From positions 62,001 through 126,000 of the forward strand of contig NZ_JAJIRP010000013.1 in the NCBI RefSeq assembly GCF_025717555.1: DNA of 64,000 nucleotides, written 5' to 3'. The position numbers and the translations under genes were made by a program. The notes below the pieces were generated by a model, which was not told the origin of the DNA, made no database searches, and saw nothing but the letters and a program-made list of their open reading frames with translations. Shown piece after piece: positions 1-64,000 of the stretch. This DNA is from Paucibacter sp. B2R-40. Its GTDB lineage: Bacteria > Pseudomonadota > Gammaproteobacteria > Burkholderiales > Burkholderiaceae_C. Every line of letters starts with the position of its first letter. Position 1 is the stretch's first letter.

Positions 1-114
1 ATAGAGCGACAAGAATTTCGAAATCTGCGGTGGAATTTCGAGATTCGATTTGAGCGTGCCGGCGATGATGCCGAACACGAAGAATAGGATGGCGGGATCC
101 AGGAAACTCTGCAT
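1..114 (-). CDS. SbtA-type sodium-dependent bicarbonate transporter permease, 5' fragment
   Basis: Only the first 38 codons lie in the window; the gene continues beyond base 1. The start ATG is at 114–112. The N-terminus reads MQSFLDPAILFFVFG, a hydrophobic opening helix, followed by KSNLEIPPQISKFLSLY. This opening (DPAILFFVFGIIAG then a short polar turn and IP) is characteristic of the SbtA/DUF897 family of inner-membrane sodium-dependent bicarbonate permeases. Function is inferred from this short stretch only. A carbonic anhydrase gene lies 5 kb away, but nothing shows that the two work together. Confidence 0.6.
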   Translation of the reverse strand, partial: MQSFLDPAILFFVFGIIAGTLKSNLEIPPQISKFLSLY

Positions 115-160
115 GGCTAGATTTTTTCTGTTGTTGATGCAGGCGGCAATTGTGTTTCAA

Positions 161-796
161 CTAGAGTTGACGCAGCAACCATGTGGATATTTGCCGCGCG
201 AGCTCAAGCGCCCCTAGGCCCCAGAACCACGCGGCGGCACCGACCAAGACACTGAACAGCAAGGCCAGGGTGGCCATGGCTGCGCCAGCTAAAACAGCCA
301 AGCCATCGCGTGCCGCCAGGCCCAGCCCGAGCAGCATCAAGGCCAGCGCAGGAAGCAGGTTGCCGAACGGGATGGGCAAAATGATCAGTGTCGCCATCAG
401 TGCGACTTTCGCACTCAGGAAGCGGCTTGGCGATCCGTCCGCTAAATCCGTTAGGCGCCGCCGGGTCCAGCGGCCGGATTGAGCATAAAAGCGCGCCATT
501 AGATGCAGGACACGGGTGGCCCAAAGCTTGGACAGGCCGAAGTCTGCGAGCTCCTTCGGCAGTTTGTGGGCGCGCTCTGAATCACCGCGCCAAAGCTTCA
601 TCGCCAAGCCCAACAAGCCCAGGCCCAGGACCGTGCCGACGCCCGGCACCGGCAAGAGGCAGGGTGCTGCCAACAGAATCAATAAACTGCCTAGCCCCGC
701 CGGGCCGTGGGCTGCAGCCAAGTGCTGCAGCTTGATGCCTTGGGCTGGAAGCTCCGCAGCGGCGCTGCGCAAGCGCTCTGACAGGGCGGCGGTCAA
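161..796 (-). CDS. ExoD family exopolysaccharide synthesis membrane protein
   Basis: A 211-residue protein resembling the ExoD family, small inner-membrane proteins linked to exopolysaccharide production in rhizobia, whose biochemical role is not settled. The N-terminal third has a hydrophobic segment with LLILLAAPCLLPVPGVGTVLG (about residues 38–58), and the family's second signature FGNLLPALALMLLGLGL is near residue 145; a last hydrophobic segment lies near 165–195. No ATG is available upstream of the conserved part: the frame opens after a TAG at 812–814, and the most likely start is TTG at 796–794. There is no exopolysaccharide gene cluster nearby, so the process served here is unknown. 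Confidence 0.75.
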   Translation of the reverse strand: MTAALSERLRSAAAELPAQGIKLQHLAAAHGPAGLGSLLILLAAPCLLPVPGVGTVLGLGLLGLAMKLWRGDSERAHKLPKELADFGLSKLWATRVLHLMARFYAQSGRWTRRRLTDLADGSPSRFLSAKVALMATLIILPIPFGNLLPALALMLLGLGLAARDGLAVLAGAAMATLALLFSVLVGAAAWFWGLGALELARQISTWLLRQL

Positions 797-818
797 GCTG
801 TGCTTTGCTTTCTACGCG

Positions 819-1262
819 TCAATGCAGCGCTGCCCAGGCCGTAGGTGCAGCTCCGCTTGAATGTGGGGCCAGCACATGGTGCAGACCCCATTGTTCAAGC
901 GCGCTCAGCAGCAGCAAGGATTCCCCGGCGTCGATGTGCTGGTCGGCCTCGATCACGGTCACGCAGAGTTGCAGCAGCGTCAGGCGCAGCTGCGGGTCAT
1001 CGACTTCGGCCATCAAGGCGGCCATGGTGGCTGGTGCGACGCGGCAGACACCGGCTTCGCTGAGCTCGGCCTGATTCAGCAAATCATGGCAAAGAGCGCG
1101 CATCACCTCTTGCATTTGCAGGCGGTGCAGACCGAGCTGCGCATAGGCATTCGCCTCTTCCAAGGCTTGGAGCTCCACCATCGAGAGGCTGCCGTCGGCA
1201 AGTGCCGCCAGCGACAAGATGCGGGCAGCGGCTTCGGGGCTGTTGCGGGGGTAGTGACGCAT
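819..1262 (-). CDS. TerB-like (TerB superfamily) protein
   Basis: A 147-residue, mostly helical soluble protein beginning MRHYPRNSPEAAARIL. It has two copies of the TerB-type pattern, a helix followed by an acidic turn: LAALADGSLSMVELQ near the N-terminus and TVIEADQHIDAGESLLL near the C-terminus. In the TerB superfamily such acidic turns line a metal site, and members are linked to tellurite resistance or membrane stress. The open frame extends 43 codons upstream to 1391, but that part is low-complexity and would overlap the small ORF at 1285–1440, so the ATG at 1262–1260 is preferred. It lies downstream of that small gene on the same strand. No specific substrate can be named. Confidence 0.6.
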   Translation of the reverse strand: MRHYPRNSPEAAARILSLAALADGSLSMVELQALEEANAYAQLGLHRLQMQEVMRALCHDLLNQAELSEAGVCRVAPATMAALMAEVDDPQLRLTLLQLCVTVIEADQHIDAGESLLLLSALEQWGLHHVLAPHSSGAAPTAWAALH

Positions 1263-1284
1263 GGGTAAAGCTTTTGGACAGTGT

Positions 1285-1440
1285 TCAGAGCAAAAAGAGG
1301 CCGGCGCCGGCAATGGCGCTGGAGGCGCCAATGCCGGCCAAGAGGCGGCCATCGCGGTGGTTCTTGGCCTTGAACTCGATATAGGCCACATAGAGGATGC
1401 TGGCCGCTAACAGTGCGATGGCAATAGCAAGTGCGTTCAT
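1285..1440 (-). CDS. Small membrane protein, 51 residues
   Basis: A 51-residue ORF starting at ATG 1440–1438 and ending at TGA 1287–1285. The sequence begins MNALAIAIALLAASILYVAY, a clear transmembrane segment, followed by the polar stretch IEFKAKNHRDGR and a second short hydrophobic segment ending GAGLFLL. It fits tightly between the TerB-like gene (22 bases downstream) and the YccA-family gene (5 bases upstream), all on the minus strand, so the three may be one transcript. I do not recognise a family. Coding status is inferred from operon-like spacing and a plausible two-helix hairpin topology. Confidence 0.55.
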   Translation of the reverse strand: MNALAIAIALLAASILYVAYIEFKAKNHRDGRLLAGIGASSAIAGAGLFLL

Positions 1441-1444
1441 TTGA

Positions 1445-2161
1445 TTACTCGTCTGTGCCGCCGAAGCCGAACAGGCTCAAGAGGCTGGTGAACAGATTGA
1501 AAATGGACACGAACAGGCTGACGGTGGCGAGCACATAGTTGGTCTCGCCGCCATTAACAATGCGGCTGGTCTCAAACAAGATCAAGCCGGCCGACAACAA
1601 GGCCACCATCGCGGACACTGCCAGGCTCAAAGCCGGGATTTGCAAGAACACGGCGCCCAAGCCGGCCAACAGCGCGATCACCATGCCGGCGAACAGAAAG
1701 CCGCCCATGAAGGAGAAGTCCTTCTTGGTGGTCAGCACATAGGACGACAGGGCCAAGAAGGTAGCGCCGGTGGCGGCCAGCGCCAACATGATGGTTTGCG
1801 CGCCACCCGGCAAGGCCAGCGACTTGGCCAACACCGGGCCCAGGCTGTAGCCCATGAAGCCGGTCAGGGCGAACACGGCCGGGATGGCCCAGCCGCTGTT
1901 TTGCAGCTTGTGGATGGCAAACAGCAGACCGAAAGTGGCGCCGAGCGTCAAGATCAGGCCGGGTGCCGGCAGCTTCATGGCCACCCCTGCGGCAGCGACG
2001 GCGGCGCTGAACAGCAGTGTCATCGACAGCAGGGCGTAGGTATTGCGCAAGACGCGGGCGGTGGCCGGGCTGCTGACGGCGGATGGGTCTCGGCTGCCGC
2101 TGTGTTGCTCGATGCTGTCAATCACGGCAGGGCTGGCGTAGGTTTTGGTGGCGGTTTCCAT
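1445..2161 (-). CDS. Bax inhibitor-1/YccA family membrane protein
   Basis: A 238-residue integral membrane protein of the Bax inhibitor-1 (BI-1/YccA) family. The first 40 residues are polar and cytoplasmic; from ARVLRNTYALLSMTLLFSA about seven hydrophobic helices follow, ending in VSIFNLFTSLLSLFGF. Family features visible are LRNTY before helix 1 and the YxLATVSLFVSIFNLFTSLL-type last helix with the usual conserved acidic surroundings. Bacterial members are proposed calcium-leak channels or partners of FtsH; which applies here is not shown. Length is normal (about 220–240). The start has ATG at 2161. Confidence 0.88.
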   Translation of the reverse strand: METATKTYASPAVIDSIEQHSGSRDPSAVSSPATARVLRNTYALLSMTLLFSAAVAAAGVAMKLPAPGLILTLGATFGLLFAIHKLQNSGWAIPAVFALTGFMGYSLGPVLAKSLALPGGAQTIMLALAATGATFLALSSYVLTTKKDFSFMGGFLFAGMVIALLAGLGAVFLQIPALSLAVSAMVALLSAGLILFETSRIVNGGETNYVLATVSLFVSIFNLFTSLLSLFGFGGTDE

Positions 2162-2198
2162 GATGGGGTGTTCTTTCGCTCGAAAAGGGTTGATCGGA

Positions 2199-2555
2199 TC
2201 AGCGCTCGCTGGATGCGGCAGCTTCGAACTGCAGGCGCTTGTCGCCGCGCGGGTGGCTGCGGCCGCGCTGCCAGGCTTTCACCAAGGCATGCGCTGCGCG
2301 GGTCAGGGCGGCCTCGAAAGCGGCGCGCCAGGCTTTTGCCGTGGCGACGATCACCAGCGTGCCGGCGCCATGCGTGCGCAACTCCAGCGTGCAGCGCTTG
2401 TCAATGCCGCCGCGCGGGCCGTTGACATCACTCATTTGTACGCGGGCAAGGGGGACGTTCAAGGCAACACGGCGCATAGCAAAGCGCAGCCGTTCGGTCG
2501 CGACCTCGCGCAGTGCCAGCGCGTCGGCATCTTTGGATTCGAAATGGACTTGCAT
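2199..2555 (-). CDS. HPF/RaiA-like ribosome-associated protein
   Basis: A 118-residue protein starting MQVHFESKDADALALREVA. It matches the HPF/YfiA (RaiA) fold: a beta strand, a helix with R/K, then VQMSDVNGPRGGIDKRCTLEL, the strand pair typical of betaproteobacterial short HPF-like proteins, and a C-terminal helix AWRAAFEAALTRAAHALVKAW. Such proteins bind the 30S subunit or 70S dimers in stationary phase; the extended basic tail (RGRSHPRGDKR) suits RNA binding. The frame is open upstream to 3218, but that part is antisense to the LysR gene and is not coding. It is transcribed divergently from the LysR gene at 2673. Confidence 0.7.
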   Translation of the reverse strand: MQVHFESKDADALALREVATERLRFAMRRVALNVPLARVQMSDVNGPRGGIDKRCTLELRTHGAGTLVIVATAKAWRAAFEAALTRAAHALVKAWQRGRSHPRGDKRLQFEAAASSER

Positions 2556-2672
2556 ATCGGAACTCTTATGGGCTTGAAGGTGAACGAAGAATAGGTTGCC
2601 GCGGCAAAATGAAAAAGCAGATAATCGCGCAACAATACTTCTGTTTAACATGATGAATAGCGGGGCCAAGCG

Positions 2673-3557
2673 ATGAGTCTGAGCTACAGCTACAAGCATC
2701 TTTATTATTTTTGGGTGGTGGCCAAGGAGGGCGGCGTGTCGCGCGCGGCCGACCGGCTGGGCATGGCCGTACAGACCGTCAGCACGCAGGTGCGGGAGCT
2801 GGAGCGCGCCCTGGGCTACGCCTTGCTGAAGCCGGCCGGGCGCGGCTTGGTGCTGACCGAGGCGGGGCAGGTGGCCTTGCAGCAAGCCGACCAGATCTTT
2901 CAACTGGGCGAGCAATTGCCCGGCTTGGTGCGCGACGCCGCCAGCACGCCGACCGTGCGCTTGGCGGTGGGCATCTCGAATGGCCTGCCCAAGCTGGCGG
3001 TGCGGCGCCTGCTGTTGCCGGTGATGGATGAGCCGGGCTTGCGCCTGCTCTGCCATGAGGACCAATTCGAAGGCTTGCTGAGCGAGCTGGCCTTGCACCG
3101 CCTGGATGTGGTGTTGGCCGATCGGGCGGCGCCGGCCAATCCGAATCTGAAGGTCTACAGCCATTCGCTCGGGGCGTCGCCGATGGCGTGGTACGCACCG
3201 GAAGCGTTCTATGAGCAAGCAGTTGCCGACTTCCCGCGCTCGCTGGCCAAGGTGCCTGTCCTGCTACCGACCACGCATTCGGCGGTGCGGGCGCGCATCG
3301 ATCAATGGTTCGAGCGCCTGGGCGTGCAGCCCTGCATCGCCGGCGAGTTTGAGGACAGTGCCTTGCTGGCCACCTTTGGCGGCGGCGGCATGGGCGTGTT
3401 TCCGGCCACCGAGCTGGTGCAGGACAAGCTGATCTCCCGCTATGACTTGCGCCGCGTCGGCGATTGCGAGGGCGTGCAGGAGAATTTTTTCGCCATCGGG
3501 GCGGACAAAAAGGTGGCTCACCCCCTGATTCGGCGCCTTCTGCAAGCTTGGCATTGA
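2673..3557 (+). CDS. LysR family transcriptional regulator, NhaR-like
   Basis: A 294-residue LysR-type regulator. The opening YSYKHLYYFWVVAKEGGVSR with SRAADRLGMAVQTVSTQVRELE is the N-terminal winged helix-turn-helix (about residues 4–62) and is of the NhaR subgroup, which starts NYKHLYYFWVVAKEGS. The remainder is the periplasmic-binding-like effector domain, including GISNGLPKLAVRRLL and the C-terminal GGGGMGVFPATEL. NhaR in E. coli responds to sodium; the effector here is unknown. No antiporter gene is adjacent: the next gene downstream is ivd, whose own control region (palindrome at 3571–3596) begins 14 bases after this stop codon. The start ATG at 2673 agrees with the family's N-terminus. 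Confidence 0.8.
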   Translation: MSLSYSYKHLYYFWVVAKEGGVSRAADRLGMAVQTVSTQVRELERALGYALLKPAGRGLVLTEAGQVALQQADQIFQLGEQLPGLVRDAASTPTVRLAVGISNGLPKLAVRRLLLPVMDEPGLRLLCHEDQFEGLLSELALHRLDVVLADRAAPANPNLKVYSHSLGASPMAWYAPEAFYEQAVADFPRSLAKVPVLLPTTHSAVRARIDQWFERLGVQPCIAGEFEDSALLATFGGGGMGVFPATELVQDKLISRYDLRRVGDCEGVQENFFAIGADKKVAHPLIRRLLQAWH

Positions 3558-3570
3558 ACTAGAATCGGTC

Positions 3571-3596
3571 GGTTGACGTTTACGTAAGCGTCAACC
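3571..3596. promoter_or_regulatory. 26-bp palindrome upstream of ivd (putative branched-chain acyl-CoA regulator site)
   Basis: Arms GGTTGACG and CGTCAACC flank TTTACGTAAG. The 26 bases are palindromic except for one pair in the centre. It lies 56 bases before the ivd start. A nearly identical perfect 20-bp palindrome lies upstream of icmF (41068–41087). Sites of this size upstream of leucine/isovalerate genes in proteobacteria are bound by regulators such as LiuR (MerR family) or LiuQ (TetR family); which one acts here is not known and no such gene is in the window. Confidence 0.65.
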
Positions 3597-3651
3597 AAAA
3601 AACACGCAGACGGCCTTACGATGGCCGGCGCCAAACAATCCTGGAGACGCT

Positions 3652-4830
3652 ATGAACTTGCCCGGCCTGAATTTCCAACTTGGTGAAGACATCGACGCGC
3701 TGCGCGATGCCGTGCGTGACTTTGCACAAGCCGAGATCGCGCCACGTGCGGCCGAGATCGATCACTCCGACCAGTTCCCGATGGACCTGTGGCGCAAGAT
3801 GGGCGATCTGGGCGTGCTGGGCATCACCGTCGGCGAGGAATATGGCGGCGCGAACATGGGCTATCTGGCCCACATGATCGCGATGGAAGAAATCAGCCGA
3901 GCCTCCGCCTCGGTGGGCCTGAGCTATGGCGCGCACAGCAATCTGTGCGTGAACCAGATCAAGCGCAATGGCAATGCCGCGCAAAAAGCCAAATACCTGC
4001 CCAAGCTGATCAGCGGCGAGCATGTCGGTGCGCTGGCAATGAGTGAGCCGGGGGCTGGCTCTGACGTGCTGAGCATGAAGCTGCGGGCAGAAGACAAAGG
4101 CGGCTACTTTCTGCTCAACGGCAGCAAGATGTGGATCACCAACGGCCCCGACGCCGATACCTTGGTGGTCTATGCGAAGAGCGAGCCCGAGCTGGGTGCG
4201 CGCGGCGTGACCGCCTTTTTGATCGAAAAAGGCATGCCGGGATTCAGCGTCGCTCAAAAGCTCGACAAGCTCGGCATGCGCGGCAGCCACACCGGCGAGC
4301 TGGTGTTCCAAAACGTGGAAGTGCCGGCCGAGAACGTGCTGGGTACGCTCAATGGCGGCGCCAAGGTCTTGATGAGCGGCCTGGACTATGAACGCGCGGT
4401 CTTGACCGGCGGCCCGCTGGGCATCATGCAAAGCGTGATGGACAACGTGATCCCCTACATCCACGACCGCAAGCAGTTCGGCCAAAGCATCGGCGAATTC
4501 CAGCTGATTCAGGGCAAGGTCGCGGACATGTATACCGTGTTGCAGGCCGGCCGCTCTTTCGCTTACACCGTTGCCAAGAACCTCGACCTGCTCGGCGCCG
4601 AGCATGTGCGCCAGGTGCGCAAGGACTGCGCATCGGTGATTCTGTGGACGGCCGAGAAAGCCACCTGGATGGCCGGTGAGGGCGTGCAGATCTTTGGCGG
4701 CAATGGCTATATCAATGAATACCCGCTGGGCCGGCTCTGGCGCGACGCCAAGCTGTATGAAATCGGGGCGGGCACTTCCGAGATTCGGCGCATGTTGATT
4801 GGCCGTGAGTTGTTCGCCGAAACCATGTGA
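3652..4830 (+). CDS. ivd: Isovaleryl-CoA dehydrogenase
   Basis: A 392-residue flavoprotein oxidising isovaleryl-CoA to 3-methylcrotonyl-CoA in leucine breakdown, passing electrons to ETF. Acyl-CoA dehydrogenase features are in order: N-terminal helical domain, [16 protein letters not shown] (flavin/substrate binding, about residue 132), [16 protein letters not shown], and the C-terminal [17 protein letters not shown]. The catalytic glutamate of the isovaleryl class is in [18 protein letters not shown] (Glu247), not in the C-terminal loop where GAGTS replaces YEGTS; this separates it from ordinary short-chain dehydrogenases. Length matches the family. It is preceded by the 3571–3596 palindrome and followed after 25 bases by can. 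The other liu genes (carboxylase, lyase) are not in the window. Confidence 0.93.
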
Positions 4831-4855
4831 AACCGCTCACCGCGACAATGCCCGC

Positions 4856-5536
4856 ATGACTACTGAACTCAAAGAACTGCTGGACAGCAACAAGCATTGG
4901 GCGGCCGAGACCGAATCGCGGGAGCCCGGCTTCTTTTCGCGCCTGCTGAAGCAGCAAACGCCGCAATACCTGTGGATTGGCTGCGCCGACAGCCGCGTGC
5001 CGGCCAACGAGCTGGTCAATCTGCTGCCGGGCGAGTTGTTCGTGCACCGCAATGTGGCCAATGTGGTCGTGCACTCGGATCTGAATTGCCTGTCGGTGAT
5101 GCAGTTCGCGGTTGATGCCTTGAAGGTCAAGCATGTGATCGTGGTTGGGCATTCCGGCTGTGGTGGCGTCAAGGCTGCTTTGAACGACACGCGCACGGGC
5201 CTTGCCGATAACTGGTTACGTCATGTGCAGGATGTGCGCAACCACCATCAGGAATGGCTGGACACGGTGCCATCCGCGCAGCGCGTAGACGCCTTGTGCG
5301 AGCTCAATGTGCTGGAGCAGGCTCGCAATGCCTGCCAGACCACGGTGGTGCAAGACGCCTGGGCGCGCGGTCAGGAAATCGTCGTGCATGGCTGGGTTTA
5401 CGGCCTGCACAACGGCTTGCTGGAGGATCTGCGCATCACGGCGGCTTCGGCCGAGCAGGTCGGCCCGGCTTTTTCACGCGCCTTGAGCGCGGTCAAGCTG
5501 CGCTATGACAGGCAGCGGCTACAGTCGGCCGACTGA
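4856..5536 (+). CDS. can: Beta-class carbonic anhydrase
   Basis: A 226-residue zinc enzyme interconverting CO2 and bicarbonate. Zinc ligands and the Asp–Arg dyad are visible: CADSR gives Cys43, Asp45 and Arg47, and HSGCGG gives His99 and Cys102, at nearly the same positions as in E. coli Can. The open frame starts at 4799 inside ivd, but [16 protein letters not shown] at 4856 is the family N-terminus. It sits between ivd and aceK, and the bicarbonate it supplies would suit the biotin carboxylases of leucine and propionyl-CoA catabolism as well as general metabolism; that link is inferred. Confidence 0.93.
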
Positions 5537-5555
5537 TTCAACGCCGAGGCCGCCA

Positions 5556-7397
5556 ATGTTCCCGCAAAAGCTGACCGACTCCCGAGCGTTCGAAATAGCG
5601 CAGGCGATGTTGGGCGGCTTCAATCGGCATTACGGCCTCTTTCGCGCTACCTCGGCCGCTGCGAAGGGGCGTTTTGAGCGCGCCGACTGGCATGGCCAGC
5701 AGCGTGCTCAGCGCGAGCGTATCGAGTTCTACGACGTGCGGGTCGATGAGGCGATCGCGATGCTGGAGCAGCGTTTCCAGACCAGCAGTTTGCCCATGGA
5801 CGTCTGGCAGCAGGTCAAGCTGCATTACATCGGCTTGCTGATCGACCACCACCAGCCCGAGCTGGCCGAGACCTTCTTCAATTCGGTCTGCACGCGCGTG
5901 CTGCACCACGGCTACTTCCACAACGACTTCATCTTTGTGCGTCCCGCCGTCTCGACCGAATACATCGAGAACGAAGAGCCGGCCGCCAAGCCGACCTACC
6001 GGGCCTATTACCCGACACCCGCCAATATGCGCGAGACCATGCGCCGCGTGGTCACCAACTTCCAGCTCGACCTGGAGTTCGAGGACCTAGGGCGCGATGT
6101 GGATTGGGTGCTCAATGCGGTGCGCAGGGAGTTGGGCAACTTCCGCTGGCGCACCAATTTCCAGATCCAGGTTTTGTCCAGCCTGTTTTATCGCAACAAA
6201 GGCGCCTACCTGGTCGGCAAGATCATCAACGGCTTTACCGAGACGCCGTTTGCCTTGCCCATTCTGCACCGCGAGCCGCGCGGCAAAGGCCAAGACGCTT
6301 TGCTTTATATCGACGCGATGCTGTTCGGCGAAGACGATCTGCTGATGCTGTTCAGCTTCGCACGCGCCTACTTCATGGTCGATATGGAGGTGCCGAGTGC
6401 ATTTGTGGCCTTTTTGCGCTCGATGATGCCGCGCAAACCGCGCGCTGAAATCTACAGCGCCATTGGCCTGCAAAAGCATGGCAAGAATCTGTTTTACCGC
6501 GACTTCCTCTATCACCTGCGCCATTCCTCCGACAAGTTCCGTATCGCACCCGGCATCAAGGGCATGGTGATGCTGGTGTTCGACTTGCCGTCCTACCCCT
6601 TCGTCTTCAAGCTGATCAAGGATTTCTTCCCGGCGCAAAAAGAAACCAGCCGCGAGCTGATTCAAAGCAAGTATTTGCTGGTCAAACAGCATGACCGGGT
6701 CGGCCGCATGGCGGACACGCTGGAATACTCTAATGTCGCATTCCCTCGCCACCGTTTCGAGGATGAGTTGGTGGCGGAGTTGAAGCATTTTTGCCCCAGC
6801 TTGCTGGAGATCAAGGGCGATGACCTGGTCTTGAAGCATGTCTACATCGAGCGCCGCATGGTGCCGCTGAACATCTATCTGCAAGAGGCCACACCGGCGC
6901 AGATGGAGCATGCGGTGCTGGAATACGGCAATGCGATCAAAGACCTGCTCGCGGCCAATATCTTCCCCGGCGATATGTTGTGGAAGAACTTCGGTGTCAC
7001 CCGCCACGGCAAGGTCGTGTTCTATGACTACGACGAAATCGAGTACATGACCGATTGCAACTTCCGCCATGTGCCGCAGCCGCGCAATGAGGAAGAAGAA
7101 ATGTCGGGCGAGATTTGGTACCGAGTCGGCCCGCGCGATGTTTTTCCCGAGACCTTCGGCCCCTTCTTGCTCGGCCACCCCGGTGTGCGCGAGCTGTTCA
7201 TGCGCCACCATGCCGATCTGCTCGACGCCGACTATTGGCAGCAACACAAGCTGCGCATTCAGGCCGGCCATGTGCACGACGTCTTTCCCTACGACCCGCA
7301 CAAACGCTTTGCCTACACGGCGGGTCAGAACAAGCATCCCCATGTCGATGGTGCAGCGCTGATCGCAGCCAGCCATCACGATCTTCCCGTCCAGTAA
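5556..7397 (+). CDS. aceK: Isocitrate dehydrogenase kinase/phosphatase
   Basis: A 613-residue bifunctional enzyme that phosphorylates and dephosphorylates isocitrate dehydrogenase, directing carbon into the glyoxylate bypass during growth on acetate, fatty acids or leucine. Family landmarks are the N-terminal regulatory part, [20 protein letters not shown] (nucleotide-binding region), [18 protein letters not shown], and the catalytic-type segment [20 protein letters not shown] with aspartates in FYDYDEI. Length is near the E. coli protein plus a short C-terminal tail. The frame is open from 5505, but ATG 5556 ([19 protein letters not shown]) is the conserved start. Isocitrate lyase and malate synthase are not nearby, unlike the E. 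coli aceBAK operon. Confidence 0.95.
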
Positions 7398-7414
7398 CTA
7401 TTTAGGAGCACACC

Positions 7415-8593
7415 ATGTCTGATTCCATCGTCATTGTTTCCGCCGCCCGCACCCCCATCGGCGGTTTGTTGGGTGATTTCGCCGGCTTGCAGGCCTGGGA
7501 GTTGGCCGCTGTGGCCATCAAGGCGGCAGTCGAGCGTGCCGGTGTCCCCGGCGACGCGATTCAAGAGGCCTTCATCGGCAACTGCCTGATGGCCGGTCAA
7601 GGCCAGGCCCCGGCGCGCCAAGCGGTGCTGAAGGCCGGCCTGCCGCAGTCGGTTGGTGCAGTGACCTTGAGCAAGATGTGTGGCGCCGGCATGCGCGCCA
7701 CCATGTTCGCGCATGACACGCTGAAGGCCGAGAGCGCCGACATCCTGATCGCAGGCGGCATGGAAAGCATGACCAATGCGCCGCACCTGATGTTCGCTCG
7801 CAAAGGCATCAAGTACGGCGCCGCGCAGATGTATGACCATATGGCGCTGGACGGTCTGGAAGATGCTTACCAGCGCGGCAAGGCCATGGGCGTGTTCGCC
7901 GAGCAATGCGTGGCCAAGTACGGCTTCACGCGTGAAGCGCAGGACGCCTTCGCGATTGCTTCGACCGAGCGCGCCAAGCGCGCCAACGAGGACGGCAGCT
8001 TCGCCTGGGAAATGGCGCCGGTGACGGTCGCCGGTCGTGCCGGTGACACCGTCTTCAGCCGCGACGAGCAGCCCTTCAAAGCCAAGCTGGACAAGATCGC
8101 CGGCCTCAAAGCCGCCTTCGTCAAAGACGGCACCATCACCGCCGCCACCTCCTCAAGCATCTCCGACGGCGCCGCTGCCATGGTCTTGATGCGCGAGAGC
8201 CATGCCGCCAAACTCGGCCTGACGCCGGTCGCTCGCATCGTCGGCCATGCCGTGCACGCGAACGCGCCGGAGTGGTTCACCACCGCCCCGGTCGGCGCGA
8301 TCCAAAAGCTCTTGGCCAAGAACGGCTGGGATGCCAAGAGCGTCGATCTGTGGGAAGTCAACGAAGCCTTCGCGGCCGTCACGATGGCAGCGATGGCCGA
8401 GTTCAAACTGCCGCACGAGATCGTCAACGTCAACGGTGGTGCGGTCGCCTTGGGCCACCCGATCGGCGCGTCCGGTGCCCGCATCCTGGTGACCCTGATC
8501 GGCGCCTTGAAGCACCGCGGCCTGAAGCGCGGCGTGGCCGCGCTGTGCATCGGCGGCGGCGAGGCGACTGCGATGGGCGTTGAGCTGATCTGA
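7415..8593 (+). CDS. Acetyl-CoA C-acetyltransferase (thiolase)
   Basis: A 392-residue thiolase that condenses or cleaves acyl-CoA/acetyl-CoA. The nucleophilic cysteine is Cys89 in SKMCGAGMRA; the C-terminal catalytic histidine is in GGAVALGHPIGASGAR and the second cysteine in CIGGGEATAMGVE. Length and motifs match biosynthetic/degradative thiolases of the AtoB/PhaA type; preference for acetoacetyl-CoA or longer substrates cannot be read. AGGAG precedes the ATG. The stop TGA overlaps the next gene's ATG by one base, indicating a translationally coupled thiolase–SDR–dehydrogenase set. Confidence 0.92.
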   Translation: MSDSIVIVSAARTPIGGLLGDFAGLQAWELAAVAIKAAVERAGVPGDAIQEAFIGNCLMAGQGQAPARQAVLKAGLPQSVGAVTLSKMCGAGMRATMFAHDTLKAESADILIAGGMESMTNAPHLMFARKGIKYGAAQMYDHMALDGLEDAYQRGKAMGVFAEQCVAKYGFTREAQDAFAIASTERAKRANEDGSFAWEMAPVTVAGRAGDTVFSRDEQPFKAKLDKIAGLKAAFVKDGTITAATSSSISDGAAAMVLMRESHAAKLGLTPVARIVGHAVHANAPEWFTTAPVGAIQKLLAKNGWDAKSVDLWEVNEAFAAVTMAAMAEFKLPHEIVNVNGGAVALGHPIGASGARILVTLIGALKHRGLKRGVAALCIGGGEATAMGVELI

Positions 8594-9261
8594 TGGCGCA
8601 GACCCTGATCATCGGCGCCTCGCGCGGCATCGGCCTGGAGTTCGTGCGCCAATGCCGCGCCGCTGGTGACAAGGTCGTCGGCACGGCGCGCAGCGAGGCC
8701 GGTCTGGCCTTGGTGCAGGCCGAAGGTGCCACCGCGATCAAGCTGGATATTGCAGACACGGCCAGCGCGTCCGGCCTGGCCTGGCAGATCGACGGCTACC
8801 AGTTTGATCAAGTACTGTTCGTGGCCGGCGTGTTCGGCCCGCGCAGTGCCGGCCTGCAAACGCCCACCGAGGCCGATTTCGATGCCGTCATGCATGCCAA
8901 TGTGCTGGGGCCTATGCGAGTCTTGCCGCAACTGGTGGACGCCTTGGCGCCGGGTGCAAAGCTGGGCGTGCTGTCCTCGCGCATGGGCTCGATAAGCCTG
9001 CGCGACAGCAGCGGCGGCTGGCTCTACCGGGCGTCCAAGGCGGCGGTCAACTCGGTGCTCAAAGATGCTTCGATCGCCTTGCGTGGCCGTGCGATCTGCA
9101 TCAGTTTTCACCCCGGCTGGGTGCGCACCGAGATGGGCGGCGAAGGCGCCGACATCGATGTGAGGACCAGTGTGGCCGGCATGCGGGCCGTGCTGGCCGG
9201 CTTGAAGCCGGCCGACAACGGCAGCTTTTTCAATTACGACGGCCAGCCCCTGGCCTGGTGA
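8593..9261 (+). CDS. SDR family oxidoreductase
   Basis: A 222-residue short-chain dehydrogenase. The nucleotide-binding motif is LIIGASRGIGLEF at the N-terminus; ARSEAG follows the second strand, suggesting NADP(H); NVLGP takes the place of NNAG, LSSRMGSI supplies the catalytic serine, and YRASKAAVN is the Tyr–Lys pair. It resembles the CsgA-like single-domain SDRs. It shares one base with the thiolase stop codon (TGATG) and is 15 bases before the acyl-CoA dehydrogenase, so it likely acts on a related hydroxyacyl or ketone intermediate, though the substrate is unknown. Confidence 0.85.
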   Translation: MAQTLIIGASRGIGLEFVRQCRAAGDKVVGTARSEAGLALVQAEGATAIKLDIADTASASGLAWQIDGYQFDQVLFVAGVFGPRSAGLQTPTEADFDAVMHANVLGPMRVLPQLVDALAPGAKLGVLSSRMGSISLRDSSGGWLYRASKAAVNSVLKDASIALRGRAICISFHPGWVRTEMGGEGADIDVRTSVAGMRAVLAGLKPADNGSFFNYDGQPLAW

Positions 9262-9276
9262 CGAGACAAAATCAAT

Positions 9277-10407
9277 ATGTTGCTTAGCGAAGACCATCTG
9301 GCCGTCCAAGACGCGGTGCGCGCTTATGTGCAGGCCGAGATTGCTCCCAAGGCCGCGCAGTGGGACAAGACCCATCACTTTCCTGCCGCCGAGTTGCAGG
9401 GTTTGGCCGAGCTGGGCTGCTACGGCGTGGCCGTGCCGACCGAGTATGACGGCGCCGGCTTGGACTATCTGGCGCTGAGCGTCATCCTGGAAGAAATCGC
9501 TGCCGGCGATGGCGCGACCTCGACCGTGGTCAGCGTCAATAACTGCCCCTGTTGTTCTATCCTGATGGGCTTCGGCAATGAAGATCAAAAGCAGCGTTTT
9601 CTGAAGCCGCTGGCGCGCGGCGACATGCTCGGCGCCTTCTGCCTGACCGAGCCGCATGTCGGCTCCGAGGCTGGCGGCCTGCGCACCACCGCTTTCAGAG
9701 ATGGCGATGAATACGTGCTGAACGGCGTCAAGCAATTCATCACCAGCGGCAAGAACGGTGATGTGGCCATCGTGATGGCCGTCACCGACAAAGCCGCCGG
9801 CAAAAAAGGCATCAGCGCTTTCCTGGTGCCGACCAACACGCCCGGCTACGAAGTCGACCGGGTCGAAGACAAGATGGGCCAGCATGCCAGCGACACGGCG
9901 CAGATCCGTTTCGAGAACTGCCGCGTTCCCGTCGGCAATCGTCTGGGCGAAGAAGGCCAGGGCCTGAAGATCGCCTTGGCCGGTTTGGAAGGTGGCCGCA
10001 TTGGCATCGCATCGCAGGCGGTCGGCATGGCGCGCGCCGCCTTCGAGGCGGCGCTGAGTTACGCCAAGCAACGCGAGTCCTTCGGTCAGCCCATCTTCAA
10101 TCACCAGGCGATCAACTTCAAGCTGGCCGATATGGCCACGCAGATCGAAGCCGCAAGGCAGCTGATCCATCATGCCGCGAGCCTCAAGGATGCCGGCAAG
10201 CCCTGCTTGAAAGAAGCGGCGATGGCCAAGCTCTTCGCCACCGAGATGGCTGAACGCGTCTGCTCCGACGCGATCCAGGTGCACGGCGGTTACGGTTATG
10301 TCAGCGACTTCCCCGTCGAGCGCATCTACCGCGATGTGCGGGTCTGCCAGATCTATGAAGGTACATCCGAGGTGCAAAAGATTCTGATCGGGCGTGCGCT
10401 GGCCTGA
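9277..10407 (+). CDS. Acyl-CoA dehydrogenase
   Basis: A 376-residue FAD-dependent acyl-CoA dehydrogenase. Signatures are FCLTEPHVGSEAGGLRTTA (flavin site, Pro-His in place of the more usual Pro-Gly/Ala), QHASDTAQIRFENCRVP, and the C-terminal IYEGTSEVQKILIGRAL with catalytic Glu361 in the short/medium-chain position. This differs from Ivd upstream, whose catalytic base is internal. It is likely part of the same beta-oxidation set as the thiolase and SDR before it. The substrate is probably a short or branched acyl-CoA; this cannot be settled from sequence. Confidence 0.9.
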   Translation: MLLSEDHLAVQDAVRAYVQAEIAPKAAQWDKTHHFPAAELQGLAELGCYGVAVPTEYDGAGLDYLALSVILEEIAAGDGATSTVVSVNNCPCCSILMGFGNEDQKQRFLKPLARGDMLGAFCLTEPHVGSEAGGLRTTAFRDGDEYVLNGVKQFITSGKNGDVAIVMAVTDKAAGKKGISAFLVPTNTPGYEVDRVEDKMGQHASDTAQIRFENCRVPVGNRLGEEGQGLKIALAGLEGGRIGIASQAVGMARAAFEAALSYAKQRESFGQPIFNHQAINFKLADMATQIEAARQLIHHAASLKDAGKPCLKEAAMAKLFATEMAERVCSDAIQVHGGYGYVSDFPVERIYRDVRVCQIYEGTSEVQKILIGRALA

Positions 10408-10516
10408 CCCTTTCGGTAGCGGTTGACGCTACTTCGTCAGATCATTCTGTTCGTGTGCCGCGGCAGGTCTACAGTGTGCCAACGCCGTAGACCGTGCGCT
10501 GCACAAAAGGACATGA

Positions 10517-12130
10517 ATGCCCATGAGCTTGGAGACAAGGCAGCTTGGAACGCTCCGCTTCAAGATTGCCGATCAGGCGCAGGAGTTCGAGGCCATTCAT
10601 CGCCTGAACTACCGCACCTTCGTCGATGAAATCCCGCAGCACCAGAGCAACCTCGGGCAGCGCCTGGTGGACCGCTTTCATGCGCAGAACACCTATGCGA
10701 TCTGCCTTCATCAGGGCGAGTTGGTCGGGATGATCGCGGGTCGCTGCGAGCGCCCGTTCTCGCTGGATGGCAAGCTCAGTGATTTGCAGCAGCATCTGCC
10801 GCCGCATCAGAGGGCGGTGGAAGTTCGCTTGTTGGCGGTGGCGCCGGCGTTTCGCAAGCATGGGGTGTTTGCTCGGCTTGCCGGCGTCTTGGCCCGTTGC
10901 TTCCGTGCCCAGGGCTGTGATCTGGCGCTGATCTCGGGCACGCTGCGCCAGACCAAGCTTTACGCGCATCTCGGCTTTCAGGCCTTTGGCCCCTTGGTCG
11001 GCAGTGCCGAGGCGCCTTATCAGCCGATGCTGATGCGCCTGCCCGACTATGCCGCCAAGTCCGGCCACCTGGAGTTCTTGTCTGATGGCCAGCATGCAAG
11101 CTTTTTGCCGGGCCCGGTGACGATCGCCCCGGCCGTCGAGCAGGCCTTGGCGGCGCCGGCGCTCTCGCATCGCGGCTCCGTCCATTTGCAGCGTTTGGCG
11201 CGGGTGCGGCAGCGTTTATGTGAGCTGGGTCACTGCGAGGGCGCCTTGGTGTTCCCGGGCACCGGCACCTTGGCCAATGATGCGGTGGCGGGCCAACTGT
11301 CTCTGCTCGGTGGGCGCGGGTTGGTTATCAGCAACGGCGAGTTCGGTGAGCGGCTGGCCGACCATGCGCAGCGCTGGCGCCTGCCGCACCAGCTGATGCG
11401 TTTGCCATGGGGTCAGGCGCTCAGCGGGGCGGCGCTGGAACAGGCGCTGGCCGAGCAGCGGCCCGATTGGGTTTGGGTCGTGCTGAGCGAGACCTCCACG
11501 GGCATGCTGAACCCGCTGGAGATGTTGCGCGAGGCCTGTGTGCGCTTTGGCGCGCGCTTGTGCGTGGATGCGGTCAGTGCATTTGGATTGCAGGCCTTGG
11601 ACTTGCGCGGTGTCTGGCTGGCGAGCGCGGTCAGTGGCAAGGCGCTGGGCGCTTATGCGGGGCTGGCCATCGTCATGCACAACGGCGATCTGCAGCCCGC
11701 CGGGGCTTTGCCTCGCGCGATTGATCTAGGTGGTTTTGCGCAGGCCGACGGTGTGCCCTATACGCAAAGCTCCAATTTATTGGCCGCGCTCGAGGCGGCG
11801 CTGGCAGTCGATTGGCCGGCGCGCTGGCAGGCCGTGCGCGAGGCCGACGCAGCGCTTCGGCTCGCGCTGGCCGCTGATGCAGGCGACGATGATTGGCGTT
11901 TGCTGGTCGATGGCCCGCACGCCATGCCGGGCATTTTGACCTTGGCGCTGGCGCCGAACTTGCGGGCGGGTCGCGTCGGCCAGCGTCTGGAGCGAGCCGG
12001 TTTCAAGCTCGCCTGGCAGAGCCGCTATCTGCATGAACGCAATTGGCTGCAGATCTGTTTGATGGGGGCCTGGAACGAGGCCGCGCTGGCTTTGCTGCCG
12101 CAGCGGCTCAGGCAGGCCGCTGGCCCTTGA
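10517..12130 (+). CDS. GNAT/FeeM-like acyltransferase fused to class V aminotransferase
   Basis: A 537-residue two-domain protein. Residues about 10–178 form an acyltransferase domain: FEAIHRLNYRTFVDEIPQ resembles the opening of FeeM/autoinducer-synthase-like N-acyl transferases, and VEVRLLAVAPAFRKHGVFARL is a GNAT-type CoA-binding region. Residues about 190–530 form a class V PLP aminotransferase: FLPGPVTIAPAV with SHRG, FPGTGTLANDAV, ETSTGMLNP, CVDAVSAFG, and the PLP lysine in VSGKALGAYAGLAIV. That arrangement is of the alanine–glyoxylate/aminoethylphosphonate transaminase type. The fusion implies transamination and N-acylation of one product, which is inference. ATG codons exist at 10517 and 10523. 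It stands apart from the acyl-CoA dehydrogenase by 109 bases and converges with the next gene. Confidence 0.7.
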   Translation: MPMSLETRQLGTLRFKIADQAQEFEAIHRLNYRTFVDEIPQHQSNLGQRLVDRFHAQNTYAICLHQGELVGMIAGRCERPFSLDGKLSDLQQHLPPHQRAVEVRLLAVAPAFRKHGVFARLAGVLARCFRAQGCDLALISGTLRQTKLYAHLGFQAFGPLVGSAEAPYQPMLMRLPDYAAKSGHLEFLSDGQHASFLPGPVTIAPAVEQALAAPALSHRGSVHLQRLARVRQRLCELGHCEGALVFPGTGTLANDAVAGQLSLLGGRGLVISNGEFGERLADHAQRWRLPHQLMRLPWGQALSGAALEQALAEQRPDWVWVVLSETSTGMLNPLEMLREACVRFGARLCVDAVSAFGLQALDLRGVWLASAVSGKALGAYAGLAIVMHNGDLQPAGALPRAIDLGGFAQADGVPYTQSSNLLAALEAALAVDWPARWQAVREADAALRLALAADAGDDDWRLLVDGPHAMPGILTLALAPNLRAGRVGQRLERAGFKLAWQSRYLHERNWLQICLMGAWNEAALALLPQRLRQAAGP

Positions 12131-12133
12131 ACC

Positions 12134-12907
12134 TTATTCGCCAAGCTTGGCGGCAGCCAAGATTTTGCGCAGGCTGCCATCGGCCTTCATGCTGAGCAGG
12201 CCTTTGTCGAAAGCCGCCAGCAACTCGTGCGCTTGGGGCTGCGTTTTGGCGAAGGCAAGGTGGGTATCCTTGCGTTCCACGCCGGGCGATAGCCATTCCA
12301 CGCTGGCCTTCAATTCGGGCTCGCGCTCCAGCCCGGCCAGCCCGGCATGCTTGGCCCCGAAGGCCAAATCTATCCGGCCACGGGCGAGCTTTTGCAGGTT
12401 CTTTTGCAGCGAGCCGGCAGGGTCAAAGCGCAGATTTTTTTCGCTCAAGAGCGGCGGCAGATAACTGCCTCGCTCGACGCCTATCAAAAGGCCGTCCAGT
12501 TGCTGGGCGTCTTTGTATTCATGCCTGGCCCCGCGTCGCGCAAAGAAACCCAACTCCTGTTGAAGCAAGGCTTGGCTGAAGTCAAACACCAGATCCCGCT
12601 CGGCGTTGCGCCAAATGCCCAGGATGCCGCACAGCCCGGCGCTGCCATCCTTCAGCACGCGCGCCCAGGGCATGAATTGGACCTCCAACTCATAACCTGA
12701 ACGACGCATTGCCTCGGTGGCGATCCGGATGACGGGCCCTCCTTGGGGCAGGGCCGGGCTGTTGTAGGGCTGGAAGTCGCCGACGCAAATGGCTACGGTT
12801 TGCACGGCCAGGGCAGCGGTGGCGCTCAGGCCGAGCGCAAACCCCAGCACCAACCGACGCATCAAAGCGGGGCAGGCATTGGCAATGGATTTCAAATGCA
12901 GCAACAT
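12134..12907 (-). CDS. Periplasmic solute-binding protein (amino-acid type, SBP_bac_3-like)
   Basis: A 257-residue secreted protein of the family-3 extracellular solute-binding fold. A signal peptide ends LGLSATAALA, then VQTVAICVGDFQPYNSPALP, the ligand-binding first strand with GGPVIRIATEAMRRSGYELEV. The typical C-terminal lobe carries LARGRIDLAFG and a final helix. ATG codons are at 12907 and at 12862 (MRRLVLGFALGL, a more compact signal peptide); neither has a clear Shine–Dalgarno, so the start is uncertain. No permease or ATPase gene is adjacent, so it may be an orphan binding protein or a sensor input; ligand unknown. It lies downstream of the signalling cluster on the same strand. Confidence 0.75.
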   Translation of the reverse strand: MLLHLKSIANACPALMRRLVLGFALGLSATAALAVQTVAICVGDFQPYNSPALPQGGPVIRIATEAMRRSGYELEVQFMPWARVLKDGSAGLCGILGIWRNAERDLVFDFSQALLQQELGFFARRGARHEYKDAQQLDGLLIGVERGSYLPPLLSEKNLRFDPAGSLQKNLQKLARGRIDLAFGAKHAGLAGLEREPELKASVEWLSPGVERKDTHLAFAKTQPQAHELLAAFDKGLLSMKADGSLRKILAAAKLGE

Positions 12908-13000
12908 GTTTGGGTGACCGAGCTTGGCGCTCAAGCGGCGCGAAGATGCTCTCAGCATAACGTCCCGCTAAGCCGCGCTGCGCGGGCGCTTTGGGCGAGT

Positions 13001-13044
13001 ATGGGCACATACAGGCGCATATGGGCGCATATGGGCCCATATGG
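13001..13044. repeat. Tandem 10-bp repeat (ATGGGCRCAT)
   Basis: Four full decamers in exact register, ATGGGCACAT, ACAGGCGCAT, ATGGGCGCAT and ATGGGCCCAT, followed by a partial ATGG. It lies between the stop of the response-regulator kinase and the start of the solute-binding protein, 94–137 bases upstream of the latter. The 10-bp period is near one helical turn. Function is unknown; it could be a phased protein-binding array or a simple repeat. Confidence 0.75.
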
Positions 13045-13076
13045 CAGCGCCTGGGCGGTGCTGCAGATCGTGCGGG

Positions 13077-14360
13077 TCAGGCCCGCCCTAGCGGCCAGCT
13101 GAACTCCAGGCGCAAGCCGGTGTTGGGCGGGCAACTCAGGGCCATCTTTCCGCCCATTTGCTCGATTGCTAGGCTGCGCACAATGCTCAAGCCCATGCCC
13201 GAGCCGCCGTGCCCGAGCCGGGTGGTGTAAAACGGGTCCAGCAGCCGGCTCAAGCTTTCGCTGGGGACGCCGCAGCCGTTGTCGCTATAGCTCAGCGTCA
13301 ATTGATCGGTGCTGGCCTTGGCTGTCAAGTTGATGGCGGGTTTGGCTTGGCCGCTGAACGCGTGGAGGAGGGAATTCTTGATCAATTGAGTCAGGATGCG
13401 CTGTAGCGCCGTGGGGAAGCCGAAGGCGACGATATTCGGGGAGATGTCTGACTCGATCTGAACACCGGCTCCTTGCAACTCCAGGCTCAGCGCCGCCAAG
13501 ACGGCATCAATGGCTTGTTTCAGCCCGAAGCGCCTGGGGGATTCATTGCCGTTGCGGGTGTCCAGCTCTTTGAAGTTGTCCACCAAAGCGGCGGCTCGGT
13601 GCGCATTGGTTTCAATCAAGCTGGCGCCGAGGCGGCATTGTTCGCCGATGGCCCGCAATTCCTGACGCGAAACCTTGTCACCGGCCAAAACCGTAGAAAA
13701 GTGCTTGAGCTCGGCATTCAGCGTGGATGCTGCCAGCAAGATATTGCCGACCGGCGTATTCAGCTCATGCGCGACGCCGACCACCAAGCGCCCCATCGCG
13801 TCTTGCCGCTCGGCCTCGGCCACGCGTGACAGCGCCAGCTTCAATTGTTGACTGCGCTCCTCCACGCGCTGTTCCAGCTCCTCGTTCAAGCATTGCAGCT
13901 CGGCACTGCGTCTGGCGACTTCGGCCTCCAGATGAAGTGCATTGCCTTCGAGCGCACGACGCTGCTGAAATAACTCGCAAAATACACGCACTTTGCTACC
14001 CAGCAAGCGCTCGTCCAGCGGCTTGGGGAGATAGTCCACCGCGCCTGCGGCATAGCCTTGGATGACTTGTTGTTCGGCGTTCATGCCGGAGGTCACAAAG
14101 ATGATCGGGATGGCTGCAGTCTTGGGGTGAGCGCGCAGCAACTCGGCGACTTCGTAGCCGTTCATCTCCGGCATTTGCACGTCCAGCAAAATCAATGCAA
14201 AGGACTGCAGCAAACTCAGGCGCAAAGCGCGATTGCCGGAATTGGCGCAAACGACCTGCAGCGGCAGTTGTAGCCCAGCCAGCAGGTTCTCCATGACCAG
14301 CAAGTTATTGGCTTGATCATCGACGACCAAGATCGGAACCAGCTGTTCGGCGTCATCCAT
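13077..14360 (-). CDS. Response regulator–histidine kinase (REC–HATPase) protein
   Basis: A 427-residue cytoplasmic signalling protein. Residues about 7–125 form a receiver domain: LVVDDQANNLLVMENLL, phosphoacceptor aspartate in LILLDVQMPEMNGYEV, FVTSG and PKPLD. A coiled coil (LEAEVARRSAELQCLNEELEQRVEERSQQL) links to a kinase core with the phosphoacceptor histidine in VVGVAHELNTPVGN and an ATPase with NSLLHA (N box), DNGCGVP (G1), and GGSGMGLSIVRSL (G2). The frame opens at 14528, but ATG 14360 (MDDAEQLVPILVVDD) is preceded by AAGGAAG and fits the domain. It follows cheR by 44 bases in a minus-strand cluster of signalling genes, probably relaying phosphate from the hybrid kinase. Confidence 0.85.
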   Translation of the reverse strand: MDDAEQLVPILVVDDQANNLLVMENLLAGLQLPLQVVCANSGNRALRLSLLQSFALILLDVQMPEMNGYEVAELLRAHPKTAAIPIIFVTSGMNAEQQVIQGYAAGAVDYLPKPLDERLLGSKVRVFCELFQQRRALEGNALHLEAEVARRSAELQCLNEELEQRVEERSQQLKLALSRVAEAERQDAMGRLVVGVAHELNTPVGNILLAASTLNAELKHFSTVLAGDKVSRQELRAIGEQCRLGASLIETNAHRAAALVDNFKELDTRNGNESPRRFGLKQAIDAVLAALSLELQGAGVQIESDISPNIVAFGFPTALQRILTQLIKNSLLHAFSGQAKPAINLTAKASTDQLTLSYSDNGCGVPSESLSRLLDPFYTTRLGHGGSGMGLSIVRSLAIEQMGGKMALSCPPNTGLRLEFSWPLGRA

Positions 14361-14404
14361 GGAGAGCACTTCTTCCTTGCAGGGCTGAGGAGGGGCTGGA
14401 GCGG

Positions 14405-15228
14405 TCAAACATAGAGCTTTTGGTACAGGGAAATATCGCGCTGCAGGGCTTTGTAGCGGGGCTTCAGGCTGCGCAGATGCAAGGACTCTTTTTGCCCTAG
14501 AGCCAGAAAACAGCCGGCCGGCAGGCAATCATCAAAGAGCGTCAAGACGCGCTCACTCAACGTGGTGTTGAAGTAAATCATGACATTGCGGCACAGCACC
14601 AGGTGCATTTCTCCGAAAGCACCGTCGGTGCTTAAATTATGGGCGGCGAACACGATGTTCTCACCCAGATGCGGCGCCATCAATGCGTTGTCATAGCGGG
14701 CCGTGTAGTAGTCAGAAAAGGCTGCGCGGCCGCCCGCACTTTGGTAGGCAGCAGTGAAGCCTCTGATTTTCTCCAGCGAATAGATGCCGGTTCGGGCTGT
14801 TTGCAGCACGGCTTCATTGATGTCGGTGGCGTAGATCTGGCAGCGACCACTCAAGCCTTCTTCATGCAGCAGGATGGCCAGGGAATAGGCCTCTTCGCCG
14901 CTGGCGCATCCGGCCACCCAGATCTTGCTGAAGGCATAGGTTTTCAGCAGGGGCAAGACCTGGCTGCGCAGCGCGGCAAAGAACTGCGGGTCACGAAACA
15001 TCGCCGACACATTGACCGTCAAGCTGCGCAGCAAACTATCCCAGAGCTCGGGTTCGCGCAAGACCTCTCCCTGCGCCTGAGAGATGCTGGTGTATGCGTT
15101 GTCCTGCAGCCATAGGCGCAAACGCCGGCGCAGCGAAGCCGGTGCGTAATCGCGGAAGTCATGGCCCCAGACCCGGAAGATGCCTTCCAGCAGCAACTGC
15201 ACTTCGACTTCTTCGACTTGGTCCGGCT

Positions 15229-15232
<4 letters not shown>
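14405..15232 (-). CDS. CheR-type protein-glutamate methyltransferase
   Basis: A 275-residue CheR family enzyme transferring methyl from S-adenosylmethionine to receptor glutamates. The N-terminal helical domain is followed by LTVNVSAMFRDPQFFAAL (the motif TVNVTxFFRDP of the family, with Ser-Ala-Met here), the SAM-binding loop VAGCASGEEAYSLAILL, DINEAVLQTARTGIYS, and LVLCRNVMIYFNTTL. Its start overlaps the stop of the hybrid kinase by four bases (ATGA), implying coupled translation. The usual partner methylesterase CheB is not seen in this cluster, and no chemoreceptor gene is present, so the methylated target may be the hybrid kinase's own helical sensor region or lie elsewhere; both are inferences. 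Confidence 0.88.
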
Positions 15233-18951
<3,719 letters not shown>

Positions 18952-19334
18952 GTCGACGGCTCCCGGTTTGATCCCAAAACCCGCAGCGCCCCTCCTGTGG
19001 TCCTCTCTAACTCTGAGAATTAGGAGCCGGTCAATTCGCTAAACGTGACGCTGTTCACACAATTATGTGTCGGCCAACTGCTTTCCGGCGGCAGGATTTT
19101 CCCGCGTTGGCTTGGGGCATCGGTGTCCTGATGCGGCGACGGCTCCGCCAGAATTTGTTGTGGGCAGTCAGGGCTCGGTCATGGTGTCTGGCCTGCCAGA
19201 GGCGGGATGGGCTGTACAAAACCTACACAGACAGACGAAACAGGCCTTCATAAAATGGCGGCACTTCAACACAAGCACCCAGCACTGGCATCGCCAGACT
19301 GAGTCGCAGCGCTAAATTCATCAGAGGAGAGATT
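18952..19334. other. Intergenic region between hybrid kinase and lipoprotein
   Basis: This 383-base region separates two divergently transcribed genes and should hold both promoters. Short open frames exist on the plus strand but show no ribosome site or recognisable protein. AGAGGAGAG just before 19335 is the ribosome-binding site of the lipoprotein gene. I see no convincing operator, repeat or RNA gene. Confidence 0.5.
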
Positions 19335-20261
19335 ATGTTTTTGCCCGCCGCCCCCACCCTTCAGCGTTCGCGTTTTCGGCCTCTGCTGCTGATGGTTGCA
19401 TTGTCGGCTGCGGCCCTGCTCAGCGCCTGCGGCGGCGGAGGTGGTGGCAGCAGCGAGGTCACGCCGCCGCCCCCGCCGCCTCCGGCCAATGGCCCGGATT
19501 TGATGGTGCTCGTGGCACCGGCCGGCAATCCTGTGCCGTCCGGCGTTTCGCAGACCATGGCCACGGTCAAGCTGAGCAATGTAGGCAAAGGTGCAGCGAC
19601 CACGACCGACGTCAGCATCAATGCCGATGCCGTCATGCAGGACCTCAAGATAGTCAATTGCAAATCGGACAACCCGGCCACGGCCTGCCCGTCCCTCGGC
19701 TCGCGCATGACGGTCAGCAATCTGCAACCCGGCAGCACGCTCACGTTCGATGTGACCGGCATGGTCAAGCTCGGCACCAGCGCCACAGTCAATATCGAAG
19801 CCTCGGCCAGCACCAACAGCGGCACACAACTGTCCAGCAGCAAGATGTCGGTGGGCTTCAAGGCCTATAGCGTTGACGTCGCCGTGCAAGCCACGGGTCC
19901 GACCACCGCCGTGCCAGCGGGTGGCAGCTTTGACTATGTGGTGACCGTGAGCAATAAAGGACCGGACGCCGCCAAGGACGCGAATTTGGGACTGGCCTTG
20001 TTGAGCAATCCAACTGCGAATGCGCCAACGCTGGGTGCCATCAGCTGCAGCGCAACCGGTGCTGCCGTTTGCCCGAGCGAGCTGAAGATTGGTGTGATGA
20101 CCTTGCCTAGCTTGCCCAAGGACGGCACGCTGGTGTTCACCTTGCCCTATCGTTTTGCACCCGGGGTTACGGCTGGCCTGGTGTTCAATGCCGGTGTGCG
20201 AGCCGCAGCGGATGTCGATGGCAGTAATGACAGCGCTTTGATCATCACGCCGTCAATCTAA
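19335..20261 (+). CDS. Putative lipoprotein with DUF11-like (CARDB-type) repeats
   Basis: A 308-residue exported lipoprotein of unknown function. The signal peptide ends in a lipobox LLSAC with acylated Cys32, followed by a Gly-rich run and a proline run (PPPPPPP, residues about 43–49) that would hold the globular part off the membrane. Two beta-sandwich modules follow, of the type found in DUF11/CARDB proteins: MATVKLSNVGKGAATTTDVSI and YVVTVSNKGPDAAKDANLGL, each with the VSNxGP pattern. Such modules mediate adhesion or protein contacts in cell-envelope proteins. It is monocistronic: its own terminator follows at 20276. Confidence 0.75.
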   Translation: MFLPAAPTLQRSRFRPLLLMVALSAAALLSACGGGGGGSSEVTPPPPPPPANGPDLMVLVAPAGNPVPSGVSQTMATVKLSNVGKGAATTTDVSINADAVMQDLKIVNCKSDNPATACPSLGSRMTVSNLQPGSTLTFDVTGMVKLGTSATVNIEASASTNSGTQLSSSKMSVGFKAYSVDVAVQATGPTTAVPAGGSFDYVVTVSNKGPDAAKDANLGLALLSNPTANAPTLGAISCSATGAAVCPSELKIGVMTLPSLPKDGTLVFTLPYRFAPGVTAGLVFNAGVRAAADVDGSNDSALIITPSI

Positions 20262-20275
20262 GACGCAAGGCACCG

Positions 20276-20310
20276 AGAGGGCAGCCCGCAAGGCCTGCCC
20301 TCTTTTCTTT
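20276..20310 (+). terminator. Rho-independent terminator after the lipoprotein gene
   Basis: A perfect 9-bp stem (AGAGGGCAG with CTGCCCTCT, loop of ten bases) is followed by TTTCTTT, starting 15 bases after the lipoprotein stop. It separates that gene from the convergent oxidoreductase gene. Confidence 0.85.
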
Positions 20311-20350
20311 GCGGGTGGGCTTTGTGTCATCAAACCCATCGAGCCTTGCC

Positions 20351-23300
20351 TCAGAGTTCCGCCACGCTCTTGATGCGCTGCTGCGGCAAAGCCACCACCT
20401 GCTCGGTGGCCGCTGCTGCCCGACCATGGAAGCGATCCAGCAAAGCCTGCTGCTTGGCCCTTACCGTCACGACATTGGCATGTTTGACATGGCCGTAACC
20501 GCGGATCTGCTCGGGCAAGCGGGCCAGTTGCACGGCCAGCTCCAGCTTGTCCGCGCTCAAACCCGTCAACAACTCATTGACCAGGCTCTCATAGTCGCCG
20601 ATCAGGCGGCGCTCCATGCGGCGCTCATCGGTCTTGCCAAAAATGTCCAGTGCACCGCCGCGCAAGCCCTTGAGCTTGGCCAGCAGCTTGAAGGCCTTGA
20701 AGGTCCAACTGCCCAGCTCTATCTTCTTGGCGCGGCCGTCGGCACCCGGCTTGGAAATCAAGGGCGGCGCGAGGTGGAAGGAGAGGGAGGCCCAGTTTTC
20801 GAACTGCGCCTTCATCGCAGCCTCAAACGTGCCGTCGGTATACAGCCGCGCAACCTCGTACTCGTCTTTGATCGCCAGCAGTTTGGCGTAGTAGCGCGCC
20901 ACCGACTTGCTCAAGCGCTCGGTCTTGCCGGCTTCACCCAAGGCGGCCTCGGCTTGGCGAACCTTGCTCACCAGACTCAGATAGCGCTGCGCATAGGCGC
21001 TGTCCTGGTAGGCCGTCAGGTGGCTGGCGCGGCGAGCGAGCAGGCCGTCTTCACCGTCAAGACGGTCGAAATTGAGAACTTGTATGACCTGGCCCAACTT
21101 GCCGGCCAAGCAGCGCAAGGCCTCGGGATTCGCGATCGCCAAACGACCCAGCGCAAACGCGGTCTTGTTGCCTTCGACCGCCACGCCGTTGAGCTCCATT
21201 GCGCGAATCAGCGCCGCTTCGCTCAGCGGCACCAGGCCGCGCTGCCAGCAAGCACCTAGCATGACGATATTGGCCGGCATGGTGTCGCCCATCAGCTCTT
21301 GAGCGATCGCCTGCGCGTCGATGCTGCTCATCAAGCTGGCGTCGCCGCCGACCGCATGCAGCATCTTGGCCAGCAGCGACTCGCCTTGCAGGCTGGCATC
21401 CGGGTTGCGCACAAAGGCTGCCGTCGGCAGCTCATGCGTGTTGGCCAGCACGACCGTACGGCCAGGCTTGACGGTGCCCAAGGCATCGGGCGAGGCGCCG
21501 ACCACCATATCGCAGGCCAACAAGACGTCCGCCTGCTGGGTGTCGATGCGCACCTGATTCAGCAGGTCTTGCGTCGGCGCCACGCGCACAAAGCTCAAGA
21601 CCGAGCCGCCTTTTTGCGCGAAGCCCATGAAGTCCAGCACCGAAGCCTGCTTGTGCTCCAGATGCGCGGCCATGCTGATCAAGGCGCCGACCGTGACAAC
21701 GCCTGTGCCTCCGACGCCAGTCACCAGCAAGTCAAACGGGCCAGTCCAAGCCCAGGGTGCGGGCGCGGCAATGGCCGCGATTTCGCGCGCCAGATCGGCG
21801 GGCGTGAAGCCGGCGCCGGCGCGTTTTTTCAGCTGTGCGCCGTGCACCGACACAAAGCTCGGGCAAAAGCCATTGACGCAGGAGAAATCCTTGTTGCAGC
21901 TGCTCTGCTCGATCTGGCGCTTGCGGCCGAAGTCGGTCTCCACCGGCACGACAGACAGGCAGTTGGACGCCTGGCCGCAGTCACCGCAGCCCTCGCAAAC
22001 CGCTTGGTTGATGAAGATGCGCTTGGGCGGATCGACCATTTCCTTCTTCTTGCGCCGGCGGCGCTTCTCGGCCGCGCAGGTCTGGTCGTAGATCAGAATC
22101 GTGACGCCCTCGATCTCGCGCAACTCGCGCTGCACCGCGTCGAGTTCGCTGCGGTCATGAAACGTCGTGCCGGCAGGGAACAGGCCGTGGTGGCCGTCGT
22201 ACTTGCCAATTTCATCGGACACCACGACCAGGCGCTTGACGCCCTCGGCCTCGACCTGGCGCGCGATCTGCGGCACGCTGGTCTGGCCGTCGACCGGCTG
22301 GCCGCCGGTCATCGCGACGGCGTCGTTGTAGAGGATTTTGTACGTTATGTTGGTCTTGGCCGCAATCGCTTGGCGGATCGCCAGATAGCCGGAGTGGTAG
22401 TAAGTGCCGTCGCCCAGGTTCTGGAACACATGCTTTTCGGTCGTGAAGCGGCTGTGCGCCGCCCAGTCCACGCCCTCGGCGCCCATCTGAATCAGGCCCG
22501 AGGTGCCGCGCTCCATCCAGCTGGCCATGAAGTGGCAGCCGATGCCGGCCAAGGCGCGCGAGCCTTCGGGCAGCTTGGTCGAGGTGTTGTGCGGGCAGCC
22601 CGAGCAAAAATAGGGCTGGCGGCGCACGCCGTCGGCGGCATTGGAGAGCAGGCAGGGCGTGAGGAAGTCCACCACCAGATGACGGCGATCTAGTGCCGGA
22701 TTCAAGCGGGCCAGCCAGTCGGCGACCGTCGCCATGATGCGTGATGGCCGCAGCTCGCCCAAGGCGCTCAGCACCGCCGCGCCATGCTCATCCGTCTTGC
22801 CGATCACATGCGGGCGCTGCGCGTCGGGCAGGTGGTAGAGCAGCTCCTTGATCTGGCGCTCGACGACTGGCGCTTTTTCCTCGATCACCAGCATATCGGT
22901 CAGGCCCCGTGCGAACTCGGCCATGCGAGTCGCTTCGAGCGGGAACACCAGGCCGACCTTGTAGACGCGCACACCGGCAGCGGCCAAGGCGTTCGGGTCC
23001 AGGTCCAGCCGGCGCAAGACCTCCATGAAGTCGTAATGCGCTTTGCCGACGGTGACGATGCCTAAGGTCGCGGCGGGGCTGCTGACGATGTGCTTGTCGA
23101 TGCTGTTGAGCTTGGCAAAGGCCTTGACGGCGTTCAGCTTGTGCTCAAGCCGAGTCTCCAGCTCCAGCGAGGGCAGGTCGACCGCGCGGATATGCAGGTC
23201 AACCGGCGGCACATGATCCACCGGCAATTCGAAGTCCAGCGGCACGCCGTCCAGATCGACCGTCATGCCACTTTCCACCACCTCCGAGATCGCCTTGAAA

Positions 23301-23929
23301 CCGACCCAGGTCGAGGAGAAGCGGCTCAGCGCCCAGCCGTAAAGCCCGAACTCCAGATACTCGGCCACATTGCCCGGATGGACGATGGGCATGTGCCAGG
23401 CTTGCAAGGCCAAATCGCTCTGGTGCGGGGTGCTGGATGAGACGCAACCATGGTCATCGCCGCAGACCACCAGCACGCCGCCTAACTTCGAAGTGCCGTA
23501 GACATTGCCATGCTTGAGCGCGTCGCCGCTGCGGTCCACGCCGGGGCCCTTGCCGTACCACATCGCGAATACGCCGTCTGCAGTGCGCTTGGGATCGAGG
23601 GCGACCCGCTGCACGCCTAAGCAGGCGGTGGCTGCGAGGTCTTCGTTGATGGCGGGCAGGAAGTTGACCTTGGCCGCGTCGAGGAACTTCTTGGCCTTCC
23701 AGAGTTGCTGGTCGACCATGCCCAGCGGGCTGCCGCGGTAGCCGGAGACGAAGCCGGCGGTGTGCAGGCCTTTGCTTTCGTCCTGCGCTTTTTGCGCCAG
23801 CAGCAAGCGCACCAAGGCTTGGGTGCCGGTCAGAAAGACCGCGCCGGAGGTGGCGGCCAGGTTGTCCGAGAGCTTGTAGTCCCGCAGGGCTTGCGCGTCA
23901 TCTAGGGCGGGGGTTTTGATGTCGGACAT
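20351..23929 (-). CDS. Indolepyruvate ferredoxin oxidoreductase family protein (fused)
   Basis: A 1192-residue fused 2-oxoacid:ferredoxin oxidoreductase, uniting the alpha (thiamine-diphosphate) and gamma parts. The N-terminal pyrimidine-binding region begins FLTGTQALVRLLLAQ with GYRGSPLGMVDQQLW; the ThDP-binding part has YFCSGCPHNTSTKLPEGS and AGIGCHFMASWM; an iron–sulfur segment is CEGCGDCGQASNCLSV followed by further cysteines in SSCNKDFSCVNGFCPSF; the gamma-type domain begins TGVGGTGVVTVGALI. Such enzymes oxidatively decarboxylate aryl or branched pyruvates from amino-acid transamination, yielding acyl-CoA. The start chosen (MSDIKTPALDDAQALRDYKL) has GGAG at the right distance; the frame opens at 23971. 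It is divergent from two Lrp regulators, its likely controllers. Confidence 0.88.
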   Translation of the reverse strand: MSDIKTPALDDAQALRDYKLSDNLAATSGAVFLTGTQALVRLLLAQKAQDESKGLHTAGFVSGYRGSPLGMVDQQLWKAKKFLDAAKVNFLPAINEDLAATACLGVQRVALDPKRTADGVFAMWYGKGPGVDRSGDALKHGNVYGTSKLGGVLVVCGDDHGCVSSSTPHQSDLALQAWHMPIVHPGNVAEYLEFGLYGWALSRFSSTWVGFKAISEVVESGMTVDLDGVPLDFELPVDHVPPVDLHIRAVDLPSLELETRLEHKLNAVKAFAKLNSIDKHIVSSPAATLGIVTVGKAHYDFMEVLRRLDLDPNALAAAGVRVYKVGLVFPLEATRMAEFARGLTDMLVIEEKAPVVERQIKELLYHLPDAQRPHVIGKTDEHGAAVLSALGELRPSRIMATVADWLARLNPALDRRHLVVDFLTPCLLSNAADGVRRQPYFCSGCPHNTSTKLPEGSRALAGIGCHFMASWMERGTSGLIQMGAEGVDWAAHSRFTTEKHVFQNLGDGTYYHSGYLAIRQAIAAKTNITYKILYNDAVAMTGGQPVDGQTSVPQIARQVEAEGVKRLVVVSDEIGKYDGHHGLFPAGTTFHDRSELDAVQRELREIEGVTILIYDQTCAAEKRRRRKKKEMVDPPKRIFINQAVCEGCGDCGQASNCLSVVPVETDFGRKRQIEQSSCNKDFSCVNGFCPSFVSVHGAQLKKRAGAGFTPADLAREIAAIAAPAPWAWTGPFDLLVTGVGGTGVVTVGALISMAAHLEHKQASVLDFMGFAQKGGSVLSFVRVAPTQDLLNQVRIDTQQADVLLACDMVVGASPDALGTVKPGRTVVLANTHELPTAAFVRNPDASLQGESLLAKMLHAVGGDASLMSSIDAQAIAQELMGDTMPANIVMLGACWQRGLVPLSEAALIRAMELNGVAVEGNKTAFALGRLAIANPEALRCLAGKLGQVIQVLNFDRLDGEDGLLARRASHLTAYQDSAYAQRYLSLVSKVRQAEAALGEAGKTERLSKSVARYYAKLLAIKDEYEVARLYTDGTFEAAMKAQFENWASLSFHLAPPLISKPGADGRAKKIELGSWTFKAFKLLAKLKGLRGGALDIFGKTDERRMERRLIGDYESLVNELLTGLSADKLELAVQLARLPEQIRGYGHVKHANVVTVRAKQQALLDRFHGRAAAATEQVVALPQQRIKSVAEL

Positions 23930-24046
23930 GGGCTCTCCTGGCGGCAATGGGCTGGCGAGATTTTTCATCAAGTCAGCAAGTGTTTGTTGCCCGCATTGCC
24001 ACTGTCAAGCATTCAAATGAGAGAATTCAACTCAAAGAGGTGGTAA

Positions 24047-24520
24047 ATGGAGAATCAACGTTTTGATAGGGCGAGCCGGCAGATTCTTGCGGCTTTACAG
24101 GATGACTGCCGGCAGAGCACGCAGGCGCTGGCCGACAAGGTGGGCTTGTCGGCCACGCCGGTCTGGCGGCGTATCAAGGAGCTGGAAGACAGCGGCGTGA
24201 TCCGCCGCCATGTGGCGCTGGTGGACCGCGAAAAGCTGGGCCTGAATATCTGCGTGCTGGCTAACGTCAGCCTGGTGCGGCATAGCGAAGGGGCTGTGGA
24301 GCAGTTCGAGCGCCTGGTGCTGGCCAGCCGCGAGATCATCGAATGCCACGGCATCACCGGCGAGGCCGATTACGTGATCAAAGTGGTGGTGCCCGATATG
24401 AAGGCCTATGACCTGTTTCTGCAGGGCCAGATCTTCAAGGTGCCGGGCGTGGCCAGCGTGCGCAGCAATGTGGTGCTGCGCGAGGTCAAGTATGAGACGG
24501 CGCTGCCGGTTGACGCTTAG
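24047..24520 (+). CDS. Lrp/AsnC family regulator (first of a tandem pair)
   Basis: A 157-residue Lrp-type regulator. The N-terminal helix-turn-helix is FDRASRQILAALQDDCRQST then LADKVGLSATPVWRRIKELE (residues about 6–60), and the ligand-binding RAM domain follows, with ITGEADYVIKVVVPDMKAYD. It is divergent from the oxidoreductase gene with a shared 117-base promoter region and is followed after 9 bases by a second Lrp gene. By position and family it probably senses an amino acid and controls the oxidoreductase, as BkdR does for branched-chain ketoacid dehydrogenase; the effector is not known. Confidence 0.88.
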   Translation: MENQRFDRASRQILAALQDDCRQSTQALADKVGLSATPVWRRIKELEDSGVIRRHVALVDREKLGLNICVLANVSLVRHSEGAVEQFERLVLASREIIECHGITGEADYVIKVVVPDMKAYDLFLQGQIFKVPGVASVRSNVVLREVKYETALPVDA

Positions 24521-24529
24521 GCTTGCTCT

Positions 24530-25003
24530 ATGCCCGAACTGGATAAATTCGACCGCCGCATCCTCGAGATGCTGCAAGATGACGCGCGCATCAGCTCGGA
24601 GCTGATAGCTGCCGAGGTGGGCCTGTCGGCGACCGCCGTGCAGCGCCGCATCAAGAAGCTGCGCGAGGACGGCGTGATCGTCGCGCAGGTGGTGGTGCTG
24701 GAGCCGCGAGCACTCGGGCGCGGCGTGACGGCGCTGATCGAGGTCACGCTGGCCGAAGCCAGCCGCGAAGCGGTGATCGACGGCTTCAAGCGCCGCATGG
24801 CTGAGCAGGCCGAGGTGCAGCAATGCTATTACGTGGCCGGCGAAAGCGACTTTGTGCTGATCGTGACGGCGGTCGATATGGCCGACTACGAGCTGTTGAC
24901 CCGGCGCTTGTTTTTCGACGACAGCAATATCAAAAAGTTCCGCTCCACCTTTGTGCTGGAGGCGAGCAAGCGCAGCCTCAGTCTGCCGGTCGTTTCAATC
25001 TAG
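24530..25003 (+). CDS. Lrp/AsnC family regulator (second of a tandem pair)
   Basis: A 157-residue Lrp-type regulator of the same length as its neighbour but clearly diverged. Helix-turn-helix: LDKFDRRILEMLQDDARISS, VGLSATAVQRRIKKLREDG; RAM domain with VAGESDFVLIVTAVDMADYE. Start ATG 24530 lies 9 bases after the first Lrp stop codon, so the two are surely cotranscribed and could form mixed octamers. The 3' end overlaps the convergent GNAT gene by nine bases. Confidence 0.88.
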   Translation: MPELDKFDRRILEMLQDDARISSELIAAEVGLSATAVQRRIKKLREDGVIVAQVVVLEPRALGRGVTALIEVTLAEASREAVIDGFKRRMAEQAEVQQCYYVAGESDFVLIVTAVDMADYELLTRRLFFDDSNIKKFRSTFVLEASKRSLSLPVVSI

Positions 25004-25528
25004 ATTCAAGTCACATTGATAGGCGAGGAGTTCGGGGTCTTTGCCTCGCAGCGCTTCCGACGCGGCCGGGTCTAAACGCACAAAGCCGCATTTCTCCAGC
25101 ACCCGGGCGGAGGCCTGATTGGCCGGGCTGACCACGGCGACCAGGCGCCGCAGACCCAGTTCTTGCAATGCCCAGGCCTTCATTTGAACGACCGCGGCGG
25201 TTGCCACGCCGGCACCGGCCTGGTCTTGCCCAACTCGGTAGCCGAGCTCGGCCACGCCGGCCAGCGCATCCACGTCTTTCAAATTGGATCGGCCGATAAT
25301 GACGCCGGCTTCGTCCAGCAGCAGGGCGGGAAACCAACGCCCTTGGGCATGAGACGCCAGCAGCTCGGCGATATGTTGCAGGGTGCCGTCGGGGGTGTAG
25401 AAGGCTTCCCCGCGCGGGGCAACATGCTGCTCGAACCAGCCCCGGTTGCGGCTTTCAAAGTCCAGCAGCGCTGGGCAATCGGCCGGCGTCAGCAGGCGTA
25501 TCTTGACGGTTTTCTTGATGGTCTTCAT
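24995..25528 (-). CDS. GNAT family N-acetyltransferase (RimJ/RimL type)
   Basis: A 177-residue acetyltransferase. KIRLLTPADCPALLDFESRN is the opening strand and helix, ELGYRVGQDQAGAGVATAAV is the acetyl-CoA pyrophosphate loop region (Q-x-x-A-G-x-A form), and SARVLEKCGFVRLD is the C-terminal motif of the RimJ/RimL subgroup, enzymes that acetylate protein N-termini or small molecules. ATG 25528 (MKTIKKTVKIRLL) is preferred over the longer frame from 25642. It converges on the Lrp pair, overlapping by nine bases, and is divergent from the SMP-30 gene. Substrate unknown. Confidence 0.82.
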   Translation of the reverse strand: MKTIKKTVKIRLLTPADCPALLDFESRNRGWFEQHVAPRGEAFYTPDGTLQHIAELLASHAQGRWFPALLLDEAGVIIGRSNLKDVDALAGVAELGYRVGQDQAGAGVATAAVVQMKAWALQELGLRRLVAVVSPANQASARVLEKCGFVRLDPAASEALRGKDPELLAYQCDLNLD

Positions 25529-25629
25529 GCCTGTATTTTGAAGTGGAATCAGCCCAGTACGCAGTTTCGCGGCGCGCAGCTTCAAAGATTCGCCGCGCCG
25601 CTGCGCCTGAGTTTGCCGACAATTTCGGC

Positions 25630-26565
25630 ATGACGACCCCACACCTCACCCCCACTCCCACCCTCAATCCAAGCCCCTTCGAAATTCTTGACCCTCGCTT
25701 CGAGGACTGCGTGCGCAGCAGCGCCCAGATCGAGCAGCTCTACACCGGCTGCCGCTGGGCCGAAGGGCCGGCCTATTTCCCGGCGCTGCGCTCACTGGTC
25801 TGGAGCGACATCCCGAATGAGCGCATGCTGCGCTTTGACGAATGCACCGGACAAGTCGGCGTGTTCCGGCAGCCGAGCGGCTATAGCAATGGCAATACCG
25901 TTGACCGCGAGGGTCGTTTGATCAGCTGCGAACATGGCGGCCGGCGCGTCGTGCGCACCGAACATGATGGCCGCCTCACCGTGCTGGCCGACCGTTATCG
26001 GGGCCGGCGCCTGAACAGTCCTAATGACGTGGTCGTCAAGTCCGACGGCACGATCTGGTTCACCGACCCGAACTACGGCATCACGTCCAACTACGAAGGC
26101 GTCAAGGCCGAGCAGGAGCAGCCCGGCTGCTATGTTTACCGCCTTGACCCCCTAACCGGCGATCTGCGCGTGGTGGCGGATGATTTCAAGGGCCCGAACG
26201 GACTGGCGTTTTCGCCCGACGAGCGCACGCTCTACATCGTCGACACCGAGCAGGACTGCGGCTTGATGCGGCGCTTCACGGTCGCAGAGGACGGCGTGAG
26301 CTTGAGTGGTGGCGAGACCTTCATCACCTGCGAGAGCGGTTTTTATGACGGCTTTCGCTGCGATGACGAAGGCCGCATCTGGACCAGTGCCGGCCGAGCC
26401 ATCCACTGCCACTTGCCGGACGGCACCTTGATCGGCCGCATCAAGATGCCCGAGCGCGTCTCCAACCTGGTTTTCGGTGGTCCCAAGCGCAATCGACTCT
26501 TCATCTGCGCCACCACTTCGCTTTACGCGGTCTTGCTGGCGGTCGATGGGGCCAAGACCTTCTGA
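25630..26565 (+). CDS. SMP-30/gluconolactonase family hydrolase
   Basis: A 311-residue six-bladed beta-propeller enzyme of the SMP-30/gluconolaconase/LRE family, which open sugar or other lactones using a divalent metal. Visible features: GCRWAEGPAYFPALRSLVWSD with the metal-ligand Glu in AEGP, GYSNGNTVDREGRLISCEHG, RLNSPNDVVVKSDGTIWFTDP (Asn and Asp ligands), and DFKGPNGLAFSPDERTLYIVD (second ligand loop). ATG 25630 is chosen; the open frame begins at 25543, inside the GNAT promoter. No sugar operon is adjacent, so the physiological lactone is unknown. Confidence 0.88.
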   Translation: MTTPHLTPTPTLNPSPFEILDPRFEDCVRSSAQIEQLYTGCRWAEGPAYFPALRSLVWSDIPNERMLRFDECTGQVGVFRQPSGYSNGNTVDREGRLISCEHGGRRVVRTEHDGRLTVLADRYRGRRLNSPNDVVVKSDGTIWFTDPNYGITSNYEGVKAEQEQPGCYVYRLDPLTGDLRVVADDFKGPNGLAFSPDERTLYIVDTEQDCGLMRRFTVAEDGVSLSGGETFITCESGFYDGFRCDDEGRIWTSAGRAIHCHLPDGTLIGRIKMPERVSNLVFGGPKRNRLFICATTSLYAVLLAVDGAKTF

Positions 26566-26823
26566 AAGTTCGCGATCAAGTCTCGCTGTGCAAGCCTAGA
26601 TTCGGTAGTTGGGCGCGCCTGAGTGCGATGCGATGCGGTGCGCTGGCGAGGCGCGACGAGGACGCAGGCTGATGCCCGCGAGGAGAAGTAACAACGCCAG
26701 CGTGCCGTAGCGCGGCGCAACCGGGTGCGTAGCGCTGCAACCCCAATGGTGAAGGCGATCGAAGCGACTTTCGTCAGCAGGCATCGGATTTTGTTGGCAA
26801 AAGTGAGCGATCGACTGCCGATC
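26566..26823. other. Intergenic region, possible decayed repeat
   Basis: Bases 26600–26800 contain an irregular, GC-rich stretch with minus-strand translation including AALRTRLRRATARW and, in another frame, LLAGISLRPRRASPA. These phrases recall short orphan ORFs (DUF1010-like) scattered between genes in some Burkholderiales, but the frame is not intact and I cannot call a gene. No terminator is visible. Confidence 0.25.
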
Positions 26824-27420
26824 CTAGGGTAACTGCCGCTCAATACGGCGATCCGGCAGCAGCCACATCGCGGCGACGGCCAAGTAGAGCGCAAGCGCCA
26901 GAGCGACGTGGACGAAAGCCAGTGCAATCGCAAGCAGATAGGCGATGATGGAAATCAGGCCCTTGACGTCGCGCCCGAGCGCCTTGGCCAGCGAAGAGTC
27001 CGGGCCATGCTGATTCACCAAGACTCGCGCCAGCAGGTAGTAGGCCAATCCCGCCATCAGCAAGATAAAGCCGTAAAGCGCCACCGGTAGCGGGCCCCAA
27101 TGGTTCTCGCCCATCCAGCCGGTAGCAAAAGGGACCAGCGAGAGCCAGAACAGCAGATGCAAATTTGCCCACAAGGCGGTGCCCGACACTTTGCTGCTGG
27201 CGTGCAGCAGATGGTGGTGGTTGTTCCAGTAGATACCGACATAGATGAAGCTCAGCAGATAGCTGAGCAAGACCGGAATCAGCGGCTGCAGCGCCGCCAA
27301 GTTGTCGCCATGCGGTACCTTCAACTCCAGCACCATGATGGTGATGATGATGGCGATCACGCCGTCGCTGAAGGCTTCAAGTCGACCCTTGGCCATGCCC
27401 ACGCCTGCGCTTGCTGTCAT
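26824..27420 (-). CDS. TMEM175-family potassium channel-like protein
   Basis: A 198-residue integral membrane protein with the family signature RLEAFSDGVIAIIITIMVLE: the R-x-x-x-F-S-D motif in the first helix lines the pore of bacterial TMEM175 channels. About six hydrophobic helices follow, including LLSYLLSFIYVGIYWNNHHHL with the histidine run typical of the family and ANLHLLFWLSLVPFATGWM. ATG 27420 is preceded by AAGGAGCAGCAGGA, so the longer N-terminus is preferred to ATG 27396. Bacterial TMEM175 conducts K+ with weak selectivity as a tetramer. It stands alone between convergent SMP-30 and upstream rhodanese genes. Confidence 0.87.
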   Translation of the reverse strand: MTASAGVGMAKGRLEAFSDGVIAIIITIMVLELKVPHGDNLAALQPLIPVLLSYLLSFIYVGIYWNNHHHLLHASSKVSGTALWANLHLLFWLSLVPFATGWMGENHWGPLPVALYGFILLMAGLAYYLLARVLVNQHGPDSSLAKALGRDVKGLISIIAYLLAIALAFVHVALALALYLAVAAMWLLPDRRIERQLP

Positions 27421-27504
27421 TCCTGCTGCTCCTTGCCGACGAAACTGCCAGCTCGAGCGGCACTTTAGTTCAAGCAGCGCACTTGGTCCCTGTCGGCTTT
27501 GGGG

Positions 27505-27897
27505 TCAATGCTCGATCGCTTTGCCCATTTTTTTGCCCAGCGCAATCGCCCCGCCGCCGTTGCGTACATTGGTGTAGCCCATGCGTTGCAGCAGGCCTAA
27601 TGCTTGCTCGGCGCGGCCGCCCGAAGAGCAGTACAGCACGATGGGCGCGTCATGGTCGGGCGCCATCTGGGCGACCAAATGACTCATCTGCGGCAGCGGC
27701 AGGCAATGCGCATCAGGGAGATGGCCGGCCATGTATTCGGCATAGGAGCGCACATCGATCAGCAGCGCATCCTCTGGCAGCGCTTGTTCGCGCTGCGTGG
27801 CGCCGGCATGCGGTTGATCGGATTCATGGTGGTAGTGCGGCTCTTCTTGCGCAGCCATTTGCGCGTCAATCGGTAAGTAGAACGATGCCCAGGTCAT
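27505..27897 (-). CDS. Rhodanese-like domain protein
   Basis: A 130-residue single-domain rhodanese. After a polar, His-rich N-terminus, ALLIDVRSYAEYMAGHLPDAHCLPL is the CH2A region and IVLYCSSGGRAEQALGLLQRMGYTNV holds the active-site loop with catalytic cysteine in YCSSGGRA. It would transfer sulfane sulfur or act in cyanide/thiol metabolism; cytoplasmic, as no signal peptide is seen. AGGAG precedes ATG 27897. It lies 84 bases upstream of the TMEM175 gene. Confidence 0.87.
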   Translation of the reverse strand: MTWASFYLPIDAQMAAQEEPHYHHESDQPHAGATQREQALPEDALLIDVRSYAEYMAGHLPDAHCLPLPQMSHLVAQMAPDHDAPIVLYCSSGGRAEQALGLLQRMGYTNVRNGGGAIALGKKMGKAIEH

Positions 27898-28132
27898 GAT
27901 GGTCTTCTCCTAAAGCGCAGGGTCGACGGGCTCTAGAGCAAAAGATGTGGCTAGGCCAAGCAGGCTGCCTTGATCTTGCTGTGAGCCGGCCCCTGTTTTA
28001 CATCAAGTGCCCAGACTTGGCGAGTGGGAATTCAGTGCCCGCTCTGTCCGTGGGCCCGCGTGTGAAATATTGTCGCTTTCCGGCCAATCCGGTGACTTGC
28101 CCTTCAAGGGGCGACTGCCCTCCCGTAACTCA

Positions 28133-28528
28133 TCAATTGCGCGCCATTGACTGCAGCATTTCGCCCATCTTCTGGTGCAGCAAATTGATCGCCTTGAGCG
28201 GCCGTATCATGACCTTAAAGTCGCAGATGCGGCCGGCTTCGTCCCAGCGGATGATGTCGACGCCATTGATTTCAATCCCGTCCACCTCGGCGATGAATTC
28301 CAGCATGGCGTCCCGAGGCCCGACGATCTCTCGCAAGTAGCGGAACTTGCCCGGCTTGAGCAGCACTTGCAGCGCACCTGCCAGGTACATGCGGGTCAAG
28401 GCCTTGCCCTGCTGCGGTTTGTGCACCACGGGCGAATGGAAGATCACGTCGTCGGCCAGCAGCTCGTCGAGCGCCTGCGCGTCGGCACTGTCGATGATGT
28501 GATGCCAAAGTTTCAAGGTGTCCAACAT
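28133..28528 (-). CDS. SnoaL-like / NTF2-fold protein
   Basis: A 131-residue protein with the cone-shaped NTF2/SnoaL fold pattern: an N-terminal helix LKLWHHIIDSADAQALDELLADDVIFHSPVV, a middle strand set FIAEVDGIEINGVDIIRWDEAGRICDFKVMIRP, and a C-terminal helix. Members include isomerases, hydrolases and binding proteins; the small set of conserved residues here does not identify a reaction. It lies 31 bases upstream of, and in the same orientation as, the MocR regulator's 3' end, so the MocR transcript may read into it. Confidence 0.75.
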   Translation of the reverse strand: MLDTLKLWHHIIDSADAQALDELLADDVIFHSPVVHKPQQGKALTRMYLAGALQVLLKPGKFRYLREIVGPRDAMLEFIAEVDGIEINGVDIIRWDEAGRICDFKVMIRPLKAINLLHQKMGEMLQSMARN

Positions 28529-28558
28529 AAGTTCTCCGCTGTGTTTGCCTAGCCTATG

Positions 28559-30007
28559 CTATATCTTCGCCAGCTGCTTCACGGCCGCCTGAATCTCTGC
28601 CGGCGTCAGCGCAGCAAAGCCCAGCAGCCACCCATCTTGCTTCAACGGCCCCAGGTACAGACCGCTTAAAACTGGCGTCAGCAGGCCCAGGCGGGCGGCT
28701 CTTTGTGTGAGCCTCAGCTCTTCGCCAGGCGGCAGCAGGGCGGTTATTTGCAGGCCCCCGACGCTGGGCTGCGGGCGCAGCCAGCCGCCTACCTTCGACT
28801 GCAGCTCGTTCAAAAGCAGCTCGCGACGCTGGCGGTAGAGCTGGCGCATCAGGCGCAGATGCGCGGCGAAATGGCCTTGGCTGATGAAGTCGGCCGTGAC
28901 GGCCTGGGCCAGTTGCGCGCTGTGGCCGTCTTGCACGCTGCGAGCTACTCGCAGTGGTGCGATCAGCTCGCGCGGCACCACCATATAGGCCAGGCGCAGG
29001 GACGGAAACAAGGCCTTGGAGAAGGTCCCCAAATAGAGCACCCGCCCAGGCTCTTGCTCGGCCTGCATGCCTTGCAAGGCAGGCATCGGCCGCCCGTCAT
29101 AGTGGAACTCGCTGTCGTAGTCATCCTCGATCAACCAACAGCCTGCGCGCTTGGCCAGATCCAGCAACTGCAGGCGTCGCTGCAGGCTGAGCGCCACGCC
29201 GCTAGGGTATTGGTGCGAGGGCGTCAGATAGATCAGCTTTGGGCTCGGTCCCTCGCCCGGTGGCTGCAAGCCTTGCTGATCTACCGGCACCGGCTGCAGC
29301 AGCGCGCCAGCGGCCGCAAACGCGGTGGCCGCGCCCCGGTAGCCGGGCTCTTCCATCCAAACGCGGTCACCCTCGTCCAGCAAGAGGCTGGCCAGCAACT
29401 GCAAGGCTTGTTGGGAACTGGTCAGCACCAGCACCTGTTCAGCGTCGCAACGCAGCCCGCGCGACTGGCGCAGGTATCCGGCGATGGCCTCGCGCAGCTC
29501 CGCGCGGCCTTGCGGGTCGCCATAGCCCAAGAGCTGGTGCCCTTGGGGGCCGTTCAAGCGGCGGGCCTGTAACTGGCGCCACCGCTGCACCGGGAAGGCT
29601 CGCAGATCCGGGCTGCCGGCGGCGAAGGGCAGGGGCAGCTGCGGGTCCTCACAGCTGCCGCCCGCGACGATGCGCTGGCCACGCTCGGACAGGCTCAAGG
29701 GTGCCGCCACGGCGAGTTTGGCTTGGCGCTGCTCGCTCGTGAAGCCATTGAAAGCCACAAAGCTGCCCTGGCCGACGCTGCGTCGCAGATAGCCCTCGGC
29801 CTCCAGTTGGGCGTAGGCTGCTTCAACCGTCACGCGTGACAGGTTGAGGTCCTTCGCGAGTACGCGGCTGGCCGGCAGCCGCTCCGCTTGCCGCAGTTCG
29901 CCCTTGTGCATGGCTTGGCGCAAGCTGGCGCAGAGTTGCTCACGCCGGCCCAGGCCTTGTTGAGCTTCGCGCTCAAAAAGCTGCAACCACAGCCTGGGTT
30001 TGTCCAT
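28559..30007 (-). CDS. MocR/PdxR-type GntR regulator with aminotransferase domain
   Basis: A 482-residue regulator combining a GntR winged helix (about residues 15–80: LCASLRQAMHKGELRQAERLP then SRVLAKDLNLSRVTVEAAYA) with a fold-type I aminotransferase-like domain. The PLP-binding lysine is visible in YLGTFSKALFPSLRLAY, and the aspartates of IEDDYDSEFHYDGRP and the TPSHQYPSG motif are intact. MocR regulators bind PLP and typically control a divergent neighbour; here the divergent unit is rhodanese–GNAT (30104 onwards) across a 96-base spacer. The frame is open to 30739, but that extension is antisense to the rhodanese gene, so ATG 30007 (MDKPRLWLQLFEREAQ) is chosen. Whether it is the pyridoxine regulator PdxR or another MocR is not decidable. 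Confidence 0.87.
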   Translation of the reverse strand: MDKPRLWLQLFEREAQQGLGRREQLCASLRQAMHKGELRQAERLPASRVLAKDLNLSRVTVEAAYAQLEAEGYLRRSVGQGSFVAFNGFTSEQRQAKLAVAAPLSLSERGQRIVAGGSCEDPQLPLPFAAGSPDLRAFPVQRWRQLQARRLNGPQGHQLLGYGDPQGRAELREAIAGYLRQSRGLRCDAEQVLVLTSSQQALQLLASLLLDEGDRVWMEEPGYRGAATAFAAAGALLQPVPVDQQGLQPPGEGPSPKLIYLTPSHQYPSGVALSLQRRLQLLDLAKRAGCWLIEDDYDSEFHYDGRPMPALQGMQAEQEPGRVLYLGTFSKALFPSLRLAYMVVPRELIAPLRVARSVQDGHSAQLAQAVTADFISQGHFAAHLRLMRQLYRQRRELLLNELQSKVGGWLRPQPSVGGLQITALLPPGEELRLTQRAARLGLLTPVLSGLYLGPLKQDGWLLGFAALTPAEIQAAVKQLAKI

Positions 30008-30103
30008 TGGTCTTATGAATTGTATTGAATGGGTCTCAATGCTAAGGCCAAATCGCCTGACACTGCCTGCTCCTATCCACCAAGAGCTTGCCCTCTCCAC
30101 CTC

Positions 30104-30571
30104 ATGAGCACGAATGAAAACCTTGCACCCGCGTCGGTGCTGCTGTCCTATCCTGCGCCCAGCCCGGCCGAGAGCGCCGCCTTCATGCTGGCCAAGCTGA
30201 ACTATCACGCTGATGCTTGGGATGTGGCCGAAGACTTGAGTGCCGGCGTTGATGCCATCGTCGTCGTCGACACCCGCGCCGAAGCCCATTACGCCGCCGG
30301 TCATGTGCCCGGTGCCGTCAATCTGCCGCACCGCCTGATGGATGCCGCCAGCACCGCGACGCTGGACCGCAGCAAGACCTACATCTGCTACTGCGACGGC
30401 ATAGGCTGCAACGGCTCCACCAAGGGTGCCTACAAGCTTGCCAGTTTGGGCTTCAAGGTCAAGGAAATGCTCGGCGGCCTGGACTTCTGGAAGCGCGACG
30501 GTCATCCGGTCGCCACCGGCAGCGAGCCCGGCAGTTTGCGCGGTGCGGCGCTGATTGTCTGTGCTTGCTGA
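30104..30571 (+). CDS. Rhodanese-like domain protein
   Basis: A 155-residue rhodanese. AIVVVDTRAEAHYAAGHVPGAVNLPH is the substrate-binding region, and YICYCDGIGCNGSTKGAYKLASLGF the active-site region, with cysteine in YCDGIGCNGS; this loop is longer than the usual six residues and has a second cysteine. It ends MLGGLDFWKRDGHPV, a common rhodanese terminus. Start ATG 30104 (MSTNENLAPASVLLSYP) is divergent from the MocR gene and its 3' end overlaps the following GNAT gene by 17 bases, indicating coupling. Confidence 0.85.
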   Translation: MSTNENLAPASVLLSYPAPSPAESAAFMLAKLNYHADAWDVAEDLSAGVDAIVVVDTRAEAHYAAGHVPGAVNLPHRLMDAASTATLDRSKTYICYCDGIGCNGSTKGAYKLASLGFKVKEMLGGLDFWKRDGHPVATGSEPGSLRGAALIVCAC

Positions 30572-31052
30572 GCCAGGCAAGCGCCTCGGTGATCGCAAGC
30601 TGCCTAGCATTCGCCTAGCCCGGCCGGGCGAGTCCGCAGACATGGCGCAGTTGAGCCAGCTCTGCGTTGAACATGCCGAATACGAAGGCCTGCCGCCCTG
30701 TCTGGATGCGGACTTCGGCGCGCGCCTGGCACAGGCCATTGGCGCCGGTCGCTTGCATGTCTGGCTGGCGCAGCAGGGCGAACAAACACTCGCCTATGCC
30801 AGCGCGAGCCTGGATTTTTCAACCCTCGCGGCCCAGCCTTTTGTGCAGATGGACTGCCTTTACCTGCGCCCGGCCGCGCGTGGGCAAGGCCTGGGTGCAC
30901 GCTTGCTGCACACCGTGGCGGACTTCGCGCGGGAGCGGCGCTGCCGGGCCATGCAATGGCAGACGCCGCTGTGGAACGAGGGCGCGACGCGCTTCTATCT
31001 GCGCCAAGGTGCGATGGCGCTGAGCAAAACGCGCTTCAGTTTGGCGCCGTGA
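30555..31052 (+). CDS. GNAT family N-acetyltransferase
   Basis: A 165-residue acetyltransferase with SIRLARPGESADMAQLSQLC at the N-terminus, VQMDCLYLRPAARGQGLGARLL as the acetyl-CoA loop (R-x-x-G-x-G in ARGQGLG), and NEGATRFYLRQGA as the C-terminal strand/helix. There is no ATG upstream of the domain: TTG 30555 or GTG 30561, both within the 3' end of the rhodanese gene, must serve. That placement suggests translation coupled to the rhodanese. Substrate unknown; part of the putative MocR-controlled unit. Confidence 0.75.
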   Translation: MSVLAEPGKRLGDRKLPSIRLARPGESADMAQLSQLCVEHAEYEGLPPCLDADFGARLAQAIGAGRLHVWLAQQGEQTLAYASASLDFSTLAAQPFVQMDCLYLRPAARGQGLGARLLHTVADFARERRCRAMQWQTPLWNEGATRFYLRQGAMALSKTRFSLAP

Positions 31053-31399
31053 GCTGGTTTGCCTTGCGGCATGTCCGCCGCAGGGCTTCAGCTCTACATG
31101 CTGCGGCCGATACAGCCCGTCCTCCTCGAACAGCGACAAAGTGATCTGGCTCAGCCAGCATGTGCGCAACACATCCATCAACATCTCGAAGATATTTTTG
31201 TTGGCGATGACGGCCTGCTGCAGGCGCAGTAACTGGGCGGCGCTGTGCTTCGCGCCCTGCATTGCACCCCGCTTCGTGCGTCCCTCGACGCCCATCTGAT
31301 GTTGCAGGCCACTGGCTGGGCTTGGCGGCTTTGCTGGCGCCAATCCGATTGCTGAAGTGATGCCGCCCTTGTCGTGTGCGGCCACTTGAGGAATTTGTG
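31053..31399. other. Intergenic region holding the icmF remnant
   Basis: This 347-base stretch has no intact gene. Its middle is the 150-base icmF remnant (31098–31247). The right part (31250–31390) is unlike the icmF region and unrecognised; GAGGAA at 31388–31393 is the ribosome site for the next GNAT gene. Confidence 0.6.
31098..31247 (-). pseudogene. Decayed remnant of the icmF 3' end
   Basis: Reading the minus strand gives AAQLLRLQQAVIANKNIFEM and LMDVLRTCWLSQITLSLFEE, then DGLYRP. The C-terminus of IcmF (bases 37698–37848) reads [20 protein letters not shown] and [20 protein letters not shown], then GGQYRRSM. About four in five bases agree over 150 bases, with no similarity beyond about 31247. 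Relative to icmF one base is inserted in the CGG-C-CGC near 31107, shifting the frame just before a TAG that would otherwise end the gene. No start codon or upstream gene body is present. It is in the same orientation as icmF. Confidence 0.8.
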
Positions 31400-32104
31400 A
31401 TGCGCCTGCTGCCCCTCGCCAAATCTCCACCTGTCGCGCTCGAGTTCGAGCGCGCATGCGAGCGCGAAGGGCGGCCTTGCCGCCTGACCTTGCGCCCGAT
31501 CCGGCCGGACGATGGCGCCCGGCTCGCGCTGCTGTTCGATCAGATGTCGGCCGCGGCGCGGCGGCAGCGCTTTCATTGCGCCAGCCGCGGGCCATCGGCA
31601 GCCAGCTTGCTGGCGATGAGCTGCGTGGACTTTGAGCACGACAGTGCCTGGGTGGTGAGCCGCTTCGACGGCGAGGACGAATCCCTGGTGGCTGAGGCGC
31701 GCTGGCACCTCGACGAACAGAACCCGGCCGGCGATACGGCCGAGTTTGCGCTGGCGGTCAGCGATGCGTTCCAGCACCAAGGCCTGGGCTCGCAACTGAT
31801 GGTGCTGCTGGAGCAGGACGCCGCCGCGCACGGGGTGCGCTGCCTGCGTGGCGAGGTGCTGAGTAGCAATGCGCAGATGCTGGCGCTGATGCAGCACCTG
31901 GACTACGAGTTGCTGGAGGAGCGCGGCGCCGCCCAGACGGTCATGGTCGAGCACTGGCTGGCGGCGCCGCAGTGCCGCTCATTCTGGGCAGCCTGCAGCC
32001 GGGTCTGGGCGCGCCTGTGCCGGCGCGCCGCCCCCCGTGTGATGCTCACTGGCCCAGAATCAGGCGCTGCTGCACGATCACAGGCAGCGTGCAGGCGATC
32101 CTGA
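31400..32104 (+). CDS. GNAT family N-acetyltransferase
   Basis: A 234-residue protein with a GNAT core in the middle: LTLRPIRPDDGARLALLFDQM, then AEFALAVSDAFQHQGLGSQLMVLL as acetyl-CoA loop (Q-x-x-G-L-G), and SSNAQMLALMQHLDYEL. This resembles the acetyltransferase domain fused to acyl-CoA synthetases in Pat-type protein lysine acetyltransferases, but here it stands alone. The C-terminal 30 residues are Arg/Ala-rich and probably disordered. Start ATG 31400 (MRLLPLAKSPP) is preceded by GAGGAA. Its 3' end overlaps the convergent exported-protein gene by 59 bases. Confidence 0.72.
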   Translation: MRLLPLAKSPPVALEFERACEREGRPCRLTLRPIRPDDGARLALLFDQMSAAARRQRFHCASRGPSAASLLAMSCVDFEHDSAWVVSRFDGEDESLVAEARWHLDEQNPAGDTAEFALAVSDAFQHQGLGSQLMVLLEQDAAAHGVRCLRGEVLSSNAQMLALMQHLDYELLEERGAAQTVMVEHWLAAPQCRSFWAACSRVWARLCRRAAPRVMLTGPESGAAARSQAACRRS

Positions 32105-32696
32105 AGCTCGCGGCCACCGCTGGCGCGGCCGGCTCGCGCGGGACGATGCGGCCCTGCACGTCCAACGCGAGCAGCCAGTTGCCACCTTGCACGCTAGGGC
32201 TGAGCGGGAACTGCGCCACCTGTGACACGGCGGGCAGGCTGCCGCTGGCGAAACTGATCTGCAGTTGCTGCCCGACCGTGTCATAGAGCATGGACCCGCG
32301 GTAAATCGTCGAAATTACACGATTGACCTGGATCCCGTTCAGCGCCAACGGGGCCAGCATGCGCAGATCGGCCACGGCCAGGTTGTTGTTGATCATCCTC
32401 ATTGAAGTGCCGGTGGGACCATAGAGCAGAGGTGCAAAGGCGCCGCCTGCGACCAAGCCGGGCGGCAAGGCGTCGCCCCGCTTTTGCGACATGCCCAGGC
32501 CGCCGCCAGATCCAGTGCAAGGTGGGCCGGGAGGGCAGGCGGCGGCGGGCACGACATGCCAGCAGTCCAGAGGCGCCGTGGGGTTGCCGCCGGTGCCCGC
32601 AGCGGGCACTTGGGCGCTGACGCCTGCGGCGGTCGTGGTTATGCCGGCGAGCAGCAGGCGGCGGGTGAGGGTTCGGATGCGAAGGGCGGGTTTCAT
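32046..32696 (-). CDS. Exported protein of unknown function
   Basis: A 216-residue protein with an N-terminal export signal: TRRLLLAGITTTAAGVSAQ (twin Arg and a hydrophobic segment, cleavage probably after VSA). The mature part has Cys in LDCWHVVPAAACPPGPPC and a Gly-rich turn, then GTSMRMINNNLAVADLRMLA and WLLALDVQGRIVP, suggesting a beta-rich periplasmic domain. I do not recognise the family. It is 21 bases downstream of the Ser/Thr kinase gene on the same strand and overlaps the convergent GNAT end, so it is likely the last gene of the sigma–kinase unit and a candidate for a regulated or sensed envelope component. Confidence 0.55.
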   Translation of the reverse strand: MKPALRIRTLTRRLLLAGITTTAAGVSAQVPAAGTGGNPTAPLDCWHVVPAAACPPGPPCTGSGGGLGMSQKRGDALPPGLVAGGAFAPLLYGPTGTSMRMINNNLAVADLRMLAPLALNGIQVNRVISTIYRGSMLYDTVGQQLQISFASGSLPAVSQVAQFPLSPSVQGGNWLLALDVQGRIVPREPAAPAVAASFRIACTLPVIVQQRLILGQ

Positions 32697-32717
32697 GCTT
32701 GGACTTTCGTTAGGTTG

Positions 32718-35426
32718 CTAAAGGACCACAGGCAGTTCCGCCCATGGCAGGGGGGAGTGGGATGAGGCGGGCCGCGCCAGCCAGTCGAGCCAGCGGGGCG
32801 CATCGGCCTGGCTGCCGATCTGCAGGCGCAGCGCGTCGCGGTCGGCGGGCGAGATGGCGCGGCCCTCGGCCTGGGCCAGGTAGGCGCGGGCAACCTGGGT
32901 GAAGGGATGCTCGGCGCCCAGGCTGCCGGCCAGCAGCGGTTCGGCCTCGGCCCAGAGCGCGCGCGCTTGTGCGAGCTGGCCGGCGCGCGCCCGCGCGCAA
33001 CCCAGCAGTACGCGTGTGGCGGCGGTGCTGCTGTGCTTGGCGGATGTGAGCGCTATTTGCTGCTCCAGCGTTGTTTGCAGCACCGCCGTGGCCTCGGCCA
33101 GCCAGGCGGGCTGGCCGCTGCGCAGCAGGGCTTCACCGAGGAAGCGGCGTATCTGCTCGGTGCGGCTGCTGTGTCCCTCGCGCTGCTCCGCGCCGGCCAG
33201 CAGGCGGCGCAGCTCGGGCACGGCTTGCGCGCTGCGGCCCTGGTAGATCAGCACTCGGGCGGCCAGCAGCTCGGCGTGGGGCGTGCGCCAGGCGTCGCCG
33301 GGACCTCCGCCTCCGCCTCCGCCCCCGCCGCGCAGGCGCTCTATCCACTGCTGCGTCTGTTCGAAGCGGCCCAGGCGCAGCGTGGCGTAGGCCAGTTCGC
33401 TGACGGTGGACACGGTCAGGCTGTGGTCGGGCCCCAGGCGCTGCAGCATCTCGGCATGGCTGCGGGCCAGTTGGTCGGCGCCGTCGGCAAAGCGTCCGGC
33501 CCAGGCGTCGAGCGTGCCGAGCTGCATCTCGGCGTTGAGTCGCTCGACGGTGCCCGCCGAACCGCGTTGCAAGTTGAGCTGCACGGCACGCATCAGGTGT
33601 TCGCGGGCGGCCTGCATCTGGCCGTTCATGCGGGCGGTGGTGCCCTGACCCTGCGCCGCCCAGGCCAGCCATTCGGCTTCGGTCACGCCGGCTTGGCGCA
33701 GCAGCTGCTCGGCGCGGGCGAAGTCGGCTTGTGCTTCCGGCAGGCGGCCACTGTTCATCGCCATTTCGGCCTGCAGCAGCAGGGCGCGGCCGGGCAGGTC
33801 GGGCCGGGCTTGCGCCAGCGGGCCGGCCAGGCGTGCCAGGGTCCGGGCCGCGTCGTCGGGGCGCTCGCCCTTGATCTGCGCATCCGCCAGGCGCCACAGC
33901 AGCTCGGCCTGGGCGGCGGGCTCGCCGGCGGCTTCAGCGCTCTTGAGCGCGGCCTGCCAGTTGCTTAGGGCGGGTTCCAGGGCGCCGATGTCCTGGTAGA
34001 GCTGGGCCATGCGCCGCACCACGCTGCGCCGGGTGCCGGGGTCGAGCGCGGCTTCGGTGGCCAAGTAGGCCTGCCCGCGGTCCAGCAGTTCGCGGGCGCT
34101 GAACTGGCGATTGGCCGCGTTCTCGGGTGCCATGCCGGCGAACAGGCTTTGCAGCAGGCCGTCCACGGCCTGGGCGCGCTCGGTGCTCAGGCGCGCGGCC
34201 TGCTGCTGGCGCCAGGCCTGCAGTCCGGCCACGCTGCTGCCGGCCAGGCCCAGGGCCAGCAAGGCCAAAGGGAGACGGTGGCGCTGCAGGCCGCGCCCGA
34301 GCACATAGGCCAGGCTCGGGGCGCGCGCCCGCACCGGCCGATGCGCCAGGTGGCGGCGCAGGTCGTCGGCCATGTCGGCCGCCGCGGCATAGCGGCGCGC
34401 CGGATCGCGCTGCAGCGCCTTGCTGATGATGTTGTCGAGGTCGCCGCGCAGCGCCCGGCTCAGCTTGGCCCGGGAGTAGCCGGGCAGCCAGCCCTCGGCA
34501 AGCTGTGCCGAGGGCTTGGGCAGGGGGGCTTCCAGCGCGGCGCGCAGCAGGGCAGCCAAGCCCATGCCGGGCATCAGATACGGGTGGCGGCCGGTGAGCA
34601 GCAGCTGCAGCAGCAAGCCGAGCGCGTAGACATCGGTGGCCGTAGTGACGCCGCTGTCCTGTAACTGCTCAGGCGCGGCGTAGCCGGGGGTCAGGCGGGC
34701 TTCGGCGCGCTGGGTGGGCAAGGTCTCGTCCGGGTCGGCGTCCAGCAGTTTGGCAATGCCGAAGTCGAGCAGCTTGACCTGCCCGTCCTCGCTCACCAAC
34801 ACATTGGCAGGCTTGAGGTCGCGGTGCACGATCAGATGGCGGTGCGCATGGGCGACGGCGTCAAGCAGGGCGATCATCAACTGCAGCCTGGCCCGCAGGT
34901 CCAGGCCGTGCTCGCTGGCGTAGCGGTCGATGGGCAGGCCTTGCACATGCTCCAGCACCAGGTAGGGCTGACCCTGGGAGGTGATACCGGCATCCAGCAA
35001 CCGGCCGATATGGGGGTGGGCCAGCCGCGCGAGGATCTGCCCCTCGCGTTGGAAGCGCTCGGCGGCGTGGCTGCTGGCCAGGCTGAGGTTCAACAGCTTG
35101 ACGGCAGCCTGGCCCCGAAAACGGCCGTCATCGCGTTCGGCCAGCCAGACGCTGCCCATGCCGCCTTCGCCGATCAGCTGCAGCAGCCGCCACGCGCCCA
35201 GGCGCTGGCCGGCCAGGGGCGTGCTGAACACGCTGCCTGCGGCGGGCCGCTCCAGAAAGCTGGCGTGCTCGCCCTCGGCATGAGCCTGCAGCAGGACTTG
35301 CAATTCGGCGGCCAGCGCCGGGTCCTGGGCGCGCAATTGCTCGAGCAGCGTCGCGCGCGCTGAGCTTGGCGCATCCAGCACGGCATCGAGGTGCGGCTGC
35401 AGGGTCTGCCAATGGCTGGGGATCAT
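32718..35426 (-). CDS. Membrane Ser/Thr protein kinase with TPR-like C-terminus
   Basis: A 902-residue Hanks-type kinase. Kinase domain about 78–360: Gly loop GEGGMGSV (86–93), ATP lysine Lys110 in AAVKLL, catalytic HRDLKPAN (Asp203), DFG (Asp221) and APEQL; all key residues are present, so it should be active. A transmembrane helix (about 385–403, LPLALLALGLAGSSVAG) separates it from about 490 residues of Ala-rich helical repeats of TPR type. A polyglycine run (GGGGGGGGG) coded by GGCGGA-like repeats interrupts them near residue 700. This architecture is typical of kinases partnered with ECF sigma factors that have degenerate region 2; such a sigma gene lies 1.7 kb upstream on the same strand. 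Confidence 0.88.
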   Translation of the reverse strand: MIPSHWQTLQPHLDAVLDAPSSARATLLEQLRAQDPALAAELQVLLQAHAEGEHASFLERPAAGSVFSTPLAGQRLGAWRLLQLIGEGGMGSVWLAERDDGRFRGQAAVKLLNLSLASSHAAERFQREGQILARLAHPHIGRLLDAGITSQGQPYLVLEHVQGLPIDRYASEHGLDLRARLQLMIALLDAVAHAHRHLIVHRDLKPANVLVSEDGQVKLLDFGIAKLLDADPDETLPTQRAEARLTPGYAAPEQLQDSGVTTATDVYALGLLLQLLLTGRHPYLMPGMGLAALLRAALEAPLPKPSAQLAEGWLPGYSRAKLSRALRGDLDNIISKALQRDPARRYAAAADMADDLRRHLAHRPVRARAPSLAYVLGRGLQRHRLPLALLALGLAGSSVAGLQAWRQQQAARLSTERAQAVDGLLQSLFAGMAPENAANRQFSARELLDRGQAYLATEAALDPGTRRSVVRRMAQLYQDIGALEPALSNWQAALKSAEAAGEPAAQAELLWRLADAQIKGERPDDAARTLARLAGPLAQARPDLPGRALLLQAEMAMNSGRLPEAQADFARAEQLLRQAGVTEAEWLAWAAQGQGTTARMNGQMQAAREHLMRAVQLNLQRGSAGTVERLNAEMQLGTLDAWAGRFADGADQLARSHAEMLQRLGPDHSLTVSTVSELAYATLRLGRFEQTQQWIERLRGGGGGGGGGPGDAWRTPHAELLAARVLIYQGRSAQAVPELRRLLAGAEQREGHSSRTEQIRRFLGEALLRSGQPAWLAEATAVLQTTLEQQIALTSAKHSSTAATRVLLGCARARAGQLAQARALWAEAEPLLAGSLGAEHPFTQVARAYLAQAEGRAISPADRDALRLQIGSQADAPRWLDWLARPASSHSPLPWAELPVVL

Positions 35427-35491
35427 GGCGGCGGGCGCTCCGTGCTTGTGCGGTGGCTGCGGTGACCGGTGGCCGCTGGATTGTGACCGTC

Positions 35492-36391
35492 TCAGGCCGC
35501 CAGGTACAGGGGGGCGACACCGCCTCTTCGTTCGGCCGGCGGCTGGCTTTGCGCGCGCAGCAGCGCATGCAGGCGCGGCAAGGCGGCCTGCGCGGCCTCG
35601 CGCCCGAGCTGCAGCAGATAGGGCATGGCGGCCGTGTCGAACAGACCCACGCGCCGGTCCAACTCGGGCAGCAGCAGCACGGTGCGCGCGGCATCGGCGC
35701 GTTGCAGCTGGCTGTCCAGCAGGTTGTTCGACAGCGTCGCGGTGATCTGTGTGGCCAGCCTGGAGGCGCTGCTCAGCTGGCGCGGCCGCGGGACTCGAAA
35801 GCCCAGCGCCAGCACCACCTCCGGCCCCGGCACAGCGGCCAGCGGCAGCGGGTCGGACAGGCTGCCGTCCACCAGCAGCTGGCCGGCATGGCTGTGCGCC
35901 GCGAACAAAAAGGGCAAGGCCATGCTGGCGCGCAGGGCGCTGGTGAGCGAGCCTTCGCGCAAGAGCACACCCGCGCCGCTGCGGGCGCAGGTGGCTTGTG
36001 CCGCAAACGGCAGGGGCAGGTTCTCGATACGCTGGTTGCCAAAGGCTTCGTGGAGACGGGCATTGATCAGGCGGTCGTCACGCATTGCGAACTGTGCATC
36101 GAAGCCGGCCAGTCGGGGAGCGGCGATTTGCAGCCAGGCCAGCAGCCGGCGTTGGCGGGTGACCTCGGGCGACCACAGGCGGGTGGCGCGCTCGATCGCT
36201 TCCTCGGCACGCAAGCCGCAGGCCAGCAGCGCGCCGAAGATCGCGCCTGCGCTGCAGCCCACCACGCGCGCCGGCCGCAGGCCCTCGCGCTCCAGCACCT
36301 GCATCAGGCCTAGGCTGGCAATGCTCTTGACCCCGCCGCTGCCCAGCACCAGAGTGAAGCCGCCTGAGGCTCGGGTGTGCGGGCTAAACAT
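35492..36391 (-). CDS. Patatin-like phospholipase
   Basis: A 299-residue patatin-family lipid acyl hydrolase. The oxyanion loop is LVLGSGGVKSIASLG (residues about 14–28), the nucleophile Ser47 is in VVGCSAGAIFGAL (G-x-S-x-G), and the catalytic aspartate is in LLVDGSLSDPLPL (D-G-S instead of D-G-G/A). It resembles bacterial RssA/YchK-type proteins, cytoplasmic or membrane-associated. Start ATG 36391 lies within the last codons of the upstream GNAT gene (8-base overlap, ATGTTTAG), implying coupled translation. The earlier frame to 36619 is antisense-like and discarded. Confidence 0.85.
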   Translation of the reverse strand: MFSPHTRASGGFTLVLGSGGVKSIASLGLMQVLEREGLRPARVVGCSAGAIFGALLACGLRAEEAIERATRLWSPEVTRQRRLLAWLQIAAPRLAGFDAQFAMRDDRLINARLHEAFGNQRIENLPLPFAAQATCARSGAGVLLREGSLTSALRASMALPFLFAAHSHAGQLLVDGSLSDPLPLAAVPGPEVVLALGFRVPRPRQLSSASRLATQITATLSNNLLDSQLQRADAARTVLLLPELDRRVGLFDTAAMPYLLQLGREAAQAALPRLHALLRAQSQPPAERRGGVAPLYLAA

Positions 36392-37070
36392 GGAAGTCCT
36401 CCGCATCGAACTGCAGGCCGGCCGGTGTGACGCTGTGCCAGCGTGGCCAGCGCATGCGCTGGGGCTGGGCGCGAAAGCGGTAGTGCAGGCGCAGCCAGGG
36501 GCTGCCCGGCGCGGCGGCTGCGCATTCGAAGCCGAGCTTGCTGGCGAGTTGCCGCGCGTCCGCATTGGCCTCCAGGGCATGCAGACTGAGGCCGTGCAGA
36601 CCCTGCTGCTGGGCGCCACGCAGCAGCGCTTGCAGCAGGTGGCGACCCAGGCCCTGGCCTTGGCAGCGTGTCCGCACGCAAAGGGCCAGCAGGCCTTCGC
36701 GGCGGCTGGCGGCCGGCGTCCAGCGGCCCTCGGCCAGGGCGCGCTCGCGCTCCTGGCCGGGCAGCCGCTCGGTGATCAGCCAGCCCTGGCCGACACCCGC
36801 GCTCAGTGCCACCTGTTCAGCCACCTGCGGCTCGCTCAGCGAGCGCGACTGACCCAGGAAGCGGTTGAAGCGGGCCGCCTCGGAAAGCCCGTTGTTCCAG
36901 AGCGCGCCGAGCAGCTCGGCGTCACCCGCGCCCTGGGGGCGCAGCTGCAGATAGCGGCCCTGGGGATCGACCCAGCTGGACAGCGGCGAGGACGCCGCCG
37001 ATGCTGATGAGGCCAGCGGCGCAAGCGGCGCAGGAGGCGCGAGAGGGGGCGAGAGAGATAGGGAAGGCAT
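36384..37070 (-). CDS. GNAT family N-acetyltransferase
   Basis: A 228-residue protein with a low-complexity Ser/Pro/Ala N-terminus (about 35 residues) before a GNAT domain: YLQLRPQGAGDAELLGALWNN, LLALCVRTRCQGQGLGRHLL as acetyl-CoA loop (Q-G-Q-G-L-G), then ANADARQLASKLGFECA. The N-terminal half, with LSEAARFNRFLGQSRSLSEP, resembles the Pat-type lysine acetyltransferase domain seen also in the GNAT at 31400, so this block carries two related acetyltransferases. It overlaps patatin by eight bases and lies 76 bases after the ECF sigma gene on the same strand. Confidence 0.75.
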   Translation of the reverse strand: MPSLSLSPPLAPPAPLAPLASSASAASSPLSSWVDPQGRYLQLRPQGAGDAELLGALWNNGLSEAARFNRFLGQSRSLSEPQVAEQVALSAGVGQGWLITERLPGQERERALAEGRWTPAASRREGLLALCVRTRCQGQGLGRHLLQALLRGAQQQGLHGLSLHALEANADARQLASKLGFECAAAAPGSPWLRLHYRFRAQPQRMRWPRWHSVTPAGLQFDAEDFHV

Positions 37071-37146
37071 AGCGGTCTCCGATGTTCAAGGTTGCTCACC
37101 TGTGAAGTCGGAATCCGCCGGCAAAAGCCGCCACGCTCAGCAAAAA

Positions 37147-37698
37147 CTATTTCAAGGCCAGGCGCAGCAAGAGCTTGGCCTTGTCCCACTGGCGCTGGGC
37201 GGTGCGCTCGCTGACACCGGTGAGGGTGGCAATCTCCACCAGCGGGATGCCGCAGAAGAACTTGAGATCCACCAGGTGCGCCAGGGCGGGCTCGTGCTGG
37301 GCGAGTTCATCCAGGGCCTCACTCAGGCCTTCGAGTTCCTGCGGCCCGGCCACTTGCTCCGCCAGCTCGGTGTTCAGGCTGGTGATGTCGAGCCCGCCGC
37401 CGCGCTTGTCGGCATGGCGGGCGCGCACATGGTCGATCACCAAGCCGCGCATCGCCCGCGCCGCGTAGGCCATGAAGTGGGCTTGGTCCTGGAAGCCTGA
37501 ATCGCCACCGCGTTGCAGGTCCAGAAAGGCCTCGTGCAAGAGCGTGGTGGCGCTCAAGGCCGCCAGCGCACCAAAGCGGCCCGCCTCGCGCCGCGCAATG
37601 CGGTGCAGCTCTTCGTAGAGCGCGGCGAAGAGCTCAGCGCGCGCGCCGGGGTCGCCACCCTCGCAGCGCTGGATCAGCGTGGCGAGCGCGGCGCTCAC
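37147..37698 (-). CDS. ECF sigma factor, ECF43-like, lacking the acidic region-2.2 motif
   Basis: A 183-residue sigma-70 family factor. Region 2 covers about residues 20–95 and region 4 about 120–180, with the helix-turn-helix [26 protein letters not shown]. In place of the usual acidic D-A-E-D of region 2.2 it has [14 protein letters not shown] (Thr51, Thr52), which matches sigma factors of the ECF43/TIGR02999 type activated by Ser/Thr kinase phosphorylation. The start is GTG 37698–37696, overlapping the icmF stop (GTGA); the longer frame to 37761 would lie inside icmF. No anti-sigma gene is present. The kinase at 32718 is its likely partner. Confidence 0.85.
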
Positions 37699-40600
37699 AT
37701 GCTGCGCCGATACTGCCCGCCCACCTCGAACAGCGCCGAGGTAATCTGGCCCAGCGAGCAAACCCGCACGGCATCCATCAGCACCTCGAAGACGTTTTTG
37801 TTGTCGATGACGGCCTGCTGCAAACGCTGCAATTGGGCGGCGCTGTCGGCGGCATGCGTGGCGTGGAAATCACGCAGGCGGTGCAGCTGGGACTGTTTTT
37901 CTTCGTCGGTGGAGCGCGCCAGCTCGATGCTTTCCATGACTTGATCGCCATGCGGGTTGCGGAAGGTGTTGACGCCGATGATGGGGTACTCGCCGGTGTG
38001 CTTGAGCATCTCGTAATGCATGCTCTCTTCCTGGATCTTGCTGCGCTGGTAGCCGGTTTCCATGGCGCCCAGCACGCCGCCACGTTCGGCGATTTTCTCG
38101 AACTCGCTCAGCACCGCTTCTTCCAGCAGCTCGGTCAGCTCCTCGATGATAAAAGCGCCTTGTGAGGGGTTCTCGTTCTTGGCCAGGCCCCATTCGCGGT
38201 TGATGATCAGCTGGATCGCCATCGCGCGGCGTACCGATTCTTCGGTCGGCGTGGTGATCGCTTCATCGAAGGCATTGGTGTGCAGGCTGTTGCAGTTGTC
38301 GTAGATCGCGATCAGCGCCTGCAGCGTGGTGCGGATGTCGTTGAACTGGATCTCCTGCGCGTGCAGGCTGCGGCCCGAGGTCTGGATGTGATATTTGAGC
38401 TTCTGGCTGCGCTCATTGGCGCCGTATTTGTCGCGCATCGCCACCGCCCAGATGCGCCGCGCCACGCGGCCCAAGACCGTGTACTCGGGGTCCATGCCGT
38501 TGCTGAAGAAGAAGCTCAGGTTCGGCGCGAAGTCATCGATATGCATGCCGCGCGCCAGATAGGCTTCGACAAAGGTGAAGCCATTCGACAGCGTCAGCGC
38601 CAACTGGCTGATCGGATTCGCGCCGGCCTCGGCGATGTGATAACCGCTGATCGAGACGGAGTAGAAATTGCGCACATTGTGGTGCACGAAGAACTCGGCG
38701 ATATCGCCCATCACCTTCAGGCTGAACTCGGTCGAGAAGATGCAGGTGTTTTGGCCCTGGTCTTCCTTCAGGATGTCGGCCTGCACGGTGCCGCGCACAT
38801 TGGCCAAGACCCAGTCCTTGATCTTGGCGGCTTCGTCAGCGGTCGGGTCGCGGTGGTTGTCGGCCTTGAACTTGGCGAGGTTCTGGTCGATCGCGGTGTT
38901 CATGAACATCGCCAGAATCGTCGGCGCCGGGCCGTTGATCGTCATCGACACCGAGGTCGTCGGGCTGCACAGATCGAAGCCGTCGTAGAGCACCTTCATA
39001 TCGTCCAGCGTCGCGATGCTGACGCCGGAGTTGCCGACCTTGCCGTAGATGTCCGGGCGCGGTGCGGGGTCGGCGCCGTAGAGCGTGACCGAGTCGAAAG
39101 CGGTCGACAGGCGCTTGGCCGGCATACCGGAGCTGACCAGTTTGAAGCGGCGGTTGGTGCGGAAGGCATCGCCTTCGCCGGCGAACATACGGGTCGGATC
39201 TTCGCCCTCGCGCTTGAAGGCGAATACGCCGGCGGTGTAAGGGAAGCTGCCGGGCACGTTCTCCAGCAGCAGCCATTTCAGCAGCTCGCCATGGCATTCA
39301 TAGGCCGGCAACACGACCTTGCGGATCTTGGTGCCCGAGAGGCTGGTGTGAACGAGGTTGGTGCGGATTTCCTTGTCGCGGATCTTCACCACATATTCGT
39401 CGCCGCCGTAAGCCTGCTGCATATCGGGCCATTGCTTGAGCAATTGGCGGGCCGGGGCGTCCATCTGCGCTTCGCGCGCTTCGGCCAAGTCGCTCAAGGC
39501 CATACGCGCGCCTTGCTTGTCGGGGTTGGCTTCCAGCAGCATGCGTGAGCTGCCCCAGAGTTGCTGGATCTCGCGCGCCAACGTTGCTTGTTGACGAGCG
39601 CGCTTTTTGTAGCCGCGCACGGTGTCGGTGATCTCGGCCAGATAACGCACACGTGCCGCGGGCACCACCGGGGTCTGATGGGTGCTGTGGCGGGTGCTCA
39701 CTTGCGGCAAGCGGCCTTCTTTCAACTCCAGGCCGAGCTCGGCCAGGCGCGGCTTCAAGGCTTGGTAGAGCGCAGTCACGCCGTCATCATTGAAGCGACT
39801 GGCCATCGTGCCGAAGACCGGCATCTGGTCCGGCGCCGTGGTCCAGGCTTCCTTGTTGCGCTGCACCTGTTTGGCGACATCGCGGATCGCGTCGAGCGCG
39901 CCCTTGCGGTCGAACTTGTTGATCGCGACGAACTCGGCGAAGTCCAGCATGTCGATTTTTTCGAGCTGGCTGGCCGCGCCAAACTCGGGCGTCATCACAT
40001 ACATCGGCACATCGACATGCGGCACGATGGCCGCGTCGCCCTGGCCAATGCCTGAGGTCTCGACAATGATCAGGTCGAAGCCGGCGACCTTGGCCGCGGC
40101 GATCGCGTCGGGCAGGGCAGGGGAGATCTCGCTGCCGAAGTCGCGGGTAGCGAGGCTGCGCATGAAAACTCTTTGACCCTGACTCCAAGGGCCGATGGCG
40201 TTCATGCGGATGCGGTCGCCGAGCAGCGCGCCGCCGCTCTTGCGGCGTGATGGATCGATCGAGATCACTGCCACGCGCAGGCCATCGTTCTGGTCCAAGC
40301 GCAAACGGCGGATCAGCTCATCGGTCAGGCTGGATTTGCCGGCGCCACCGGTGCCGGTGATGCCCAGCACGGGCACCTTGATGCTCTTGGCGGCGGCTTG
40401 CAACTCGGCGACCAGCGCCGCGTCGGCCTTGTCGTTCTCTAAAGCGGTGATCAACTGGGCCAGTGAGCGCCAAGCGCCTTCGCCATGGCCTTGCAAGCTG
40501 CTCAAGGCTTTGGGCGCATAGACGCTGAAGTCTTGGTCGGCCTTCATCACCATCTCGCCGATCATGCCTTGCAGGCCCATGCGTTGGCCGTCTTCTGGGC

Positions 40601-40985
40601 TGAAGATGCGCACGCCATGTTCGGCCAGATCGCGGATCTCGGCCGGCACGATCACGCCGCCGCCGCCGCCGAAGACCTGGATATGCTCGCCGCCGCGAGC
40701 CTTCAGCAACTCGACCATGTATTTGAAGTACTCGACATGGCCGCCCTGGTAAGAGCTGATGGCGATGCCTTGCGCGTCTTCTTGCAGTGCTGCGGTGACG
40801 ACCTCGTCGACCGAGCGGTTGTGGCCGAGGTGGATCACCTCGACGCCCATGCCTTGCAGGATGCGCCGCATGATGTTGATGGCGGCGTCATGGCCGTCAA
40901 ACAGACTGGCGGCCGTCACAAAGCGCACCTTGTTGGACGGGCGATAGTTGGCGAGGGCCTTGTATTCGGCGGACAAATCGGTCAT
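37695..40985 (-). CDS. icmF: Fused isobutyryl-CoA mutase (IcmF)
   Basis: A 1096-residue adenosylcobalamin enzyme interconverting isobutyryl- and n-butyryl-CoA (isovaleryl/pivalyl-CoA in some members), with its own GTPase chaperone. Order: B12-binding domain (about 20–150; His32 in [20 protein letters not shown]), MeaI-type G domain (P-loop GTGGAGKS, 211–218), then the mutase barrel, with [25 protein letters not shown] and [13 protein letters not shown] consistent with the IcmF rather than methylmalonyl-CoA class. Length equals known IcmF. Start ATG 40985 follows GGAGACC; the frame opens at 41042. A 20-bp palindrome precedes it at 41068. Its stop overlaps the GTG of the ECF sigma gene. Confidence 0.93.
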
Positions 40986-41067
40986 GGCAGGTCTCCAGCG
41001 GCAATGGCTAATGTCATCAGGCTTGCCGGTTTTTAACAGCAAAACTGCGGTGATTCTAGGGCTTGAT

Positions 41068-41087
41068 TGACGTTTACGTAAACGTCA
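41068..41087. promoter_or_regulatory. Perfect 20-bp palindrome upstream of icmF
   Basis: TGACGTTTACGTAAACGTCA is a perfect palindrome, 82 bases upstream of the icmF start. It shares TGACGTTTACGTAA and CGTCA with the ivd site at 3571–3596. Two such sites before branched-chain acyl-CoA genes suggest one shared regulator (LiuR- or TetR-type); the protein is not encoded in the window. Confidence 0.7.
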
Positions 41088-41116
41088 GTTTGGGGCCGGC
41101 AACATTGTGGCGAGCA

Positions 41117-41142
41117 ATTAAATGAACCCGACCCCATTTAAA
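41117..41142. repeat. GAACCCGACCCC-type dispersed repeat end, copy 1
   Basis: ATTAAATGAACCCGACCCCA followed by TTTAAA lies just after the stop of the HD-GYP gene. A similar unit, AAAATGAACCTGACCCCAAT followed by TTAAA, lies at 42506–42530 upstream of the same gene, in the same orientation. Short units of this GAACCTGACCCC type are common between genes in proteobacteria and can flank IS200-like (REP-associated) transposases; none is present here. Confidence 0.5.
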
Positions 41143-41148
41143 GGGTGT

Positions 41149-42384
41149 TCAGTTGCTGCTGGGCTGTTGCCAGATATCTTCCAGATAGGTGAAGCCCCAA
41201 TCCGAGGGGGTTTCGCGGCTGACGACCTTGTCGCGGGTGCTGAGGTGCGAGAGGTCCAGGGTCAGCACGGGAATCGGTATGCTGGAGCGGGTCGAGTAGA
41301 ACACCCGCACCACCGGCGCGGCCAAGCTGGCGGGGTTCAATTCGGTCACCACGGCGAGCCGGCCCGACTCCAGCTTGACCAAGCTGCCGACCGGGTAGAT
41401 GCCGACGCTTTTCACAAAGGCCTTGAACACGACCGGGTCGAAATGGTCGCCCGCCCATTGCGCCATGCGCTGAATCGAGCCGGCCGGGTCCCAAGCTGAC
41501 TTGTAGGGCCGGGTCGAAGTGATGGCGTCATAGACATCGCAGACCGCGCCCATGCGGGCCAAGAGGCTGATCTGCTCGCCTTTGAGTTTTTGCGGGTAGC
41601 CGCTGCCGTCCATTTTCTCGTGGTGGTGCAGGCAGACATCCAAGGCGCCTGCCGGCACCGACGCGCCTTGTTTGAGCATTTGGTAGCCGCGCAGCGGATG
41701 CGAGCGGATCACATTGAACTCGGCATCGCTGAGCTTGCCCGGTTTGTTCAAGACATCCAAAGGCATTGCCATCTTGCCGATGTCGTGAAGCAGGCCGGCC
41801 AGGCCGGCCTCGCGGGTTTGTTCATCGCTCAAGCCCAGTTGTTTGGCCAAAGCCACCATCAAGGCGCAGACCGCCACCGAATGCATATAGGTGTAGTTGT
41901 CCTTGGTCTTCAGCCGCGCCAGGCTGATCAAGGCGGAGGGATTACGCGAGACCGAATTGCTGATTTCTTCGACGATGGGCAGGCATTGGTCGGCGTCCAA
42001 GGCCTTGCCCAGACGCGCCTCGCCAAACATCGAGGTGACCGCCTCGCGCGAGCGATTCACCAGGATGTTGGCGCGGGCCATTTCGGCGGCCATGCTGGTG
42101 GGCGCGCGTTCGCTCAACGGTGGGCTCGGCTTGGGCTTTGGCGGGTCTGTCGGCTCTAGGGCTTGGACTGCGGCAATGGCAGCACTTGCCTCGCTGACAT
42201 CCAGGCCGCGCTCGGTATCAATCACCAGCATGGGCACGCCGCTGCTCAGCAAGGCGGCCAAATCAGCTTGTTCTTGCAGCAAGAACTTGGTCTTCCAAAA
42301 GGAATGAGCCAGCCAAGAGCCTTCCAGCGACTGGATAAACATGCCGATGCGGACTTGTTGGACGGATATTTTCTTCAGCATCAA
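41149..42384 (-). CDS. HD-GYP domain cyclic-di-GMP phosphodiesterase
   Basis: A 411-residue protein. The N-terminal DUF3391 domain ([22 protein letters not shown], about residues 4–60) is followed by a Pro-rich linker and an HD-GYP domain (about 150–330): [31 protein letters not shown] (HD metal ligands) and [15 protein letters not shown], where the GYP signature is intact. It should hydrolyse cyclic-di-GMP. There is no receiver domain. ATG codons at 42384 and 42381 both fit. It is flanked by the repeat units at 41117 and 42506, and follows no operon partner. Confidence 0.9.
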
Positions 42385-42505
42385 ATGAACATGGGCAGCA
42401 CGCTCGTTGCGAGGTCGAGCCGGTATTCTGTCCTTAAGCGCTGCCGGCCGGCGGGCAGTACTGGGGCCTGTTTCATTGGCAAATTGAGCTGAAACGAGGG
42501 GCAGG

Positions 42506-42530
42506 AAAATGAACCTGACCCCAATTTAAA
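42506..42530. repeat. GAACCTGACCCC-type dispersed repeat end, copy 2
   Basis: AAAATGAACCTGACCCCAAT then TTAAA, in direct orientation to the copy at 41117–41142. It lies between the HD-GYP gene and the DUF4401 gene. No transposase lies between the copies. Confidence 0.5.
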
Positions 42531-42548
42531 GTTTGCAGGCCAGCGACC

Positions 42549-44180
42549 TCATGGCGCTATGCGCTGCAGCTTGGCGTCGGCCAGTCCGACCAGCAAGGCT
42601 TGGCCATCGGGGCGGACCCTGAACTCGCCGTATTTGGCCGCTTGCCAGCGCGCACCATCGCCTTCGCGGAAGTACCAGGCATCGCTGACCAGCGTCCAGC
42701 CGCCGTTGCGGGGGCTCAGCTCCATCAATTGCTCGTCGGCGGCCAGCGCCTTGCTCGTAGCACCCGGCTCATGCAAGCCTTGCACCAGCGCGACTCCGCG
42801 CGTATCGACCTTGAGCACCACTCGCGGACGTTCGGCGCCAAGCCGGTACATATTGGCCGCATTGATGTCGGCGCCTAAATCGTAATTCAGGCGCATAAAG
42901 TCGCCTTGCATCAGCGAGCGCGGGTCAAGCGGCGCCAGTGCGACAAAGAGCGGTCGTCCCTCGCTGATCAGGCGCTGCTTTTGCCAGATGCCGGTGTTGA
43001 CGAGCGCCAAGCTCAGCAAGCCGCCACCCAAGAGCCAGGCGGCAGCGGGCCTGCGTTTGAGCTGTGTTTGAGCGCTTGCCGTGACGACAGCTTTGTCTTG
43101 GCCGCGCGCTGCCAGCGAGGCGAAGAGCGCCAGCAAGGCCGCAGCGGCAGCCAAGACCGCCGCCTTGCTGCTCAGGGGCCAGCTGAGTTGATAGTAAGAC
43201 GCGCCCACAACCCAAACTGCAGCCAAAGCACTGCTCATGGACAAACCCCAGCGCCGCGTCGAGCTCGACCATGCCAGCAGCATCAAGAGGCCACCCAGGC
43301 AAGGCAACCAGAAACAAAGACCGGCGAGCACCAGCGCCACGGCGACGGGCAGCGGCCGGCGCAGGTCCGGCCAAGCCTGCATGGCCAGGGCAAAGCCGCC
43401 CAGCGCGAAAGCGACGGCAGCTGCCTGATAGGCCCATCGCAGGCTTAGGGGCGGGTTCAACTCTGGTCCGAAAAATCCCTGTTCAAGGGCAGCAAAACTG
43501 CCCAGGGCCGCGAGACCCAAGACCAGCATCGAGAGCCAACCGGCGACAAATGCCTCCAGCAGCGCAGCCTTGGCCGCATGCCTGCCGTGTAAGAAAAAAC
43601 GCTGCTGCAAGAGCAGTGCGCCCAGGCCTAAGGCCAGACCTGTATGCAAGATCAGCCAATACGCCCCCAGGCCCTCGTGCTGGCTCAACCCTGTCGGCAC
43701 CAGCATCAAGCAGAAAAACAGTCCGGCCGCCGCCCCCAGCAAGACGCGCAGCCAAGCCTTGTCGATGGCTACTGCCAGCCCCAAGCTGGTGATCAGCAGC
43801 AAAGCCGAGGCGACAGATTCGTGCAGGTCACGGTAGAGGCCCAAGGACAGAGTCAGCGCCGCGCTGAGCAGCAAGGGAGCGGCCAATTGCTCAAGGAACA
43901 AGGCCGCCGAGTTCGAGCGCAAGATCACGGCTGCCGCCACCAGCATCAGCAGGCCGACAAAATAAGCTCCGGCGCCCTGCGTCAGCGCCGGCCCCAATAG
44001 CAGGTAGATACAGATCAGCAGCGGCACGGCCGCCAGCCAAGCCCCCAGCGCCGTCAGCAGCACCAGCGACCAGGGCCTGGCCTCGGTGCTAGGCAAAGTT
44101 GCCGAATCGGGTAACAGTCCCGCGGCAATTGCGCGCTGCAGCACTTGCGTCGACGTCAGTTCTTCAATGTGCCGGCTCAT
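42549..44180 (-). CDS. DUF4401 membrane protein fused to a GDYXXLXY domain
   Basis: A 543-residue protein with about ten hydrophobic helices (first at about 37–65, last near 375–395; DUF4401-type), followed by a periplasmic C-terminal domain with QGDFMRLNYDL, the GDYxxLxY signature (here Gly-Asp-Phe). The two domains occur as separate adjacent proteins in many bacteria; here they are joined. Function is unknown. It overlaps the upstream DUF2157 gene by four bases (ATGA), a pair found together widely in proteobacteria. Confidence 0.8.
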   Translation of the reverse strand: MSRHIEELTSTQVLQRAIAAGLLPDSATLPSTEARPWSLVLLTALGAWLAAVPLLICIYLLLGPALTQGAGAYFVGLLMLVAAAVILRSNSAALFLEQLAAPLLLSAALTLSLGLYRDLHESVASALLLITSLGLAVAIDKAWLRVLLGAAAGLFFCLMLVPTGLSQHEGLGAYWLILHTGLALGLGALLLQQRFFLHGRHAAKAALLEAFVAGWLSMLVLGLAALGSFAALEQGFFGPELNPPLSLRWAYQAAAVAFALGGFALAMQAWPDLRRPLPVAVALVLAGLCFWLPCLGGLLMLLAWSSSTRRWGLSMSSALAAVWVVGASYYQLSWPLSSKAAVLAAAAALLALFASLAARGQDKAVVTASAQTQLKRRPAAAWLLGGGLLSLALVNTGIWQKQRLISEGRPLFVALAPLDPRSLMQGDFMRLNYDLGADINAANMYRLGAERPRVVLKVDTRGVALVQGLHEPGATSKALAADEQLMELSPRNGGWTLVSDAWYFREGDGARWQAAKYGEFRVRPDGQALLVGLADAKLQRIAP

Positions 44181-45178
44181 GCTGGCCGTCCTTGCTCGCT
44201 GGCATGCCGCTTGGCGAGCCGCATCAGTCCGCTGACGCTGGCCGCCAGCAGCAGGGCAGCGGCGCCGCCGACCAATAACAGCCTGAGTGGATCATTGCTG
44301 ATCGAGGCATTTTCCGGGTTCAGCCATTGCGCGAATCCGAACACCAGCAAGATGTTCAGGCCCAGCGCCACCATGCTCAGCTGAGCGATGTCAAAGTTTT
44401 CAGCGCTGCGGGCGAGCAGCGCGAAAGCCAGCAAACCCATCAACAGGCCCAGCCAGTAATGCGCCATTGCTGCGGCATGAAACAAGCCGCTCAGCGCGAC
44501 GGCGCTGACGAAGGCGGTGGCCAAGCCCATGGCAAAGCGCAGTGTGAGCAGGCCGGCGCCGGTCTGCCGGCGGCACAAGGGGCCAAGCAAAATCAGCATC
44601 AGGGTCACAGCGCCAAAAGCCAGTGCGTGGACCTGCAATTCCTCACGCCGGCCGGCCGGCAGCGCGCTCCAGCGCCCGCCCAAATGGGTGTTCATCCACA
44701 GCGCAATTGCCGTGGTGGTGATGGCCACCCAGGGCGCCCACAAAACATCGGAGCGTGCGCCCAAACACAGCGGCAGACCCAGGGCAGCCCAGAGCGCAAA
44801 GAGCTGCCAGGTGTCTGCGCCGGTCTGGTAGGTCTGGCCAAAAAAAGCCAGCAAGCCGCCCAAGCTCAGCAGGCAAAGCAAGGCCAGGGCCGGTCGCGCT
44901 CTTGGCCACAGTGCAGCAGCCAGGGCGCTGCTCAGCAACAAGGCTTGCAGCAGCGCAAAACGAGGCATTCGCCCCAGCTCGGCCCAGTTGGCTGCGACCC
45001 ACATCAACAGGCCCAAGCCCCCTAAGCCGGCTGCCAACAGCGCCGTGCCGCGCAGCACGAACTGGCTCAAGTTGTGCGGCTGCCCATGTAATCCTGCCAC
45101 GCGTTGCAGCTGCGCCGCCTGTTCGGCGTTCAAGCCATGCTTGGCCCTGAGTTGCAAGAGCAGGAGTCGTATTTTCAT
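44177..45178 (-). CDS. DUF2157 domain membrane protein
   Basis: A 333-residue membrane protein of the DUF2157 family, with a short cytoplasmic N-terminus (RAKHGLNAEQAAQLQRVAGLH) and about nine hydrophobic helices. It begins the DUF2157–DUF4401/GDYXXLXY unit. The function of the pair is not established. A terminator at 45186–45210 ends transcription arriving from the lipoprotein gene, so this unit probably has its own promoter immediately upstream or within that terminator region. Confidence 0.8.
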   Translation of the reverse strand: MKIRLLLLQLRAKHGLNAEQAAQLQRVAGLHGQPHNLSQFVLRGTALLAAGLGGLGLLMWVAANWAELGRMPRFALLQALLLSSALAAALWPRARPALALLCLLSLGGLLAFFGQTYQTGADTWQLFALWAALGLPLCLGARSDVLWAPWVAITTTAIALWMNTHLGGRWSALPAGRREELQVHALAFGAVTLMLILLGPLCRRQTGAGLLTLRFAMGLATAFVSAVALSGLFHAAAMAHYWLGLLMGLLAFALLARSAENFDIAQLSMVALGLNILLVFGFAQWLNPENASISNDPLRLLLVGGAAALLLAASVSGLMRLAKRHASEQGRPA

Positions 45179-45185
45179 GGGCGCA

Positions 45186-45210
45186 AATAATAAGGGCGGC
45201 CAAGCCGCCC
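45186..45210 (-). terminator. Rho-independent terminator (minus strand) after the small lipoprotein gene
   Basis: Read on the minus strand: GGGCGGC–TTG–GCCGCCC, a perfect 7-bp stem with a three-base loop, followed by TTATTATTT. It lies 22 bases after the stop of the 71-residue lipoprotein. Confidence 0.8.
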
Positions 45211-45231
45211 CTGTTGATCAATACACATGCC

Positions 45232-45447
45232 TCAGCGTTCCATGATCTGAACGACTTCGCCCTTCATGATGGTCATGCGCTTGCCCTCGGCATCACGGTA
45301 TTCGTAGCTGCCGGCCTTTTCATCCAGGTCGGGCTTGCCGTGGGTGACGATCATGCGGCCTTCTTTGGTGCTCATGATGTACTGGGTCGAGCTGCAGCCA
45401 GCCAGCACGGCGAGCAGAATCAAACAAACGGGGGCAATGAATTTCAT
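45232..45447 (-). CDS. YgdI/YgdR-type small lipoprotein
   Basis: A 71-residue lipoprotein. Signal MKFIAPVCLILLAVLAGCSS with lipobox LAGC (acylated Cys18) is followed by the YgdI/YgdR (DUF903) beta-barrel-like domain: TQYIMSTKEGRMIVTHGKPD and YEYRDAEGKRMTIMKGEVVQI. Members are small outer-membrane or periplasmic lipoproteins of unknown role. The gene is monocistronic, ending at the 45186–45210 terminator. GGAG precedes the ATG. Confidence 0.85.
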   Translation of the reverse strand: MKFIAPVCLILLAVLAGCSSTQYIMSTKEGRMIVTHGKPDLDEKAGSYEYRDAEGKRMTIMKGEVVQIMER

Positions 45448-45500
45448 GGCTTGATCTCCTTTTGAAGTTGATTTCCGGAACCGGGCGCCGGCGGGTTTGA

Positions 45501-45518
45501 GTATTCCATGTTGAATAC
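45501..45518. promoter_or_regulatory. Inverted repeat GTATTC-N6-GAATAC
   Basis: GTATTC and GAATAC flank six bases (CATGTT), 54 bases upstream of the small lipoprotein start and 144 bases before nasT. It could be an operator for either divergent gene. No matching site was found elsewhere in the window. Confidence 0.35.
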
Positions 45519-45661
45519 ACCTCGGACCGCCGTAGGCGAGTCGAAACTCTCGTTCAGGCTCTTCATATTAGGGGCTTGATGAGCCTCAAACCTTGCGTTA
45601 GCTCAGCCGCTTGAGAATGCGGTTTTCAATCCGGCATGGAATTTGCGTCGTTTGGCATCAG

Positions 45662-46309
45662 ATGTCCTCCATGCCAACCCATCCGCACGCAAGCCGAACT
45701 CAGACCAGCCCCGCCCAGGGGTTGCGCGTGCTGCTGATCGACGACGGCGCTCACCGCGTGCAGCTGATTCAGCAAGAGCTGGCGCGCCAAGGCTGCGAGG
45801 TGGTCGGCGTGATTGAGCAAGGCGCGCTGATCCACGACTGCGTGCTGCGCCTGAAGCCCGATGTGGTGATCGTCGACAGCGAGTCGCCGACGCGCGACAC
45901 GCTGGAGAACCTCGCCACCTTGTCGGTGCAGATGCCGCGTCCGGTGGTGGTGTTCTCGGAAGATGGCGATCAGGGAACGATGCGCCGCGCGCTGCAAGCC
46001 GGCGTCAGCGCCTATGTGGTGGCGGGGCTGCAGCCGGAGCGCCTGGCCTCGGTGCTGCAAGTCGCTTGTCTGCGTTTTGAGCAAGACCTGGCCTTGCGCC
46101 AGGAGCTGACGCAGGCGCAGGCGCAACTGAGCGGGCGCAAGATCATTGAGCGGGCCAAGGGCATCTTGATGGCAGAGATGGGCTTGGATGAAGACGCAGC
46201 CTACAAGCGCATGCGTCGCTTGGCGATGGACCGCGGCTCGCCCTTGCTGGATGTGGCCGAACGCATCATTGATGCGCAATCTCTGCTGCGCTGCACCAAA
46301 TTGGGCTGA
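45662..46309 (+). CDS. nasT: ANTAR-domain response regulator NasT
   Basis: A 215-residue RNA-binding antiterminator for nitrate assimilation genes. Receiver-like domain: RVLLIDDGAHRVQLIQQELA, phosphoacceptor-position aspartate in VVIVDSESPTRDTL; the conserved switch lysine is absent (SAYVVAGLQPE where Lys-Pro is expected), as in NasT proteins that are controlled by NasS rather than by phosphorylation. The ANTAR domain is at the C-terminus: RKIIERAKGILMAEMGLDED and AYKRMRRLAMDRGSPLLDVA. ATG 45662 (MSSMPTHP) and ATG 45671 are alternative starts. It precedes the leader RNA it should bind, 46399–46508. No nasS gene is adjacent. Confidence 0.88.
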   Translation: MSSMPTHPHASRTQTSPAQGLRVLLIDDGAHRVQLIQQELARQGCEVVGVIEQGALIHDCVLRLKPDVVIVDSESPTRDTLENLATLSVQMPRPVVVFSEDGDQGTMRRALQAGVSAYVVAGLQPERLASVLQVACLRFEQDLALRQELTQAQAQLSGRKIIERAKGILMAEMGLDEDAAYKRMRRLAMDRGSPLLDVAERIIDAQSLLRCTKLG

Positions 46310-46323
46310 TTCCCGGCCAGCCA

Positions 46324-46340
46324 TGCCATCAAAGCGTGCA
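46324..46340. promoter_or_regulatory. Possible NtrC half-site pair upstream of the nitrate operon promoter
   Basis: A 17-bp element starting TGC and ending CGTGCA, inside the inverted repeat CCATGC-N11-GCATGG (46321–46343). The right half matches the NtrC half-site GGTGCA at five of six positions; the left half is poor. It lies about 30 bases upstream of the sigma-54 element. Confidence 0.35.
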
Positions 46341-46368
46341 TGGAAGCGGACTCAGGCCAATGTTCCGG

Positions 46369-46385
46369 CTGGCACGACTTCTGCT
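46369..46385 (+). promoter_or_regulatory. Sigma-54 promoter of the nitrate assimilation operon
   Basis: CTGGCACGACTTCTGCT matches the sigma-54 consensus YTGGCACGRNNNTTGCW at every defined position but one, with GG at 46371–46372, GC at 46383–46384 and the required ten bases between them. The expected start point, about 12 bases after GC, is near 46396, three bases before the first leader hairpin. Confidence 0.8.
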
Positions 46386-46398
46386 AGATAGGCATTGA

Positions 46399-46508
46399 GA
46401 CCCACAACGGCGTGGGTCACTCAAGCAAATTTTCGACGGACAACGGCGTCCGACCTTGTTTCTCGCTTTCTTTGGAAAGCCTGAGCGGGTCGGCGCCGTT
46501 TTTGTTTT
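46399..46508 (+). promoter_or_regulatory. NasT-responsive antiterminator leader RNA with terminator
   Basis: Hairpin 1 (46399–46418): GACCCAC–AACGGC–GTGGGTC. Hairpin 2 (46437–46452): CGGAC–AACGGC–GTCCG. Both hexaloops are AACGGC, with A at position 1 and G at position 4 as required for ANTAR recognition, and the linker is 18 bases. The terminator stem pairs 46444–46455 (CGGCGTCCGACC) with 46488–46498 (GGTCGGCGCCG), 11 pairs with one bulged T, then TTTTTGTTTTT. Its 5' arm shares the loop end and 3' arm of hairpin 2, so the two structures exclude each other. NasT binding to the hairpins would prevent termination before nrtA. Confidence 0.88.
46444..46508 (+). terminator. Conditional terminator in the nrtA leader
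   Basis: An 11-bp GC-rich stem with a single bulged base and a 32-base loop, followed by TTTTTGTTTTT. It is formed when hairpin 2 of the leader is not stabilised by NasT. Confidence 0.85.
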
Positions 46509-46525
46509 TGGAACTGGAGATTTTG

Positions 46526-47803
46526 ATGAGCAAGAGTCTTGAACTTCAAGGAGAAGGTTTGATGAGCGCAGATCGTCGCAAACTATTGACCGGTGCGGCC
46601 GCCGGCCTGGGCACAGTGGCGGTGTCAGGTCTTGCCAGCAGCCTGCCCGGTGGCGCCTGGGCCGCCGGCTCCGACAAACCCGAGAAGGAAGAGGTCCGCA
46701 TCGGCTTTATTCCCCTCACCGATTGCGCCAGCGTGGTGATGGCCTCGGTCTTGGGTTTCGACAAGAAATACGGCGTCAAGATCATCCCGACCAAGGAGGC
46801 CTCCTGGGCCGGCGTACGCGACAAACTCGTCAACGGCGAGCTGGACATGGCGCATGCGCTCTACGGCATGATTTATGGCGTGCACCTCGGCGTCGCCGGC
46901 CCCAAGAAAGACATGGCCGTCCTGATGACGCTGAACAACAACGGCCAGGCGATCACGCTGTCCAAGAAGCTGGCTGACAAGGGCGCGGTCGACGGCGCAA
47001 GCTTGGCCAAGCTGATGGCGACGGACAAGCGTGAGTACACCTTCGCGCAGACCTTCCCGACCGGCACCCATGCGATGTGGTTGTACTACTGGATGGCCGC
47101 GCATGGCATCAACCCGCTCAAGGACGCCAAGGTCATCACCGTGCCGCCGCCGCAGATGGTGGCGAATATGCGGGTCGGCAATATGGACGGCTATTGCGTC
47201 GGCGAGCCCTGGAACCACCGCGCCATCGTCGACGGCATCGGCATCACCGCCGTCACCTCGCAAGACATCTGGAAGGACCATCCCGAGAAGGTCTTGGCCA
47301 GCAGCGGCGACTTCGTCAAGCAGTACCCGAACACGGCGCGCGCCGTCATCATGGCAGTCTTGGAGGCCGGACGCTGGATCGACGCCGGCCTGCAGAACAA
47401 GCTCAAGATGGCCGACACCATCGCCGAGAAGGCCTATGTCAACACCGGCGTCGACGCGATCAATCAGCGCATCCTGGGTCGCTATCAAAACGGCCTAGGC
47501 AAGACCTGGGACGACCCCAACTACATGAAGTTCTTCAATGACGGGCAGGTCAACTTCCCCTATTTGAGCGACGGCATGTGGTTCCTGACCCAGCACAAAC
47601 GCTGGGGCTTGCTGAAAGATCACCCGGACTATCTGGCGGTCGCCAAGCAGATCAACCAGATCGACCTGTACAAGCAAGCGGCCAGCGCGCTCAAGGTCAA
47701 TGTGCCCAAAGAGGCGATGCGCAGCTCCAAGCTGATCGACGGCGTGGTCTGGGATGGCAGCGCGCCGGCCAAGTACGCCGACGCCTTCAAAGTCAAAGCC
47801 TGA
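46526..47803 (+). CDS. nrtA: Nitrate ABC transporter substrate-binding protein
   Basis: A 425-residue periplasmic nitrate-binding protein (NrtA/NasF family). A Tat signal is visible: SADRRKLLTGAAAGLGTV with a hydrophobic stretch and GGAWA cleavage region. The mature part opens EVRIGFIPLTDCASVVMASV, the NrtA ligand-lobe start, and has TFPTGTHAMWLYYWMAAHGI and NMDGYCVGEPWNHRAI typical of nitrate/nitrite binders. Two starts are plausible: ATG 46526 (GGAG 6 bases before) and ATG 46562 (AAGGAGAAGG before it, giving a shorter Tat signal). First gene of the operon after the NasT leader; it delivers nitrate to NrtB/NrtD. Confidence 0.9.
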   Translation: MSKSLELQGEGLMSADRRKLLTGAAAGLGTVAVSGLASSLPGGAWAAGSDKPEKEEVRIGFIPLTDCASVVMASVLGFDKKYGVKIIPTKEASWAGVRDKLVNGELDMAHALYGMIYGVHLGVAGPKKDMAVLMTLNNNGQAITLSKKLADKGAVDGASLAKLMATDKREYTFAQTFPTGTHAMWLYYWMAAHGINPLKDAKVITVPPPQMVANMRVGNMDGYCVGEPWNHRAIVDGIGITAVTSQDIWKDHPEKVLASSGDFVKQYPNTARAVIMAVLEAGRWIDAGLQNKLKMADTIAEKAYVNTGVDAINQRILGRYQNGLGKTWDDPNYMKFFNDGQVNFPYLSDGMWFLTQHKRWGLLKDHPDYLAVAKQINQIDLYKQAASALKVNVPKEAMRSSKLIDGVVWDGSAPAKYADAFKVKA

Positions 47804-47816
47804 GGAGTCCATCACC

Positions 47817-48701
47817 ATGGTCAGTGCCGTCTTCCATTCACCGCGTGATGTCAGTGTTGAGCTGATCAAGCCACCGCTCGCTTCGCCGAAAAAGGCAAGC
47901 CCTAAGCCCAAAGCTGCTCGCACTCCCATCGATTGGCGCGGCGTCTGGCTGCGCGTGCTGCCGCCTGTTCTGGGCCTGGCGCTGCTGATCGGCGTCTGGG
48001 CGCTGGCGACGCAAAAAGCCGGGCCTTTTCCAAGCCCGTCGGCCACCTTCGATGCCGCCGTCAAGCTGTTCGCCGACCCCTTCCGCAGCAATGGTCCCAA
48101 CGACCAAGGCATAGGCTGGAACATCCTGGCCTCGCTGCAACGGGTCGCGCTGGGCTTTGGCCTGGCCGCGCTGGTCGGTATCCCGCTGGGTTTCGTGATC
48201 GGCAGATTCGAGTTCGCCAGCCGCATGATCTCGCCGCTGATCAGCCTGCTCAAGCCGGTCTCACCGCTGGCCTGGTTGCCGATCGGCCTACTGGTCTTCA
48301 AGAGCGCCAATCCGGCGGCGATCTGGACCATCTTTATCTGTTCGATCTGGCCCATGGTGGTCAACACCGCGGTCGGCGTGCAGCGCGTGCCCGAGGACTA
48401 TCTGAACGTGGCGCGCGTTCTGAAGCTGTCTGAATGGAAGGTGATCACCCGCATCCTCTTGCCGGCTGTGCTGCCTTATATCTTGACCGGCGTGCGGCTG
48501 TCGGTTGGCACCGCCTGGCTGGTGATCGTGGCGGCCGAGATGTTGACCGGCGGCGTCGGCATTGGCTTCTGGGTCTGGGATGAGTGGAACAACCTCAATG
48601 TCGCCCACATCATCATCGCCATTTTCGTCATCGGCATCGTCGGTCTGGCGCTGGAATGGCTCTTGATGGCGGTGGCCAAACGCTTCTCTTTCGAGGACTG
48701 A
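47817..48701 (+). CDS. nrtB: Nitrate ABC transporter permease
   Basis: A 294-residue inner-membrane permease. About 45 polar, Lys/Pro-rich cytoplasmic residues precede helices including RVLPPVLGLALLIGVWALAT and VALGFGLAALVGIPLGFVIG. The ATPase-contact (EAA) loop is RVLKLSEWKVITRILLPAVLPYI, and GVRLSVGTAWLVIVAAEML follows, both typical of the nitrate/taurine permease family. Start ATG 47817 is 13 bases after the nrtA stop. It forms the membrane channel with NrtA and NrtD. Confidence 0.92.
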   Translation: MVSAVFHSPRDVSVELIKPPLASPKKASPKPKAARTPIDWRGVWLRVLPPVLGLALLIGVWALATQKAGPFPSPSATFDAAVKLFADPFRSNGPNDQGIGWNILASLQRVALGFGLAALVGIPLGFVIGRFEFASRMISPLISLLKPVSPLAWLPIGLLVFKSANPAAIWTIFICSIWPMVVNTAVGVQRVPEDYLNVARVLKLSEWKVITRILLPAVLPYILTGVRLSVGTAWLVIVAAEMLTGGVGIGFWVWDEWNNLNVAHIIIAIFVIGIVGLALEWLLMAVAKRFSFED

Positions 48702-48705
48702 TGTG

Positions 48706-49521
48706 ATGTCAACAACAAAAGCTTTCATCGAAGTGCAGGCAGCCGAGATGGTCTTCAACACCCGCAAAGGGGCATTCCACGCGCTCAGCAAGATCGACTT
48801 GCAGGTGCAGCGCGGCGAGTTCATCACGCTGATCGGCCATTCTGGCTGCGGCAAGTCCACCTTGCTGAACCTGATCGCCGGCCTGCTGCGGCCTAGCAGC
48901 GGCGTACTGCTATGCGATAACCGCGAGATCACCGAGCCCGGGCCGGAGCGCGCGGTCGTGTTCCAGAACCATTCGCTGCTGCCCTGGCTGTCCTGCTTCG
49001 AGAACGTGTATCTGGGCGTTGAGTCGGTGTTCGAGCGGGCCGAGGCCAAGGCCAAGCTGGTCGAGCGCACGGAAGGCGCGCTGGCGCTGGTTGGCATGAG
49101 CCATGCCATGCACAAGCGTCCGCACGAGATCTCCGGCGGCATGAAGCAGCGCATCGGCATTGCCCGCGCCTTGGCGATGCAGCCCAAAGTGCTGCTGATG
49201 GATGAACCCTTCGGCGCGCTCGACGCGCTGACTCGTGCGCACTTGCAGGATGAGCTGCTGAAGATCGTCGCCGCCACGCAAAGCACGGTGGTCATGGTCA
49301 CGCATGATGTCGACGAAGCGGTGCTCTTGAGTGACCGCATCGTGATGATGAGCAATGGGCCGGCCGCAACGATAGGCGAGATCCTCAGCGTCGATCTGCC
49401 GCGCCCGCGCAGCCGTGTCGAGTTGTCGGAGAGCGCCGCGTACACCACGGCCCGCAAGGCGGTGATCGACTTTCTCTACACCCGCCACGCCAAGGATGCC
49501 CGCAGCGAGGTGGCAGCATGA
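48706..49521 (+). CDS. nrtD: Nitrate ABC transporter ATP-binding protein
   Basis: A 271-residue ABC ATPase. Walker A is GHSGCGKST, the Q-loop VVFQNHSLLPWLS, the signature EISGGMKQRIGIARAL, Walker B VLLMDEPFGALD and the switch histidine in VMVTHDVDEAV. It matches NrtD/NasD ATPases and lacks the extra C-terminal solute-binding domain of cyanobacterial NrtC. ATG 48706 is four bases after the nrtB stop; an in-frame GTG immediately precedes it. Its TGA overlaps the nirB ATG (ATGA), so transporter and reductase are translationally coupled. Confidence 0.92.
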   Translation: MSTTKAFIEVQAAEMVFNTRKGAFHALSKIDLQVQRGEFITLIGHSGCGKSTLLNLIAGLLRPSSGVLLCDNREITEPGPERAVVFQNHSLLPWLSCFENVYLGVESVFERAEAKAKLVERTEGALALVGMSHAMHKRPHEISGGMKQRIGIARALAMQPKVLLMDEPFGALDALTRAHLQDELLKIVAATQSTVVMVTHDVDEAVLLSDRIVMMSNGPAATIGEILSVDLPRPRSRVELSESAAYTTARKAVIDFLYTRHAKDARSEVAA

Positions 49522-51968
49522 ACGCGTCGAGCAAGTTCCTTGGCCCCAAGCAGAAGCTGGTCTTGATCGGCAACGGCATGGCCGGCGTGCGCACGCTCGA
49601 AGAGCTGCTCAAGATGGCGCCGGATCTCTACGACATCACGGTGTTCGGTGCCGAGCCGCACCCGAACTACAACCGCATTCTGCTCAGCCCGGTGCTGGCC
49701 GGCGAGCAGACGGTCGAGGAGATCATCCTCAATCCCCTTGATTGGTACGCGGACAACAACATCACCCTGCACTTGAGCAAGACGGTCACGCAGATCGACC
49801 GGATTCGTCGCAAGGTGATTGCCGATGATGGCACCGAGGCCGATTACGACCGGCTTTTGATCGCCACCGGCTCGACGCCCTTCATCCTGCCCATCCCCGG
49901 CAAGGATCTGGACGGTGTGATCGCCTACCGCGACATCGCCGATACCGAGGTGATGATTGACGCTGCGACCAAATACCAGCGCGCAGTCGTGATCGGCGGC
50001 GGCCTGCTCGGCCTGGAGGCCGCTAACGGCCTGATGCTGCGGGGCATGCAGGTGACGGTGGTGCACATCGGCGACTGGTTGATGGAGCGCCAGCTTGATG
50101 ATGTGGCCGGCGACCTCTTGCGTAAATCGCTGCAGGCACGTGGCCTGAAGTTCAAGCTTGGCGCGCAGACGCAGGCCTTGATCGGCGGCAAAGACGGGAG
50201 GGTGATGGCAGTGCAGTTCAAAGACGGCAGTGAGATCCCGGCCGATCTGGTCGTGATGGCCGCCGGCATCCGCCCCAATACGGCCCTGGCGGAAAGCGCC
50301 GGCATCCACTGCAGTCGCGGCATCGTCGTCAGCGACACGCTGCAGACCACCACCGACCCGCGCATCTACTCGGTCGGCGAATGCGCGGCGCATCGCGGTA
50401 TCGCTTACGGCCTGGTGGCGCCGCTGTTCGAGCAGGGCAAGGTTTGCGCCACGCATCTTGCGCAGTTCGGCATCGGCCGCTACACAGGCAGCCCGGTGTC
50501 CACGAAATTGAAAGTGACAGGCATCGACCTGTTCTCGGCCGGCGACTTCACCGGCGGCGAAGGCTTCGAAGAAATCGTGATGAGCGATCCCTTCGCCGGG
50601 GTCTATAAAAAGCTCGTGATCAAGAACGATCAATTGGTGGGTGCCTGCTTGTATGGCGACACGGTCGACGGCTCCTGGTATTTCAAGCTGCTGCGCGAGG
50701 GCCGCAAGGTGGCCGACATCCGCGACAAGCTGATGTTCGGCGAATCGAATATCGGCGACGTCGGCCATCAAGGCCACAGCCGCGCAGCGTTGCTGCAAGA
50801 CAGCGACGAAGTCTGCGGTTGCAACGGCGTCAGCAAGGGCACGATTTGCAAGGCGATCAAGGACAAGGGCCTGTTCACTCTGGAGGAGGTGCGCAAGCAC
50901 ACCAAGGCGAGTGCGTCCTGCGGCAGTTGCACCGGGCTGGTCGAGCAGTTGCTGATGTTCACCGCTGGGGGAGACTATTCGGCCACGCCGAAGAAGAAGG
51001 CGGTTTGCGCTTGTACCGAACTCAGCCATCAAGATGTCCGTGACGCCATAAATAAGCAGCATCTGATTAGCCTGGATAGCGTCTACACAGCCTTGAGCTG
51101 GAAGACGCCCAATGGCTGCCCGACCTGCCGCCCGGCCCTGAACTACTACCTCATTTCCAGCTGGCCCAAGGAAGCGCAGGATGATCCGCAAAGCCGCGCC
51201 ATCAATGAGCGAGCCCACGCCAATATCCAAAAGGATGGCACGTACTCGGTGATCCCGCGCATGTGGGGCGGCGAGACGAACAGCTCTGAGTTGCGCCGTA
51301 TCGCCGACGCGGTGGACAAGTACAAGATCCCCACCGTCAAGGTCACAGGCGGCCAGCGCATCGATTTGCTGGGCGTGAAGAAAGAAGACCTGGTCGCCGT
51401 CTGGAAGGACATAGGCATGCCTTCGGGCCACGCCTATGCCAAGGCGCTGCGCACAGTCAAAACCTGCGTCGGCTCCGAGTGGTGCCGCATGGGCACGCAA
51501 GACAGCACCCAGATGGGCAAGGACCTGGAGCGTGCTTTTGTCGGCATGTACGCGCCGCACAAGGTCAAGTTCGCAGTCTCGGGTTGCCCGCGCAACTGCG
51601 CCGAAGCCGGCATCAAGGATGTGGGCATCATCGGCGTCGACAGCGGCTGGGAGATGTATGTGGCGGGCAATGGCGGCATCAAGACCGAGGTCGCGCATTT
51701 CTTCACCAAGCTCAAGACCGCCGAGGAAGTGCTGGAGTACACCGGCGCCTTCATGCAGCTCTACCGCACCGAGGGCTGGTATCTAGAGCGGACCGTGCAC
51801 TACGTGTCGCGGGTCGGCCTGGACTATGTGAAGCAGAAGATTCTGGACGATGTGGATGGTCGCCGTGCGCTGTGGGCGCAGTTGCAGTTCGCGCTGGCCG
51901 GCGAGCCCGACCCCTGGTTCGAGTTCGACAAAGCCAAGGTCGATTTGCGTCAGTTTGAAGCGCTGTGA
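49518..51968 (+). CDS. nirB: Assimilatory nitrite reductase [NAD(P)H] large subunit
   Basis: An 816-residue cytoplasmic flavo-siroheme enzyme reducing nitrite to ammonium. FAD domain: LVLIGNGMAGVRTLEEL and IYSVGECAAHRG; NAD domain AVVIGGGLLGLEAANGLMLRG; a BFD-like [2Fe-2S] segment with CGCNGVS and SCGSCTGLV; then the siroheme/4Fe-4S reductase module with cysteines 650 and 656 (TCVGSEWCRMG) and 690 and 694 (SGCPRNCAEA). All cluster ligands are present. Length is near the family's 830–850. It overlaps nrtD by four bases and is followed by nirD. Siroheme is supplied by cobA at the operon end. Confidence 0.95.
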   Translation: MNASSKFLGPKQKLVLIGNGMAGVRTLEELLKMAPDLYDITVFGAEPHPNYNRILLSPVLAGEQTVEEIILNPLDWYADNNITLHLSKTVTQIDRIRRKVIADDGTEADYDRLLIATGSTPFILPIPGKDLDGVIAYRDIADTEVMIDAATKYQRAVVIGGGLLGLEAANGLMLRGMQVTVVHIGDWLMERQLDDVAGDLLRKSLQARGLKFKLGAQTQALIGGKDGRVMAVQFKDGSEIPADLVVMAAGIRPNTALAESAGIHCSRGIVVSDTLQTTTDPRIYSVGECAAHRGIAYGLVAPLFEQGKVCATHLAQFGIGRYTGSPVSTKLKVTGIDLFSAGDFTGGEGFEEIVMSDPFAGVYKKLVIKNDQLVGACLYGDTVDGSWYFKLLREGRKVADIRDKLMFGESNIGDVGHQGHSRAALLQDSDEVCGCNGVSKGTICKAIKDKGLFTLEEVRKHTKASASCGSCTGLVEQLLMFTAGGDYSATPKKKAVCACTELSHQDVRDAINKQHLISLDSVYTALSWKTPNGCPTCRPALNYYLISSWPKEAQDDPQSRAINERAHANIQKDGTYSVIPRMWGGETNSSELRRIADAVDKYKIPTVKVTGGQRIDLLGVKKEDLVAVWKDIGMPSGHAYAKALRTVKTCVGSEWCRMGTQDSTQMGKDLERAFVGMYAPHKVKFAVSGCPRNCAEAGIKDVGIIGVDSGWEMYVAGNGGIKTEVAHFFTKLKTAEEVLEYTGAFMQLYRTEGWYLERTVHYVSRVGLDYVKQKILDDVDGRRALWAQLQFALAGEPDPWFEFDKAKVDLRQFEAL

Positions 51969-51982
51969 GACGGAGATCAGCA

Positions 51983-52360
51983 ATGAAGGAATGGAAAGAA
52001 ATCTGCGCTTTGTCCGACATCCCGGTGCTGGGCTCCCGTCGCGTGCAGCGCAGCCAGGGCCCGCAAGTCGCCTTGTTTCGCACGGCCGATGACGCGGTGT
52101 TCGCGCTGCTGGACCGCTGCCCTCACAAGGGCGGCCCACTCAGCCAAGGCATTGTGTTTGGCAATAAAGTGGCCTGCCCGCTGCATAACTGGACCATCGC
52201 GCTGGACAGCGGTCAGGCGCAGGCGCCGGACGAGGGCTGCACAGCCAAGTTCAGTGTGAGGGTGGAGTCGGGTCAGGTGATGCTTTGCGAAGCTGAGCTG
52301 GCCAGCATAGGCCTGGAATTTGAGCCGATCAAAGCCGGACCCTGCACGCGCAGCTGCTGA
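51983..52360 (+). CDS. nirD: Nitrite reductase small subunit, Rieske-type
   Basis: A 125-residue small subunit of NirBD, with a Rieske fold. KEWKEICALSDIPVLGSRRV is the opening; RCPHKGGPLSQGIVFGN and ACPLHNWTI give a C-x-H and C-x-x-H pair, so the [2Fe-2S] ligands are retained, whereas E. coli-type NirD has lost them. Start ATG 51983 is 14 bases after nirB and preceded by GGAGA. It likely passes electrons within the nitrite reductase complex. Confidence 0.9.
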   Translation: MKEWKEICALSDIPVLGSRRVQRSQGPQVALFRTADDAVFALLDRCPHKGGPLSQGIVFGNKVACPLHNWTIALDSGQAQAPDEGCTAKFSVRVESGQVMLCEAELASIGLEFEPIKAGPCTRSC

Positions 52361-52367
52361 ACTCAGT

Positions 52368-55154
52368 ATGGATACGCGTTCGACCTGTCCCTATTGCGGC
52401 GTGGGCTGTGGGGTAATCATAGCGAGCGGGGCCGGGGCCATCACCGGCGTGCGGGGCGACCCCGATCATCCGGCCAATTTCGGCCGCCTGTGCAGCAAGG
52501 GCTCGACCTTGCATCTGACCGCCGCGCCGGTGGTGCTGCAAACCCGGCGCTTGCTGCAGCCGATGTTGCGGGTCGAGCGGACTGCGGCCTTGGAGGCCAG
52601 CAACTGGGACGCCGTCAACAAGCATGTGGCCGACAAACTGGCTGCCGTCATTGAAGAGCATGGACCCGACTCGGTCGGCTTCTACATCTCCGGCCAGTTG
52701 CTGACCGAGGACTATCACGCCTTCAACAAGCTCGCCCGCGCGCTGGTCGGCACCAACAACATCGACAGCAACTCGCGCCTGTGCATGAGTTCGGCCGTGG
52801 TGGGCTACAAGCAAAGCTTGGGCGCCGACGCGCCGCCGGCCTGCTATGAAGATCTGGATCACGCGGACTGCGTGTTCATCAGTGGCGCCAACCCGGCCTG
52901 GGCGCATCCGATTCTGTTCCGTCGCTTGGAGGCTGCCAAAGCCTTGCGACCGGCGATGAAGATCATCGTCGTCGACCCGCGCCGCACCGAGAGTGCCGAG
53001 TTTGCCGACCTGCATCTGCAGATCCTGCCCGGCACCGATGTGGCGCTATGTCTTGGCTTGCTGCATGCCTGCATCTGGGACGGGCTGCTGGATCAGCCCT
53101 TTATCGATGCGCACACGGCCGGCTTTGCCGAGCTCAAGGCGCTGGCACGTGACACGACGCCGGCTCAAGCCGCGCGCATCTGTGGCATCCAGGAAGTGGA
53201 CCTGCTGCAAGCCGCACGCTGGTTTGCCCAGTCGCCAGCCACCTTGTCGCTTTACTGCCAAGGCCTCAACCAAAGCACCAGCGGCACGGCCAAGAACACC
53301 GCCTTGATCAATCTGCATCTGGCCACCGGCCAGATCGGTCGGCCCGGCGCCGGGCCGTTCTCGCTAACGGGCCAACCCAATGCCATGGGTGGGCGCGAGG
53401 TCGGTGGCATGGCGACGCTTTTGCCAGGCCACCGCGACCCCAATGACGCCGCACATCGCGTCGAAATCGCTGCTTTGTGGGGTGTGGATGATCTGCCCAG
53501 CACGCCGGGCAAGACGGCGGTCGAGCTGTTCGAGGCGGCGGCGCGCGGGGAAATCAAGGCCTTGTGGATAGCCTGCACCAACCCGGCGCAGTCGCTGCCC
53601 GACCAGGCGCTGGTGCGGCGCGCGCTTGAGCGCTGCGAGCTGGTGATATTGCAGGAATGCTTTTCCGGCACGGCGACAGCTGCCTATGCCGATGTGATTT
53701 TGCCGGCCGCCACCTGGGGCGAGAAGGACGGCTGCGTCACCAATAGCGAGCGCCGCATCAGCCGCGTGCGCGCCGCGATTGCCCCGCCGGGCGGGGCTAA
53801 ACAAGACTGGCAAATCGTGCGCGATGTGGCGCGTTTGCTGGAAGCTGTGCTGCGGCCCGGTCGGTCCAAATTGTTTGAGTTCGAAAGCAGCGAGTCACTG
53901 TGGCTGGAGCACCGAGAGGCCACGCGTGGCCGCGACCTTGACATCACAGGCCTCAGCTATGCCTTGCTCGACCGCGACGGCCCGCAGCAATGGCCGTTCC
54001 CCGAAGGCGCCGCCAAAGGCCTCGCCCGGCTCTATGAAGATGGCCGCTTCGCTACACCCGATGGCCGCGCGCGCTTTGTGAGTAAGCCCTATCAAGCCTG
54101 CGCCGAGCAGGTGAATGCGCGCTTTCCCTTTGGCCTGACCACCAGTCGCCTGCGTGATCAATGGCATGGCATGAGCCGCAGCGGTGTGGTCAGCCGCTTG
54201 TTCGGCCATGAGGCAGCGCCGGTCTTGCGCATGAACCCGCAGGACATGCCGCGCCGAGGGCTCAAGGACGGCGACTTGGTGCGGGTGAGTTCACGGCGTG
54301 GCGAGATCACCTTGGCCCTGCTGGGTGACGCCGGCGTCGGCGCGGCGCAGGCCGATCTGGCCATGCATTGGGGCGAGGAATTTGTCTCCGGTCGTGGCGC
54401 CGAGGGCCAGCCCTTGCTGGGCTTCAACGCCCTCACTCAGCCAGCGTTTTGCCCCGACTCCAAGCAGCCCGAATTGAAATTTGCGGCGGTGGATATCCAT
54501 CGCTTGGATTTACCTTGGCGCCTGAGCGCGGCGGCTTGGGTGGCGCCGGCCGAGGCGGCTGCTTTGGGCTTGGCCTTGCGCGCCTTGATGTTCGAATTCG
54601 ACTATGCCTGTTGCGTGCCGGTTCCGGCTCAAGCAGGTAAAGAGGGTTGGACGTTTGAGGCCGCGCATGCGACCGCGCCGGCGCCGGAGCTGATCGCCAG
54701 GATTGCTGCACTGCTGAAGCTGCAGGGCGTCAATCTGCTGCGTTATGCCGACGCACAGCGCGGCCGCACTCGCCTGCTCTTGCTCGACGGCGTAGGCCAC
54801 GAGGCTCGCTTGCAAGCGCTGTTACGGGTGGGCGAGGTGGGCGAGGGGGCTTGGATTCAACAACTTTGGCGTGAAGCTGCCCTGGTGGCCCCGCATGGCC
54901 GCAGGCTTCTTGCGCCCGATGCTCGTGCGCCGCAAGACCTGGTCCCGCGCAGCCCGCAGGTCTGCAACTGCTTTGATGTCTCCGAGGCCAGCATTTGCGC
55001 CCAGTTGAAGGCCTGTGCCGGTACGCCCGCAGAGCGATTGCAAACCTTGCAAGCCCAGCTGCGCTGCGGCACTCAATGTGGTTCTTGCCTGCCGGCGCTG
55101 CGGCGTTTGGTCGATGGCTCCGCAGTTCAACTCATGGAAGAGGTGCCCCAATGA
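52368..55154 (+). CDS. nasA: Assimilatory nitrate reductase catalytic subunit
   Basis: A 928-residue cytoplasmic molybdenum enzyme reducing nitrate to nitrite. The 4Fe-4S cluster ligands are Cys7, Cys10, Cys14 and Cys42 (TCPYCGVGCG and RLCSKG). Molybdopterin-binding domains follow, with LCMSSAVVGYKQSLGADAPP, VFISGANPAWAHPI and the GRPGAGPFSLTGQPNAMGGR phosphate loop. The C-terminus carries a BFD-like [2Fe-2S] domain (VCNCFDVSEASI and LRCGTQCGSCLPAL) as in Klebsiella-type NasA. The frame opens at 52320 in nirD, but ATG 52368 is the conserved start, seven bases after the nirD stop. Electrons probably come through the BFD domain from an NADH- or ferredoxin-dependent partner not seen here. Confidence 0.95.
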   Translation: MDTRSTCPYCGVGCGVIIASGAGAITGVRGDPDHPANFGRLCSKGSTLHLTAAPVVLQTRRLLQPMLRVERTAALEASNWDAVNKHVADKLAAVIEEHGPDSVGFYISGQLLTEDYHAFNKLARALVGTNNIDSNSRLCMSSAVVGYKQSLGADAPPACYEDLDHADCVFISGANPAWAHPILFRRLEAAKALRPAMKIIVVDPRRTESAEFADLHLQILPGTDVALCLGLLHACIWDGLLDQPFIDAHTAGFAELKALARDTTPAQAARICGIQEVDLLQAARWFAQSPATLSLYCQGLNQSTSGTAKNTALINLHLATGQIGRPGAGPFSLTGQPNAMGGREVGGMATLLPGHRDPNDAAHRVEIAALWGVDDLPSTPGKTAVELFEAAARGEIKALWIACTNPAQSLPDQALVRRALERCELVILQECFSGTATAAYADVILPAATWGEKDGCVTNSERRISRVRAAIAPPGGAKQDWQIVRDVARLLEAVLRPGRSKLFEFESSESLWLEHREATRGRDLDITGLSYALLDRDGPQQWPFPEGAAKGLARLYEDGRFATPDGRARFVSKPYQACAEQVNARFPFGLTTSRLRDQWHGMSRSGVVSRLFGHEAAPVLRMNPQDMPRRGLKDGDLVRVSSRRGEITLALLGDAGVGAAQADLAMHWGEEFVSGRGAEGQPLLGFNALTQPAFCPDSKQPELKFAAVDIHRLDLPWRLSAAAWVAPAEAAALGLALRALMFEFDYACCVPVPAQAGKEGWTFEAAHATAPAPELIARIAALLKLQGVNLLRYADAQRGRTRLLLLDGVGHEARLQALLRVGEVGEGAWIQQLWREAALVAPHGRRLLAPDARAPQDLVPRSPQVCNCFDVSEASICAQLKACAGTPAERLQTLQAQLRCGTQCGSCLPALRRLVDGSAVQLMEEVPQ

Positions 55155-55972
55155 ACAGCAGCAAACTCCAAACCGTCAGCCTGGTCGGCGCCGGTCCCGG
55201 TGACCCGGAGCTTTTGACCGTCAAGGCGCTCAAGCGCATCCAGGCCGCCGATGTGATCCTCAGCGACGATCTGGTTGACCCGCGCGTGCTGGCTTTGGCC
55301 CATCCAGCGGCACGCATTTTGTATGTCGGCAAGCGCGGCGGCTGCGTCTCTACTGAGCAGCGCTTCATCCATGACTTGATGATTCGCGAGGCCAGCAGCG
55401 GGGCACGCGTCGTGCGTCTGAAGGGGGGGGATCCCTTCATGTTCGGGCGCGGGTCGGAAGAGGTTGACGCGCTGCGCGAGGCCGGCATCGAGGTCGAGGT
55501 GGTCAGCGGCCTGACCTCAGGCATCGCAGCACCCGCCAGCATCGGCATCCCGGTGACCGACCGCCGCCACGCGCCCGGCGTCGCCTTCGTCACCGGCCAC
55601 AGCCGCGACGGTGCGCGCGCCGGTGAGGGGCCCGACTGGGCGGCTCTGGCGCGCAGCAGGCTGACCCTGGTCATCTATATGGGTCTGAGTCAGGCCGAAC
55701 AGATCGTGCAGGCACTGATTGAAGGTGGCTTGAGTGCCGACACGCCGGCCGCCGCGATCTCGGCCGCCCACACGGCGCAGCAGCGCCAACAGGTCTGCCA
55801 TCTGGCCGAGTTGCCGGCGATGCTCTTGCGCGAGCAATTGCCCAGCCCGGCCATCCTGGTGGTGGGCCAGGTGGTGCGGCAGGCGCAGGCTTGGGATGAT
55901 TTGCTGCAGAGCTTGGCGCAGCCGGTCCCGGGTTCGATGCCGCAGGTGCGAATGGTGGGTCGGCGTGCTTGA
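55151..55972 (+). CDS. cobA: Uroporphyrinogen-III C-methyltransferase
   Basis: A 273-residue SUMT making precorrin-2, the siroheme precursor needed by NirB. SAM-binding signature VSLVGAGPGDPELLTVKALK at the N-terminus, then VRLKGGDPFMFGRGSEEV and IPVTDRRHAPGVAFVTGH, all typical of CobA/CysG-C. It lacks the dehydrogenase–ferrochelatase half of CysG, so another protein must finish siroheme. Its ATG overlaps the nasA stop (ATGA). Its place at the end of the nitrate operon agrees with supplying cofactor to nitrite reductase. Confidence 0.94.
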   Translation: MNSSKLQTVSLVGAGPGDPELLTVKALKRIQAADVILSDDLVDPRVLALAHPAARILYVGKRGGCVSTEQRFIHDLMIREASSGARVVRLKGGDPFMFGRGSEEVDALREAGIEVEVVSGLTSGIAAPASIGIPVTDRRHAPGVAFVTGHSRDGARAGEGPDWAALARSRLTLVIYMGLSQAEQIVQALIEGGLSADTPAAAISAAHTAQQRQQVCHLAELPAMLLREQLPSPAILVVGQVVRQAQAWDDLLQSLAQPVPGSMPQVRMVGRRA

Positions 55973-56027
55973 GTCCCTGAGCTAAGCGGCGGCAGCGCCG
56001 TTACAGTCAAGCTCCACGGGAGCTTAG

Positions 56028-56585
56028 ATGTCAAAAACAGAGAAAGAAAAAATGCTGGCCGGCGAACCTTACAGCGGCGCCGACCCGCAGCTGGTGGCCG
56101 AGCGCCTGCACGCCCGTGAGCTGTGCCGGGCTATCGCCGAGCTGCCGTCGCAGGCACCTGAAGCTGAGCGTTCAGACTTGCTCAAGCAGCTGTTTGGCGC
56201 TGCCACCGACGCCTACATCACGCCGCCGTTCTTTTGCGACTATGGCCGCAATATCGAGCTGGGCAAGGGCGTCTACTTCAACTTCAACTGTGTGCTGCTC
56301 GACTGCGCCAAGATCAGCATCGGCGACCATGTGCTGTTCGGCCCAGCGGTGCAGATTTACACCGCCAGCCATCCCATGGACGCGGCCGAACGCCGTAGTG
56401 GCCTGGAGTTCGCCAAACCCATCGCGATTGGCAACGATGTCTGGTTGGGCGGCGGTGTTGTCGTCTGCCCCGGCGTCACCATAGGCGCCGGCACGGTGAT
56501 TGGTGCCGGTAGCGTTGTCCTGCGCGACATCCCTGCCGGTGTCTTGGCGGCAGGCAATCCCTGCCGGGTGATTCGCGAGCTTTAG
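56028..56585 (+). CDS. Maltose/galactoside O-acetyltransferase family (left-handed beta-helix)
   Basis: A 185-residue hexapeptide-repeat acetyltransferase. The N-terminal Mac domain (KEKMLAGEPYSGADPQLVAER) precedes the left-handed beta-helix with the repeat I-G-x-G-V-x-x core; the catalytic histidine is in QIYTASHPMDAAERRSGLEF, and GNDVWLGGGVVVCPGVTIGAGTVIGAGS is the C-terminal coil. It matches Maa/LacA proteins that acetylate sugars. It follows the nitrate operon by 55 bases and may be transcribed separately. Confidence 0.87.
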   Translation: MSKTEKEKMLAGEPYSGADPQLVAERLHARELCRAIAELPSQAPEAERSDLLKQLFGAATDAYITPPFFCDYGRNIELGKGVYFNFNCVLLDCAKISIGDHVLFGPAVQIYTASHPMDAAERRSGLEFAKPIAIGNDVWLGGGVVVCPGVTIGAGTVIGAGSVVLRDIPAGVLAAGNPCRVIREL

Positions 56586-56646
56586 CCTGCGCTGGTCTTG
56601 AACTGTTAGGCTGGCGGCCCTTGCCCGCTTTTAATTGCCCACACTC

Positions 56647-57426
56647 ATGAGCTTTTTGGCCATCGACATCGGTAACACCCGCCTCAAATGGGCGCTCTAT
56701 GCCTCACCGCAACCGGGCGCTGTGCTGCTCGCTCATGGTGCGGTGTTTCTGGAGACGATAGAGACCTTGGCCGACAGCGACTGGCGTGGACTGCCGGCGC
56801 CGCACAGTGTGCTGGGCTGCAATGTGGCCGGCGACGCGGTACGTCGTCGGGTGGAGGAACAACTTGAGTTGTGGGATCAAGAGCCGCGCTGGGTGGTGGC
56901 AAGCAGCCATGCGGGCGGCGTCAGCAATGGCTATGACCACCCCGGCCGGCTCGGCGTCGACAGATTCGTGGCGCTGATCGGGGCGCGTTCCCATATGTTG
57001 CAGCGCGCGGTTGCGCCGGCGGCCCCAAGTGCGGCGCTGGTGGTGATGATTGGCACCGCAGTCACGGTGGACGCCCTGGACGCCGAAGGGCGTTTCTTGG
57101 GCGGCATGATCATGCCCGGCCACGGCATCATGTTGCGCGCGCTGGAGGGCGGCACCGCCGGCCTGCGCGTGCCCACCGGCGAGGTGCGCGACTTCCCGAC
57201 TAACACCTCGGATGCGCTGACCAGTGGCGGCACCTTCGCCATCACCGGTGCGATCGAGCGCATGCACAGGCATCTGGCGAAGAAGGTCGGCAGCTCGCCG
57301 CTCACACTGATGACCGGCGGCGCCGCCTGGAAGGTCGCGCCGACGCTGGAGCTGGATCATGAACTGGTCGACTCGTTGATCTTCGACGGCATGTTGTCGC
57401 TGCAGTCGCATCGATTGGCGCTGTAG
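56647..57426 (+). CDS. coaX: Type III pantothenate kinase
   Basis: A 259-residue kinase for the first step of coenzyme A synthesis. The ASKHA phosphate motif is at the N-terminus ([18 protein letters not shown]), [10 protein letters not shown] follows and [20 protein letters not shown] is the second phosphate motif; [20 protein letters not shown] is the C-terminal adenosine part. These are features of the CoaX class, unrelated to CoaA. ATG 56647 is preferred; the TTG-initiated frame at 56635 adds four residues. In many betaproteobacteria coaX is paired with birA; here it is not. Confidence 0.9.
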
Positions 57427-57458
57427 GCGCGCTTGGTGCGCGCTCAGTTCAGCTCAGC

Positions 57459-58550
57459 TCAGCTCGGACGCACCCGCATCGCCAACTCTTGGACAGAGCG
57501 CACTTGCAAGATTTTGTATAGCTTGCGCGTGTGATCGGCCACGGTGCTCGGGGCGACCCCGAGTTGCAGTGCGACCTCTGCGTGGGATTTGCCTTGCAGC
57601 AATAGTCGGCATACCGAGGTTTGCCCGGGCGATAAATCCAGCGCCAGTAATTTGCGCTCCTGCGCCAGGGCCATGGGCTCGAAGCGGCGCAATTGAATCT
57701 GTATCAAGGCTTCGGAGGTTTGGACTTCGGCAGCATAGGGCTTCAGTCGCTGGGCCGTGAACTCAAACAGCCCCCAATGGTTTTGATGCCTGCAGCTGGC
57801 CTTGTCGGCCCGGCTCAAGGCTTCTTGCAGCCCATCCAGCGCCGGATGTTGGCTTGGCCGCTGTAGCGTCGCCATGCTGACGGGGCCAAGTCCAGCCTTT
57901 GCCAACAGTAAGAGCCGCACAGCGCCTTCGCTTGCATGCAGGATGGTTCCGCCAGCATCGGTCAGCAGTGTTTCCGCTGGGTCGGCGCTGAGGGTCCACA
58001 GGGCTTGGGCGGTCGCAGTCGGCGCATAGGCGTCTCGACTCAAGGCGCGGTTCAGATAGGGGAGAACCTGCGCCAACAGCACCTCCTCGGCCGGCTTGAA
58101 GCAGCGCTCGCCTGGCCCCCGGTAGAGCACCAGTGAGCCAAGCGCGCGGCCATTGGCGGCGCGCACGATCGCCTCGGCCCGGAACCGAAAGCCCTGCGGG
58201 CGCCAGATATCCCAGTACAGGGCCGAGTTGAAGAAGGCACGGGTATTGAGCTGAGCCGCGCTATGGATGCAGGCGTTACCGGCGACGGCGTGCGCGAATG
58301 GCAGCATCACCTCGGCTTCCCGACGGTTGTGAAACTCCTCGAAGTAATGCTTGGCGATGGCCTCGTCCACCGGCCCTTCGATGTAGTACTGGCTCAGTCG
58401 GCCCTGTTCATCGCAGCAGTCAAACAGATTGCGCGCGGAAGGAATCAACGCGTGCAGATGCTCTAGAACTGCAGGAATCAACAAACCGGCCGGCAAGTCC
58501 AGCGCGCATAAATCCCGCAGCTTGCTGAGCTGACGGCTTTGCTTGTTCAT
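57459..58550 (-). CDS. LuxR family transcriptional regulator
   Basis: A 363-residue regulator with a C-terminal LuxR-type helix-turn-helix: LDLSPGQTSVCRLLLQGKSH, AEVALQLGVAPSTVADHTRK, LYKILQVRSVQEL. The N-terminal 280 residues contain GAF/PAS-like segments (AQALWTLSADPAETLLTDAG, ILHASEGAVRLLLL) but no receiver or autoinducer domain that I can identify. ATG 58550 (MNKQSRQLSKLRD) is chosen; GTG 58622 (NIGFLFEPFG) would extend it by 24 residues. It is divergent from the PEP-CTERM protein gene, with a 16-bp palindrome in between, so it is a candidate regulator of that gene. Confidence 0.8.
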   Translation of the reverse strand: MNKQSRQLSKLRDLCALDLPAGLLIPAVLEHLHALIPSARNLFDCCDEQGRLSQYYIEGPVDEAIAKHYFEEFHNRREAEVMLPFAHAVAGNACIHSAAQLNTRAFFNSALYWDIWRPQGFRFRAEAIVRAANGRALGSLVLYRGPGERCFKPAEEVLLAQVLPYLNRALSRDAYAPTATAQALWTLSADPAETLLTDAGGTILHASEGAVRLLLLAKAGLGPVSMATLQRPSQHPALDGLQEALSRADKASCRHQNHWGLFEFTAQRLKPYAAEVQTSEALIQIQLRRFEPMALAQERKLLALDLSPGQTSVCRLLLQGKSHAEVALQLGVAPSTVADHTRKLYKILQVRSVQELAMRVRPS

Positions 58551-58654
58551 GGCGGCAAAGCCTAACACCGAGATGCGGCGGTAGTCCAGGCCAAATGGCT
58601 CGAACAAAAAGCCAATATTCACCCCCTGGGCAGAGGGTAGATGACGCCTTCGGC

Positions 58655-58670
58655 CCCCTAGCGCTAGGGG
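58655..58670. promoter_or_regulatory. 16-bp perfect palindrome CCCCTAGCGCTAGGGG
   Basis: A perfect palindrome in the region between the LuxR gene and the PEP-CTERM gene. It lies 105 bases from the LuxR ATG and 85 bases before the PEP-CTERM ATG. It looks like an operator for a dimeric regulator, with the LuxR protein next door the first candidate; this is inference. Confidence 0.6.
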
Positions 58671-58754
58671 AGTCAGTGCCCCAACTCGCCTTGAAAGCGT
58701 GAAGATCGGCGCCGCTGGGCAAGGGCAATTGCCGCAAATCAGGGAGTCAAAATC

Positions 58755-61700
58755 ATGTCGATTTCGTCATCAGTGAGTGTTCTTTCATCTTCTTGTTCTG
58801 TTCGTTTGAGGATGGTGCGTCCACCGCGCCTGAATCGTTTGGCGCGGGGGCTGATGCTGGCTTTGGTGGCCCTGCCGGCGGCGCAAGCTGCGGTGACGGT
58901 GACGGGCACTTACTGGCTGGACCCCTGGGATCCAGCCTCCTTGAATGGGCCGGATTTACTCATGCCGGGCAGCCGCTTGTTTCTAGGCTCCAACAGTAGC
59001 GCCACATTTGAGGCTCTGGCTGGCGCTAAGGTGGAGTTGGCCCAACTTTCCTTGGGGCAATCCGGGTTTACGGCCCTTGCTGTCCTGGATGGCGTTGGCA
59101 CGCGGATGAGCTTGCACAGCAATGGATATGGCAACCGCTTGGATGTCGGCAATGCCGGGGTGGGGCGATTGACTGTTTCGGGCGGCGCGCTTTTGGATGG
59201 CCGCGCCGATGCAACCGCTTGTTTGGTTGGCCCCCAGTATTGCGGCAACTTTGTCGGCAATGGGGCTGGTTCGGATGGTCAATTCATCATCACCGGCGCC
59301 GGCAGTGAGGCGCGCCTGCTCCACGCGTTCGTGGTCGGTGGTATCAATGTGAACGGCAGTTTTGGCACTGCGGGTGCCACCACCCATGGCCGCGTCGATG
59401 TGCTGGACGGCGGTACGTTACGCACCGATCAGTTGGTGGCGGGGGTGTCCAACCTTGGTCCCAATAGCAATGGCCTGGAGCTTAGCGAAGCCTTGATCAA
59501 TCTGCACGGTGCTGGTTCCTTCTGGGAGATCAGTGGTGGTGCATTGCCCAACGCAAGGGCTGATCTGATTCTTGCTGACGGGCGGCGAGCAACCACGACA
59601 GCCAATGTCGGCGACGGAGCCTTGTGGCGTGTGCAACCGATTGCTGGCTCGTATGCAACGATGCTGGTCGGCCAAAACGGCGGCAACGGCACGCTCAATG
59701 TGTCGGCTTCGCGCATCGAGATATTGGCACCTGTGCAGTCCTTTTTCGGCGTGGGCCGCGATGGCGGAACGGGGAGCGCTCGCTTCGATGCCGGTTCGGT
59801 GCTGCAAATGACGGCCGGGCGCTCGGACATTCAAATCGGCCAAGGCAACGGAAATGGCAGCCTGCTGCTGGACAACAGCCGAATCGAGATGGGACTCAAC
59901 GACACGCATATGGGTGTGGGCATTGAAGGTGGCACCGGGCTGCTGAGTCTGAACCACGGCGCCGAGGCTGGTGTTGGCTATGCGGTGTTTGGCCGCGCTG
60001 GTGGCACGGGTAGTTTGCAGATTGAATCGGGTGCCCGTTTCATGAGTGGCAGCAATGTGGACATCGGCCACGGCGGCATCGGCCAAGTGTTGATCAATTC
60101 GGCCGGGGTGTTGGAAGCGGCGTCCCTGAATATGGGTGGCTGGGGCAATGGCCAGGGAACAGCCGTCCTGGACGGCGCAGGTAGTCTCATCGCCTTGAGT
60201 CGCATTGACGGTCACCGCCTATCGCTGGGGGATTGGGGCAAGGGCAGTCTGGTCGTATCCGGCGGAGCCTTGCTGGACGCAGCGGGCAAGGCCGCAGACT
60301 GCGTGAACAAATGGTGCGGGGCGATGGTCGGCCATGCCGCCGGCAGCCAAGGCTGGCTGACCATCACCGGCGCGGGCAGCGAGGCGCGCTTCCTCAGCGG
60401 CTTCTCGGTCGGGGGAACCCAGGTGGCGACGGCGGCCATCGAAGGCTGGACCATTGGTACGGCGGGCGGTACAGGCCGTGGGCGGGTCGAAGTGCTGGAT
60501 GGTGGCCTGCTTCGCACAAAAGAGGTTTCAACCGGCGTCTGGAATTCAGCGTCAGCCAACGGGCAAGAACGCAGCTTCGCTGAAGGCCTGGTGGCCGGGG
60601 CGGGCTCGCGCTGGTTGATCCAGGGCAGCGAATCGGAAGGCCATGATGCGCGGCTGATGCTGGCCAGTTCTGCCAACAGCTATGCCGATTGGAAGGTGCA
60701 GGGCGGCGGCGAGTTGTTGGTCATTGCTCCGACGGGGCGCAATGCCAATGTGGACCTCGGCAACGGTGGCCAAGCAACGCTGGCGGTGTATGGGGCAGGC
60801 TCGCGTCTGTTTGTCAGCGGCGTCGATGCGCGCCTGGTGGCGGGCATACGGGGCGGTAGGGGTGATATTGTTGTCGCGGACAGCGGGGCTCTGGAGTTGC
60901 TTGGCAGCGCTCACAGCTACCTGAATCTGGGGGAATCGGGCGGCGAAGGGGAGTTGAAGGTCTTGTCCGGCGGGCGTGTCAGTGGCGCGCGAGACGTCAA
61001 TGTTGGCGACTGGCGTGGCAACGGTCAGGGCACTGTATTGATTGATGGCGCCGGTAGCCGGCTCGATACTTTGCGCAGTGGCGGCGTCACCGGTCTGCTG
61101 ACTGTTAATCAGGGCAAAGTAAGTCTGTTGGCAGGAGGCCAAGCGTCTGCCTTCGCCCTGCAGGTCGCTCCTAACGAGTTGCTTGGCCACGCAGAGGCGG
61201 TGATCGATGGCAAGGATTCAGCGTTCAGCTTGCATTCGCTTGATTGGCACCGGCTCAGCGTTGAAAAGGGCTCGGTCATCGTCAGCGGCGGTGGCTTGTT
61301 GGACGGAGCGGCCGACGCTGCGGCTTGCACTGGGCATTGGTGCGGGGCCTTCCTTGCCAACAATGCCGGAGGCGACGCCAGTCTGACCGTTGCCGGCGCA
61401 GGTTCGCGGGCGAGCTTTCTGTCGACCTTGATTGCAGGCGGTTCTTACGTCACAGCACCGCCCGCCACGCCCTATACGAGCGGCCAGCCCGGTGCTGCCA
61501 GCCGGGTGCGAATCAATGTCTTGGACGGTGGTCGGCTGGATACCGAAGCAGTCAGGTTGGGCCATGGGCCGCAAGGCTCCGCGGCCAACGGTGCCGAGAG
61601 CGTGCAGGTCGACGTGAAGCTGAGTGGTGCGGGTTCTTTGTGGCGTGTAGCCCCCGGCAGCCCTGGTTCGACCTTGTCAAGCTTTGTCACTGGTGCGGCC

Positions 61701-63422
61701 GGCGGGGCCAATAGTTTGGTCGATATTGCCATTCTCCAAGGAGGCAGGCTGGAGCTTGAAGCGCCCACCGCAGGTGTCACATCGATGTATCTGGCGCGCG
61801 AGGGTGGTCAAACCCTGATGACGATCGACGGCGCGGGGTCGGCGCTGAGCTTGTCTGGCGGGGACTATCGTTGGCTGGATATTGGGCGGCTGGCGGGGCA
61901 TGCGCAAATGCAAATCAGCAATGGCGCTACTGTCTCCGGGGCGAACTACCTGAGAGTCGGCATTTCCGGAGGCACTGGCTTACTGGGCTTGAGCGGGTCA
62001 GGAAGTCGGCTGACACTTCAGACCGACGGTTTGCTCGGCGATGGAAGTGACCAAGCCGCTTGGAATCCGAGCGTCAGAATCGGCGATCAAGGCCGAGGGA
62101 CTCTTTTGGTCGAGCAGGGCGCTGTCATGACGGTGAGCGGGCAGGCGGCCTCGACGGCATCGGATCTGCGCATCACCACGCTCGAAATCGGACGTAGCTA
62201 CGGCAGTTTGGTCGGCGCTGGCCTGGCGCTGGTGAGTGGTGCCGGTTCATTGCTGAAGGTGCAGGGCGTTGATGCCAGGCTCATTGTCGGACTTGGCACA
62301 AACGGTGATGGGCAACTGAAGGTGCAGGATCAGGCTAGGCTCGAAACCACCTTGCTACATATTGGCAGCTCGGGTGGCACGGGGCAACTGCGGGTCGATA
62401 ACGCCGAGGTGAAGCTGAGCGGCCAGTGGACCAGCGACGCCACGGGGGCAGGGGTGACGGTTGGGCGAGGGATGGGCTCGAGTGGACAGGTGCAGCTGAA
62501 CAATGGCGCCAAGCTGATGATCAGCAATCTGAGTGATGCGGGTGCGTTCCTGGATTTGGGTGGCGGCCGGGTGGAGTTTGGCAGTGGCATGTTGACAGTG
62601 ACCGGCGCTTCACAGGTCAAGTTGGCGGCAGCGCCTGGTTTGGCGAGCGTCAATATCGGCCGCAGCGGCACTGGTATCGCCAGCTTCGATGGCGCCAGCA
62701 GCCTGGATGTAGGGGATGGATCGGTCTATATCGGCCGCAAAGCCGGCGCCGTCGGCGTGCTGACACTGGCCGGGAACTCGACCTTGAACGCTGCTTATGT
62801 AGGTGTCGGCAGCGAGCCCGGCGTCGACACCGGTGTCGGCACGCTAATCGTCAACGCCAGCACGCTGAGCGCCAGCACGCTGGAGATCGGTGCCAAGGGC
62901 TTCGTGGGCGGCAATGGCGTGTTGAATGCCAACATCATCAATCGCGGCGTCTTTAATCCCGGCAACTCGCCCGGCACATTGACGCTGGGCGGCGACTTTA
63001 CGAACCAGGCCGGCGGGCGTTTGGTGCTGGAAGTGCAATCCAATGCGACTGGCGGCTTCGATGTTGACCAACTCGTCTTTGCCGACGCATCCCTGCTCGA
63101 TCTGAGCGGCTTGCAAATCGGTTTCAGATTCCTGGGTACCACCGACCCGAACGCCTTCCAGGTTAGTGGCAAATTTCAGATCGACAATTTTATGAAGCGT
63201 AGCGGCGGGGCTGGGCTTGACGACGCGCTGTTTTCAGGCGTTAGCTTTGCGGCCAGCTCGGATGACTACAACTTTCAGAGCTTCAGCTTCACGGCCGCCG
63301 GCGGCGCGGTGTTTGCGGCGCAGGCGGTGCCCGAACCGATGACCTGGTTGATGCTGCTGACCGGGCTAGCCTTGCTCTTGCAGCGCCGCCGATACCCTAG
63401 CAATTCAAGCAGGGCGAGCTAA
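58755..63422 (+). CDS. Giant PEP-CTERM surface protein with T5SS-type repeats
   Basis: A 1555-residue exported protein. A signal peptide (RGLMLALVALPAAQA, cleaved near residue 46) is followed by about 1350 residues of Gly/Ala/Ser-rich beta-helix-like repeats of the T5SS/PEP-CTERM-associated kind (units such as VGNAGVGRLTVSGGALLD). Three longer units carry a cysteine pair: 156/163, 516/521 and 858/863 (CLVGPQYCG, CVNKWCG, CTGHWCG), spaced 360 and 342 residues. Near 1390, GNSPGTLTLGGDFTNQAGG is the terminal beta-helix phrase of autotransporter-like passengers. The C-terminus VPEPMTWLMLLTGLALLLQRRR is a PEP-CTERM sorting tail for exosortase; no exosortase gene is here. It is likely a surface or biofilm protein. 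Confidence 0.88.
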   Translation: MSISSSVSVLSSSCSVRLRMVRPPRLNRLARGLMLALVALPAAQAAVTVTGTYWLDPWDPASLNGPDLLMPGSRLFLGSNSSATFEALAGAKVELAQLSLGQSGFTALAVLDGVGTRMSLHSNGYGNRLDVGNAGVGRLTVSGGALLDGRADATACLVGPQYCGNFVGNGAGSDGQFIITGAGSEARLLHAFVVGGINVNGSFGTAGATTHGRVDVLDGGTLRTDQLVAGVSNLGPNSNGLELSEALINLHGAGSFWEISGGALPNARADLILADGRRATTTANVGDGALWRVQPIAGSYATMLVGQNGGNGTLNVSASRIEILAPVQSFFGVGRDGGTGSARFDAGSVLQMTAGRSDIQIGQGNGNGSLLLDNSRIEMGLNDTHMGVGIEGGTGLLSLNHGAEAGVGYAVFGRAGGTGSLQIESGARFMSGSNVDIGHGGIGQVLINSAGVLEAASLNMGGWGNGQGTAVLDGAGSLIALSRIDGHRLSLGDWGKGSLVVSGGALLDAAGKAADCVNKWCGAMVGHAAGSQGWLTITGAGSEARFLSGFSVGGTQVATAAIEGWTIGTAGGTGRGRVEVLDGGLLRTKEVSTGVWNSASANGQERSFAEGLVAGAGSRWLIQGSESEGHDARLMLASSANSYADWKVQGGGELLVIAPTGRNANVDLGNGGQATLAVYGAGSRLFVSGVDARLVAGIRGGRGDIVVADSGALELLGSAHSYLNLGESGGEGELKVLSGGRVSGARDVNVGDWRGNGQGTVLIDGAGSRLDTLRSGGVTGLLTVNQGKVSLLAGGQASAFALQVAPNELLGHAEAVIDGKDSAFSLHSLDWHRLSVEKGSVIVSGGGLLDGAADAAACTGHWCGAFLANNAGGDASLTVAGAGSRASFLSTLIAGGSYVTAPPATPYTSGQPGAASRVRINVLDGGRLDTEAVRLGHGPQGSAANGAESVQVDVKLSGAGSLWRVAPGSPGSTLSSFVTGAAGGANSLVDIAILQGGRLELEAPTAGVTSMYLAREGGQTLMTIDGAGSALSLSGGDYRWLDIGRLAGHAQMQISNGATVSGANYLRVGISGGTGLLGLSGSGSRLTLQTDGLLGDGSDQAAWNPSVRIGDQGRGTLLVEQGAVMTVSGQAASTASDLRITTLEIGRSYGSLVGAGLALVSGAGSLLKVQGVDARLIVGLGTNGDGQLKVQDQARLETTLLHIGSSGGTGQLRVDNAEVKLSGQWTSDATGAGVTVGRGMGSSGQVQLNNGAKLMISNLSDAGAFLDLGGGRVEFGSGMLTVTGASQVKLAAAPGLASVNIGRSGTGIASFDGASSLDVGDGSVYIGRKAGAVGVLTLAGNSTLNAAYVGVGSEPGVDTGVGTLIVNASTLSASTLEIGAKGFVGGNGVLNANIINRGVFNPGNSPGTLTLGGDFTNQAGGRLVLEVQSNATGGFDVDQLVFADASLLDLSGLQIGFRFLGTTDPNAFQVSGKFQIDNFMKRSGGAGLDDALFSGVSFAASSDDYNFQSFSFTAAGGAVFAAQAVPEPMTWLMLLTGLALLLQRRRYPSNSSRAS

Positions 63423-64000
63423 CTGTCATTGCGCGAGGAGCCGCGCTGCACCTCCTCGCGCAAGGCCGCCAGCTCCTCATGCACGCTGCGAAGCTGCGCG
63501 TGCATATCCCTCAGAATGTCTTGCTCCATGCGGCGCTCCGAGCTTTCGACCCAGAAGGACGCGATCGCTGCCGTCACCAGCGACAGCACCGCATAACCGA
63601 GCAGCACGACAAAGACCGAGAAGATCTTGGCTGCAGGCGTGGTCGGCACGATGTCGCCATAACCCACTGTTGCCGCGGTCGTAAAAGCCAGCCAAAGCCC
63701 GTCGCCCAAGCTGTGCACGCGCGGCTCCAAGGCCCAAAAACCGACACCGCAGAAGAACAATACCAGCATCGCCAGCGCCAACAAATAGCCCAGGCCGCCA
63801 CGCGTGACCCAGAATTTGATCGCCCATGCCATGTGGACCAAGGTCAGCATGGCGACAAACAAGCGCAGGCCTAAGGCCAGTTGAGAGTGCACACTCGGCG
63901 GCAGGAGCGCGGCAGCGACCAAACCGACGGCCAGCACCAGATCCATCGCATTGCTGCGCAGGTATTGGCGTGGGTGGCTGAGTTGGCTGGCCACCAGGCT
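63419..64000 (-). CDS. Potassium channel family protein, 5' end beyond window
   Basis: At least 191 residues of a four-helix ion-channel protein. The selectivity filter TTAATVGYGDIVPTTPAAKI is intact, flanked by hydrophobic helices (LLALAMLVLFFCGVGFWAL before, IFSVFVVLLGYAVLSLVTAA after), and the C-terminus is a coiled coil (RRMEQDILRDMHAQL, HEELAALREEV). A GTG at 63994 could start it, but the frame is open to the window edge, so the true start may lie outside. The stop codon overlaps the PEP-CTERM gene's by three bases, tail to tail. Probably a voltage-independent K+ channel of the inner membrane. Confidence 0.85.
   Translation of the reverse strand, partial: SLVASQLSHPRQYLRSNAMDLVLAVGLVAAALLPPSVHSQLALGLRLFVAMLTLVHMAWAIKFWVTRGGLGYLLALAMLVLFFCGVGFWALEPRVHSLGDGLWLAFTTAATVGYGDIVPTTPAAKIFSVFVVLLGYAVLSLVTAAIASFWVESSERRMEQDILRDMHAQLRSVHEELAALREEVQRGSSRNDS

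Follow-up and report, generated by a model that had tools for sequence, protein, structure and literature searches.

A putative ECF43-type sigma factor with a double-threonine region 2.2 motif and a linked PknS-like kinase in a probably acquired gene cassette of Paucibacter sp. B2R-40

How is a sigma factor controlled that carries two threonines at the place of the acidic region 2.2 motif, and what does a membrane Ser/Thr kinase encoded in the same gene run contribute to this control? This question is raised by a locus of Paucibacter sp. B2R-40, which was analyzed within a stretch of 64,000 nucleotides of contig NZ_JAJIRP010000013.1 (the window). There, icmF and the genes for the sigma factor, a GNAT acetyltransferase, a patatin, the kinase and an exported protein form a one-strand run in which neighboring genes overlap or lie no more than 76 bases apart. 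The features of the locus are as follows:

31095..31246, minus strand: frameshifted and decayed duplicate of the 3′ end of icmF, taken as the far boundary of the insert
31376..32104, plus strand: second GNAT, at the end of the insert away from icmF, partial match to the acetyltransferase Pat, below the model cut-off
32046..32696, minus strand: probably exported protein, 216 aa, with an N terminus that resembles a signal peptide by eye
32718..35426, minus strand: PknS-like Ser/Thr kinase, 902 aa, by catalytic motifs, Pfam, hydropathy and PDB match
35492..36391, minus strand: patatin-like phospholipase, 299 aa, with GCSAG and DGS motifs; its ATG overlaps the GNAT stop
36384..37070, minus strand: GNAT acetyltransferase, 228 aa, by Pfam
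37147..37698, minus strand: ECF43-type sigma factor, 183 aa, with a GTG start overlapping the icmF stop
37543..37554, minus strand: codons for the region 2.2 motif S49-A50-T51-T52, counted from the GTG start at 37698
37695..40985, minus strand: native icmF gene for a fused isobutyryl-CoA mutase/GTPase, joined to the cassette at its stop codon; start taken at the ATG at 40985

A longer reading frame of the patatin (35492-36619) is not needed, and the ATG overlapping the GNAT stop was preferred.

The sigma factor and its relatives

The sigma factor gene is intact and encodes the motif S49-A50-T51-T52-L-L-H55-E56. Its product scores 151 bits against TIGR02999 (cut-off 126.15) and 125 bits against PF07638 (cut-off 21.1). 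ECF43 members presumably fall in this TIGR02999/PF07638 sigma type, which served here as the proxy for an assignment to ECF43. In profile alignments to PDB entries, of which the matches were weak overall (E 6e-5 and 5e-4), T51 lies under the E and T52 under the D of QAED in SigL (6DV9) and of DAED in SigE (9M9D). Both acids at these positions are lost and none of the four residues of SATT is acidic, so that the preliminary description had been right in place and content when it reported a Thr-Thr pair instead of the acidic motif. Canonical ECF factors are recognized by an acidic DAED and a cognate anti-sigma gene; here the motif is SATT, and the five cassette proteins searched against Pfam and NCBIfam gave no match to an anti-sigma factor, in agreement with the earlier statement that such a gene is missing. 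A phmmer search with the sigma factor alone against the PDB yielded no match at E ≤ 0.1. The AlphaFold2 model, in which a helix begins at residue 50, is of moderate confidence (mean pLDDT 73; residues 41-80 at about 62-71). Foldseek returned nothing at E ≤ 0.001 (best match 6JBQ, sigmaE, E 0.004), with query TM-scores below 0.4 among the best 50 matches listed. The predicted structure was set aside as evidence.

Two ECF43 systems invite comparison. EcfP of Vibrio parahaemolyticus has STTA where DAED would be expected, and PknT is reported to phosphorylate the second Thr of this motif (PMC8999054). This Thr corresponds to T51 of the cassette sigma factor; both motifs are free of acids, but position 52 is Ala in EcfP and Thr here. 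In Xanthomonas citri, PknS is reported to phosphorylate EcfK at four residues of the linker and at T51, which lies in the motif QATE; an EcfK T51A variant is still functional, whereas the combination of T51A and T106A is not (PMC13147305). The Thr occupies the same motif column and is residue 51 in both proteins, and Ser/Thr in the linker is a possible further similarity, but QATE keeps an acid beside the Thr and SATT does not. The equivalence of T51 to the phosphorylated column of EcfP and EcfK rests on their published motifs and not on a sequence alignment with them. The literature consulted names EcfP, EcfK and a single Hyphomonas protein as sigma factors that are activated by phosphorylation. 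Control by phosphorylation is also predicted for ECF59, ECF61, ECF62, ECF217 and ECF283, which like the cassette sigma factor have a kinase neighbor; according to the same review, ECF groups other than ECF43 show DAED or a very similar motif, unlike the cassette sigma factor (PMC8999054).

For a broader comparison, 96 ECF43-like sigma rows gathered from loci were aligned to an HMM. Column 51 is Thr in 83/96 rows and Ser in 7/96, and a published value for Thr at the phosphorylated column is 88% of ECF43 (PMC13147305). Because this column is Thr in 83 of the 96 rows, T51 of the cassette sigma factor is not a chance residue. In a tree of all 96 sequences the cassette sigma factor falls within a clade of 13 rows (SH-aLRT 98), hereafter the TTLL clade, which stem from its own genome and two congeners, from other genera of its family, from two genomes of the order outside this family, and from two MAGs, of which one belongs to Burkholderiales and the other is labelled Acidobacteria. 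Counted over these rows, which are kin and not independent events, Thr stands at position 52 in 12/13 members versus 3/83 of the remaining rows, an acidic residue at position 49 in 0/13 versus 41/83, and an Asp or Glu anywhere in the four-residue motif in 1/13 versus 47/83. Position 51 within the clade is Thr in 11/13 and Ser in 2/13 rows. As 47 of the 83 outside rows keep an Asp or Glu, complete loss of acid is a mark of the TTLL clade and not of the sampled family. The clade is without the residual acid that is common in its relatives and offers, at the D position, a further potential acceptor; for the cassette sigma factor, T51 is the predicted acceptor and T52 a possible second one. The linker residue S107 lies in a column which perhaps matches that of EcfK T106, the EcfK sequence itself being absent from the alignment. 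Column 107 is S/T/D/E in 78/96 rows, near the 76.9% published for the T106 column if the two are equivalent (PMC13147305), but only in 8/13 rows of the TTLL clade. Relatives of the sigma factor with at least 54% identity are rare, being present (own genome counted) in 1/18 genomes of the genus, 6/150 of the family, at least 3/399 of the order and at least 1/369 of the class; the wider TTLL clade occurs in 3/18 genus genomes. Taken together, family scores, the Thr in the phosphorylated column, the loss of acid, the PknS-like transmembrane kinase in the same gene run and the lack of an anti-sigma match among the cassette proteins speak for the ECF43-type reading given in the preliminary description.

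The proposed switch and its candidate outputs

Judged from these sequence features, the cassette very probably encodes a horizontally acquired ECF43/STPK switch, in which the linked kinase would activate the sigma factor by phosphorylation. A membrane signal, presumably sensed through the TPR part of the kinase in the periplasm, would activate the cytoplasmic kinase domain, which would phosphorylate T51 and perhaps also T52 and Ser/Thr residues of the linker. The phosphate would restore negative charge where canonical ECF factors have Glu/Asp and thereby allow binding to core RNA polymerase; the active sigma factor may then act on its own cassette, with GNAT and patatin as the first targets. 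Phosphorylation and its direction, as well as signal and regulon, are what we infer in this scheme. Even a T51A exchange without effect would be compatible with it, because in EcfK the T51A variant kept its function and a Thr of the linker contributed as well (PMC13147305).

GNAT and patatin appear to be good candidates for outputs of the switch. Patatin relatives were found in at least 24 of 299 family genomes at E ≤ 1e-30, and merging of tandem copies left 25 patatin loci (window and L037 included) as the starting point of the test. A GNAT gene lies within 400 bases of the patatin in 10 of the 25 loci. An ECF43-like sigma factor within 2.5 kb accompanies 6/10 patatin loci with GNAT versus 0/15 without (Fisher p 0.0012; p 0.0030 with the window left out). 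If the distance is extended to 5 kb, again with the window left out, the values are 6/9 versus 1/15 (p 0.0037), including the GNAT-patatin locus L037 with a sigma factor at 4.0 kb and the patatin of L231, which lacks a GNAT, with one at 4.3 kb. The arrangement differs among loci: sigma-GNAT-patatin-kinase in the window, sigma-kinase-GNAT-patatin in G045, sigma-GNAT-patatin in G154, where the kinase lies 3.6 kb upstream and on the opposite strand, GNAT-patatin-sigma-kinase in G1382 and G1309, the same with a gap in G091, and a divergent order in G1326. On the tree, the linked sigma factors belong to two clades, namely TTLL (window, G045, G154) and DTSA/DTST (G091, G1382, G1309), while the G1326 sigma factor (motif DTTA), which matches in two pieces, was left off the tree. 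GNAT-patatin thus recurs beside ECF43-like sigma factors of at least two clades, a linkage for which no description was found in the literature searched. This recurrence strengthens the earlier proposal that the two genes are outputs or inputs of the sigma factor, but it does not settle the direction.

It is a serious, though not the favored, possibility that GNAT and patatin are passengers or upstream actors and that the regulon lies elsewhere, which would be compatible with the proposed switch. Within 2.5 kb, an ECF43-like sigma factor is lacking for 4/10 GNAT-patatin pairs and for all 15 patatin loci that have no GNAT, and for 3/10 pairs none was found in the 18 kb examined. The pair accompanies only 3/13 rows of the TTLL clade; three others (L039, L041, L058) have a gene for a MauG-like di-heme protein, and G155, close to G154, has sigma factor and GNAT without patatin, the next gene reading like a valyl-tRNA synthetase. 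Against this stand the linkage to at least two sigma clades in differing gene orders and its significance without the window. A search for conserved promoters, as suggested in the preliminary description, yielded no shared motif: with 4+4 dyads and spacers of 14-19, at most 5 of 19 upstream stretches share a dyad, versus 4-6 in 20 single-base shuffles. As for known outputs, PknS/EcfK drives a T6SS (PMC13147305), whereas none of the five cassette proteins matches a T6SS family in Pfam or NCBIfam; the reported output of EcfP/PknT is polymyxin resistance (PMC8999054).

The kinase partner and the origin of the cassette

The kinase consists of an N-terminal extension (about residues 1-75), the kinase domain (about 76-362), a likely TM helix, which is the most hydrophobic 19-mer (385-403, by hydropathy only), and a C-terminal TPR region. 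All catalytic motifs are present (GEGGMG at 86, AVKLL at 108, HRDLKPAN at 201, DFG at 221, and TPGYAAPE), and Pfam scores are 140 bits for Pkinase and 61.5 bits for TPR_12, which bears out the earlier account of a catalytically intact membrane kinase with TPR-like repeats. Among PDB sequences, the kinase matches 9EED best (E 1.8e-48), over residues 4-360 and hence with the N-terminal extension included. This entry is PknS, the kinase of EcfK, which likewise is described with an N-terminal extension, a kinase domain, a TM helix and TPRs (PMC13147305).

Kinases generally accompany such sigma factors: a match was found in the examined stretch for 37/42 distinct sigma rows, in one case at the end of a contig and with a score of just 22 bits, and the TTLL-clade sigma factor L038 had none in the 15.9 kb examined. 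Distance matrices of sigma factors and kinases correlate (r 0.81 over 76 pairs; 0/2000 permutations as high), in part owing to shared ancestry, for which the permutations make no correction. On the tree of the kinases, the ten TTLL-linked ones require 2 label changes versus 9.6 in shuffles (0/500 as low), and a single clade of these kinases was not rejected (p-AU 0.35). From these sequence comparisons, the sigma factor and the kinase of the cassette are likely a cognate pair.

It appears improbable that the sigma factor, although a phosphorylation-switched ECF43 member, has another kinase as its partner in the cell, either by a swap or by cross-talk. Such a view could draw on the position of the kinase 1.7 kb downstream of the sigma factor on the same strand, with two genes between them, and on its sequence, which is 52-58% identical to all kinase rows listed, about equally similar in its kinase domain to kinases of several sigma clades, not specially close to those of the sigma factor's nearest relatives, and basal to a set of 33 rows in the kinase tree. 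In addition, the genome encodes four other ECF43-like pairs (L043-L046), each a TIGR02999 sigma factor with a PknS-like kinase match within 350 bases. These pairs differ from the cassette in their motifs (SATA, DATG, DTQA and NTTA), their sigma factors are 32-40% identical to the cassette one, and the 18-19 kb examined around them contain no GNAT or patatin match. Exchange of the partner is opposed by the kinase tree, which does not reject one clade of TTLL-paired kinases, and by the GC content, which is raised across the whole cassette: its genes, the kinase included, have 68-73%, versus 62.5% for icmF and 63.3% for the window.

The junctions of the cassette bear on its origin. The coenzyme B12-dependent metabolic gene icmF is native, and a match to its C-terminus was found in 18/18 genus genomes. 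It ends in ATGTGA here versus ATGTAA in the three relatives compared (L085, L087, L088), and the GTG of the sigma factor overlaps its stop. At the far end lies the icmF remnant, 82% identical over 141 bases and 78% over a longer alignment, which is nearest, weakly placed, to icmF of its own genome and of G150. In G150, a near species with about 92% identity around icmF, AraC-like and AhpD-like genes (read from translations) replace the cassette between icmF and GNAT/rhodanese genes. These features are best explained by horizontal acquisition of a cassette that was joined at the icmF stop. A megablast search of 31000-41100 against plasmids returned three records, all within the icmF part, and tblastn of the sigma factor against plasmids seven, all below 60% identity. 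The exported protein has no Pfam or NCBIfam match, and of 159 other genomes of the family only three gave a match, weak in each case (E 5e-4 to 7e-4).

No evident ribosome site precedes the sigma factor gene, and its translation may be coupled to icmF. Although supply of the sigma factor may therefore follow icmF, it is very unlikely that a neutral TT motif works without phosphorylation and that control is by supply alone, through transcription and translation with icmF, given the Thr kept at column 51, the kinases beside most sigma rows and the published EcfP and EcfK experiments (PMC8999054, PMC13147305).

Meaning of the double-threonine motif

Most likely, the cassette represents a switch of the already known ECF43/STPK kind. 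Its double-Thr motif is clade-specific, and the accompanying GNAT-patatin pair recurs beside other ECF43-like sigma factors. A further step would be to regard it as a sub-type with two adjacent acceptor Thr at the E and D positions and no acid, in which one or two phosphates grade the activity, GNAT-patatin is the output unit (possibly for protein acetylation and membrane lipid turnover) and supply follows icmF; as a whole, this refinement is speculative and rather unlikely. The double-Thr motif would let control by one site be compared with control by two sites, and GNAT-patatin, as a recurrent candidate output, would offer a testable ECF43-type target outside the EcfP and EcfK systems.

Duplicated icmF end and repeat in the window

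The inserted run of genes for sigma factor, GNAT, patatin, kinase and exported protein (the cassette) is flanked in the window by two copies of the icmF 3′ end, about 6.6 kb apart and in direct orientation. Among the five congeners with listed downstream ORFs, the genes 3′ of icmF differ. Within the kinase gene, a repeat encodes a glycine run in the C-terminal region of the protein.

31095-31246, icmF 3′ end, second, frameshifted copy
37695-37846, icmF 3′ end, real copy
33304-33329, CCTCCG repeat, 4.3 copies, inside the kinase gene

Kinases and cargo of the TTLL clade

For the sigma factor of the TTLL clade (the ECF43-like group including that of the window) at L038, no kinase match was found within the 15.9 kb of the locus; the same genome also carries a TTLL-clade sigma-kinase pair, at L039. 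Two tandem kinases resembling PknS, the EcfK kinase of Xanthomonas citri, stand behind a single TTLL-clade sigma factor at L155, and L225 likewise has two kinases. In three genomes a gene for a MauG/MbnH-like di-heme protein (matches below the model cut-offs) adjoins the sigma-kinase pair. This gene is an alternative cargo of such pairs.

L038 12963-13511, TTLL-clade sigma factor without kinase match
L155 4949-8905, two tandem PknS-like kinases
L039 2216-3712, L041 5105-6637 and L058 6013-7524, MauG/MbnH-like gene, scores below model cut-offs

GNAT as companion of the sigma factor

A TGCGTGG-AC element, recognized by eye upstream of GNAT, is common to L225, L226 and L228, and is possibly a regulatory site or possibly reflects mere relatedness of these loci. 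Next to GNAT-patatin at L212, the profile match of a sigma factor with DTTA as region 2.2 motif falls into two pieces in a single frame, and this protein apparently lacks a part ahead of region 4. In the congener G155, sigma factor and GNAT occur without patatin and are followed by a gene which, on reading, resembles valyl-tRNA synthetase; the sigma factor may thus be more closely associated with GNAT than with patatin.

L212 2264-2728, ECF43-like sigma factor, DTTA motif
L235 1130-2395, sigma-GNAT order without patatin, G155
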